A model generated the notes under the pieces. It saw only the letters and a program-made list of their open reading frames with translations, did no database searches and was not told the DNA's origin. A program made the position numbers and the translations under genes. 64,000 bases of DNA from Liolophura sinensis. Its lineage: Eukaryota; Mollusca; Polyplacophora; Chitonida; Chitonidae. Where the stretch lies: contig NC_088296.1 of NCBI RefSeq assembly GCF_032854445.1, positions 8,840,706 to 8,904,705 of the forward strand. Direction: 5' to 3'. Below, in pieces: positions 1-64,000 of the stretch. Every line of letters begins with the position of its first letter. Within the stretch, counting starts at the first letter, position 1.

Positions 1-394
1 ACGTTTTTCAGGGGTGACAACATTTACTTGAATCAGGGATAGCGACAACCAATGCCATCACTGTGTGACAGTCAAAACAGTTGTGAAAGAGTGAAACAGT
101 GCCTAGAGTAAACAGTGCCAGCCATAACGTACACAGAGGCAAATACGTACGTCTTACACTGAGTCAAGAGCAAATAAAAAAATATAATATAATATTTAAA
201 GACGGGGTTCGTAACAGTATTGCGGAAATATCAATTCTCCTCTCAATATAATATACAAAGGAATAAAATACTTGTATACTACCAGATCCACGGCAAGCTC
301 TGAGCGACTGGGGATGTTGTTGTTGTTGCCGAGAGTACCGTCGTGTTAGCCTGCCTCACATGTTGACTACTTGTCACTCCCGTTTTTTTGCATT

Positions 395-860
395 ACTTTT
401 TCCTATTTAAAGTAAAAAAAGGTAAAATATGAAGTAAGGTTCATCATTCAGACCACTGAAACTATGTATAAATATACTTTCATTTTTTTTTTGTTTAAGA
501 GTGTTGAAAGGCTTTCAAATATTTGAATTCTACGGTGGCCATACTGACCGTGTTTAGGAACTCTGACGTCACACCACATTTTTCCCAAATAACATTATTT
601 TTGTAATCTTTTACTCATAAGTTAAAAGACTTATTACAACATCCAATGTCGTGATTAAAGTTGCAAAAATTTTCTGTGACGTCACAGGTCCTAAACATCA
701 TTCAACGGATTTAAAGGGTTTTAGCTCTCTTTACAAAAACGCTAAAAAAACGCTAAAAAAACAAAAAAAACAAATGAAAGTATATATATGCACAGTTTTA
801 AGTAGTCTGTTTGATGAGCCTGAGTTTATATTTTAGCTTTCTTTTATTTTAACACTACTC
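395..860. repeat. Foldback (MITE-like) element with long inverted arms
   Basis: The left arm, about 413-577, matches the reverse complement of the right arm, about 676-845, almost end to end. Shared blocks include a TATACTTTCATTT-type stretch, a TGTTTAGGA block and a TGACGTCAC block nearest the centre. Arms are roughly 160 bases with a spacer near 100 bases. No coding capacity is visible. This looks like a non-autonomous foldback DNA element. Outer ends and target duplication are not resolved. Confidence 0.65.
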
Positions 861-1844
861 CATCGTCGTCCGCTGAAATGCATGGGCTTGTCCTCATTCA
901 TTTTATTGGCTAAACTGCCTAATGTCACTGACCGAGCACTACGCGAACTTGGCAGCCTGAAGAAAATGGCTTGCGCTTTTCTTTCTGACAAGCTTTAATG
1001 AGGTCAAAGAGAGTATGTTACTGACTGAAAACTAGTTGGATTCGTGTGTATGCTCAATGATGAAGACTTTTGCATCGGTTTTCAAACCCTTCCCAAGCAT
1101 CGTCAGTTTAGTTTATCAGATTATTTAACCTTGATGTATGTGTGGTTATTTTGGGCGTATTTATCTTGAGCACACCGTTAGTAGTCATAGGCAAGCTGTA
1201 ATCTAAAGAACTCCAATATGGCTGACTGAATATTGTTCTCAGAGTAATGATGTCACATGCAGCACTTCTATATGACGGATGTCACGCTTACGAATGTAGG
1301 AAACTCAACAGAGCACCTGACAACAACCGCATTTGATAATGTACCTTATACGACTCCTAGCGCGAGGCAGAAGCTAGGCCATAGCCAATTTTTATTCAAA
1401 GTTTTGGAGGCATTAGCATGTGCCCACCCCTCAATTCCCAATAACCTCTTATCCAACATCCCCACCCCCCCTACCTTCATTCATTCCAAACGATCAACAC
1501 ACATCATCATACATCACTGCACTGCATTTCACTGCATAAGAAATCTATCAATCAATAATCACGTCACTTTTTATCGATTTATCTGTATGATTAATTTACC
1601 CCTTGTCTTCCACTAATATGGTGTGTGTAGTTGTACTTCACACGTTGAAGAGTTCTTTAGTAAGTAGCCAAAGGTATCCCGGAAACTGAACATCCATGGA
1701 TTGTCGTGAATATTAATGAACTGGGCCACCTGATAAAGAGTACGAGCTCTTAATTGAGGGGAAAATCCACATAAAATGGGGTGAAATGTATTTGAAAAAC
1801 CACAGATGTCATATAGGGAAAAACGTGGATACCGAAGACTTGGT
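861..1844. other. Intergenic sequence, nothing recognised
   Basis: AT-rich unique-looking sequence. A 119-codon open frame at 1257-1616 on the plus strand has low-complexity composition (His, Thr, Ile rich), no recognisable domain and no splice or promoter context, so I do not call it a gene. Confidence 0.4.
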
Positions 1845-1970
1845 TATGATTGGTAAATGGTCACGCATATTACCGGTGAAATTTAGTTCCTTGTCATTTT
1901 ACCTGAGTTAGGGGTTTAGTCTAACTGTTCATGTAAATGCTTTAATGGTAGCAACTCATACATAACCTTT
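1845..1970 (+). repeat. Dispersed repeat family R1, copy 1
   Basis: Contains the family hallmark: a TTTACCTGAGTTAGGGGTTT-type block followed about 20 bases later by TGTAAATGC and then TAGCAAC. Related copies are at 3055-3245, 6535-6835, 7690-7975 and, inverted, 46887-46970. It sits directly upstream of a SINE remnant, as several other copies do. Confidence 0.6.
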
Positions 1971-1992
1971 GTACAAAGGTTTAATCTGAATT

Positions 1993-2160
1993 CTTCCTCT
2001 CCCGCCATAAGTGGGAACGTCTGTCAGCAACCTGCGGATGGTCGTGTGTTTCCTCCAGGTTCTGTCCGGTTTCCTTAAACCACAATGCTGGCCGCCGTGG
2101 TATAAGTGAAATATTCTTGAGTACGGCGTAAAACACCAATCAAATAAATAAATAAAATTT
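1993..2160 (+). mobile_element. tRNA-derived SINE (family A), 5'-truncated
   Basis: Carries the middle and 3' part of the main SINE: the CAACCTGCGGATGGTCGTG block, the CTGGCCGCCGTGGTATAAG block, the ATATTCTTGAGTACGGCG core and an AAATAAATAAAT tail. The tRNA-like head is missing. Confidence 0.85.
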
Positions 2161-2776
2161 AATTTGAATTGCAGCGAAAAAAAACAAGTTAATTCCAATG
2201 CATTAAGCCCAATTGCAAGGTCTAGAACTATGCAAGGCAATACGTTGTGATCATGTTTAATAAACACTTGCATGAAAGATATTGAAATGATAACATTTAA
2301 TTAAATTTAATTGAAAATCGAATATATGGCTACCACATATGGCTATGGAACATTCTGAAATACCAGTGGGATGGAAGAAAATATCAGGGAAAAAGACGCA
2401 ATTTCATCATGATATTTGTCAAAATCGACACTCAAACCTCAACTCATTGGACTGTCTTCAGAGTTGGGACAATGTAAAATACTTCATCATAAGGTTGAAT
2501 GAAGTTTTTTCGTGACATTTCGTCCAGCGTTCAGCTATTCTTTTTTGTCTAATTCCCTACAAAGAGTTTTGCGCCCTTTCACTTGTAACTATAGAAATTA
2601 ATGTCAGCTATTTCCGTTATTTCATGTATCCGTGAAACTGCGCTGAAGCACGTAGATGGCAAATCTCTGTATTTATATATGCCCTATGTCACATTGGTAT
2701 TAAACAATATATTTTTTTTTGTACCACGGGATGGAAACATTAAAAAATGTTCTAAGCACGTAATTTTTTAACAGTT

Positions 2777-2990
2777 TCAAATATTAACGATTTCCCATGT
2801 GTCCCACTCGGAATTCTTCTCTCCTTCAAGTTTGACAGCAGTGCGAACAAACCCATAACACTGACGCGTGCGCAGATTGTAGCTAAAGACCTCACATGCC
2901 TCAATGCACAATCGGGCACATATAGTCACAGAAGGCGTTCTCATCTCAAAAAGCTTTTGCTCAGTCATCAGGAAACCACGGGCGAAAGGC
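2777..2990 (-). CDS. PAN protein exon 2 (PAN domain and stop)
   Basis: 214 bases from the acceptor (TTTGCAG on the minus strand) to TGA. Four cysteines lie within about 20 residues, with FSYN between the third and fourth. Confidence 0.65.
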
Positions 2991-3389
2991 CTGCAAACTG
3001 AACAAATACAAAACTACCTGGTGATTTTATTCCATTTATGATTAACGCAGAGTTTAGCCAATCGCCACTTATTCACACAGTTTACCTCGATCAGGGTGTC
3101 ATACTAACTTTATTCTTAAAAAGTAGCAACTTAGACGGCTCCTAGCACCACGGATTAAAGTGTACAGTGAAGTTAATTGCAATTTATTAGACGCCATTAG
3201 TCTAGAACACCAACAACACATAGCTATATTTGCATAAATGCATAGTTACTATCGACTAATATTTTGTTCAGCTGACCTGTTCTCTTTTCCGTCTTCCTTT
3301 CCCGGGACTGTTGATGATTCTTGAGTCCTGCCAAACACAAGCACAATTAACAGTATACTCGCAGCACTCTTCAGCCCCAGATATTTCAT
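2777..3389 (-). CDS. Small secreted PAN/apple-domain protein, two coding exons
   Basis: Exon 1 (3389-3277) starts at an ATG and encodes MKYLGLKSAASILLIVLVFG, a clear signal peptide, followed by a polar linker. Its donor reads GTCAGC. Exon 2 (2990-2777) follows a TTGCAG acceptor. The phases agree (two bases plus one) and the joined frame encodes 108 residues and a TGA stop. The mature part contains ICARLCIEACEVFSYN and RQCYGF, the spacing of cysteines and aromatic residues seen in PAN/apple domains, which usually bind protein or carbohydrate ligands outside the cell. It is short: PAN domains are normally joined to others such as lectin domains, and none follows here. The intron holds an R1 repeat copy. 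A downstream exon replacing the stop cannot be excluded. Confidence 0.65.
3055..3245 (+). repeat. Dispersed repeat family R1, copy 2
   Basis: Diverged copy with the TTTACCTCGATCAGGGTGTC block, the AGTAGCAACTTAGACGGCTC block and the GCAATTTATTAGACGCCATT block. It lies mostly in the intron of the PAN gene. Confidence 0.5.
3277..3389 (-). CDS. PAN protein exon 1 (signal peptide)
   Basis: 113 bases from the ATG to a GT donor at 3276-3275, ending with two bases of an arginine codon. Hydrophobic core SAASILLIVLVFG after a lysine-containing N terminus. Confidence 0.65.
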
Positions 3390-3411
3390 GCCGCCTTAGA
3401 TAGAACGACTA

Positions 3412-3562
3412 AAAAAATGTATGGCAGCAACCTGCGGATGGTCGTGGATTTCCTCCAGGGCTCTACCCGGTTTCCTCCCATATTAATGCTGGCCGCCATA
3501 GAATAAGTGGAATATTTTTGAGTGCGGCATAAATCATCAATCAAATAAATAAATTTAAAAAA
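3412..3562 (+). mobile_element. SINE family A fragment
   Basis: Has GCAGCAACCTGCGGATGGTC, GCTGGCCGCC and a CAATCAAATAAATAAAT tail. The head is absent. It is just upstream of the PAN gene's first exon, so it lies in the putative promoter region. Confidence 0.8.
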
Positions 3563-3839
3563 TGTAAGAACAACAGTGATTATTTCTGAAAAATGTATTC
3601 GATTTTCTTTTTTAATATCTTCAACGTTAGCTACAGAGATACAGCGTTGACCAAAAACCTTTATAGATATGCAATTTAAATGAATGGCATGCAAATGATT
3701 CCTGAAAAAGTGAGTTTTCAGGAATGAGTTTAAATGATTATCTCGACCAAAAGTCCATGGATTTCCTAAAAAATCCCCTTAAGCAGTGTGTTTTTCAGAA
3801 AGGATAAGCCTGCAAATACCGGAGAAACAATTTACCATA

Positions 3840-4800
3840 GTATGCCACGAACAATAAACCACAATCAATGAATAAACTACGAACAATGTGCCACATTCAG
3901 TGAGGTTTCTTCTGTGGTGATACCACGAGCAATATTCCTCATTCCGGAATTATTTCCATAAAGGATAACTGGCATAATATGCGTCGTTCTGGCAGGTTTC
4001 CGTGAGGAGAAACCACGAATAATATGTGTCCCCGTGAAGGGATACCAGGCTCACTATCCTATCATTCATATCTGGGGATACAACAAACAATATGCCTCAT
4101 TCCGGCTGGTTTCCGTGAGGGGATACAACGAACAATATGCTTAATTCTGACAGGTTTCTGTGAGGTGATACCAAGAACAATATGCGTCATTCTGGCGGCT
4201 TTCCGTGAGAGGTTACAAGAAACAATGTGTCATCCAAACAGGTTTCCGCGAGGGGATTCCAGGAACAAGCCCATCTTCTCTACTTTCTGTAAGGGGATAA
4301 CCAGCACAATATGCGTCGTTCTGGCAGGTTTCCGTGAGGGGATATCACGAACACTATAAGTCATTGTGGCAGGTTTCCGTGAGGAGAAACCACAATATGT
4401 ATCCTTGTGAAGGGATACCAAGCACGATATCCTTCATTCTGGTAGGTTTTCGTGAGGGGATACAACGAACAATATGCCTCATTCTCGCTGGTTTCCGTGA
4501 GGGGATACCACGAACAATAAGCGTCATTCTGGCAGGTTTTCGTGAGGATAAACCACGAACAATATGCGTCATTCTAGCAGGTTTCCGTGAGGAGATACAA
4601 CGAACAATATAAGTCATTCTGGCAGGTTTCCGTGAGGAGATACCACGACCAATATGCGTGATTCGGGCAGGTTTCTTTCAGGGGATACCATGAACAATAT
4701 GCGTCATTCTGGCAGGTTTTCGTGAGAGGTTACAAGGAACAATGTGTCATCCAAACAGGTTTCGGCGAGGGGATTCCAGGAAAAAGCCCATCTTCTCTAC
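3840..4800. repeat. 45-bp minisatellite, about 20 degenerate copies
   Basis: Repeating unit of about 45 bases built on GGCAGGTTTCCGTGAGGGGA followed by TACCACGAACAATATGCGTC and ATTCT. Because 45 is a multiple of three, both strands show open frames with a 15-residue period. These are by-products and not genes. The GTGTCATCCAAACAGG variant with its flank appears twice (4228-4300 and 4742-4800), showing a longer internal duplication. Confidence 0.85.
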
Positions 4801-6138
4801 TTATTATAAAAAATCTTTGTTGTAAACAAAATCTTTGTTTTAAATTTACATTTAAAAGCAGAAAAATATTTTACAAAGCTTACCCGTTGAAGAGGTAGGA
4901 TCAGGATCAGGTGTAACAGCGTCTGTAGGAGAGACAAACATGAATCTTAAAAAGATTGTTTGAATAATACTCAGGATCTGAGTATAACTTGTTAGAGTCC
5001 TCGATGGTAATATCTTGTAGACGATAATATAGAATGTTGTAAAATCAAGATCTTTAGGTGGTACACTTTAATTCGTTAATTACTTGATGGATTGGGAATC
5101 ACCTCTCTAAACAAACAAGGGTTCAAGAAAAATATTAAAGCCGTATGATGTTAACATTGTTTCAGTGTTCCACAGTCATCGCACAGGGCCACATCATGGA
5201 AAGCCATTGGCGAGCTAGTATCGCGCTACTGGGCAGAATCGTGGTGCGTACGACCATATATGGCATATTTAAAAAAAGTCACTACTAAATTTAAAATGAA
5301 CGCTAAGGAAAATGCTGTAACTTAAAACGCAAAAGTCACGAGAACTCACAGTAAACGCGTTTTACAACATAGGACAGTTTCATTACGTAAACTTTTAGCG
5401 GGAGTTTTATGCATAGAGTTGAACATTTGCATATGAAATATTGACTAAATTTTCACACAGATCACGCGCAACACGATTATTTACAAGCTGATATACAGTT
5501 CTGGTGAAAAAAATCACTGAAAAATGTCATTTGGTGTGATAGAGTGCACATTTCACTCTTTATTTTGAAACCAAAATGCACAGATTCAATGTCTTCTCAT
5601 TTCGAACCAAAAATGATATTTGTGTGTTCGTCAAAGGCGATTCTTGATAGAGATATAATACATAAATGGTTTCTATCTAAGTTTACATTTTCTATTGGTA
5701 AATTGACTTTGCAACTTTCGGTAATAATGTTTTTTACTCTTAGCATTTTGGTATATAGGGGTTAAATGATACGGAATAGGCGCTGATTGACTGACAGTGG
5801 ACATAAAGTCTCCTGGGCCCAGTTGTTTGAAAGTTTATTACCTAATACTGGCATTAAGTCATATTTTATATTTAAAATTTTAGCCCAAATCTGCAGCCAA
5901 TATAGTTTCAAAGGTCACAGAATAAAAGTAGCAGATTTAATTCATATTTAATGTACTGTTACACAATTATTTTTGAGCTAAGTTCAAAATTGAAGACCTG
6001 GATTAACGTTAAATCTGCTATTTAGTCTTGGTCAAGCTTAAGTAAATCTGCCATAATCAGCTTAGGTTGGACTTTTGGGGTTTGCCTCTATGACAAAATA
6101 CAATCAGAATCAGTAAATCAGCTGTGTTTATGTAAGGG
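4801..6138. other. Intergenic sequence, nothing recognised
   Basis: AT-rich, without recognisable repeats or exons. It separates the PAN gene promoter side from the end of the C-type lectin gene. Confidence 0.4.
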
Positions 6139-6326
6139 TTATATATGGGTATCCCCACCGTATTGGCACACGAAATTGTCCATTCCGTTGCACTTTCTTT
6201 GAGTCCACATATACTGGTCTGGGAGGTGTTGAAATCGACAGACAAGGCCACAATCCCGATCTCCATACTCCATGCCACCGAGGAAAAGGTAATGTTTTGA
6301 AAACGTCACAGTTCTCGCTGGAGATC
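6139..6326 (-). CDS. C-type lectin gene last exon, C-terminal half of domain
   Basis: 188 bases from a TTTTATAG acceptor to TAA. Two bases complete the split glycine codon. Encodes the loop region and the last two conserved cysteines (RDCG and FVCQ). Confidence 0.75.
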
Positions 6327-8940
6327 CTATAAAACGTTGTAAAACAAAAGACTACATCATGCAGAATAAATCTACAAGATCGACGACATTATGATAGTTG
6401 GAAAGTTGTCACCGGAGAAAACCGGCCTCAGGTCTGATTCTAGGTGCTCGGGTAAAAGCTTCCTTGTAGCGGCTGATACAATCTCTAACATCAGAGCTTA
6501 AACGGAATCACGTCAAAAACACGAAAAAAAAAAACCATGAGTGAGGTTAATTGGAATTTATTTGATGTCACTGGTCTATGATTACCCAAAATGCTATGTT
6601 GCCATCACATTTAACGTACAATAACATTAAAAGAATGCAATCGTTTTGGGATGCTTTGTCTTGGTTTATGTAGGAATACAATATAAATAAAAATTGTTGT
6701 AAAAACTGAGTAAAACTAGAGCGGCGACAACTGTGTGATAGGTGGCAGATACCTACACCTAATAGGTAAAATACGGCCCCCTGTCAGTTTACCTCAACCA
6801 GGGTTTATTCATGTAAATGCATAAATATAACATAAAGAAAGACTACCCCTCCCCCCCCCCCAAAAAAAACAAAAACAAAGAACAAATGCTACATTTATTC
6901 AGACACTTTCAAAATCATTTAAGACAAACAAAAATCATTTTAAATGTGATGATCACATCACATTTAGTTCTTTTTATTCTTTTTTTTTATCACCAACATC
7001 ATCTGCAACGCACTCAAGAAAGTCAATCCATTGAGTTTACGTCATGCTATATGTAATGAATCCAAAGTTAAGAGGTATAGATATTGCATCAGGTCAACAT
7101 TATGGAATTTTTTACTATTTAATTAGTTTATGGCAAAAAAGTTTTTATGATGCTATAAGGCAATGCGAAGAGAAAACGAAAGTGAAAATTCCAGCTTCGT
7201 GCAAGAGATGAACATGAAAAGACGATTGCTACCAGCCTGCATATTCGTCTTCGGTCGATCGTGGGAAAATGTTCACGCAATCTGCTGGTAGTGGATTTCC
7301 GGTGGTTTTCCTCCCACAGTAATGCTGGACTCAGTTGTATAAGTGTTAGGACTGAGTACCGTGTAATACACCAATAGAATAGATAAACAAAGCCTCCATA
7401 ATCACGGGAATTCCCCTACCTCCACTCGCGTGAATGAAGCCTGACATTCTTACTTCTCGTATATACTTGTTTCAATTGTTACACAGGTTTCCTGTGGAAT
7501 GATTTTTCGTGGAAGGTGTCTGATATAAGTGTATGATAACTACTAGATCTTAACGTCACAGCAGAGGAAGAAAGGATGCTATTGTCTATCACTCCTACTA
7601 TATCTTTTGTTCTTTACTTTCAGTCTTATTTCTAATTCAGAAATGCTCATACATCAGTATAATTATGACCCATAGTATAGAGCTCCGATCAGAGCAGCTA
7701 GGATGGTGTGATAATTGGAAAAATGGTCACACGAAATCGGTGAAGCATGGTTTCTTGAGAATTTACCCTAGTTGGGGTTTTATTCTCGCTCTTCACGTAA
7801 ATGCATAAATAGTAGCAAAGTACAAGCCGCTTAGCACTATGGCTTAAGCAGAATTAGGTAAAAAAAAGGCAGTGAATTGCAACTTATTAGATGTCATAGG
7901 TCTAGATTTACCTGTACTCAAAATGCTGTGTTGTCATCACATTTAACATACAATAACATTAAAACAACGCAAAAGGATTAGGGGGGGATGGCCTCCGTGG
8001 CTCAGTCGGTTAGCGCGCTAGCGCAGCGTAGTGACCCAGAAGCCTCTCACCAATCGCTGTGAGTTCAAGACCAGCCTATGCTGGCTTCCTCTCCGGCCGT
8101 ACGTGGGAAGGTCTTCCAGCAACCTGCGGATGGTCGTGGGTTTCCCCCGGGTTCTGCCCGGTTTCCACCCACCATAATGCTGACCGCCATCGTATAAGTG
8201 AAATATTCTTGAGTACGGCGTAAAACAACAATCAAAAAAAAAAAAATCAAAGGGATTAGGCTTCAGCACTGGAATCTATTGCTGACATTCAATGACGGTA
8301 CATATTTAATGTAACATGTAAGGAGGCGCATTGTTAAAAATATTTGTCAATGAATATTGTATAACTCAAGCTCTGATTTGATGGGCAACACACAAGTTAG
8401 AGGGTTTAAATCCAGGGTCCGCTTTTATCATACAACTTAAAGCATCAGTCCTAAATTACAAGTACGTAACTCGGAACAGGAAAGGATGGTACATTGTTTT
8501 GCAGGAAAGAATTCGTGTATTGTAAAACTTCCAAGAACGAACAATTTTAATTCTAGCTGTGTTTGAATTTTTTAGTTAAAGACTCTTAATACGGGACCGA
8601 GCATTTCAACAGGATGTAAGGTATATTAGGCATGTCAGGTATATTAGGCACTCACCGTCAATCCACTCCCAGTGCCCCTCATTACGTTGATCTGTTAAGC
8701 CGAGCCATAGACATGCTGTGAAGGAAACCTTCTCCAACAGCTGCCTGAAGTCTGGGTCCTTTCTTATCAAATTGTCGTCAATCATGGCAAGTTGCCCGCC
8801 ACGATTTCCACAACGCCTTTTGGCCTCATACCATGTCACCAGCAAGTGGTTCAGCTCGTAACATTTGTTGTCGTATTCTATCGTACGCACGGATGCGGAC
8901 ACCTTTCTTTGGTTGTTACACAATGGTTGGCCATGGTGTA
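6139..8940 (-). CDS. C-type lectin domain protein, last two exons (5' part not found)
   Basis: Exon 8940-8656 and exon 6326-6139 join in phase across a GTGAGT donor and a TTTTATAG acceptor, making one complete C-type lectin-like domain. Visible landmarks are CYELN near the start, TWYEAKRRC, GGQLAMIDD, LWLGLTD, HWEWIDG, then GDRDCG and NFVCQYG before a TAA stop. The usual calcium/sugar residues (EPN or QPD, and WND) are not present: the matching positions read FLGGMEYGDRDC and QYMWTQRKC. It may therefore bind a non-sugar ligand or lack calcium-dependent binding. The upstream exon needs a phase-1 donor; 10021-9942 is a weak candidate. No signal peptide exon was located. Confidence 0.75.
6535..6835 (+). 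repeat. Dispersed repeat family R1, rearranged copy 3
   Basis: 6540-6640 closely resembles 7870-7970 (shared CATCACATTTAACRTACAAT-type block). 6780-6835 carries the AGTTTACCTCAACCAGGGTT and TGTAAATGCATAAAT blocks, but in the opposite order to copy 4. The unit is rearranged or the copies are tandem and partly deleted. Confidence 0.5.
7265..7390 (+). mobile_element. SINE family A fragment, highly diverged
   Basis: Recognisable as GGTTTTCCTCCCACAGTAAT, AATGCTGG, TATAAGTG, then CTGAGTACCGTGTAATACAC and CAATAGAATAGAT. Head absent. Located in the lectin gene intron. Confidence 0.6.
7690..7975 (+). repeat. Dispersed repeat family R1, longest copy
   Basis: Carries all blocks in order: AAATGGTCACACGAAATCGG, TTTACCCTAGTTGGGGTTTT, CGTAAATGCATAAATAGTAG, GCAACTTATTAGATGTCATA and CATCACATTTAACATACAAT. 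It ends about 14 bases before a full-length SINE head. Confidence 0.6.
7989..8248 (+). mobile_element. SINE family A, full length
   Basis: Begins GGCCTCCGTGGCTCAGTCGG (tRNA-like head with A-box), followed by a B-box-like GTGAGTTCAAGACC, the conserved middle and an A-rich tail. Some bases of the CCAATGCGGTCGC stretch are lost. Lies in the C-type lectin gene intron. Confidence 0.9.
8656..8940 (-). CDS. C-type lectin gene exon, N-terminal half of domain
   Basis: 285 bases between an ATTTTCAG acceptor and a GTGAGT donor (8655-8650). Starts with two bases of a split codon and ends one base into a glycine codon. Encodes the first two-thirds of the fold, up to HWEWIDG. Confidence 0.8.
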
Positions 8941-9043
8941 CTGAAAATATTGCATATTTATTAAACAGGTTACCCTAGACATAACTACGTTTTAGATAAA
9001 AAAATTATAAGGTATAATTAAGTAAAGCTTTTATTGGTCTTGG

Positions 9044-9306
9044 GGCCTCCGTGGATGAGTTGGTTAGCGCGCTAGCGCAGCGCAATGACCCACAAGCCTC
9101 TCACCAATGCGGTCGCTGTGATTTGAAGTCCAGTTCATGCTGGCTTCCTGTCCGGCCGTAAGTGGGAAGGACTTGCAGCAACCTGCGGATGGTCGTGGGT
9201 TTCCCCCGGACTTTGCCCGGTTTCCTTCCACCATAATGCTGGCCGCCGTCGCATAAGTGAAATATTCTAAAGTGTGGCGTAAAACACCAATAAAATAAAT
9301 AAATTA
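9044..9306 (+). mobile_element. SINE family A, full length
   Basis: Head GGCCTCCGTGGATGAGTTGG, GGTCGCTGTGATTTGAAGTC (changed B-box), full middle and an AAATAAATAAAT tail. About 100 bases upstream of the lectin exon. Confidence 0.9.
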
Positions 9307-9941
9307 TTGTTCTTTCTTTTGAAGTATTTTTACAGATTCTTTCAAAACTAGAAGACAAAAAGTTTTGGGTATGTCTAAATTTCTGCAATGTTTATTTATT
9401 GAATATTTTAATGTATTAATGATTGAGATTTGGCAGTACGTTACACATGTCATGGAGGGAACATATCAGAACCGGAAAACAGTCAGCTTTTCAGACGAGA
9501 ATGTGTGAAACTAAAATTAAAATAAGAAAATTTTCGGCTTTAAAACCAGAAAAGGCAAGAAAACAAAATCGAGTACCATATCAATTATTTTTATACATAT
9601 ACTACTAGATGAATGCATGCATTAAATATTGTGAATTAATGATAAAGGTTTAATTTCAGGTATCATCATACAACCAGAAAACAACTGTCTTTCCACGTGA
9701 GAATTGCGGCAACCAGTATCAGGAAATGAACTCTTTAAGCCAACTAAAGAGCATAGAACCCATCTCGAAAAATTGTTCTTTCTTAATGCAGAGAGAGAAT
9801 TCAAATGATTTTTGAGTTCACGTTAATGCATCTAATAGCTGTTTACGGTATGGAGTACAAATCCCTTTACTCACCGCTCTGCAATACGACCAATAAATAT
9901 ATTAGCCTTAAACCCGGGGCCATTATGTGAAGAAGACTCAC

Positions 9942-10021
9942 CAACATTTACACCGTTGTAAATTCTGTACCTCTGTACCACGGTAGTAGCATAGCACGGT
10001 ATCTTCCTGTAATGTCGCTGT
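9942..10021 (-). CDS. Possible upstream exon of the C-type lectin gene
   Basis: An open stretch ends at a strong GTGAGT donor (9941-9936). Its frame joins correctly to the lectin exon at 8940 (phase 1). The encoded text includes IPCYATTVVQRYRIYNGVNV. The acceptor is weak and no domain is recognised, so this rests on splice-site and phase logic only. Confidence 0.25.
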
Positions 10022-10282
10022 CTTCTATTGGCTCTTAAAGAAAACAGTTTCCAAGCCTAGAACGAACATGTATTGTTATTGTTTTAATTGGTCTCATAAA
10101 TATCACAAGACCTTGTCTTCAGTCCTATTCATTACAATGAACAAGTTGAAAAGCCGGAAAACTTCTGAGTGAAGGCCAGAATCGATCAAATTCTAGTGAG
10201 ACATAAAATATTTACTTGTTGCGAAGAAGAACGGTTGATATTTACCAATACATATATGCCGTACATGTTCATATCCCTAAGG

Positions 10283-10520
10283 TTAACTTCGTGTGCCATC
10301 AACATAAACATTATATAAATGTTTACAAACACTATATAATACAATTTCTGTCAGCGGGTTAAGAGAACGGTACCATTCGCGCTCATACATATCTATATAT
10401 AAGATATTGGATATGTCAGTAGCTGTAGAAATTGACATGTTTGTTTGGGTCATTCTTAAACCTTGCACTAGACCTAATAAATTGGCAAACTTATAGACGT
10501 ACCAATAAAAACAGTATACA
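10283..10520 (+). repeat. Dispersed repeat shared with the LINE relic at 45127-45740
   Basis: Blocks ACGGTACCATTCGCGCTCAT and GTCATTCTTAAACCTTGCAC occur in the same order on the minus strand at 45740-45535. The first block also appears at 43340-43365. This is probably a piece of the same retroelement. Confidence 0.5.
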
Positions 10521-10862
10521 TTTTCAGTATTCTTAACTACGGTCTGAGTAGAAAATGCTTAGAAACTATGTATAAATGTTGTGTAACATTACCAGTGGGA
10601 TATGCAGATGATGTATGGAGCTTGTATGGTACAATGTTGGTAGCCGATATTCAAGTATAATCTTCTAAAGACAAAGAAATTGATGTAGTTTGTTCAATGG
10701 CAATTCAATATAATTTCACCTCCACAAAGATATCAGTTTCTTTAGAAGTCTGCATTTGTATAAGTTATACCATTGATTCTTGTTCAGGTCCGTTTTCTCT
10801 GAATCTTTCTTGTCCAGATACCCTCCTTTTTTATCGTCATAATATATTACTATGTCTCGATG

Positions 10863-11095
10863 AAAGCAAGCCGATTGGTTAGCGTGCCAACGCGGCAAAC
10901 TGACAATGGCGTCTCTCACCAATGCGGTCGCTGGGAGTTCAATTCCAGCTCATGCCGGCTTTCTCTCCCGTCGTATAAATGTGGTAAGATCTGTCAGGAA
11001 CCTGCGGATGGTCGTGGGATTCAACTGAGCTATGTCCATATTTTTTTCGCCCCACATTATGCCGATCACTGTCGTATAAGAGAAATATTTTTGAA
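10863..11095 (+). mobile_element. SINE family A, old diverged copy
   Basis: CCGATTGGTTAGCGTGCCAA head, CCAATGCGGTCGCTGGGAGT, GAACCTGCGGATGGTCGTGG and CACTGTCGTATAAG are all recognisable, with many substitutions and no AAAT tail. Confidence 0.75.
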
Positions 11096-11329
11096 CCAAC
11101 ACGTATACTTTGCATGTGCGCATTTATATCGGTGCATGTGTCACTCTGCGTGTGTACTAGGTCAGGCCAGCTTGGCCAAGATTAACTTCAGGGACCTCAG
11201 GGATTCATGGTATGAGCTAAGCTACGGGTGAATATGTGTTTTATTACACTGGCTTTAATTCCGTGCAGGTTGTCTTTGAAGTGGTGGGGGTAGATTTTCC
11301 AAAACCATAGGGTTGCACTAGTTTTAAAC

Positions 11330-11510
11330 AAAACCTCAACCCATCTCAAGCAATGCGGCCAGGCGTTTCCTGGGTCTCCATTATGTTGGATGCAAATAAC
11401 ACACGATGTACGCTACTGTCAAACTCGGATCTGATGAACCAAACCAGACCTGTCCATTTCGCGTAGAACTGGGAAATGGGCCTGTGATGAGGAATATACA
11501 CACTTAGGAT
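11330..11510 (-). repeat. Dispersed repeat, also at 44085-44245
   Basis: On the minus strand this reads TAATGGAGACCCAGGAAACG, then CCTGGCCGCA and later TTTAAAACTAGT. The same order is on the plus strand at about 44158-44235. Family not recognised. Confidence 0.55.
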
Positions 11511-11555
11511 GAAAATTAATGAAAATTAACACAATGAAGTGATACCTAGTTTGTT

Positions 11556-11830
11556 ATCGACAACTGATATTCTAGCAGGGTACACTATTTAAATAATGAT
11601 TTCACTCAGTCGCCTTGAACATACTCTGTGTCTTTCCAATATCATTTCAAAACGACTGCTTCTCTTTGCATGTCTTCGTCCTATTTTTATACTTGGTATA
11701 CTTTCTTAGTTATTAGGTACTTTGTGTCATACGTCGTTTTGAGGAATTGGCCTGGTGATGTTTGACCTGGAATGTCCCTATTGGTTGACGACTGGTATAC
11801 GAATATCTGTTAGGTGCATAAATCCTATCT
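11556..11830 (+). repeat. Dispersed repeat, also at 40020-40295
   Basis: Shares scattered blocks with 40020-40295, including an ATATTCTAGC/ATATACTAGC block, ATCATTTCAAAACGACT-type, CTTCTCTTTGCATG, and TATACGAATRTCT near the end. Both copies are in the same orientation. Not assigned to a known family. Confidence 0.5.
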
Positions 11831-12917
11831 AATTTCCTATCAGAAGAATGGCAATCCGCCCGTATTGCATGATAGCGAGAAAACCACCCTTGTCATTTGT
11901 TTGTAAAAATTATGATTCTGGGTTTGTGTCATTATTAATGTACATTATAGGCCTGCGCAGATGGAACGATATATCACACTAACACACAACCATGGATGGA
12001 TGGATATTACATGGATATAGTAGGATACAGAAATATACAGCAAAAAATATTGCATGTAGTCATCGTCATCTAAGTGAAAAATTGTTAAATATCAGGCAAA
12101 ACCATAGCATTATTTCATTCATTAAATGAAGAGGGAAATCAGTGCTGAGAAGGGGCGGCCATTAAAACAAAGCACGCGAAATTACCCAATCTACTTAAAT
12201 AACTCTCTAAGATGCCTGTAATTGTAATCTATAAATAATTAATCATGGTATATCGTCCTTGATAGCGTCAGTTTAGTTAAAGTGACGCGAGTTCTACAAG
12301 CACATTCGCCTGCTACCTTCCTTAAATGATTTTAAAGACGCCTCGTAGCAATACACTACTTCCCAGCTATTGTTAGCAGGCCGCTATGTTTTAACACTGA
12401 AGAACATACTGTAGTATGCTACTTCATGACAGGGATAATTTGTAAATTCTAAAGATTGCCAATTGATAAGACTTTAAATGCTATGATTTGCACGAGCTAT
12501 TTTTGATACGTTTTTATATACATGAACATTCATCTATCGCCAGACGCGATGTATTTTTTTGATTTGTCATGCTTTGACTCTTACTATTCTGATACATGAC
12601 TTGTAATTTCTTTTTGCTAATTTTGTAGCTTTTATCTCAAGACATCGCGCTCATGATGCGACGCCATAGCTGTATCCCAGCAATAAATCACATCTTCATT
12701 CACAAGATAAGAAATGTGGCTTAACTGAACCCAGCACTTGCCCGCAAATAGGGCGTGAGGCAGTACAGGCACCATGGGTTTATCATTTTCGACTCCACCA
12801 GGAAATCGTGAGTTAAAATGTTGGATCCTGACCATCACAACAGTTTGAAGCCCAGCCTTGGTGCTTTTAGAGCTTCACCGGTGGAGAGTTAATAAGGAGC
12901 CGTCTTTATACACATTT

Positions 12918-12995
12918 ATTTGGTCGATGTTTTACGCCGCAATCAATCATGTTTCACTTATACAACCATCCATAGGTTGCTAGTAGACCGTTTCA
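12918..12995 (-). mobile_element. SINE family A tail relic inside copy A
   Basis: ATTTATTTGGTCGATGTTTT, ACGCCGCAATCAATCATGTT and CACTTATACAACC are a decayed minus-strand SINE 3' end. The matching relic is at 25770-25850, so this insertion predates the duplication. Confidence 0.6.
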
Positions 12996-13469
12996 CGTAC
13001 ATGTACGACTGCAGAGGAAGTTAGCATGGGCTGGACTTGGCCTTCTTTACACCAGCGACAATAAAACTCAGCCTCCAGATTGCCGCGAAGCTTAAAGTTC
13101 GTCCAACAAACCCTGCCTTCGACTGTCTTTTGAATCCGTCGTATGTAGATACGCTCAATAAAAGCCCTAACAAGATCACTTCAATGAGTATTCTTATTCG
13201 AGACCATATCGTGAAAGTCAACCAGCTATAGCAGATGGCTCAAATCCTTTTTTCCAGAGTTTCCTCTCTCGCTTCTTTCACAACCTGACTGAAAATCTGA
13301 TCCATGTAAACATAAGTAAGCAGATACATCTCCTATCATATTTCAGGAAAGTTTTGCTGATATTCAGGGCAACTGGGCTATAAATTTGTATACGTTTGTA
13401 TACGTCTGTTTTGGTAACAGCACACTGGGGAAATACACGGTGGTAATAGGAGGATCAGGAAGTAGACGG

Positions 13470-15350
13470 AGGAAAAAAAAAAACACACACCTGAGAAGAT
13501 ACCCCAGATGCAATATGTGGGTCAGAAATCAGACGTACACGAAAGGAACACGAGGAGATCCTAATCAGGTAATATTTGGACCAGGTAACAGAAGCAGGAA
13601 ACCCACCTTGCCTGAGGATAAACACCAAGTAATGTGAAGGGGAGGAAACCCACTACACCTGACAATAAACACTCAGATACTATCTGGACCAGGTCTCAGA
13701 GACAAAACCTACTGCACCTGAGAAGATACACATCAGGCACTAGCTACACCAGGTGTCAGATAGGAAACCCACCACAGCTGAGAAGATACACATCGGACAC
13801 TGTCTGTACCAGGTCTCAGATACACATCAAATACTATCTAGAGCAGGTGTCAGTGAGGAAACCTGCTACACCTGAAAAGATACACATCAGGTGCTGTCTG
13901 GACCACGTATCAGAGACGAAGCCCACCGCACCCGAGAAGATAACCACATCAAGCACTGCCTGGACCAGGTATCAGAGAAGAAACCCACCGCATCTGAGAA
14001 GAAACACACCAGGTACTATCTAAAGCAGGCATCAGAGAGGAAACCTACCACACCTGAGAAGATACACGTCAGCTACTGTCTGGACCAGGTATTAAACACA
14101 GAGGATATCCACCACACCTGAGAAAATACGCGAAGTAATATGTGGATCATGCCTCAGGCAGAGAGGAAACCCAACACATGTCAGATGGTACACGCCAGGT
14201 AATATGTGGACTATGCCTTGGGCATAGAGGAAACCCAGCACACGAGAGAAAATGTACAAGTTAACGTGTGAGGAACTGAGCTGAGTGGAAACAAAACATA
14301 CCCCAGAGGATACACATATAATATGTCGGTCCAAAGATAGACAGAAAAAAACTGTCCCCATCTAAGACAATACAATCAGGTAATATGAAGACCAGGTATC
14401 AGACAGAGAGAATGCGCACCACACCACAGAAGATGGATACCATGTAATGTGTGGATCAGATGTCAGCCAGAGAGGAAAAAAAGCTCTCCCGAGAAGTTAC
14501 ACGTCATGTGATGTGTGGACCCTGTATAAGAGAGTGGGGAAAACAAGTTCTCTTGAGAAGTTACACATTAGATAATATATGTGGACCAAGTAACAGACAC
14601 AGAGAAAACACATCATACCTGAGAAGACACACATTAGCGAAACACATTATTCTTTCCAGATATCAGACAGAAAACACACCACAGGTGAGAAGATACACAT
14701 ATTGACATCCGGGAATATTCGCACAAGGTATGAGACAGAAAGGAAACCCAAAACAGCTGAGAAGATACACATCAGTTAATAGATGGACAAGGTACCAGAC
14801 ACAGAAGAAAGACAGCACACCTCAGCAATTACACATTACAGAATATGTGGACCAAGTATCAGACAGAGGAAACCCACCAAACCTGAGAACATACACATTT
14901 AAGAATATTCATACCAGGAATCAGACAGAAGGGAAACACACCAAACCTGAAAAGTTACACATCAGGCAATATGTGGACGAGGTATTAGACAAGGAGGAAA
15001 CCCACTACAACTGAGAAGATACACATCAGGTTAAAGATGGGCAATGTATCAGAGAGAGAGGAAACAACCCGCACCTGAGAAGTTACACATAAAGTAATAT
15101 GTGGACCAAGTATCAAACAGAGAGGAAACCCACCACACCTACAAAGTTGCACATTAGTTAATATGCGCACAAGTATCAGACAGACATGAAACACAGCATA
15201 CCTGAGAAGGTACACATCAGGTAACACATGGACCAAGTATGAGACAAAGTAAACTCACCACATCTGTGAAGATAGACATTAGGGAATATTATTATCAGGT
15301 CTCAGAAAGAGTGGAAAGCCAGAAATACTAAGAAGATACCCATCAGGTAA
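13470..15350. repeat. ~62-bp degenerate minisatellite (about 30 copies)
   Basis: Unit built on CACACCTGAGAAGATACACA, TCAGGTAATATGTGGACCA and AGGTATCAGACAGAGAGGAA followed by ACCCAC. Copies vary in length from about 58 to 66 bases. The same array, shorter, is at 25940-26660. Overlapping open frames of 80-130 codons in several frames are by-products of the repeat. Confidence 0.85.
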
Positions 15351-15770
15351 CCTAAAAGTGAAATTGGTACACATAAAACTGCTACATACGGTGCATGATT
15401 TTAAGACACTATAAAGAATTTACATACTACACAATCATTTACTCAGCATGTGTTTCAGACGTTGGAACACAAAGGACAGACAATGAGCAAAATAGCATGG
15501 AGTCAGTCATACATGAATACAACATCTGACTTCGAACAGCAAGCAGTTGAAACAGAACAGTGCACTTGTGTACAACAAATAATCTTGATCACAGATTGTC
15601 ATAGCTACATTACTGGTGATATAAAACCACTTCTTAATGTAAATCAGGTACATTTGCAAAGTTCAGAAATCAAAGGTGATTTTTGACAGAAACAGTCTTG
15701 CGTGTTTTTAAAATACATGTATTGGGATTCCGAACCAAAAAATCACCCTGACCAAGTCACAGATGCACAA

Positions 15771-17040
15771 TGTTGACTATGTATATTTTCATGTATAAAT
15801 GGTGATCTGTTTTGCTCTGTGACACTCCACCATCACTAATAAGAGTTCAGGTGAAAGCAACATACGACGTATGGAAGATTACCAGCAGCATTGTGGTGAG
15901 TATAACCGCTGAGGCAAATCTTCATGGGTGTGGGTAATAACTAAGTGGTTGTGGTAAGTGGTAAGTGACAACCGTGAATATGGACAAATGCGAAACGCGA
16001 CACGTCGTCATGTTTGTATGTATGTATCCACTAAAAGTGAAAACTCTACGTGGAAAACATTTGGAGTTATAGACCGGGTATAGAAGCGTGCTTTCACGAG
16101 ATTTACTGCTTCCGGTGACAGGTCGCATATTTAGGTTACGCATGTGCAATTCAGACAATTGGGTGAACGATTTGCTGCCGAACTGCAAGAGTGAAGGCGC
16201 ACTGATTGGGTAATACTGCAATAGTACAGACATTTTAGGTTGTTGATGCACTATAAATTTCTGCACTGCTGGTTTGCACCTAGTTAAAATATATTGGAAT
16301 TTTGTCTGTTTTGGATAGAACTGAAAACTTTTTTTGCCGTTGTTACTTCCTAACCCTCTGGAGGTTACCAAGGTAACGGGATGCTATCACTTGAATTACA
16401 GCAACCACAGCTCAAAAAATGGTGGTAATACTAGGTTGCTTTTTTGATATGCTGAAGTGAAAAGTGCAAGGTGCGTGTGGTGGTATGGCATTGTACCACG
16501 CGAAATTTAGGGCATATATATTTTTGAGGTTGAAGCTGAAAACTTTACTACATAAATAGTAAGGAAAATCAATGCGCTCGTGTAACCTATAACATGGCGG
16601 TGTCAAATAGTTATTTGTCAAACTGTGCGTCCCCATTAAACAATCCTTAACTACAGCAATGTGACAATTACACCCAGTACAGGGCTGTGCCTTATATGAC
16701 AAACATCATCAAGAAAAATCACGTTTAAAAACTCACTTTTCTTATTGCTGACGTTTAAGATGTGGCCCGTAGTAACTGGTGGAATGTCGACTTAGATCAG
16801 CAACTCAAGGCTGTAGTTTCCGCCGTGACCCAGATCAGGGGAGATAATCACCAGTCCGGCTTGTCCCCTCCCACCCCCCGATCTACCCGGCCCATGTATT
16901 TTGAATTGATCAGCACTTTACCCGCCGTGTTTACAGTAAACACCCTCTGACCAATTCCCGACTTGTCTTGCACCAATTGATCTGAGGACTGTCAGGACAT
17001 GTTATTTGAATCACATATGGCAAGGTCACATTATGTACGC
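15771..17040. other. Intergenic sequence with an unassigned 149-codon open frame
   Basis: A minus-strand open frame at 16371-15922 starts MVTSRGLGSNNGKKSFQFYP. It shows no domain, no signal peptide and no repeat match. A second frame, 16702-16412, has similar properties. I see no splice or promoter support, so neither is called a gene. Confidence 0.3.
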
Positions 17041-17054
17041 GCTCTGTCTACAGC

Positions 17055-17216
17055 TTTGTATTTATTTATTTATTTATTTGATTGGTGTTTTACGCCGTAC
17101 TCAAGAATATTTCACTTATACGACGGCGGCCAGCATTATGGTGGGTGGAAACCGGGCACAGCCCGGGGGAAACCCAGGCCCTTCCGCAGGTTTCTGACAG
17201 ACCTTCCCAAGTACTA
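17055..17216 (-). mobile_element. SINE family A, head-truncated
   Basis: Read on the plus strand: TATTTATTTATTTATTTGAT tail, GGTGTTTTACGCCGTACTCA, GACGGCGGCCAGCATTATGG and GAAACCCAGGCCCTTCCGCA. Stops before the tRNA-like head. Confidence 0.9.
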
Positions 17217-17919
17217 GAGCTTTGTAAGACAGACAAACAGATACACGCGTAATTATTTATTCCTTTAGTTTTTTTGTTTTTGTTTGTTTTTTATTACTTT
17301 TTGGCTCATTAATTTATTAATATATTTATTTGTGTATATTTTATTAGCCTTTCTCTCTATTTCTCATTAGTCGTTTTTTCATTTATAAACTTATTTTTCA
17401 TTTACACGACAGCTATGCCGATTAATAATGCATCTTTTGTGTTAGCACCGCAGTTCTTATAGACAGTATAGGTGTCGAAAGGTAGATATTTTCGAAAGAG
17501 CTAGGTAGAGTGAATAACGGCGGCTTCAAATTTGTAAACTTACTCTGCAATACAAATATGTTTATTATCTAGTGTTTATTTAGGAACACATTTTGGTACT
17601 TGTCCTTGTTGCATAGTAATGTTCGAAATAAGGATGTGATGTATGTCTAATGAATTTATTTGAAAGTGAAAATTTTTTCTTTCTCTACAAACATATGCAT
17701 TTAATCTGAATTATGATAATATTTATAAATAAACATATAAATATGATCAAAATCCTTGTTGAACACATTTGGTAGACAAAAATACCAAAGTGCAAATATA
17801 TCTATTAAACATGTGTTACAATCTCATTTATAACATTATCACACCGACACTATATATACCGAAAGTTGGTCCCAAATACTCATCGTACAAAAATATTTTC
17901 AAATGTCAGTTAAAGAAAG
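17217..17919. other. AT-rich intergenic sequence
   Basis: Very AT-rich, with many T-runs and no recognised gene or repeat. Confidence 0.4.
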
Positions 17920-19050
17920 CCGGTAGATGATTGGGCAGACGGGCCCATAGCTCTTGGTTAGAAGTCTGTCCATAGATGATTGGATGAATGAATCCATGGC
18001 TCTTGGTTAGAAGTCTGTCCATAGCTGATTGGATGAATGAACGCATGGCTCTTGGTTAGAAGTCTGTCGATAGATGATTGGATGAATGAGCCCATGGCTC
18101 TTGATTAGAAGTCCGTCGATGGATGATTGGATGAATGAGCCCATGTCTCTTGGTTAGAAGTCTGTCGATAGATGAATGGATAAATGAACCCATGGCTCTT
18201 GTTTAGAAGTCTGTCGATAGATGATTGGATGAATGAGCCCATGGCTCTTGGTTAGAAGTCTGTCGACAGAAGATTGGATGAATGAACCCATGGCTCTTGA
18301 TTAGAAGTCTGTCGATAGATGATTGGATAAATGAACCCATGGCTCATGGTTAGAAGTCTGCCGATAGATGAATGGATGAATAAACCCATGGCTCTTGGTT
18401 AGAAGTCTGTCGGTAGATGATTGGATGAGTAAACCCATGCCTCATGGTTAGAAGTCTGCCGATAGATGATTGGATAAATGAATCCATGGCTCTTGGTTAG
18501 AAGTCTGTCCATAGATGATTGGATAAATGAACCCATGGCTCTTGGTTAGAAGTCTGTCGATAGATGATTGGATGAATGAGCCCATGGCTCTTGGTTAGAA
18601 GTCTGTCGATTGATGATTGGATGAATGAGCCCATGGCTCTTGGTTAGAAGTCTATCGATAGATGATTGGATGAATGAACCCATGGCTCTTGGTTAGAAGT
18701 CTGTCGATAGAGGAATGGATGAATGAACCCATGGCTCATGGTTAGAAGTCTGTCGATAGATGAATGGATGAATGAACCCATGGCTCTTGGTTAGAAGTCT
18801 GTCGATAGATGAATGGATGAATGAGCCCATGGCTCTTGGTTAGAAGTCTGTCGATAGATGAATGGATGAATGAACCCATGGCTCTTGGTTAGAAGTCTGT
18901 GGAGAGAGGAATGGATGAATGAACCCATGGCTCTTGGTTAGAAGTCTGTCGATAGATGATTAGATGAATGAACCCATGGCTCATGGTTAAAAGTCTGTCG
19001 ATAGATGATTAGATGAATGAACAGTCTCTTGGTTAGAAGCCTAACAAATC
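17920..19050. repeat. 49-bp minisatellite, about 23 copies
   Basis: Unit GATAGATGATTGGATGAATG followed by AGCCCATGGCTCTTGGTTAG and AAGTCTGTC. Units alternate at a few positions (GATTGG/GAATGG, AGCCC/AACCC, CTCTTGG/CTCATGG), suggesting longer duplicated blocks. Each unit contains an NcoI-type CCATGG palindrome. Confidence 0.9.
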
Positions 19051-19124
19051 CTCCGACCACAAGCTGGCGCTGAAGTAAAAGGATATAGAATCAACCACGC
19101 CAATGAATTGATTAATTAAATATA

Positions 19125-19205
19125 TTTATTTATTTAACACCGTGTTCAAAAATGTTTTATTTATATGGTCGCGGCCTGGTAAATTGCTGGATGCAACCAG
19201 CTTAC
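19125..19205 (-). mobile_element. SINE family A relic
   Basis: Plus-strand text TTTATTTATTTAACACCGTG, TTCAAAAATGTTTTATTTAT and ATGGTCGCGGCC resembles a decayed reverse SINE tail. Weak. Confidence 0.4.
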
Positions 19206-19680
19206 CCGGGTAGAACCGCCGACCTTTGTCACGTAACAAAATCTTTTCTGGCTAAAGACATGCATATATCGCTGGCGAATGAAAATGTATACGAGGTGAC
19301 TGAGAATTAGTTAATCCGACAAGTTGTTGTGAGATTTACACAATATTTTGTACAGAATCTTCTGTTGACCGTTATATTTGTTAGCACATGATGATGATGA
19401 ACCCCATGCCGAGACGGAGGTAAATTTGTCACCCGCTGAGGTTCATTCTACAAAGTTGTCACACCGCTGCCTCAAGCGCATTTCACCTGCTTATATGGTT
19501 TGAAAATTTTGTTGTAGACTGCTTCGTAGAACGAGCCCCTGGTGTAATCGCTAGATTAGTTTCCATAGCTTATTTGATGGTTACTGCCATCGTGACATTT
19601 CATTGTGTGTAACTTGGCCGAAAATGACAGCTCATAAACTTATTCCCTTTGGTTTGAGACAGGATTTGTTGTATGAAAAA

Positions 19681-19893
19681 TGGGGGCCTCCCTGATTCAG
19701 TTGGTTAGCGAGATCGCGCAGCGTAATGATTCAGGAGTGGTCGCTGTGAGTTCACGTCCAGCTCATGCTGGCTTCCTCTCCGGCCGTACACGGGCAGGTC
19801 TTGCAGCAACCTGCGGTTGGTCGCGGGTTTCCCCGGGGGTGTGCCCGATTTCCTCCCACCATAATGCTGGCCGCTGTCGTATAAGTGGGAGGT
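19681..19893 (+). mobile_element. SINE family A, 3'-truncated
   Basis: Head GGGGCCTCCCTGATTCAGTT, GTTAGCGAGATCGCGCAGCG, a shortened B-box region, and the middle up to GGCCGCTGTCGTATAAGTGG, where it stops. It ends about 35 bases from the stop codon of the receptor gene. Confidence 0.85.
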
Positions 19894-19926
19894 TTTATCA
19901 TTTGTTTTTGACAGCCTGTATATATA

Positions 19927-20127
19927 TTATTTAGTACACACTCGTCTTGCTATGGCTGTGAACGTCCCCGTTCGTGTTCCAGTATTGACGTATATTAAAT
20001 TCCCGGGCACTTGCCCGGAATTCACGTAGACCGGAGCATCGTTTAAGGTAGACTCCAGATTCTCGTCTTGTAATTCTCTCTGCAAATCGGTGTAGATGTG
20101 GCTGTTCGTACGAAACCTGTGATCAAT
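19927..20127 (-). CDS. Receptor last exon with tyrosine-motif tail
   Basis: 201 bases from acceptor to TAA. Three tyrosines in short motifs: IYTDL, VYVNS and IYVNT. The YVN spacing (about 14 residues apart) suggests duplicated docking sites. Confidence 0.6.
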   Translation of the reverse strand: MDHRFRTNSHIYTDLQRELQDENLESTLNDAPVYVNSGQVPGNLIYVNTGTRTGTFTAIARRVCTK

Positions 20128-20942
20128 CTGCAACTTTGAACAACAGAACACTTTTCATGTGCATAGGTAAGAAAAAATGTAAAGCAAAATTATAGCGTAC
20201 ACAGCCAAACAGCGCTTTTCAGTGCAGACGCCTGCGTCGGAACATAGTTTTACTTACTATGTAGCTCTACACCATCCCAGCCTTCCACTGAAAGGCTGCA
20301 TAGGCCTAACACAATGGACGTCCTCTGAAGTAATCTGGGCTATACACACGTAACTGGCCTGTCCAAAACACCGTGATGACAACAGTGCCAGTAGGAATGT
20401 ACTCTGACGTCATATGACCTTTTCCTCTTCCTACTCACTTCAGGCGAATGTTTTCAGGAGATTATCAAGCTAAACCTCTCGTGTTTAACAGAAACTACTC
20501 CAACATTAAAGCTTTGTTTAAAGTTAAAAACAAATTTCCCCTAATGTCGGAGTTCATAAAAAACCAGCTACATGGTTGATGACGTCATATAATTCAAAAA
20601 TCTGAAGGCATTTATCTCTCATAAGCAATCTAAGAAAAAAATGAAATCATTTTTACGCATATTTCCAGCTGTCCATCTGATCATTCTTACTTGTTTTCCA
20701 CTGTGATTTGTTACAACTTACCTGATTTCTGTTGCGGAGCTCTGATGGTCTTTGTTTCATGTTACACAATTGTCTCAGTTTGGACGCAATTGTTCCTCTG
20801 TGCAGAAAGATGAGTAGTACTAACAGTATTGCTGACGTCACACCAAACCCCGCCGCCAAGGCTGTGACGGCCACAAGTCTTCCTTCAAGGTCTTCTATTT
20901 GCGGGCTTCGTTCACAGGTCGTCATTGTTGAGTTGTCTCGGC
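19927..20942 (-). CDS. Single-pass membrane receptor, last two exons (ectodomain not found)
   Basis: Exon 20942-20722 and exon 20127-19927 join in phase 0 between a GTAAGT donor and a TTTGCAG-type acceptor. The first encodes a short extracellular stalk, then one strong membrane segment (LVAVTALAAGFGVTSAILLV followed by LLIFL), then a basic stop-transfer region (HRGTIASKLRQ). The second encodes a tail with IYTDL, PVYVNSG and LIYVNTG before TAA. Y-x-N is the known binding motif for Grb2-type SH2 domains, so the tail looks suited to tyrosine-phosphorylation signalling. The upstream exon must end in phase 1 and lies beyond 20942. The ectodomain, and hence the ligand, cannot be told. Confidence 0.6.
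20722..20942 (-). CDS. Receptor exon with membrane segment
   Basis: 221 bases between a TTTTTTCAG acceptor and a GTAAGT donor. Begins two bases into a codon and ends on a codon boundary after NRNQ. Confidence 0.6.
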
Positions 20943-20969
20943 CTGAAAAAAGACTTATTTAATTAATAA

Positions 20970-21175
20970 TCCGATTGGTCTTTTACGTCCTACTCAAAAG
21001 TATTTCACTTATACGAAGACAGCCTACAATATGGTGAGAGGAAATCCGGAAGAGCCCAGAGGAAACCCAAGACCACAAGCTCCCTTTCCTCCCACCATAA
21101 TGCTGGTCGCCGTCATGTTACTAAAATATTCTGGGATACGGAGTAAAACACCAATAAGAAAAAATAAATATAAAT
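20970..21175. mobile_element. Two SINE family A fragments, tail to tail in inverted orientation
   Basis: 20970-21080 is a minus-strand tail fragment (GATTGGTCTTTTACGTCCTA, ATTTCACTTATACGAAGACA). 21082-21175 is a plus-strand fragment (CCTCCCACCATAATGCTGGT and AATAAATATAAAT tail). They abut at their middles, giving a partial hairpin about 30 bases upstream of the receptor exon. Confidence 0.7.
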
Positions 21176-22184
21176 TGAATAAATATAACAGCATATCCAC
21201 TGTAAACCACCGCCCTTAGTCAGGTACCAGACAAACCTCCAGGCAGTCGAGGAAGCAAGAACTGGGTTCGAAAACGCGATTCCCCCCCCCCCCTTCCCCA
21301 CTGACCAAAGATCTGACAGTCGCATCGGAGCAAAAAAGCGTTCACCGTTCGGCTACTCGGTCATGGATATATTTTATTTTTATATTAATATAATTTTAAT
21401 ATTTCAAGAAAACGTCGATCTTTACACTGCAGCTCAGCAGCGTTAGAAGTACTAAACATCATCGGATCATTGTAACAGTTCCCACAGTGTTTTTAACAGA
21501 AAATAAAACGTCATGGACAAAAAAATATATTCAGACAAACAGTGAGTAAAGATTAAATTAAATGGTGTAGCATATAAAACGTTTTCTCTGTTGAAAGCAT
21601 TGTGACGAGTGTCGCAAGATGTGAAATGGTTTTATGTACATCCAACTGATCAGGTTTTCTCTCATTTACTCCACCTGGAAGGCTCAAAGTATTCAGTCCG
21701 ATATTGTATATCCCCTGCTTATGATTGCAATTCAGGGGAGGCAGCTCTTGTCAACAAACCGAATGCTGAAATGGGTGGCCTTCTTCCTAATGTTGTTTTT
21801 TTTTTTTCTTTTAAAATATTCGAATGGAGATATGGACGTATTTTTAGAGATTCATAATGACAAAAGTTGCAGGTAGCTCCTCACCATGTACTCGTGGAAG
21901 CGGTATGTATTTGCATATGAACACAATGCAATTGAATTGTGTCCATCTACGCGTAAAGTCATTATGGAATGTTGACATATTCTTGAGTTCGGCGAAAAGC
22001 TCAATGAAATGCATAAATTCATACTAAAACATGACCGGCGTCAAATGAATGACACAATCTTCAGAATATCACTAAACACTAATCAAAATATTAATTATAC
22101 AAGCTTCATCTAATTATTCATTCACTGAATGACTGGACATTGCAGCACACTGCATTGCATTATCTTCTAACACACATAGGTGCC
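21176..22184. other. Intergenic or intronic sequence, nothing recognised
   Basis: Contains a C-run at 21283-21293 and a T-run near 21797. No exon of the receptor ectodomain was identified. Confidence 0.35.
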
Positions 22185-22436
22185 TCAGTGAGCTGTGGTT
22201 AACGTGTTAGCTCAGCACAATGACCGAGGAGCTTCCCACCTATGCGGTCGCTATGAGTTCAAGTCCTACTCATGTTGCGTTCCTCTCCGCCGTACGTGGG
22301 GACGTCCGCCAGCAACATGTAGGTTGTCATGGGTTTTTGCCCGGGCTCTGTCTGGTTTCCTCTCACCGTAATGCTGGCCGTCACGCATCGAATAAGTAAA
22401 TATTCGTGAGTTCGGCGTAAAACACCAACCAAATCA
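22185..22436 (+). mobile_element. SINE family A, diverged full length
   Basis: Head GCCTCAGTGAGCTGTGGTTA, CCTATGCGGTCGCTATGAGT, GCCGTACGTGGGGACGTCCG and TTCGGCGTAAAACACCAACC. It lies just upstream of the duplicated segment. Confidence 0.8.
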
Positions 22437-23499
22437 ATGGTTGAAGATGTTTATGTCGAAATCGAAAGTGACTGTGCTCTCGTCAAATTTGTAATTAGTT
22501 TAATGGCTTTCTCCGTTTTAAATGTACCAGGCTACTTAAATTGGCGTTCTAATATACCTGTAATTGCAATCTATAAATATATAATCATGATATATCGTTT
22601 TTGATAGCGTCAGTTTTGGAAAAGTGACGTGAGTTCTATAAGCGTATGTTTCGTCATCCACCTTTCTGGTGTAATACCTCCGCCGACACGTGGTAATACA
22701 TTACATTCCATGCAGCTAGTGTTAGCAATCCGCTATGTTTTAACACTGAATAACATAAAGTAGTCTGCCGTTTCATGGCAGGAATAATTTCATTATTTTT
22801 ATACAATTTTATTTTTTTAATTTTATAATTCTTAATGCTGTGAGGGGAGAGAGTGGGGCATAACGTACCCATGGGACAAAACCGACTTTTGTGCCACATT
22901 TGATACGATTTGCCGTACCGTTTTTTATAGTCATTTCTAATGTTAGATATAGCTATTTGCACAACATAAACCTTGCTGTCGATGATAATTGTAGACAAAT
23001 AATTATTCTAGAAGCCGGGGAAAATTTGGTTCATCTTTGATCTATGGTAAGCCTGTTTTTACCACAGTGCTCACATATTTTGTATGTCTCTTTCATTGCT
23101 AAGTTGCACTAGTTTCCACGACATGCAAAACGGCACACTGCTCCGTTTTGCCCCGATCCAAGGCCCATTTTCCCCCCTTTACCTCACATACTCATTCAAT
23201 ACCGGAATTTAGGCTAAGACTTTCAAGTCTATTAAAGAATAAATACCAATTTTAAAACAATAATCATAGCAAATCAGAAGAAAAAATGGAGAAACCCATT
23301 ATTTATATAAACGTATATGATGTATGATGGTTCAAACGTATAAAGCGTGTATCATGTACACTTTCACAGGAGCCTGAAATGGTAGATTACGATAACAAAA
23401 TAAACTTCCAGCCCTTTACATATAATTTTCCTCATTAGAACTGTAAAATTATCCAAGCTGAAAAGATGTTATTAACTGTACGCCTGAATACCGAGTAAC

Positions 23500-23771
23500 G
23501 GGCCTCCGTGGCTCAGTCGGTTAGCGCGCTAGCGCAGCGTAAAGACCCAGCAGCGTCTCACCAATGCGGTCGCTGTGAGTTCAAGTCCAGCTCATGCTGG
23601 CTTCCTCTCCGGCAGTAAGTGGGAAGGTCTGTCAGAAACCTGCGGATGGTTGTGGGTTTCCCCCGGGCTCTGCCCGGTTTCCACCCACCATAATGCTGGC
23701 CGCTGTCGTATAAGTGAAATATTCTTGAGTACGGCGTAAAACACCAATCAAATAAGTAAATCAAATAAATA
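23500..23771 (+). mobile_element. SINE family A, full length, young copy
   Basis: Complete head, middle and tail. Flanked by a perfect 11-base target duplication AATACCGAGTA at 23487-23497 and 23772-23782. Inserted within the copy B insertion, so it is among the most recent events here. Confidence 0.95.
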
Positions 23772-24273
23772 AATACCGAGTAGATCCACGAGAAATTACA
23801 ACGTTTCATGAATATTTTAAACGTGGGACGCAGATATTCTAATCTGGCTTATATCTGACCTCTTATTCTAATACTCTTCCACATTCACTGCATGTACTAA
23901 AGCGGATAGCAAAGACTTAATAAGTGTAATGTATTTAACCATTGGGACCTTAGTAAACCATGGAGCAGTCCGTCACTTCTGTTTTATATTAGTGCATAAC
24001 AAGCTGCTTAACCACAACATAGAGTCATTTCATTTAACAAAAACCAGTACAGATAAAAGAAAATGAAAGAAAAGTTACCAGCAATATCTGCATTTATCAC
24101 ACATTTAACAAAGGAGTTTATAGCCATCTAGGGTATTGCAACCTCTGACCTTGCTGACCACGTGGTCCTTGTATAACTCATTTACAGCTGTATAATGCTA
24201 TTAAGACAGATAGACATGTTTTAATTACCTGTGGATATTTTAATTATCTACTTCCATCAACTTTTTGATTTTA

Positions 24274-24400
<127 letters not shown>

Positions 24401-25769
24401 TATGAGTATTGAAAATATACATTAATATTGATAATGAATTATATATGAATGTCATGAGACATTTGTTTGTTGGAATTTATATGGGGCTTATTATATATTT
24501 TAGTTTTAAAGTGAAAAAAAGATTCAAACTTCAAACCATATATTGACCTACATACTAAAAATTAAAACCAAAGTTACACATCTGAGTTTATGTTCCTGTT
24601 GTTGGACAAGTAAACGCTTTTCAGCTCCAGCTTGAGATGGAGTTAAGGTGTCCTCTCTCACACTTGCATTACTTCGTACATGTAAATGCAGGCAACTCTT
24701 CTAAACCAACATTTTGAATTCATTGTCAGTTGAAGCATTTCTATTTCTTTCTAACAGCTGTTGCCTTATACGTTATTATATATAGTCTGTAGTTAAGCTC
24801 ATCTATGGGACGGAAAAGAGTAGAACCTAAACAGGGTCAGAGAAAGTTGTTGTGACGTTATCAGCTACAATATCCCTGAGGAAGACAAAGCTAGACGGGA
24901 ACAACCGTGAACTAAGGCGTTGGTCGATGGGATATATGCTTTATAGTTATCTGCTTATTAAATGTGAAAACGTTTATGGAAAACACTGTATAGAGACATT
25001 TGTGCCTTTGTCACACGGGTATGCATGTGTGAGTCTACCGTAGCAGTTGTACAGTTGTCTATATCATTCGTGGCTCTGAATATTACACGATGTGTGTTAG
25101 AAATCGTTTATCTCATTTTTGAACTAAAAGAGTAAAAGCGTAATGTCAGTGTAGAGTTTCGTGTGAAATGCCTCATGGGGCAAAACGGACCTAGAGAGAC
25201 ATTTCTCTGGTGAGCGTTTTTTTAACCCACTGGCGCAACCGTCGACAAGTCAGGTTCCTGGCTATGTTAATAATCAGAGTCTACGTAGTCTATTATAACA
25301 GGATCCTTTGTACACTACCCATGGAACTACTGAGACTCGTGCCTGTGCCACCAGAATTAGCTAGTCCGTTTTGCCCCACTTTCCCCTAATTGATAAAACT
25401 TTAAAAGTAAACTTTAATATCTTGATGAACAGCACCTATTTAACATAAATACTTAGCCAACTTCGTTTTTCCTGACTTTGCAGCTTTTCACCTCAACACC
25501 TCGTCACCTGGCGCTTATCATGTCTTCATTCCACCAAGAAATCATATCATCCTACACAAGGAAAGAGTCGTGGGTTAACTAAATTCTTCCCTTCCCCGCA
25601 CACAGGAAGTTAGGCAGTGCATGCACTATGGGTTTATCAGTTACGATTCCACCAGGAAATCATGAGTTAAAATGTTTTTTCCTGCCCATCACAGGAGTTT
25701 GAAGCCCAGCCTTGGTGCTTTTAGAATCTCACCGGTGGAGAGTTAATAAGAAGCCTTCTTTATACACAT

Positions 25770-25850
25770 TTATTTGGTTGGTGTGTTACGCCGCACTCAG
25801 TAATGTTCCATTGATACAACCATCTAGAGGTAGCTGTAGACTGTCCCGCG
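25770..25850 (-). mobile_element. SINE family A tail relic inside copy B
   Basis: TATTTGGTTGGTGTGTTACG, CCGCACTCAGTAATGTTCCA and TTGATACAACCATC. This is the counterpart of the relic at 12918-12995. Confidence 0.6.
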
Positions 25851-25939
25851 TACATGTACGACCGGAACGGATACCCGAATGAGGTTTCTTTATACCAGCG
25901 ACTATAAAACTCAGCCTTCAATATGCTTAAAGCTAAGAT

Positions 25940-26660
25940 AGGAAAACCAGCCCTCCCGAGAAGTTACACATCATGAAATATAAGGACCCTGTGTTACAGA
26001 GGGGAAAACCAGCCCTCCCGAGAAGTTACACACCGTGTACTGTGTGGACACGGTGTTAGAGGAAAACCATCTCTCCTGAGAAGTTACACCTCAGGTAATG
26101 TGTGAACCCTATATTAGAGAGAAGGGAAAACCAGCTCTCCTGAGAAGATATACACCAAGTCATGTGTGGACCAAGGGTCAGAGAGACAGTTAACCTACTA
26201 CACATCAGGTAATATTTGCACAAGGTATCAGACTGACAGGAAACCCATCACAGCTGAAAAGATACACATCACCTAAAATACGGACAAGGTATCACAGAGA
26301 GGAAACCTACCGCACCTATAGAGATACACATCAGGTCATATGTGGACCAAGTGTCAGAGAGTCAGGAAACCCATCACACCTGAGAAGATACACATCAGGT
26401 ACATGTAAATATTTGCACAAAGTATCGGACAGGAAACCCATCACAGCTGACAAGATACACATCAGGTAAATATACGCACAAGGTATCAGACAGGAAACCC
26501 ATCACACCTGATATACGGGATACATATCACGTAACACATGGATAAGGTATCACAGAGAGGAAACCCATCACAATTGAAAAGATACACATCAAATAATCTA
26601 CCGACAAGTTAACAGACAGAGAGGCAATCATCACTACTGAGAAGATGCCCATCAGGTAAT
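25940..26660. repeat. ~62-bp minisatellite, copy B array
   Basis: Same unit as 13470-15350 (GAGAAGATACACATCAGGTA, GTATCAGACAGGAAACCCAT), about 12 copies. The first copies carry the CTCCCGAGAAGTTACAC variant, which is in the middle of the copy A array, so the two arrays have rearranged since duplication. Confidence 0.85.
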
Positions 26661-27150
26661 TTGAAAATGTTCAATGTGAAATTGGTATACGTATAACTCT
26701 GTGTAAAAATGCGACATACTGTGCATGATTTACGTTTGTATTACTACATTTTATGGACACTGTAATTCAACCATTCAAACGACTACACATTACACAATCA
26801 CTCATTTTTATTAAGCATATGTTTCAGAAGTTGGAACACAAAAGGCAGAGAATGGCAAAATATCACCGAATCATACATGAATACAACAACTGACATTAAA
26901 ATAACAGCAAGGTAATGAAATGGTGCAGTGACCTCATAATCTTGACCACAGGTTGTCATAGCAACAGTACTGGGGATGAAGCCACTTCCTAAGGTAAATC
27001 AGCTACAAGCCAGACTTTCATATTTGCAAAGTTCAGAGATCACAGAAATCAAAGATGATTTCCCACCTGATTTTACGTTGACACATTGTTATGTTTTACT
27101 GAAAATACATGTATGGGAACTCAAAAAACACCCAGACAAGTCACAGATGA

Positions 27151-29071
27151 GAACAGAAGCCCTTTGGATACATGACTTGAGCTGCACATCAAGTTGGAGA
27201 CCAAAGCTGGTTTTGACGGTTAAACCTAAAGAGAGGATTAAGCATGTGTAGGTCTGCAGCTCTGGGTGAAGTTAATTAAACATAACAAGGAGGCAGCTCA
27301 TGTTGTAGTTATTTATACATGTATGCAATAAAAGAGAGTCAATGTTCATACATGTACAAGAAAAACTGATTACATTTATAAAAGAAAAAGTGTGGACAGG
27401 ATCTGAATTTAAAAAACAAATGAAAAGCGATGTAACAATGATCACTTCATCAAGCTAAGCATATGCAAGCAAGAAAAAAAAACTATATTCTGAGTAAACT
27501 GCAACATAATCAATGTATATACACGTATTTAGACACTATTTATTTGTAAATATCACAATGTGGGCGTAATGCTTACACGACAGTGAATACAATAATACAT
27601 GTCACATGTTATATCACAGCACTTACATGTAAAAGTCATTTAAAGGAAAAAAGGTTATATCCATAATATATATCTGTGGTATACTTCCTTATATTTCTTA
27701 TCCTAATTGTTCAACCTTCCTCATATCCCTTACCCTAATTTTTTCAACCTTCCTTATATAGCTTACTATAAACTCTTCAACCTCTTCAGCCACCTCTTTA
27801 ACCCATAATTTGAAATATTGTTAGAGAACTACAGAGTTTGAACAAATAATTGGCACAGTTTTATGAAGCTTACATCAGTATTACAGTATGGATTAATGCC
27901 AACTGGTATTTATTCATAAAAAACTGTTTAGTGACTAAGACATAAGTGTTTATTATAGAAAACATGTCAGATGTTTACATAGTAATGTGGTAGATGTATT
28001 CAATAAACACAAATAGCTCACTAAAATGTCACTGTGTTTAGACTGAAGATAAAAATCTGATCAACAGCTTAAAATGTTTACTATTGTTAACATATGAGAT
28101 ACACAAACTATGCCCAGATCATGACAAAGTGTTAAGAACGCCAATCTTTGAATAAACTAAGTTGAAAAATAGAGAAATATACAGAAAACGAGAAACTTAC
28201 AGCTGACAACCGCATCCTAAAAACAGTCCTTGTTCAGCATGGGATTAACCTCATCATGCAGACAAAATAGGGTCGGTCCACAGGGAATTCTTGTACATTC
28301 TGGGTAATGAAACTTCTATTATAAGAAAAACACCCTTTCAAGTCGGGTTCTTTATTGGAGGGCTGGTCGGATTGCACTCAAAAGAGACAATTTTAATTTA
28401 ATAATGGCCCACAGGTTATGTTTTTCTCTCATTTTTATCCAAAACTTACATCCAAGTTACATAACACAACCGAGATGACTACATGTAGCTTATCCAACCA
28501 ACCTGTTCTAGCCCAATCTGCATCTGAGGTCAGGTGCCAAAAACTTTACCTGTACTCATCCATGTGATCTTTTTCTTTGATGTCGCTAGTTATGTAATAC
28601 CTTTCAGCCAGGTAATCACTCTCAAACCCATTACAAATTATGGTTTATTTCTCTCAAAAAACATCGCTAGTATCATTCAAAATAGAATTGTCTTGTGTAC
28701 CATGCTGCAACAACAACGTCAATCTGATCTGATCTTTTTTGACGATTTAATCTGAAACCAGTCCTGAGTTATGACATACCGGCCCGATCATGGTAAGAAA
28801 AATAATCCTTTACACCCTCAGCCACTTTCTCACAAATCTCCATTACAAAAACTAAAACTACCCAGTCATTATCTACATGTATTTTGTCTGGAAGAAACCG
28901 GACACTGATGTTCAGGACAAGTCAGACAGACTGTGTACAACTACACCAAGCTGTAAGCTTGTGACAGATTACTGAATTATTAAAAATTTGTTCAAAGAGA
29001 CATAATTAACCAGTCTATTTGAAACAAATTATAATATGATGGAAAAGATGTAATGAATAATTACCCCATGG
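27151..29071. other. Downstream flank of the TRIM gene, probable 3' untranslated region in part
   Basis: AT-rich sequence without recognised repeats. The minus strand carries AATAAA at 27914-27909, and other candidates are possible. Where the TRIM transcript ends cannot be told. Confidence 0.3.
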
Positions 29072-29649
29072 TCAGGAAGTGCTTATCATATCACAGAGAA
29101 CTGGAGGCAGAGTGGCAGAGTCCCCCGTTACCAGACGAGCAGACGCAGATCCAGATTCAGACCAGACACCAAACAAAACCCATGGCACGAGAGGCTCTGT
29201 GACGATAACATCACTGTAAGTGTACATTACCTGGTTGTTGTCACAGTCCAGGACTGTCAGTGCGTGGTCATCACAGTCCAGGTACACACCCAGGTGATGA
29301 GGTAGTGTGTAACGTCTGTACTGACGATAGTCAGGTTTGATCTCACCACCACCACGGTGACTATAACACTTGACCTCATCACCACGGTACCCCATATCAA
29401 TGTACCAGGAGTTACGGCCAGGGGCTGTCCTCCTCACACCACAGCTCTCCTGTGTCACTCCTACACGACAGTAACAGCCATGTGAACAGGTGATCTGCAC
29501 CTCCCAGTAGTACCTGCCCGTCTGGTAACGCCCGTCTGTCACAGCTCTCCCACACCACCCCGCGGACAAGTCCTCAGCCTTTACCACTGAGCCGCTGTCA
29601 GTAATTCTCAGCTCACTGTCGTCTGTCTCTGTGAATCTCAGCGTCGGCT
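29072..29649 (-). CDS. TRIM last exon: B30.2/SPRY domain
   Basis: Acceptor TTTTTTGCAG at 29652-29650. Encodes PRY-like LRFTETDDSELRITDSGSVV and the SPRY core, ending with DMISTS and TGA. The whole domain is on one exon, as in vertebrate TRIM genes. Confidence 0.9.
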
Positions 29650-32600
29650 CTGCAAAAACACAACAGAAGCAGCATAAACAACAGCAAACCATAAACACAC
29701 GCTGTAAGACAGAGGTGTAAATACCTGTACACATACCGTGGTTTTACTTTCTCCACACAATCTCTAGGAATAAAATGTCATATACTGCCGACACGAATGT
29801 AATTTATACACAGATCTCTGTCATTTTCAGCCAGTTTAAAAGAGTTGAGCTTCGACAAGAACTGGATCCATCACTAAATGACGGGTACGACATAGACCAA
29901 GTACTAGGTTAAAATTCAAACTTTTAGCACTCTAATTTGTTTGAAACTTATCACCTACAACAAGAACAATACCTTCCTCTATCCGATACTTGGTTTTAGT
30001 TGTCAGTTATGGCACATTTGAACACAAAAATCACTATGATGCTGAAGTAAGCCTGCTGGCATTCGTGAAGTAACCAGCTACCGAAGCCGTCTGTGTAGTA
30101 AGGGAGGTAACTCGCCACGCATAACTTATAAAGTGACTTTCCTTGCCATAATACCCCAAAGACTATTTAATCCATCAGAATTATTAGTAGTAAAGATTTG
30201 GATTAAATTTTCTGCAGTAGATTTAAAAAAAAAAAAGAGTTGAATATTTCAACTTTAAAAAACAAAAACAAACGTATATCAGGTGAGGAAATAAATGTAG
30301 ATCAAAAATTATTACTATATAGGCCTACATACATGGAATTTCTACCCCTGAATAATAATACTGGTAAAACAAAAACAGATATGAGGAATTATATAATATT
30401 AAGCTGGTATAAGAGGCATTGCATATATGCATATATATATAGAGCTTTTACTCCATACCTATTGTTTTATGTATATTGTTATTTACAAAGATTATTGTTA
30501 TTTATTAAGCTTGTATAATCCCCTCATGTCTTGTTTTCACCAGTATCTGTTTTATATATATTATATTCACCACCCTCCACCGACCCACCCTGTTTTTGAA
30601 ATTCTAGCTTCAACTGTACATTTTATTCTCTTTTCTTCAGTTTTTCATGCAATACCAGCTTAATATTATGTAATTCACTCTCAATCAGTCCTGCCCTTCT
30701 CCTAACTTCCCATACTTTGTCTTTCTACATGCATGCATTATATACCTATGCGCTACCTGTATATAAGCTTATGTGTTCTTTACTGTATATATCTTCTGAT
30801 GATGCCACAAACATAGAGACCGAAATATACACTTATATTATGACTCCAATATTCCAAGTCACTTCCTGTCCTCCTCCAACAGTAAGCCTACTGATCTGTA
30901 CACATTCATAACACTCAGGGGAACAATATGTTATCTGTTCTGTATTAACAGTACTCCTGCTGATTTGCAAACATGCAGTACCCTGCCATGTGTCCTGTTC
31001 TAACAGTGCACTTGCTAATTTGTATACACGAGGTAAGTATCACCCAGACTATGAGAGCTACCCTACCATGTGTCCTGTTCTAACAGTGCACTTGCTGATA
31101 TCTACACATGATGTATATATCACCCAGACAGTGAGAGGTATCCTGCCATGTGTCCTGTTCTAACAGTGCACTTGCTGATTTGTACACATGATGTATATAT
31201 CACCCAGACAGTGAGAGGTACCCTGCCATGTGTCCTGTTCTAACAGTGCACTTGCTGATATCTACACATGATGTATATATCACCCAGACAGTGAGAGGTA
31301 CCCTGCCATGTGTCCTGTTCTAACAGTGCACTTGCTGATTTGTACACATGATGTATATATCACCCAGACAGTGAGAGGTACCCTGCCATGTGTCCTCTTC
31401 TAACAGTGCACTTGCTGATATCTACACATGATGTATATATCACCCAGACAGTGAGAGGTATCCTGCCATGTGCCCTGTTCTAACAGTGCACTTGCTGATT
31501 TGTACACATGATGTATATATCACCCAGACAGTGAGAGGTACCCTGTCATCTGTCCTGTTCTAACAGTGCACTTGCTCATTTGTACACATGTTGTATATAT
31601 CACCCAGACAGTGAGAGGTACCCTGCCATCTGTCCTGTTCTAACAGTGCACTTGCTGATTTGTACACATGTTGTATATACCACCCAGACAGTGAGAGGTA
31701 CCCTGACATGTGTCCTGTTCTAACAGTGCACTTGCTGATTTGTACATATAATGTATATATCACCCAGACAGTGAGAGGTACCCTGACATGTGTCCTGTTC
31801 TAACAGTGCACTTGCTGATTTGTACATATATTGTATATATCACCCAGACAGTGAGAGGTACCCTGCCAGGTGTCCTGTTCTAACAGTGCACTTGCTCATT
31901 TGTACACATGTTGTATATACCACCCAGACAGTGAGAGGTACCCTGCCATCTGTCCTGTTCTAACAGTGCACTTGCTGATTTGTACACATGTTGTACATAT
32001 CACCCAGACAGCGAGAGGTACCGTGACATGTGTCTTGTTCTAACAGTGCACTTGCTGATTTGTACACATGATGTATATATCACCCAGACAGTGAGAGGTA
32101 TCCTGCCATGTGTCCTGTTCTAACAGTACACTTGCTGATTTGTACACATGATGTATATATCACCCAGACAGTGAGAGGTATCCTGCCATGTGTCCTGTTC
32201 TAACAGTGCACTTGCTGATTTGTACACATGATGTATATATCACCCAGACAGTGAGAGGTATCCTGCCATGTGTCCTGTTCTAACAGTGCACTTGCTGATT
32301 TGTACACATGATGTATATATCACCCAGACAGTGAGAAGTACACTGTCATGTGTCCTGTTCTAACAGTGCACTTGCTGATTTGTACACATGATGTATATAT
32401 CACCCAGACAGTGAGAGGTATCCTGCCATGTGTCCTGTTCTAACAGTACACTTGCTGATTTGTACACATGTTGTATATACCACCCAGACAGTGAGAGGTA
32501 CCCTGCCATGTGTCCTGTTCTAACAGTGCACTTGCTGATTTGTACACATGTTGTATATATCACCCAGACAGTGAGAGGTACCCTGCCATCTGTCCTGTTC

Positions 32601-35600
32601 TAACAGTGCACTTGCTTATTTGTACACATGATATATATATCACCCAGACAGTGAGAGGTACCCTGCCATGTGTCCTGTTCTAACAGTGCACTTGCTGATT
32701 TGTACACATGATGTATATATCACCCAGACAGTGAGAGGTACCCTGCCATGTGTCCTGTTCTAACAGTGCACTTGCTGATTTGTACACATGATGTATACAT
32801 CACCCAGACAGTGAGAGGTACCCTGCCATGTGTCCTGTTCTAACAGTACACTTGCTGATTTGTACACATGTTGTATATACCACTCAGACAGTGAGAGGTA
32901 CCTTGCCATGTGTCCTGTTCTAACAGTGCACTTGCTGATTTGTACACATGTTGTATATACCACCCAGACAGTGAGAGGTACACTGCCATGTGTCCTGTTC
33001 TAACAGTGCACTTGCTGATTTGTACACATGATGTATATATCACCCAGACAGTGAGAGGTACCCTGCCAGGTGTCCTGTTCTAACAGTGCACTTGCTGATT
33101 TGTACACATGATGTATATATCACCCAGACAGTGAGAGGTATCCTGCCATGTGTCCTGTTCTAACAGTACACTTGCTGATTTGTACACATGATGTAAATAT
33201 CACCCAGACACTGAGAGGTGCATTACCTACTGCCCTGTTCTAACTGTACACCTGCTGATATATAACTCTGCAATGTACTTTCCTTTTTTTTTAAAAAAAA
33301 CACATATTATTGTATACACTACATTGTTATTCATTTCTGAGCAAATCATACTGTTTATAGCTTACATTGGCTTTTAATTTCTTAGAACAGCCTACTGAAT
33401 TCCTTTTGACTTCTGAGCCCAGTGTACACTTAACAAGTACCATATCGCTACACTATTTTTATGCCTCACATTAAATGTGTTCTCTGTACACAACCTACTG
33501 TATACCTCCCATTAGTCTGTGTCCTCTGTGCACACCCTACTGTATACCTCACATTAGTTTCTGTTTTCCATGCACACCCTACTGTTTACCTCACATTAGT
33601 TTCTGTTTTCTGTGCACACCCTACTGTTTACCTCACATTAGTTTCTGTTTTCTGTGCACACCCTACTGTTTACCTCACATTAGTTTCTGTTTTCTGTTCA
33701 CACCCTACTATATGCCTCACATTCGTATGTGTCTTTCGGGCACACCCTACTGTATACCTCACATTAGTTTGTGTCTTTTGCGTACGCCCTACCGCATGCC
33801 TCACAATAGTTTGTGCTCTCTGTACACACCCTAGTATATACCCCACATTAGTTTGTGTCTTTGTAATGTAATGCTTTATTTGTTTAACAAGGATTCCCCA
33901 CAGCCCAATGGCCACTCGGGGGTCTCCTCGACAACATATCACATATGTACAGGACAAAACAAGGAATTGGAACAAACGTAAATAAAAGTAATGATACAGA
34001 TAGATAATAGACCGAATAGACTATACACATATGTATGTAATATATGTAACAACAAAAGTATGTACACTACAAAAGAATGAATCATATCATATGTAATAAA
34101 ATGAGGCTACAATGCACATAATGACTACTTACTGAAATAATGTTTATCATTATCATTTAATACAAAGGGAAATTTCAATGCTACCCATCAATTTAAAATC
34201 TCTTTGATTCTGCAACAAATTTATGCACAGTTTTTAAGACAATTTTGTTTTCATCAGGTTTTAGTTCATCGGATCCAAATAATACTATATTACAACCATA
34301 TTTTGAACACTAAGGAATAAATATTGTCTACATATTCACATAAATGATTACAATTTGGGCACGCGCGAACATTGCATAAATAGTACTTATAAATTCGCCA
34401 TTCAGAGCACTAAGTCCCATTCTGATTTGGCACTGAATAACACAGTGGTACGAATCGAACATGTTGTACAGATGAGTGAGTTCTTTATTTAAAAAAACAG
34501 AAATTGCTTTATTATTCCAACTGAGGCATTGCAGATATGACACAGTAAAAATGTTCCAATCTTTGAAAGTTTTGGGGAAGAAAGAGGAGGAAAATAATTG
34601 AATGCGTGTTTTAAAAAGTCGAACATTGTCCCTGTTTCGAAGGTTGTATGTGTTTGTATCAGTAATATTTCTGCCGTCTAATATTCTTTTTAGATAAGGA
34701 GGATTAAGTGCATTTACAATTTTATGGAAGAGTAGAATTCTATGTCATCGACATCGATTATGTGAAGATTCCCATTCGAGTTCATTTAATAAACTATTGT
34801 ATGATGTCTGACATTATCCTCCAGTACAGAGAAATGCCAGGCGTCTTTGGATAGCTTCAAGAGAGTATGCCGATTTAAGGCTAGAGTTGTCGTACAGAAC
34901 ATTGCCATATTTGATTGACAACCATAATAAGCTTTGGGAGAGAGTGACGAGACATTTTCTGGAGAGAGTTTTCTTTGCTCTGTAGAAAGTGCTTAATGTC
35001 CTGTTTGATTTCTTTACTACAGCTCGAAAGTGTTTGTTCCACTTACCATTATACTGCACAATAATGCCGAGGTGTTTGTAGGACCGAATGCTCTTTACAT
35101 TAACACCGTTTAAATACAAATTAGGATGACAAGCGTTACATTTTAGCGTTACACAGCGTGTCCTCTGTGCACACCCTACTGTATGCCTCACATTAGTCTG
35201 TGTCTTCTGGGCACACCCTATTGTATACCTTACATTAGTCTGTGTCTTCTGTACACACCCTACTGTATACCTCACATCAGTTTGTGTTTTCTGTGCACAC
35301 CCTATTGTATACCTCACATCAGTTTCTGTTTTCTGTGCACACCCTACTGTATACCTCACATCAATTTGTGTTTTCTGGGCACACCCTACTGTATGCCTCA
35401 CAATAGTTTGTGCTCTCTGTACACACCCTACTGTATGCCTCACATTAGTCTGTGTTGCACACCCTATTGCATGCCCCACATTACATGTAGCTTGTATCTC
35501 TGTTGCCCACACTATTTCATGCCTCATATTTAGTATCATCATAGTTTGTTTCTTTGTTGCCCACTCTGATGCATACCTCAGATTAGTTTGTGTCACCTTA

Positions 35601-38600
35601 ATTAATGCCGGACATAAGTTTATGTTTGTGCACACCCTAATGCATGCCTCACATTAGTTTGTGTCTTCTGTGTACACCCTATTGTACACCGCATTACTTT
35701 GTGTCTTTTGCCCACACCCTACTGTAAGCCTGACATCAGTTTGTGCTTTGTTCACACCCTAATGTACACCTCAAACTCGCTAAGCTTTTTGTACACTCTT
35801 CTCAATTTTGTTACTCTTGGAATACTGTTCATTTTCAGGGTGCACCCTGCTGTATTACGGCTCATTTCGGTTTGTTTTATTCTTAACACAGTTTGTGTCT
35901 TTGACTCACATACCAGTGTAAACACTACAGTCGCTTATGTCTTCTGAGCACACCCTACGGTACACCATTTATACATATAACAACCTACTTGTAACACATA
36001 GGGGTGACATTTGTCCACCGACTGCTGCTCCTAAGTCCTGACGTTCTTGCACTGTTTCTTTTACAGTCACCTGTCTAGGAACAACTTGGTCATGTTGTAG
36101 AGAATCTAGAAGCTTCTGTCTGCTGACTTCATGTTTCTCCAGGTCGGCTCTTATCTCATTCAATTGGTCATCAATTCTGTGAAAAGAGGAGAGAAAACAA
36201 AGACACACAGTCATGTGGTAATCCTGTGTACCATATTTTGTGATTTGTCTGAGTAAATGTATGTTTGAACACTAGATATATTTTATACTTGGGTCATGTT
36301 TTGGACAACTACAGTGTTGGTACTCAGTGTTACAGAAACACATCTGCTGACAACAGTCATGTGCACATGTATAACAAACCTAGAGAGGTATAACACAATT
36401 ATACATACGTTTTTGTGAAGTCTGTGGAACCCTGTCAAAAAACAGAAATGATCATACATATAAAATCATGTAAACATCATAACCTAAACAAAGATTCTTA
36501 ACCTACTCTATTCCTTCTAAAATCTGGGTCACCTGGTTTGCTCATTTTAGCCAATATATTTATAATCCTAGCAGAAATATTGAGTTTCTTTTCTCTCACA
36601 TGGTTAGACCATCTAATGGACAACATACTCATATCGTTACTTTTCCAAAATGCTGGTAAAGTAATGTAAAATTCTACTTTCAACACTACTAATATCTGTT
36701 CCAAATTTTAGAAGAATTAGGGTATACTTTCACCACAACATGTAACAAGAACACAGTTATAACTGAAATGTCTTACTTCCCCTATAGTACACAGGGACCC
36801 TTGGCTCTTCCCTTAAACAATTAGACCACTTCCTAGTCAATCACAGTCAAAATCAGCTCTAAATTCCAGTGTAATAAATTCTTCTTGGAGCTTTTAACAG
36901 TGAAATTTTCCCCCAAAGATTTCCCGCCAACCGAATCTTAGTTGAAAACAAAACCATTTTGTTCCACCGAGTGCATTGAAAACAGTAACCAACTTGATGT
37001 TAGTGGTTGTATAAATCCTACGTTGTCATAAGGATTTAATTCTATGCTACTGTCAGAGAAGCAATCCTTTATTAATTTCACAAGTTTTGTGACAAAGTTT
37101 TATAACAATGAAATACACTACAGTTATCTCCCCTTCCCATAGCAGCTGTGCGAAGAATATAAATCAAAAGTCCAGGGTAGAAGTCTTCTAAAGAGAAGGA
37201 TATAAACCAACGAAATCAGGATAATGAAGAAATGGCTTAATTCTGGTCTTCTTGTTAGTAGTCCTTTGTTACGGCTGTTTTATGGTTATTTTACGGCATG
37301 TTTATGAAAACAATAGCCTACAGTAAAATTTAAGTTTAAATGAAATTTTCTTGTGCATAAAACAAGGATGATGTTTAAACTCGCAAACAAACAAATACCT
37401 CAAACACAGTAAACGATATCATATTTTGTGTGTTACAAGCTTGTGAAAGTAGCCGTGTGTTAATGGCTTATCGCCTATGGGTCTGAACTTTCTGATCAGG
37501 AAGCAGTCGATATCATCCAGATGACTGAAAATTTGGACAACATACTGAGCCACGACATGATGGTTTGTTTGATTGGTGTTTTACGTCGTGCTCAACATAT
37601 TTCTCTTATATGATGGCGTTAAGAATTGTGGTTGAAGGAAACTGGGCAGAGCCAGGGGGGACATCAACCGAGATATGGTTGTCTATATACGGTTTGTACA
37701 TTGGCTAATTTATTGTTTGAAACACTGTCAAGGCTTTATTACTGTTCGTATTCACACCTCTTTTTCGAAAAACATCAAACAACATACTCTCTTTCAATAT
37801 TACATAGATAGGATCATGGAGTTGTTTAGTAGTCTAATCGCAGAGCGATTACGTTTATGGGTAGAAAAACGGACAGCGACCGGAGAGAACCACTGAACAA
37901 AGTGAAGCAGTTGAACACTGGACATAAAACTAGATCTGGCAACATGAGATGGATTTGAACACCTCATCACTGTTCATTAGTGTCACTGTATGAGGCTGGT
38001 CACAGGTTCAATAATGTGACAAAGGTAAATGAGATGCCTCTGTGTACATACTCAACATACATATCACATTTGTTTACAAATGAGCGGTCAGAACCAAGAT
38101 ATCTACAGCCCATACATGTAAGAAAACTATATATGTTCTCTGAAGCTCATAAATTATTGACAGGTCGTCCTGTGTGGTTAGTTGAAGTATTTAACTGGAG
38201 TTGAGGCAGCTGAACCAATGTTAGAGATTGTGCATGTTTGACTTACCTGTAAAAACTTGATGTCCACTGACGCCAATAAATCCTTGGAAGCCTGTACCAT
38301 CCTCTCCATTTCCTGGGCCTGTAGCTGGAAATGTTTGAGTATAGCACTACACTCCACACTCCACTGTGAATAGCGGGTTTTTATGCCATCTAAGGACTGT
38401 TGTTTCCAGGCTTGTAAGGCTTCCAAGGCTGCACAATATGCTCTTTCTACCTCTTGAGTGTGAAGTTCCTGGGTTTCCTGACAAACAGAAACAACGTTTA
38501 TTATCTCATCCAGACCATTACAGGTGTGTTCAAGAAATTATACATGCCTGTGTAACAGAGTGGAATATAAGCGCCACATAACTGTATCTACAATGTACTT

Positions 38601-40970
38601 CCTGGATGGCGGGATTTCACTTTAGTTTGGCGGTGTTCATGTGTCGACTCAGAAACATTCTTGGTTCATTATTACAACTGGTGCTTCGAGCAGGGTAAGA
38701 TGGTGCTGCCTTTATGCTGTGGAGATCACCAGCGGTTTGGTTCAAACACCAAGAGTGTCACCCTGGGATCAAGAGACGTTTATTAATCCCAGGTGTCGCC
38801 CCATCACATGAGTCAGCGAGTGCTTGTGGTCTAACGCCGTACTTAACAATTCTTCAGTCATATGACGACAAAGATATCCTTAGAGTGCATGCAATGTGCC
38901 TCCTTGTTGCAGGACTGACACTACTAGACAAACTTGACCTTTGGCTCACCACTGGTGTCGTTAATCGGTATTCATCAATAAAATCATTTCAGGCGATGAT
39001 TATAGAATCATACTGTGTATTCTATAGATAACGAGTAAGTGAGTGCTTAGAGTTTAACGTCGTACGTCACAATTTTTCAGTCATATGACGACAAAGGAGT
39101 CCTTAAAGTGCATGTACGTGTAATATACCTCCTTGTTGTCGGACGAATTTCCACCGTTCTTTTATCTAGTGCTGCTTCACAGAGACGCCTTACCGAAGGC
39201 ATTATACTGATACGGGTCAACCAGTAGTTGCACTATCCCCTTCATGCTGAATGCCAAGCGAGGAAGTTACAACTTCCTCTTTTAAAGTCTATGGTGTGAC
39301 TTGATCCTGAATCTACCGCTCGTGAGGCGGACGCTCGACCAACTGTGCTATCCGGGTCGGTCCCCACCACATATGCGGAGTACGTGTATACAATATAGAT
39401 ATTATGACAGTGTACGATCGGCGATGAATGTATCTACTGGAGTTGCCAGAGGTGGGCATATCGCGTGTGTATCACTGAGAAGAAAGTCATAACAATGATA
39501 TGATAGTCTGATTAGATAAATCAGAAAGAGGTAAATAGACCATCATGCAAATGAGTCGCCGCAACAGTCCGTGGATTACCCTGTTTAAGTTTTTGTAAAA
39601 AATCGTCGCTGTTCAGCTTTAACTCTTTAATTGTAATCTACACATATATAATATGTGACAAGAATAAATTTATCAAGACTAGATAATTAACAGCTGTATG
39701 TTTCCTGGATTTGTCCATGATAGCAATAATTTACACACGCAAAATGAGTCACCAAGTATGCAATAAATCACAAGTTGACCAAGTGTCATCAAAACTACCA
39801 ACCTGTATCTTATTGTGCAGCCTCATAACTCCTGACAGTGATTCTTTAGTTTCTTGTAGCACTTTCTCCAGTTCACTCGTCTTGTTCACAACGACTGGCT
39901 GTAATGGAAAAAAAAACTGCATTAAAAATATGCCTTCCAAACGACATACTACAGTACAGGATAAAAAGCCCCATTCGGCAATTTCGATTACAAACTTTGG
40001 GTCAATATATAGTTCCAAATCATGACATATTTATATTGATTAATGACCTATATACTAGCGTGGTGCATGATTTAGACTGTGATTTAAGTCATTCGCTTAG
40101 AACATCCTTGCATCTTTCTAACATCATTGAAAACTGTTTACTACTTCTCTTTGCATGATTTCAAAGTAATTTTGAACTTACTTACAATTTCTTAGTTTTT
40201 CGTGGTTCGCATTAATCGTTATGTTGGGGATTGACTTTACGATTAATGACTCAGAACATCCATTTTGGTTGTTGGCTGATATACGAATGTCTTTTTCGCA
40301 TTACCTTGTCATTCTCCGCAGCAGATGGTATATCTTGCATAGCATGTTTCGGATGGTCAACCACACACCCCATACAGATCACCCTCCGACAGGGTACACA
40401 GTACAAGCAGAATGGCTGACCATGTCTCGCACATGACACTTGCTGAGTTGCTTCTTCATCTCTGCCTCTGGTCTGTCGCTGTGAGGTTTCCTGAGAGATG
40501 TACTCCAGGGATGAAATCAGCCGGTGACGTTTAACAGCCCCTCTCATGGGATGAAAAGTAGCCAGACAGTCTTTACAATATAGGAAACAGCAGTCAGTAC
40601 AAAACTTTACAGCTTTAGTCTGATTATCATCCTCACACAGAGAACAATATGGGGTATCATCCTCAACCTTCACAGCAGAAGAGAACCTCTCCACTATTTC
40701 AGCCAGATGAAAGTTGGGAGGCAGACCAGCCACACCTTCTCTCCCCAGACTGGTTGGTGTCCGACATACTGGGCATGAGATGTCACCACTCTCACTCCTC
40801 GTGCTACAGGAGACCTCATCAGTCTGTCCAGGTTTAGACTTGCCAGCATACACACAAATACACTCCCTGCAAAAACTGTGCTGACATGGTAACGTTACTG
40901 GTTTCCGGAATGTTTCTACACAAATCGGACATGTGAGAACCTCTTCAGGATTTTCCTTGCTTTCAGCCAT
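29072..40970 (-). CDS. TRIM-family E3 ubiquitin ligase (RING, B-boxes, coiled coil, SPRY), six coding exons
   Basis: Coding exons: 40970-40305, 39898-39803, 38477-38247, 36431-36409, 36176-35989 and 29649-29072. Lengths are 666, 96, 231, 23, 188 and 578 bases, giving 593 residues and TGA. All boundaries have GT-AG signals and matching phases (0, 0, 0, 2, 1). Residues 14-70 are a C3HC4 RING (CPIC, CQHSFC, CPVC); about 109-150 and 180-212 are two B-boxes (CSLC, CTDC; CARHGQPFCLYCVPC, HPKHAM). About 223-400 is mostly helical and charged coiled coil. From about 402 the B30.2/SPRY domain shows GRYYWEVQI, CRVGVTQ, LGVYLDCDDHALTVLD and PWVLFGVW. RING proteins of this class transfer ubiquitin; SPRY selects the target. 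Many TRIMs act in innate immunity, but the substrate here is unknown. A noncoding 5' exon is likely at 42600-42543, with its acceptor at 40989. Confidence 0.9.
30930..33255. repeat. 80-bp minisatellite, about 29 copies, in the TRIM last intron
   Basis: Unit CCTGTTCTAACAGTGCACTT, GCTGATTTGTACACATGATG, TATATATCACCCAGACAGTG, AGAGGTACCCTGCCATGTGT. Copies are very similar (a few differences each) and exactly 80 bases, implying recent homogenisation. In the first copies TGATATCTAC and TGATTTGTAC alternate, giving a 160-base higher-order unit. ATGTTG and ATGATG types are interspersed later. Confidence 0.95.
33256..33460. other. Spacer between two minisatellites
   Basis: Short AT-rich spacer, no feature recognised. 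Confidence 0.4.
33461..33868. repeat. 42-bp minisatellite, left part
   Basis: Unit CACATTAGTTTCTGTTTTCT, GTGCACACCCTACTGTTTAC, CT. Continues at 35155-35950 beyond a LINE insertion. Frames with a 14-residue period on both strands are by-products. Confidence 0.9.
33869..35155 (-). mobile_element. CR1-like LINE 3' end inserted in the 42-bp minisatellite
   Basis: The minus strand from about 35150 encodes the end of a reverse transcriptase: YKHLGIIVQYNGKWNKHF, KTLSRKCLVTLSQSLLW, IKYGNVLYD and LEAIQRRLAFL. After a stop near 34814 the frame resumes with LNPPYLKRILDGRN and LRNRDNVRLFKTRIQ. The 3' end carries AATAAAG and a CATTACATTAC repeat, typical of CR1-type elements. Truncated and with at least one in-frame stop, so dead. 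Confidence 0.8.
35156..35950. repeat. 42-bp minisatellite, right part
   Basis: Same unit as 33461-33868 with more variation (CACACCCTACTGTATGCCTC, ACATTAGTCTGTGTCTTCTG). It ends about 40 bases from TRIM exon 5. Confidence 0.85.
35989..36176 (-). CDS. TRIM exon 5: end of coiled coil and linker
   Basis: Acceptor TTTTCACAG. Encodes IDDQLNEIRADLEKHEVSRQ, then a linker. The donor GTAGGT leaves one base of a split codon, which fits the SPRY exon's phase. The donor is the least certain boundary of the gene. Confidence 0.75.
36409..36431 (-). CDS. TRIM exon 4: 23-base microexon
   Basis: Between TTTTTTGACAG and GTATGT. Encodes GSTDFTK and two bases of a threonine codon completed by the next exon. 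Without it exon 5 would open with a stop codon, so it is required. The size equals the 23-base exon known in many vertebrate TRIM genes. Confidence 0.85.
37567..37675 (-). mobile_element. SINE family A fragment in TRIM intron
   Basis: GTTTGATTGGTGTTTTACGT, CGTGCTCAACATATTTCTCT and GAAACTGGGCAGAGCCAGGG. Tail part only. Confidence 0.8.
38247..38477 (-). CDS. TRIM exon 3: coiled coil, 231 bases
   Basis: Acceptor TTTGTCAG, donor GTAAGT. Encodes a long amphipathic helix including ALQAWKQQSLDGIKTRYSQW and LQAQEMERMVQASKDLLASV. Phase 0 at both ends. Confidence 0.9.
38815..38965 (-). mobile_element. SINE family B fragment
   Basis: CAGCGAGTGCTTGTGGTCTA, ACGCCGTACTTAACAATTCT, TCAGTCATATGACGACAAAG and CCTCCTTGTTGCAGGACTGA: tail half of the second SINE family, directly before a fuller copy. 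Confidence 0.7.
39030..39362 (-). mobile_element. SINE family B, near full length
   Basis: The minus-strand head at 39362 reads GACCCGGATAGCACAGTTGG, then TCGAGCGTCCGCCT, an Arg/Ala-type tRNA-like promoter. It is followed by a GTCACACC block, the GAGGAAGTTGTAACTTCCTC-like hairpin, and the tail TTTTTCAGTCATATGACGAC with GTGAGTG at the end. Lies in a TRIM intron. Confidence 0.85.
39803..39898 (-). CDS. TRIM exon 2: coiled coil, 96 bases
   Basis: Encodes PVVVNKTSELEKVLQETKES then LSGVMRLHNKIQ. Phase 0 at both ends; donor GTTGGT. Confidence 0.85.
40020..40295 (+). repeat. Dispersed repeat, partner of 11556-11830
   Basis: See 11556-11830. It reaches to within 10 bases of the TRIM exon 1 donor. 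Confidence 0.5.
40305..40970 (-). CDS. TRIM exon 1: RING and two B-boxes
   Basis: Starts MAESKENPEEVLTCPIC. The ATG follows a TTTCAG acceptor by 18 bases, so it is an internal exon of the transcript. 222 codons, phase 0 donor GTAATG. A 55-residue insertion-like loop with GKSKPGQTDE lies between RING cysteines 6 and 7, longer than the usual 15-25. Confidence 0.9.
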
Positions 40971-41445
40971 TACACCCTCGGTTTTTCACTGAAATAAAAC
41001 CAGCTAAGTACTTAGCCTGGTACAAATACAGGTCTTCCCATTTATGAAAATATAAAATTTCAACACAGTACACCGTCTCCATCTGCAGTTCAGTGCCTGT
41101 TCCTCTCTTCCAACAACATATGGGGTACAGTATTTTTTGTCGCTATTGCTGAAGCAGCATTACTATACATATGGTATATGAGAGTTTGAGTGCCTCGCTT
41201 CCCTGAGTAGAAATAACTGCTTAGTTAGACATTTGACGATTCTAGCATTTATCATGCATGAGACAGTTTTTTGACAAATATCTGGTCAAGCCAGTTTGGC
41301 CAGACGTGTTTGCAAGTGATGACACGTTTATAAAAGCTCCTTCCATGAACAGCAGATTGTCGTGTGAAAATGAAAGTCTGCTGATTTAAAGGTAAGACCA
41401 GCCAAACAGCAAATACGATTAACAGAAATGGTGGGACTTCAGGTA

Positions 41446-41665
41446 TAAGATAATTGGGTCAAACATATGAACTATGGTGGTAGTGGGGGGGGGGGGAGGG
41501 GGGGAGGGGGGGGCATGACCCTATATGATAATCGGGTCAAACATCCGAACGGCAGCGGCACGGAAAGGAACTTATCTCTACATGATAATCGAGTCAAACA
41601 TCTGGTCTACAATGGTAGGGAAGAGAAATGGACATTATATGATAATCGCGGCGAATGTCAAAAGT
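41446..41665 (+). repeat. Short tandem array and G-run upstream of TRIM
   Basis: Three to four units of ATATGATAATCGGGTCAAAC plus ATCCGAAC-type spacer. The first two are separated by a purine tract at 41485-41513 made only of G apart from two A. Confidence 0.8.
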
Positions 41666-42384
41666 TTTGACTTTGCTGCACACCAGAAGTGTGACACACA
41701 TGTCTAGACAGATACAGGGCTTCCGCCATGGTAGCCGTACAATATAAAGACAACCAATCAGCCTGGACAGGAGATACGTAAGCTATAGGCTGTAGAAGTA
41801 GGTTATTGTCTGATAAAATTTCACACAGGCAGCCCTGGCTAATCTATAACAGGCCTGCATGTGGGCATAGGACCGTCCTGACGGGCGACGCTGTGTCAAG
41901 TTACACCCTCCATTATCCGTGATCAGTAGGCGAGGCTGTAATGTCTGCTGTGTGTGGCGTCAATACTACACGTAGTCACTTCCTGCTCACATATACATCT
42001 GGGACTTTATAAAATAGACATGATGAAGAGGGTGTCGCTCATATACAAGTGTTTATATTTGGTTCAGTCATGCAAGCAAGCGTTGTAAACAAAGTAAACA
42101 AGTAAGCAATTAAACAAATAAACCCCTGATTGGGTTGTTCCCACTTTGTGTAGAACAGGCGACACGTCACCGCCAGTAATCAACCTTAAGCACAACTTTC
42201 CATAATGCCTTTGAAAATAAAAGCTTCTGAAATTCACAGTAATAATTTACGCACCATCGCCTTGTATATATAGTGACAAGATGGATACAATTAACAACAC
42301 GAACCAAAATTAGTCGTTCTCCGTGAGATGGAAATATTCTGACTGCGCATCGACAGTGTTAGAGGTTCACCCATAGGCTGAAGG

Positions 42385-42410
42385 TAGAGTCTATATAAAG
42401 ACACGCCCCA
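42385..42410 (+). promoter_or_regulatory. TATA-like box, plus strand, function unknown
   Basis: AGAGTCTATATAAAGACACG is a close match to a TATA box on the plus strand, in the 5' flank of the TRIM gene. No plus-strand gene was identified downstream. Confidence 0.25.
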
Positions 42411-42542
42411 ATCTACTTTGTGTCCATTTGAGGACGACCAGACCAGCTAAATATTGTCGGTATCGAACGAACGAGTAAAGACAATTTTCTCACCTAACAG
42501 AAACATCCCGCAATAAACGTAGTCGATCTTAGAGGGCTTACC

Positions 42543-42600
42543 TGTCAACACAAATCCGTTCGTGCTTCACAACTTCACAAAACTGCGCAGTCTGAAATAG
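42543..42600 (-). other. Candidate noncoding first exon of the TRIM gene
   Basis: The minus strand reads GTGTTGACAG then the strong donor GTAAGCC at 42541-42535. It lies 1.55 kb upstream of the acceptor at 40991-40989 that opens the ATG exon. The 5' end is arbitrary. No promoter element is clear on this strand. Confidence 0.35.
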
Positions 42601-42824
42601 AAAATACTTAGTCCTGAGAAATGCACGTGATCTGAGGAGGGGAGGTAAATCCGTCAATATGTTTTTACACATTTACATTCTACAAATGGTTAGAACAGTT
42701 CCCTTTTAATTCTAGGCTATAATGCGATTGTCGTATTTTAAGAAATATACCAGTTTCCATAAAATTACTTAAGCAGTTGAATCATTTATATTTAGTTTGT
42801 ATATGTATGTACAATGCATGCCTG

Positions 42825-43090
42825 GGGTTTTACGTCGAACTGAACAATTTTTCTGCCATATGACGACGAAGAATCATTAGGTGTGTGTACATACATTGTG
42901 TTTTCTTGTGGCAGGGTGTCTCCATGCCACTAAAGGGCTGCCGCCATTGGAGGATCCAGTCGAGGACACCATACATGACACGTCACATTATACTCCACCC
43001 AGTCACATTATACTGACACCGGGCCAAACACCCCTGTTTCCTCGCACTATACTTCAAGTGCTGAGTGGCAAGCGAGAGGGCCGTTTACAT
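42825..43090 (-). mobile_element. SINE family B-like, diverged
   Basis: TGGGGTTTTACGTCGAACTG, ATTTTTCTGCCATATGACGA and CTTGTGGCAGGGTGTCTCCA match the family tail. The remainder, to 43090, with CCGGGCCAAACACCCC and AAGTGCTGAGTGGCAAGCGA, differs from the other copies and may be a subfamily. Confidence 0.65.
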
Positions 43091-43285
43091 TTGTCATCAC
43101 ATTTGCTTTCAAACACAATACTTTCAAAGTATACTATATATATATATTTGTGGGAACGTAAGGTGGATTTTCTGACACTAGCATAATGAGATTAAGGTAT
43201 AGCTACATCAGTTGCACACGGAATTCAAGCGGCATTAATGTACAGCAAACTGATATGGAAAGAGAAAGTATATAAGATGAGTAAA

Positions 43286-43370
43286 GATATGATATGGAAG
43301 CCGGATGTGGACATCTCGCCCCGCGGCCTGCACGAGAACTGTACCATTCGCGCTACACTCATAAATAGAC
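43286..43370 (+). repeat. Fragment of the retroelement at 45505-45740
   Basis: ATATGGAAGCCGGATGTGGA, CATCTCGCC and GTACCATTCGCG match the minus strand at 45725-45640 in order. Confidence 0.5.
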
Positions 43371-43390
43371 AACTTACCTGTCCCGCTGTA

Positions 43391-43535
43391 TATACGTGGG
43401 CAGATATGTCAGCAACCTGCGGATGGTTGTGGGTTTCCCCCGTGCTCTACCCGGTTTTCTCCCACTATAATAATGACCACCGTCGTATAAATGAAATATT
43501 CTTGAGTACGGCCTAAGACACGAGTAAAATAGAGA
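43391..43535 (+). mobile_element. SINE family A fragment
   Basis: GCAACCTGCGGATGGTTGTG, GGTTTTCTCCCACTATAATA and ATATTCTTGAGTACGGCCTA. Head absent. Confidence 0.85.
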
Positions 43536-44084
43536 AATATATAATATATCGACGAGACAATGTCAGATGGCCACTGAGCTACAGCTATGATATATCCCTG
43601 TATGTGCATGCGTGCATATTTCACATAAGGTTCGTGGTCAATATTTTTATCTGACGTCAACAGCACGCCAGTTCCGAAGTAAATGTATTGATCAGGTGAC
43701 ATTTCTCGTCTTCCGCTGTTCATTCTATTTCACTGACGAGGAACATTAGGAGGCCTACAGGGTTTACTAATCTCCGTGTACTTTGATCTTATGGCAGCCA
43801 ATTCTCAGCACTGAGTCCCATCTAGATATAGTGCTTTTCCTGCATCTTTCTACATCCTCCTATATCTATGTAATATCTGTCCCTCCATGTCTATGAGTCT
43901 ATGTGATATCGTCCCATCCGCACCTATAATATATGTTAACAATCAGACAAACCCAGTATTACAATGTCTGCAAACAAATGGTAAGGTGTTTTTCTCTCAC
44001 TATTCTCCAGTGTGGAATTAAATATGATCACATTAAAGTGTTCATTTCATTTTCCTAAGAATGTATGCCTACACTGCACATCAC

Positions 44085-44245
44085 AGGCCAACTTCTGAAG
44101 TCTAATTTTAGGCAGCTTTACAGAGACTCCCCAAATTGTGTGTAACCAACATCTAACGTAATGGAGACATAGGAAACGCCTGGCTGCACGACTTACTGGC
44201 ATAAGGTGGCTCGATGTCTTGCCTAAAACTAGTATAACAAAACAC
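44085..44245 (+). repeat. Dispersed repeat, partner of 11330-11510
   Basis: TAATGGAGACATAGGAAACG, CCTGGCTGCACGACTTACTG and CCTAAAACTAGT, inverted relative to the other copy. Confidence 0.55.
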
Positions 44246-44321
44246 TTATTAACTTAGCTTAGTTAATACCATGAGTCCCTGACCTGAGGTTAGTCTCGAC
44301 CAAGCTGACCCTACTGGGATG

Positions 44322-44350
<29 letters not shown>
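44322..44350. repeat. (CA)n microsatellite
   Basis: About 29 bases of alternating CA. Confidence 0.95.
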
Positions 44351-44352
<2 letters not shown>

Positions 44353-44411
44353 GTACACACATGCAGCGATATAAATGCGTGCATGCAAAGTATACGCGTT
44401 TGCATGTATGT

Positions 44412-44602
44412 TTTTATTTATTTATTATGATTCCATGGTTTCAATGTTATACGAAGGCGTTCAGCATTATAGTGGGAGGAAACCGGGTAGAGGCCGAAGG
44501 AAACGAATGACCATCAGCGGGTTGATGGCAGATCTTCCCACATACACCCTCAGAGAACACCTGCATGGTCTGGAACTGAACGCACAGCGATCCCATCAGT
44601 GT
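44412..44602 (-). mobile_element. SINE family A, diverged
   Basis: TTTATTTATTTATTATGATT tail, GTTCAGCATTATAGTGGGAG, GAAACCGGGTAGAGGCC and GAACTGAACGCACAGCGATC. Part of the tail core is deleted. Confidence 0.75.
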
Positions 44603-45126
44603 GAGGGCGTATCAGTCATGTTCTTCATGTAAATCGAAATCAAGATCTAGAACACGATTTGCAGGTTCACGGATTGACTTGTGTTCACAAGCGGGGTATC
44701 GCACCACATGAACTATATCCCCGCGTCCATAGATCATTATGCCGCGCTGGTACGCTAATTACTCTGCTTGTCTCATCGAAAACTATAGCAATATATCACG
44801 AAGATAAACTCTGAAAGAAGATGGAAAATTCAAAGAAAAGGGACATGAACGAGAATCTTTGGTATAAATAATTGTCCTCTCACCAAACTGATACATTTGG
44901 GAGAGTAAATTATGGAATTATATTAAATAAATTGTTTTTCAGCGAGCTACATCAACTTCTTACTCTTCACGTGATTATATTTGAACTTTGGATACCAAAA
45001 TTACAACAAACTCGTGGCACTGGCAGATAAAACAATTTTTTTTAATTATTTTATGTTCTTGGTAAATTCCTGATTGTTCTAATTGCATATGGTTCTTCCA
45101 CAGCACAGTTTGTGCAGAGAGAATTA

Positions 45127-45504
45127 CTAAAGCCGGTAACCTTTGCTTCTCTTGGAAAACTTTTTAATGGTTTGTTGTTCTGATTTTGTGCGGGTTACGC
45201 TAATAAATTGATTATTGTAGTTTATTTTCAAATGCAGTGTTTGATGTATCATTGATATGATTTTGAACGAACAGCACTCGATGGATCTAGTGGTGTTTGT
45301 GCAACCTGATTGTTCATACACCAGGGTAGAAACAACGCTATTAGCTACATCTGTGATACCACGCAAAGCGTCCTTTTCGATATGCTGTATGCTATTTATC
45401 TGACCTTTGGTTATGTTTGCATTTTCCATTGATGATGTCATAAAACATTTAAACATAGTTTCCAAACATTTTCTACTCAGACGATAGTTAAGAACTCTGT
45501 ACAC
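45127..45504 (-). pseudogene. Non-LTR reverse transcriptase C-terminal relic
   Basis: The frame contains YRLSRKCLETMFKCFMTSSM, INSIQHIEKDALRGITD, VVSTLVYEQSGC and FKIISMIHQTLHLKINYN, in the order of the C-terminal end of CR1/jockey-type reverse transcriptases. The expected EY and WD residues are lost. Upstream sequence to 45740 is shared with 10283-10520, marking a dispersed, decayed LINE family. Confidence 0.6.
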
Positions 45505-45740
45505 ATATGATTTTGATTGGTATTGCGCATTTCATAAGTCTAGTGCAAGGTTTAAGAATGACCCCGACAAACACAGGTAAGTTTGTGTCAGCTGGTTGCC
45601 ATCCAGAGGACTACTGTTGATCTACAGCACGTAGGCCTACATCACGCGGTCTCGGGCCGCGAACGGTACCGTCCTCGTCCCCTCGTGTCGCCAGATGTCC
45701 TCATCCGGCTTCCATAGTTTCAAACGGTATAGCAAAGAAT
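45505..45740 (-). repeat. Upstream part of the LINE relic
   Basis: Minus-strand blocks TATGGAAGCCGGATGAGGAC, GGTACCGTTCGCGG and CATTCTTAAACCTTGCACTA also occur at 43286-43370 and 10283-10520. Confidence 0.5.
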
Positions 45741-45857
45741 AATTTACTTATATGTAAAACCGTACCGTAAATCGGTCAACTTTATATTCGACCGCAGGCA
45801 GTCATCGATGGACATATGTTAATGTATTTAACCTAAAGTTTCATATGTTTCATATAA

Positions 45858-46126
45858 TTTATTTATTTATTTATTTGACTGGTGTTTTACGCCGTACTCA
45901 AGAATATTTCATTTATACGACGGCGGCCAGCATTATAGTGGGTGGAAGCCGGGCAGGGTCCGGGGGAAACCCACGACCATCCGCAGGTTGATGCCAGACC
46001 TTCCCACTTCCCGCTGGAGAGGAAGCCAGCATGAGCTGGACTTGAACTCACAGCGACCGCATTGGAGAGAGGCTCCTGGGTGATTACGCTGCGCTAGCGC
46101 GCTAACCGACTGAGCCACGGAGGCCC
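45858..46126 (-). mobile_element. SINE family A, full length, young copy
   Basis: From the ATTTATTTATTTATTTGACT tail to the GACTGAGCCACGGAGGCC head. Flanked by TGTTTCATAT on both sides (about 45847-45856 and 46128-46137), a target duplication. Confidence 0.95.
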
Positions 46127-46166
46127 CTGTTTCATATACGGATTCATCTTAAACTATTAACCGTCC

Positions 46167-46310
46167 CATTATTTATTTATTTATTTGTATGATTTATGTC
46201 TTGCGCCGTATTCAAGAATATTTCACTTATACGACGGCGACCTGCAGTATGATGGGTGGAAACCGGGCACAGCCCTGGGGAAATCCACGACCGTCTGCAG
46301 GAGGTGGTCC
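46167..46310 (-). mobile_element. SINE family A, head-truncated
   Basis: TTATTTATTTATTTGTATGA, CTTGCGCCGTATTCAAGAAT and AAACCGGGCACAGCCCTGGG. Ends near 46310. Confidence 0.85.
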
Positions 46311-46597
46311 AACAAGGAAGACGACTCAGTCGACATGAAGCAAAATGTGTAACTTGAAAAATGCTAAACTTTTGGTGAAATACAGCAGTTCTCTCTTGGG
46401 AAGAAGTTAACCTCTTTCGAATGATTACAGTGAGCCTCCAGATTTTTGTTCGGAAAAAAACCTAGAGCCGCATATTACTGTAATGTGAATGTGAGGTCAG
46501 CACAGCATTTTGAGTAATTTCAGACTGCATTTTTTCCTAATTTAGCTGAAGACATGGAGCTAGGGAAGCGTGTAATTTGCTACCATTTAAGCATTTA

Positions 46598-46872
46598 TAT
46601 ATTTATTTATTTTCATTTGATTGGTGTTTCACGAAGTGCTCAAGAATACTTCATTAATACGGCGGCGGCCAGAATAATGGTTGGAGGAAACCGGGCAGAA
46701 CCCGGGGGAAGCCCACGACCATCTGCGGGTAGCTGGAAGACCTTACCACATACGGGCGGAGAGGAAGCCAGCATGAGGCTGGACTTGAACTCACAGAGAC
46801 CGCATTGGTGTGAGGTTCCTGGGTCATTGCATCGCGCTGGCGTGCTAAACACCTCGGTCACGGAGGCCCCCA
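46598..46872 (-). mobile_element. SINE family A, full length, diverged
   Basis: TTTGATTGGTGTTTCACGAA through GAACTCACAGAGACCGCATT to CACCTCGGTCACGGAGGCCC. Both ends present. Confidence 0.9.
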
Positions 46873-46886
46873 GCATTTATCAAAAC

Positions 46887-46970
46887 AGTTGGAATAAGTC
46901 CCTAACTGAGGTAAACTGACAACAGGTCGTATTTCACCGGTTACGTATGACCATTTGCAAACTATAACAA
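46887..46970 (-). repeat. Dispersed repeat family R1, inverted copy
   Basis: On the minus strand: AAATGGTCATACGTAACCGG, TTTACCTCAGTTAGGGACTT and GATAAATGC. It lies immediately 5' of the SINE head at 46872, the same arrangement as at 7690-8248. Confidence 0.55.
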
Positions 46971-47819
46971 TGTCGCTCTCTATGTTTTAAGTCTTTTACT
47001 ATATTTCTACCAAGTACATGTACTACCATGCACGCTGGAGACAAATCTATTAAAACAAATACTGGTAAAATAGTATCAATGAGAGTCTATGTTTAACACT
47101 TCAAGCAAGGATTCATTCACAATAATATTCAAATAAATGAATCATTCGAAAATATATTATGATAAAGATGTACAAATAAAAACATATATACAGTATATCA
47201 TCGATATCTTATTTGCACCTGCAAATGAAATAAACTTTGCAAAATGTGACCGGAAGTTAAAACAACAAAGTTAAAATTACAATAAATCGTTGACATTTAA
47301 ACTAATTAATACACATGTATGGGTTCGAAAACAAAGTAAAATACAACCTCACGGTAAAAACAAGGATAGTCATCCCATTAACAAAAGTAAGGAACCACTT
47401 CCAAACAGCTTTATAAATAATTTTTTCGTAACTCTGCCCTCAAAAAATCAGGCGATTTTTTAAATATGCGGGTGACCAACTCCAGCTATGAGATTTAGTC
47501 ATTTACGGGAAAAAAAAGTTAAAAAAAAAATTTGAAAGTGGTACCGGGTCGTTGAAATGAATTCGATAATGTTCTTTAAGCACTCTCCACTAACAGTAAA
47601 ACGCAAAATAAAATAGACTCTTATGTCATATGTTCATAATTCCATTCTATGTAGAAGTTGATGAGCAGTGCCTAATAAAATGACGAATTTGTATAATAGT
47701 GCATTAACAGAAAGATGTTTCAAATCTAACATGTACACATGTTACATGTACACGTCACGACAAATCCAGCTGAGACGCGTCGTTATTCAAGAATGATTTA
47801 AGACAGGTAAAAGGGGCAG
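46971..47819. other. AT-rich intergenic sequence
   Basis: No gene or recognised repeat. Contains the self-complementary stretch ACATGTACACATGTTACATG near 47730. Confidence 0.4.
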
Positions 47820-47932
47820 AGTTAAAATTTTAGAACAAGACGCTACAGGCGTCCGAGATCTAAAATTTCAGCTCCTCCACATTTATTGGTCTAAAATCAA
47901 CAAAAATGACTCGAAAACGAGTCATTATTTCT
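47820..47932. other. Two predicted hairpins
   Basis: About 47824-47868: AAATTTTAGA pairs with TCTAAAATTT, enclosing GACGC-TACAG-GCGTC. About 47907-47930: AATGACTCG pairs with CGAGTCATT over an AAAA loop. They lie just past the stop of the open frame at 48381-47956. Confidence 0.5.
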
Positions 47933-47955
47933 ATTCTCTCATACGTACATCAAAC

Positions 47956-48381
47956 TTACATATTTATCGGACACAAAATGGCGCAAACGCAGGGCCAATC
48001 GCCCCACCTTCCTCTCCCATTTCGATACAGTCTCTCAGTCAACACCTGCTCGAGAGCGTCATGAAAAGGACCATATACATACACAGAGCAGAGGGGTGAA
48101 GAAATTAGCACGAGCTTGTTGTCGTCTGCGTTAATGAATTTGCGGACTGAACACCAGTGTAACGCCCTGCTTTGAAATGGTGTCGTCCAAGGTGGAATTT
48201 TGTGATGCGAGTCGTGACGCGGGAATGTTCTGAAGCGTGCGTCTCTGATTTTTAGACCAGCTAGCGTATACATATGAGACAAGCTCTCACAAGCCGACAC
48301 ATCAGTTGAGTTGGGTGTTAAACCCTCTGTATGCGGAGCTTTAGATGTGAGTTCAAGTGTACCTTGCGCCAGTATTTTCAT
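47956..48381 (-). CDS. Hypothetical 141-residue open frame
   Basis: Starts MKILAQGTLELTSKAPHTEG and ends PCVCAILCPINM. Its G+C content is higher than the flanks and no repeat match is seen. The central part, FINADDNKLVLISSPLCSVY, looks protein-like, but I recognise no family. It could be a single-exon gene, a relic or chance. Confidence 0.25.
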   Translation of the reverse strand: MKILAQGTLELTSKAPHTEGLTPNSTDVSACESLSHMYTLAGLKIRDARFRTFPRHDSHHKIPPWTTPFQSRALHWCSVRKFINADDNKLVLISSPLCSVYVYGPFHDALEQVLTERLYRNGRGRWGDWPCVCAILCPINM

Positions 48382-48914
48382 TAGTCTTAGATTGAGTTTC
48401 CAGTGTCAGGAACGGCTATCATAATGCACCAAGCTTATAGGGTTCCTATAATCGTGTTCAAAGACAAACGATTAACAAAAATTAAAATACACTGTTAACA
48501 GGTGATCAAAATTTAAAATACGAATGTATCAAGTAACAAAGTACAGACATGCATTCAAAACATACCTTAACATGCAACAGATATGAAGAAAATACACACT
48601 TGGCCTTGTATACAAGACTCATACATACAACTTAAACTAAAGAGGGAAGGAAATAAATAATTTAAAACATCAATTTCTGGCATTAAAATCCAATCAGCAC
48701 AGCACACCATACGACCCAAAGCTTTTCCACTTTTTTTTGTTTTTCTACAGTTGGTGTCTTTTGCTTAAAGAATGTAAGTATTCATACCTGTCTTACGTTT
48801 TGGAAGCATTATCACAAAGTAAAGGGATATCAGCTCGTTTAGTTTTCTTGTTTTTGCTGCGTATATGTATGAAGGTTAACGTAAAGGAGAAAAAGAATTA
48901 GTAGCATTAATTTT

Positions 48915-49230
48915 GCATTCAGCAAGCAACTCCTACAAGCAACTCCTACGATAAATGCTCTAAAGAGCTTCTTTATCTTAGATGCCGAATTCAGCTGAGC
49001 AGAAAAAGAACGCATATTCTAGATTTTGCACTCAGCAAACTAGAAAAGGAACCCCTATCCTAGATTTCCATTCAACAAACCAGAAAAGGAACTCCTGTCC
49101 TAGAATTTGCTATTAGCAAACAAGAATAGGAACTCCTATCCTAGAACCTAGAAAGGATCTCATGTCCTAGATTTTGCATTCAGCTAACCAAAACGGAACT
49201 TCTATCCCCGATCTTTCATTTTGCCTTAGC
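48915..49230. repeat. Degenerate ~56-bp tandem repeat
   Basis: Five or so units of CATTCAGCAAACCAGAAAAG followed by GAACTCCTATCCTAGATTTT. Open frames here are repeat-derived. Confidence 0.7.
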
Positions 49231-49544
49231 TGGAGAGTACACCAGATGCATTCAACAAAAGAAAAAGAAAAAGACTACCCCCAACATGTAGATACTGCAT
49301 GTGGTAAAACAACGAAGGATACCGGATGTAAATCGTCCGTTTTGTTAAAAAGGAATGCTATATTACAGGCTTTTCATGACTTTATGAAGAAGAAAAGGCC
49401 CTTAAATCGTCCATATTGCAATTCTACAGGAAAAGGAATAGCAATCCGCGTCTTACTGGCAATAGAACAGAGAAGATGCTGACATCCTACAGTTCTCCTG
49501 CTACCAAGACCTGCAACAACCCTTCATACTTGTAAAATCAACTA

Positions 49545-50160
49545 GGCACACCATCTGGAAATCATAGAATCCTTGCATGTTCATCTAAAAAAATCCTCAG
49601 AATTTCCAAGGCCAGTTCACGTGAAATGAATTTAGGTGGATTACAAATACCAAAATATCTAGATGATTAGAATTACCGAGGTAAGTTTTCATGAAATAAG
49701 TTCTGGAAGATTGTGAATCCTTGAACGTCCGTCTAATCAGAATTACTAAGGCCCATGTATATTGGTTGAATTTTGCAGTACTGTGAACCCTAGAATATCT
49801 GGCCAATCAGAATTACCAAGGCCTATTTATATGGGATGAATTTTGGAGGATTGTAAACCCTAGAATATCTGGCCAATCAGAATTACCAATGTCCATGTTC
49901 ATGGGATGGATTTTGGAGGATTGTGAACCCTAGAATATCTGGCCAATCAGAATTACCAATGCCCATGTTCATGGGATGGATTTTGAAGGGCCCTAACATA
50001 CCTGGAATGATCAGAATTATAAATGTCAGTCTTACGAGATGACTTTGTGAAGATTGTGAACCCCTTGAGACATATGGCTGATGAGAATTACCATGGTCAA
50101 TTCACATCACATGAATTTGGGAGAATTGTTAACTTTGAAATAATTGCCAAGGCCCGTCCA
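49545..50160. repeat. ~70-bp tandem repeat, about nine copies
   Basis: Best units (49795-49985): CCCTAGAATATCTGGCCAAT, CAGAATTACCAATGTCCATG, TTCATGGGATGGATTTTGGA, GGATTGTGAA. Copies decay toward both ends. The array stops about 20 bases from the SAC3D1 stop codon. Confidence 0.85.
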
Positions 50161-50177
50161 CACTTTTAAGATTCAAG

Positions 50178-62712
<12,535 letters not shown>

Positions 62713-63089
62713 GCTGTGCTGTTTGACGCGAGTATGTGAAAAGTGAAGCGCCCTCTGTCGGGTAATTCAAGCTTTTTTTTTTTAAATTTAGAACAGTGTT
62801 TATCTTCGAACGCGGACTGGCGGACGCTGATTTCAAACCCATAAAGCAAATGAGAAGCTCTCTAACGTTTGCTTGACATTATTGTCATCACCTGTAAATT
62901 TTTTTTACAGAAATCTTGGAGAACGCCGAGGTTCCTGGGGTTACGGCGATGAGGCAGGAATTAGTGATCTCAGAAAACGAAAACGAAAATGTTATATATG
63001 TGTATATATACGTGTACATCGGGTAAGCATGTATAACTTTCTTTTTAACATGATCAGCGCAAACACGGATATGAGCTGGCAAGTATAAA

Positions 63090-63187
63090 CGTCGCCTTCC
63101 ACACGGCCGTACGTGGGAAAGGCTTGCCAGCAACCTGCGGTTTCCTCCCACTATACTGATAGCCGCCGTCGTATAAGTGAAATAACC
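63090..63187 (+). mobile_element. SINE family A, middle fragment
   Basis: CGGCCGTACGTGGGAAAGGC, CAGCAACCTGCGGTTTCCTC (internal deletion) and GCCGCCGTCGTATAAGTGAA. Confidence 0.85.
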
Positions 63188-63349
63188 TTACTCCAATATC
63201 ATTCCTGTTGCACCACGTTGCAACCTGGAGTGAAAATCTCGCGAACAGTGATCTCGTGTTGCACTTTGGCATTCGAAACGACGTTCTCGTGTGGGACCAA
63301 CACGCCTGCAGGGATTCGAGTACCGGTACAGTCTTTGTGTTCACGATGT

Positions 63350-63350
<1 letters not shown>

Positions 63351-63389
<39 letters not shown>
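63351..63389. repeat. (TA)n microsatellite
   Basis: About 38 bases of alternating TA. Confidence 0.95.
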
Positions 63390-63390
<1 letters not shown>

Positions 63391-64000
63391 TCATCTTTAT
63401 ATATCATACATAAGAAGTTATAAGCTTTTTGGAATGTACAAAATATTAATCACCGCACAACAGAAAGACAAATAAATCATAGAGGTAAGACCTAATTATA
63501 TATTTATGCATACGTCTAATAATCAGGCAAACTACGGGAAAGTAGGGAATTTCTTTACACAGGTAGGCTTAACTAGACGGCACTAGACCGAGAGTTAACA
63601 ATCTCCGCCAAAGTATATTTTACATACTCATCTCTCGGTCATAACAAAGTGACATCTTTTTTACTTTTTTTTTTTTTTTTTTGCATTTATGTCTTATCTC
63701 TTAATAGTGTAGAGTCGTTAAAAAAATTCATAGAAGAACACACTTATCCCAACCAAAATTAAGTTGACGTAGCCCAAGACCAACCTATGCACAACACTTC
63801 ATTCAAATCCCAGCATACCTATTTCCCATAAAATTGCTGACATATAGGCCTATAGTCAGACTGGCAAATAAACGCCGGCAAAAACATAACCTGCATTAAC
63901 TTGCGGAGGTAACAGAATCCAAAACGACCTACAGAACGTGCGAACATGTAAGACATTTGTTCTGATTCAACAACAAAAGCAGACGGATAATGCGGTAGTT
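63390..64000. other. Right edge, nothing recognised
   Basis: AT-rich, T-run at 63663-63682. The SAC3D1 promoter should lie between 62712 and here, but no clear core element is seen. Confidence 0.35.

Follow-up and report, generated by a model that had tools for sequence, protein, structure and literature searches.

A chiton TRIM gene carries a 96-231-23 coiled-coil exon ladder that probably predates the TRIM classes

Whether the exon plan of a gene can outlast the divergence of its protein, to the extent of being recognised at the base level in a mollusc and in vertebrates, is the question raised by a TRIM gene in a window of 64,000 nucleotides (the whole stretch of DNA that was analysed) from the chiton Liolophura sinensis. 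In TRIM proteins, the RING acts as an E3 ligase, the coiled coil makes the dimer and the SPRY domain reads the target, and a ladder of coiled-coil exons of 96, 231 and 23 nt would be a mark of class IV. The explanation that accounts best for the data, and in which we place considerable confidence, is that of a probably working chiton TRIM E3 gene belonging to an expanded family, with an inherited 96-231-23 ladder that predates both the TRIM classes and the split of protostomes and deuterostomes. As such, the novelty lies in the age and spread of the exon plan, the TRIM gene itself being of a known kind; in the open papers searched, none on the exon ladder in molluscs was found.

The gene comprises six coding exons across 11.9 kb (Table 1), with a coding sequence of 1782 nt and an open frame of 593 aa, five GT-AG introns out of five and junction phases of 0, 0, 0, 2 and 1. 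On re-reading, the sizes and phases given for the coiled-coil exons by the initial annotation, i.e., 96, 231 and 23 nt with phases 0, 0, 0 and 2, were exact. Its further claim of a SPRY domain on one last exon stood once that exon had been located by a SPRY search; the interval it had reported covers exons 1 to 5 only, the SPRY exon lying 6.3 kb beyond. Exon 1 ends 13 residues past the last histidine of B-box 2 (hereafter His+13), and the microexon is situated 1815 nt downstream of exon 3. When this microexon is omitted, the junction reads CAG/AAT TGA TGA (the slash marking the junction), so that, as had been predicted, a stop is met at the start of exon 5, namely at its second codon.

Table 1. 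Features of the TRIM gene, with positions in the window
Feature	Position	Strand	Description
Acceptor-like AG	40989..40990	-	18 nt upstream of the ATG, T-rich stretch before it; read by eye; possible end of a 5' UTR intron
Coding exon 1	40305..40970	-	666 nt; RING, B-box 1, B-box 2; phase 0 at end
Coding exon 2	39803..39898	-	96 nt; start of the coiled coil; phase 0/0
Coding exon 3	38247..38477	-	231 nt; coiled coil, ending in FLQ; phase 0/0
Coding exon 4 (microexon)	36409..36431	-	23 nt; GSTDFTK + 2 nt; phase 0/2
Coding exon 5	35989..36176	-	188 nt; phase 2/1
Intron 5	29650..35988	-	6.3 kb; tandem repeats abundant (80-bp and 42-bp units)
Coding exon 6	29072..29649	-	578 nt including stop; SPRY; entry phase 1; boundaries read by eye

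The introns hold elements of their own. In intron 5, positions 30978-33259 are occupied by a tandem array of 28.5 copies of the 80-base unit, 94% alike, and positions 33460-33858 and 35158-35455 by two arrays of the 42-base unit, which on the plus strand present long open frames (translation HPTVYLTLVCVF) and are a simple repeat rather than a gene. On the minus strand of the same intron, an open frame at 34814-35100 includes a stretch resembling, by eye, the terminal part of a reverse transcriptase from a retrotransposon (KSIRSYKHLGIIVQ...). Intron 2 contains, at 39040-39360 on the minus strand, a probable SINE with a tRNA-like start (GATAGCACAGTTGGTCGAGCGTCCGCC) and a tail of a type common in mollusc genomes.

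Considering the 593-aa protein, the RING exceeds the Pfam cut-off (zf-RING_UBOX, E 5.1e-11), and both B-boxes are borderline, the first with 27 bits against a cut-off of 27 (ANCHR-like_BBOX) and the second with 24.5 bits against 24.1 (zf-B_box); the B-box cysteines and histidines are invariant among five family members. The SPRY domain is recognised in the protein (E 9.7e-10) as well as on its exon alone (E 1.2e-10), and neither COS box nor FN3 was found in the protein by Pfam at E 0.001. The profile of exon 3 matched TRIM25 coiled coils in the PDB at E 0.36, ranking below four non-TRIM chains. Between the Pfam bounds of the two B-boxes (150 and 176) lie 25 residues, against 13-20 residues in human TRIMs according to Sardiello 2008, a distance that is not a criterion of membership. 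The same survey describes group 2 TRIM genes as about 10 kb in size and often clustered, two thirds of them with 6-7 coding exons (Sardiello 2008), and the chiton gene shares these traits with its 6 coding exons, 11.9 kb and 61 near copies on one contig. The class IV features that it displays are the SPRY domain on a single C-terminal exon and the exact 96-231-23 sizes. From this reading of its exons and domains, the window gene is probably an intact and functional TRIM-type E3 ubiquitin ligase gene of the chiton.

The genome searched (609,464,459 bases in 632 contigs, the window lying within contig C2) contains many relatives. With 150 of 190 candidates scored, the exon-3 peptide gave at least 108 matches at E 0.001 or better, at least 72 of them near copies (E 1.1e-28 or better, each with at least 74% identity) and at least 61 of these 72 on the 28-Mb contig C2; a genome-wide SPRY search gave 72 matches, some of them to exons that are no longer intact. 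From about 7 kb to 27.2 Mb, this contig displays a very large TRIM-SPRY expansion, in which the exon-3 copies frequently form same-strand runs, some tens of kb apart as judged by eye. Such numbers weigh heavily against the idea that the gene reached the assembly by vertebrate contamination or horizontal transfer, for which the similarity of plan speaks and nothing further. On contig C8 of the same genome, moreover, eight molluscan haemocyanin beta-sandwich domains stand in a row, which bears out the molluscan origin first proposed for the gene and makes contamination or transfer a scarcely credible explanation. Scans of viral and genome contig collections for stray animal TRIM DNA returned no relative.

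Among the best 30 exon-3 loci, which include the window gene and are taken here as the near-copy set, exon 3 measures 231 nt between AG and GT, with the same codons and free of stops, in all 30. Exon 2 measures 96 nt in 29 of them; L010 has a frame shift in that exon, L015 has a GC donor, and intron 2 is anywhere between 233 and 1325 nt long. The 23-nt exon is present in 18 of the 30 copies and was not found within a 1.5-kb flank in the other 12, the window gene, with its microexon at 1815 nt, being one of these. In the 17 loci with an exon 5 (14 near copies and 3 divergent ones), this exon starts, after AG, one base before the codon (phase 2) in every case, and in 16 of them the second codon of exon 5 would become a stop if the microexon were skipped, the exception being L050.

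Chance microexons are easily seen and the structure of the window gene was read from DNA alone, so that the 23-nt exon could have been misread and the true transcript could use other splice sites. Against this, the same 23 nt with strong sites recur in 18 other loci; taking these together with the window gene, mean pairwise identity is 92% over the 23 nt, compared with 76% over the 60 nt upstream and 79% downstream, a figure for the exon that is favoured by the choice of the 18 copies on peptide similarity. The 23 nt are, besides, required for the frame, and a misread microexon is a most improbable account.

More distant copies keep much of the plan. The divergent set comprises 14 exon-3 copies at 13 loci (L039-L051) on contigs C13, C8 and C11, namely 13 of the 31 matches with less than 74% identity at E 0.001 or better (from 150 of 190 candidates scored, the other 18 being left out) and the weaker L051 (E 0.855). 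Exon 3 is exactly 231 nt between AG and GT in 13 of the 14, the second copy of L043, with its AG one base off, being scored as a miss; these 13 copies, 23-66% identical to the window gene, align with it over 77 codons without a gap. The 96-nt coiled-coil exon was recognised in 10 of the 14, by eye among ranked candidates and not always as the top one, and was not seen in L044, L047, L048 or the second L043 copy. The 23-nt exon was read in six copies, by similarity in L039, L040, L049 and L050 and by splice sites alone in L045 and L051, and no convincing candidate was seen for the other eight, of which seven (all but the first copy of L043) could be searched. Strong acceptor-donor pairs were counted in these loci, within 3 kb, for each of the 49 spacings between 11 and 59 nt; 5 of the 22 pairs stood at exactly 23 nt and at most 2 at any other spacing, with thresholds for "strong" that were set after the candidates had been seen. 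Locus L050, a TRIM gene with the ladder, gave no SPRY match within the 10 kb fetched; about 3.8-5.7 kb downstream of its exon 3, reading frames that look by eye like a macrodomain (DVDLIVNSTNTELQKAAG) belong either to a TRIM-macrodomain fusion or to a neighbouring gene.

TRIM-like genes outside the family provide the wider comparison. Querying the genome with MID1 gave 54 matches, of which five are B-box exons from outside the family (L052-L056), sharing 25-31% identity with exon 1 of the window gene. In all five, exon 1 ends at a GT at His+13, as it does in nine family members, i.e., in 14 of 14 overall, the last B-box 2 histidine having been picked by eye. A 96-nt exon with splice sites lies in the flank of four of the five (chosen by eye, with one to four candidates each), and both genes readable that far have a 234-nt exon ending in LQ. 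The first of these two is a TRIM9-like gene spread over contig C6, with its RING exon at L054 and its coiled-coil exon at L060, which is taken as one gene from order and strand and of which the downstream exons match the FN3 stretch of TRIM9 with up to 69% identity. Its 234-nt exon ends in YLQ, and from this junction the next exon continues in phase 0 with no 23-nt piece cut off; no 96-nt exon was located for this gene. A nearby candidate, LSDALTYF, was a chance match, dropped once the real next exon had been read. In the second gene (L053 and L066), exon 1 runs to His+13 and is followed by exons of 96 nt, 234 nt (ending in FLQ) and 23 nt (LANALND), the latter flanked by a strong acceptor and the donor GTAAGT; a second 23-nt candidate at L053 (TGPGDVR, donor gtgata) was weaker and passed over. 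Judged by its B-boxes, 38% identical to those of MID1 and 26-27% to those of the window gene, the L053 gene is MID-like; a query with the MID1 C-terminus gave three weak matches (best E 0.01), none near L053. Exceptions to the plan exist: in the same genome, L058 (G000:C1:49230155), an intronless TRIM-like gene, carries B-boxes and the start of the coiled coil in one 1735-codon open frame that runs through the His+13 site and holds no ladder introns.

As the window gene shares cut points with the TRIM9-like and the MID-like genes found in its own genome, the plan appears as a trait of the TRIM module and not of SPRY TRIMs alone. The claim that it is older than the split of protostomes and deuterostomes is thus supported and even pushed further back, the sequences compared here indicating that the ladder probably predates the TRIM classes, and hence that split. 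Another account would be that the sizes agree by chance or convergence, the length of the coiled coil being set by structure so that equal spans come about without common introns. TRIM coiled coils do keep their length, and an equal span in rhesus TRIM5 alpha (see below) is observed without exon data; yet what recurs is the position of the cuts, codon for codon, together with their phases, and this in genes 25-31% identical in exon 1, and 23 nt stands out among the spacings (5 of 22), which renders chance or convergence very unlikely.

For the vertebrate side, published sizes are available for the zebrafish finTRIM genes, of which the exons measure 555-594, 96, 234, 154, 60 and about 545 nt, with coiled-coil exons of 96 and 234 nt and a B30.2 domain on one last exon; in most of the 84 genes the middle exons are predictions by the authors (van der Aa 2009, PMC2657112). 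By arithmetic, these sizes give phases of 0, 0, 0, 1 and 1, and the B30.2 exon would therefore be entered in phase 1, like the SPRY exon of the window gene. The succession of 234 and 154 leaves no separate 23-nt exon in finTRIM; 154 could be 23 plus 131. The finTRIM genes (ftr, class IV) thus differ from the chiton gene by 234 instead of 231 nt and by 154 + 60 instead of 23 + 188 nt, and have a B30.2 domain, the chiton gene having yielded no PRY match.

The three sizes themselves would be those of MEFV exons 4-6 and of TRIM5; genes of the TRIM5, TRIM21 and MEFV type have a single B-box and, ahead of the B30.2, additional short exons. In rhesus TRIM5 alpha (PDB 5w9a), the last histidine of B-box 2 is followed by 13, then 32 and 77 residues to LLQ/G, so that the spacing of 13+32+77 to LQ/G equals that of the chiton; the TRIM5 B-box 2 has two additional residues ahead of its last histidines. 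With MAFFT, the LQ junctions of TRIM5, the chiton gene and MID1 fall in the same columns, the coiled coil being aligned with compensating gaps. The corresponding exons of human MID1 are 96, 108 and 149 nt long. Compared with class I (MID1 and TRIM9), the chiton TRIM9-like gene has the same His+13 end of exon 1 and a coiled-coil exon ending in LQ in phase 0; the chiton genes of class I type differ from the window gene by 234 instead of 231 nt and, in the TRIM9-like gene, by the lack of a 23-nt exon.

As to MEFV, c.1588-69 and c.1610+96 are presumably the names of a pair of intronic SNPs. Two intronic MEFV SNPs lie 187 bp apart (PMC8929590 Table 1), which, together with these names, would put the exon between them (exon 6) at 23 nt, and MEFV exons 4 and 6-9 are called short elsewhere (PMC5702578). 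In the open papers searched, as far as their accessible text goes, neither 231 nor 23 nt is stated for a vertebrate TRIM gene. Of the match with vertebrate TRIM sizes put forward by the initial annotation, published figures bear out the 96 nt and the single B30.2 last exon, with 234 in the place of 231 (finTRIM, PMC2657112); sizes of 231 and 23 nt in other vertebrate TRIMs would agree with the TRIM5 alpha spacing and the MEFV SNPs.

Not being confined to SPRY TRIMs, the ladder does not prove class IV orthology. It is quite possible, if somewhat short of probable, that only the RING-B-box-coiled-coil ladder is ancient and that the SPRY exon was joined to it separately in chitons and in vertebrates, the chiton gene then being like class IV without being its orthologue. 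The cut points common to genes of another build are in keeping with such a separate capture, and so is the domain content, the SPRY being detected by Pfam in two of three SPRY exons and a PRY match in none of the three, even up to E 10. A SPRY match by tblastn was obtained in only 3 of the 13 divergent loci as fetched (L039, L040 and L049), a count for which the fetched DNA was short, L048 matching SPRY at C13:1263363, roughly 9 kb further along; the family SPRY search likewise missed diverged SPRY exons, e.g., those of L039 and L049. In the surveys, class IV TRIM is listed as vertebrate only (Marin 2012), and group 2 TRIMs are given as absent in invertebrates, with fly, worm and Ciona as the species examined (Sardiello 2008). 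On the other hand, the PDB chains nearest to the SPRY exon are the B30.2 domains of TRIM21, RFPL1 and TRIM10, matched weakly (E 0.004 to 0.007), and further matches are to an unrelated enzyme (E 0.025) and to MID1, of class I (E 0.03). Both lineages enter the SPRY exon in phase 1, an agreement that chance would bring in one case out of three, and canonical B30.2 TRIM-like genes are mentioned, partly as unpublished data, in Branchiostoma, Drosophila, C. elegans, Nematostella and Trichoplax (Boudinot 2011).

Selection differs between the two ends of the gene. The coiled-coil exon 3 is under purifying selection, with a median dN/dS of 0.166 among the 30 nearest copies, for which 431 of 435 pairs were used (those with dS of 0.02 or less being left out). 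Six SPRY exons (the window gene, L005, L006, L007, L067 and L068) gave dN/dS values of 0.99-2.16 over 15 pairs, with a mean dN of 0.087 and a mean dS of 0.060, and four of the six alone gave 0.97-2.16. Pooling three disjoint SPRY pairs, pN/pS amounts to 1.63 (one-sided Fisher P 0.02), in a test that is simple counting on few sequences; for three gene pairs, whose SPRY exon and exon 3 were joined by nearness on the contig, the contrast between the two exons gave P values of 0.0003, 0.067 and 0.044. In the same gene pairs, silent divergence is 0.05-0.06 in the SPRY exon against 0.12-0.34 in exon 3, a difference suggestive of gene conversion in the SPRY exon. Altogether, the SPRY exons point to diversifying selection together with gene conversion, and the excess of replacements follows a pattern as in an arms race.

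Under the explanation preferred here, the 96-231-23 ladder would be an architecture inherited with the RING-B-box-coiled-coil module and kept both because the coiled coil would tolerate almost no change in length and because the 23-nt exon is critical for the frame. With the microexon, the protein would continue to the SPRY domain; without it, translation would end at once and leave the module devoid of SPRY. In the protein, the RING may recruit an ubiquitin-charged E2, the coiled coil may form the dimer and the face of the SPRY domain may bind a variable target, probably of pathogens, which would thereby be tagged. The chiton TRIM family itself has expanded recently.

For TRIM genes at large, intron positions offer a test of the relations between classes that trees of short and fast domains cannot easily give. 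They also suggest a fixed ruler (His+13, 96, 231 or 234, and 23) for checking TRIM gene models, which may miss the microexon. More tentatively, and rather less probably than not, a gene with the whole RING-B1-B2-coiled-coil-SPRY build, junction phases of 0-0-0-2-1 and a 23-nt exon on which the frame depends may have existed already in the bilaterian ancestor. Arms-race families in which the SPRY exon changes fast would then have arisen from it in chitons as well as in vertebrates, and including or skipping the microexon would long have decided between the complete sensor and a product lacking the domain that binds the target. In two surveys, SPRY TRIMs of this sort are confined to vertebrates (Sardiello 2008; Marin 2012), and a large mollusc family of the same build, the same plan and the same selection would set the origin of this defence gene plan back in early animals.
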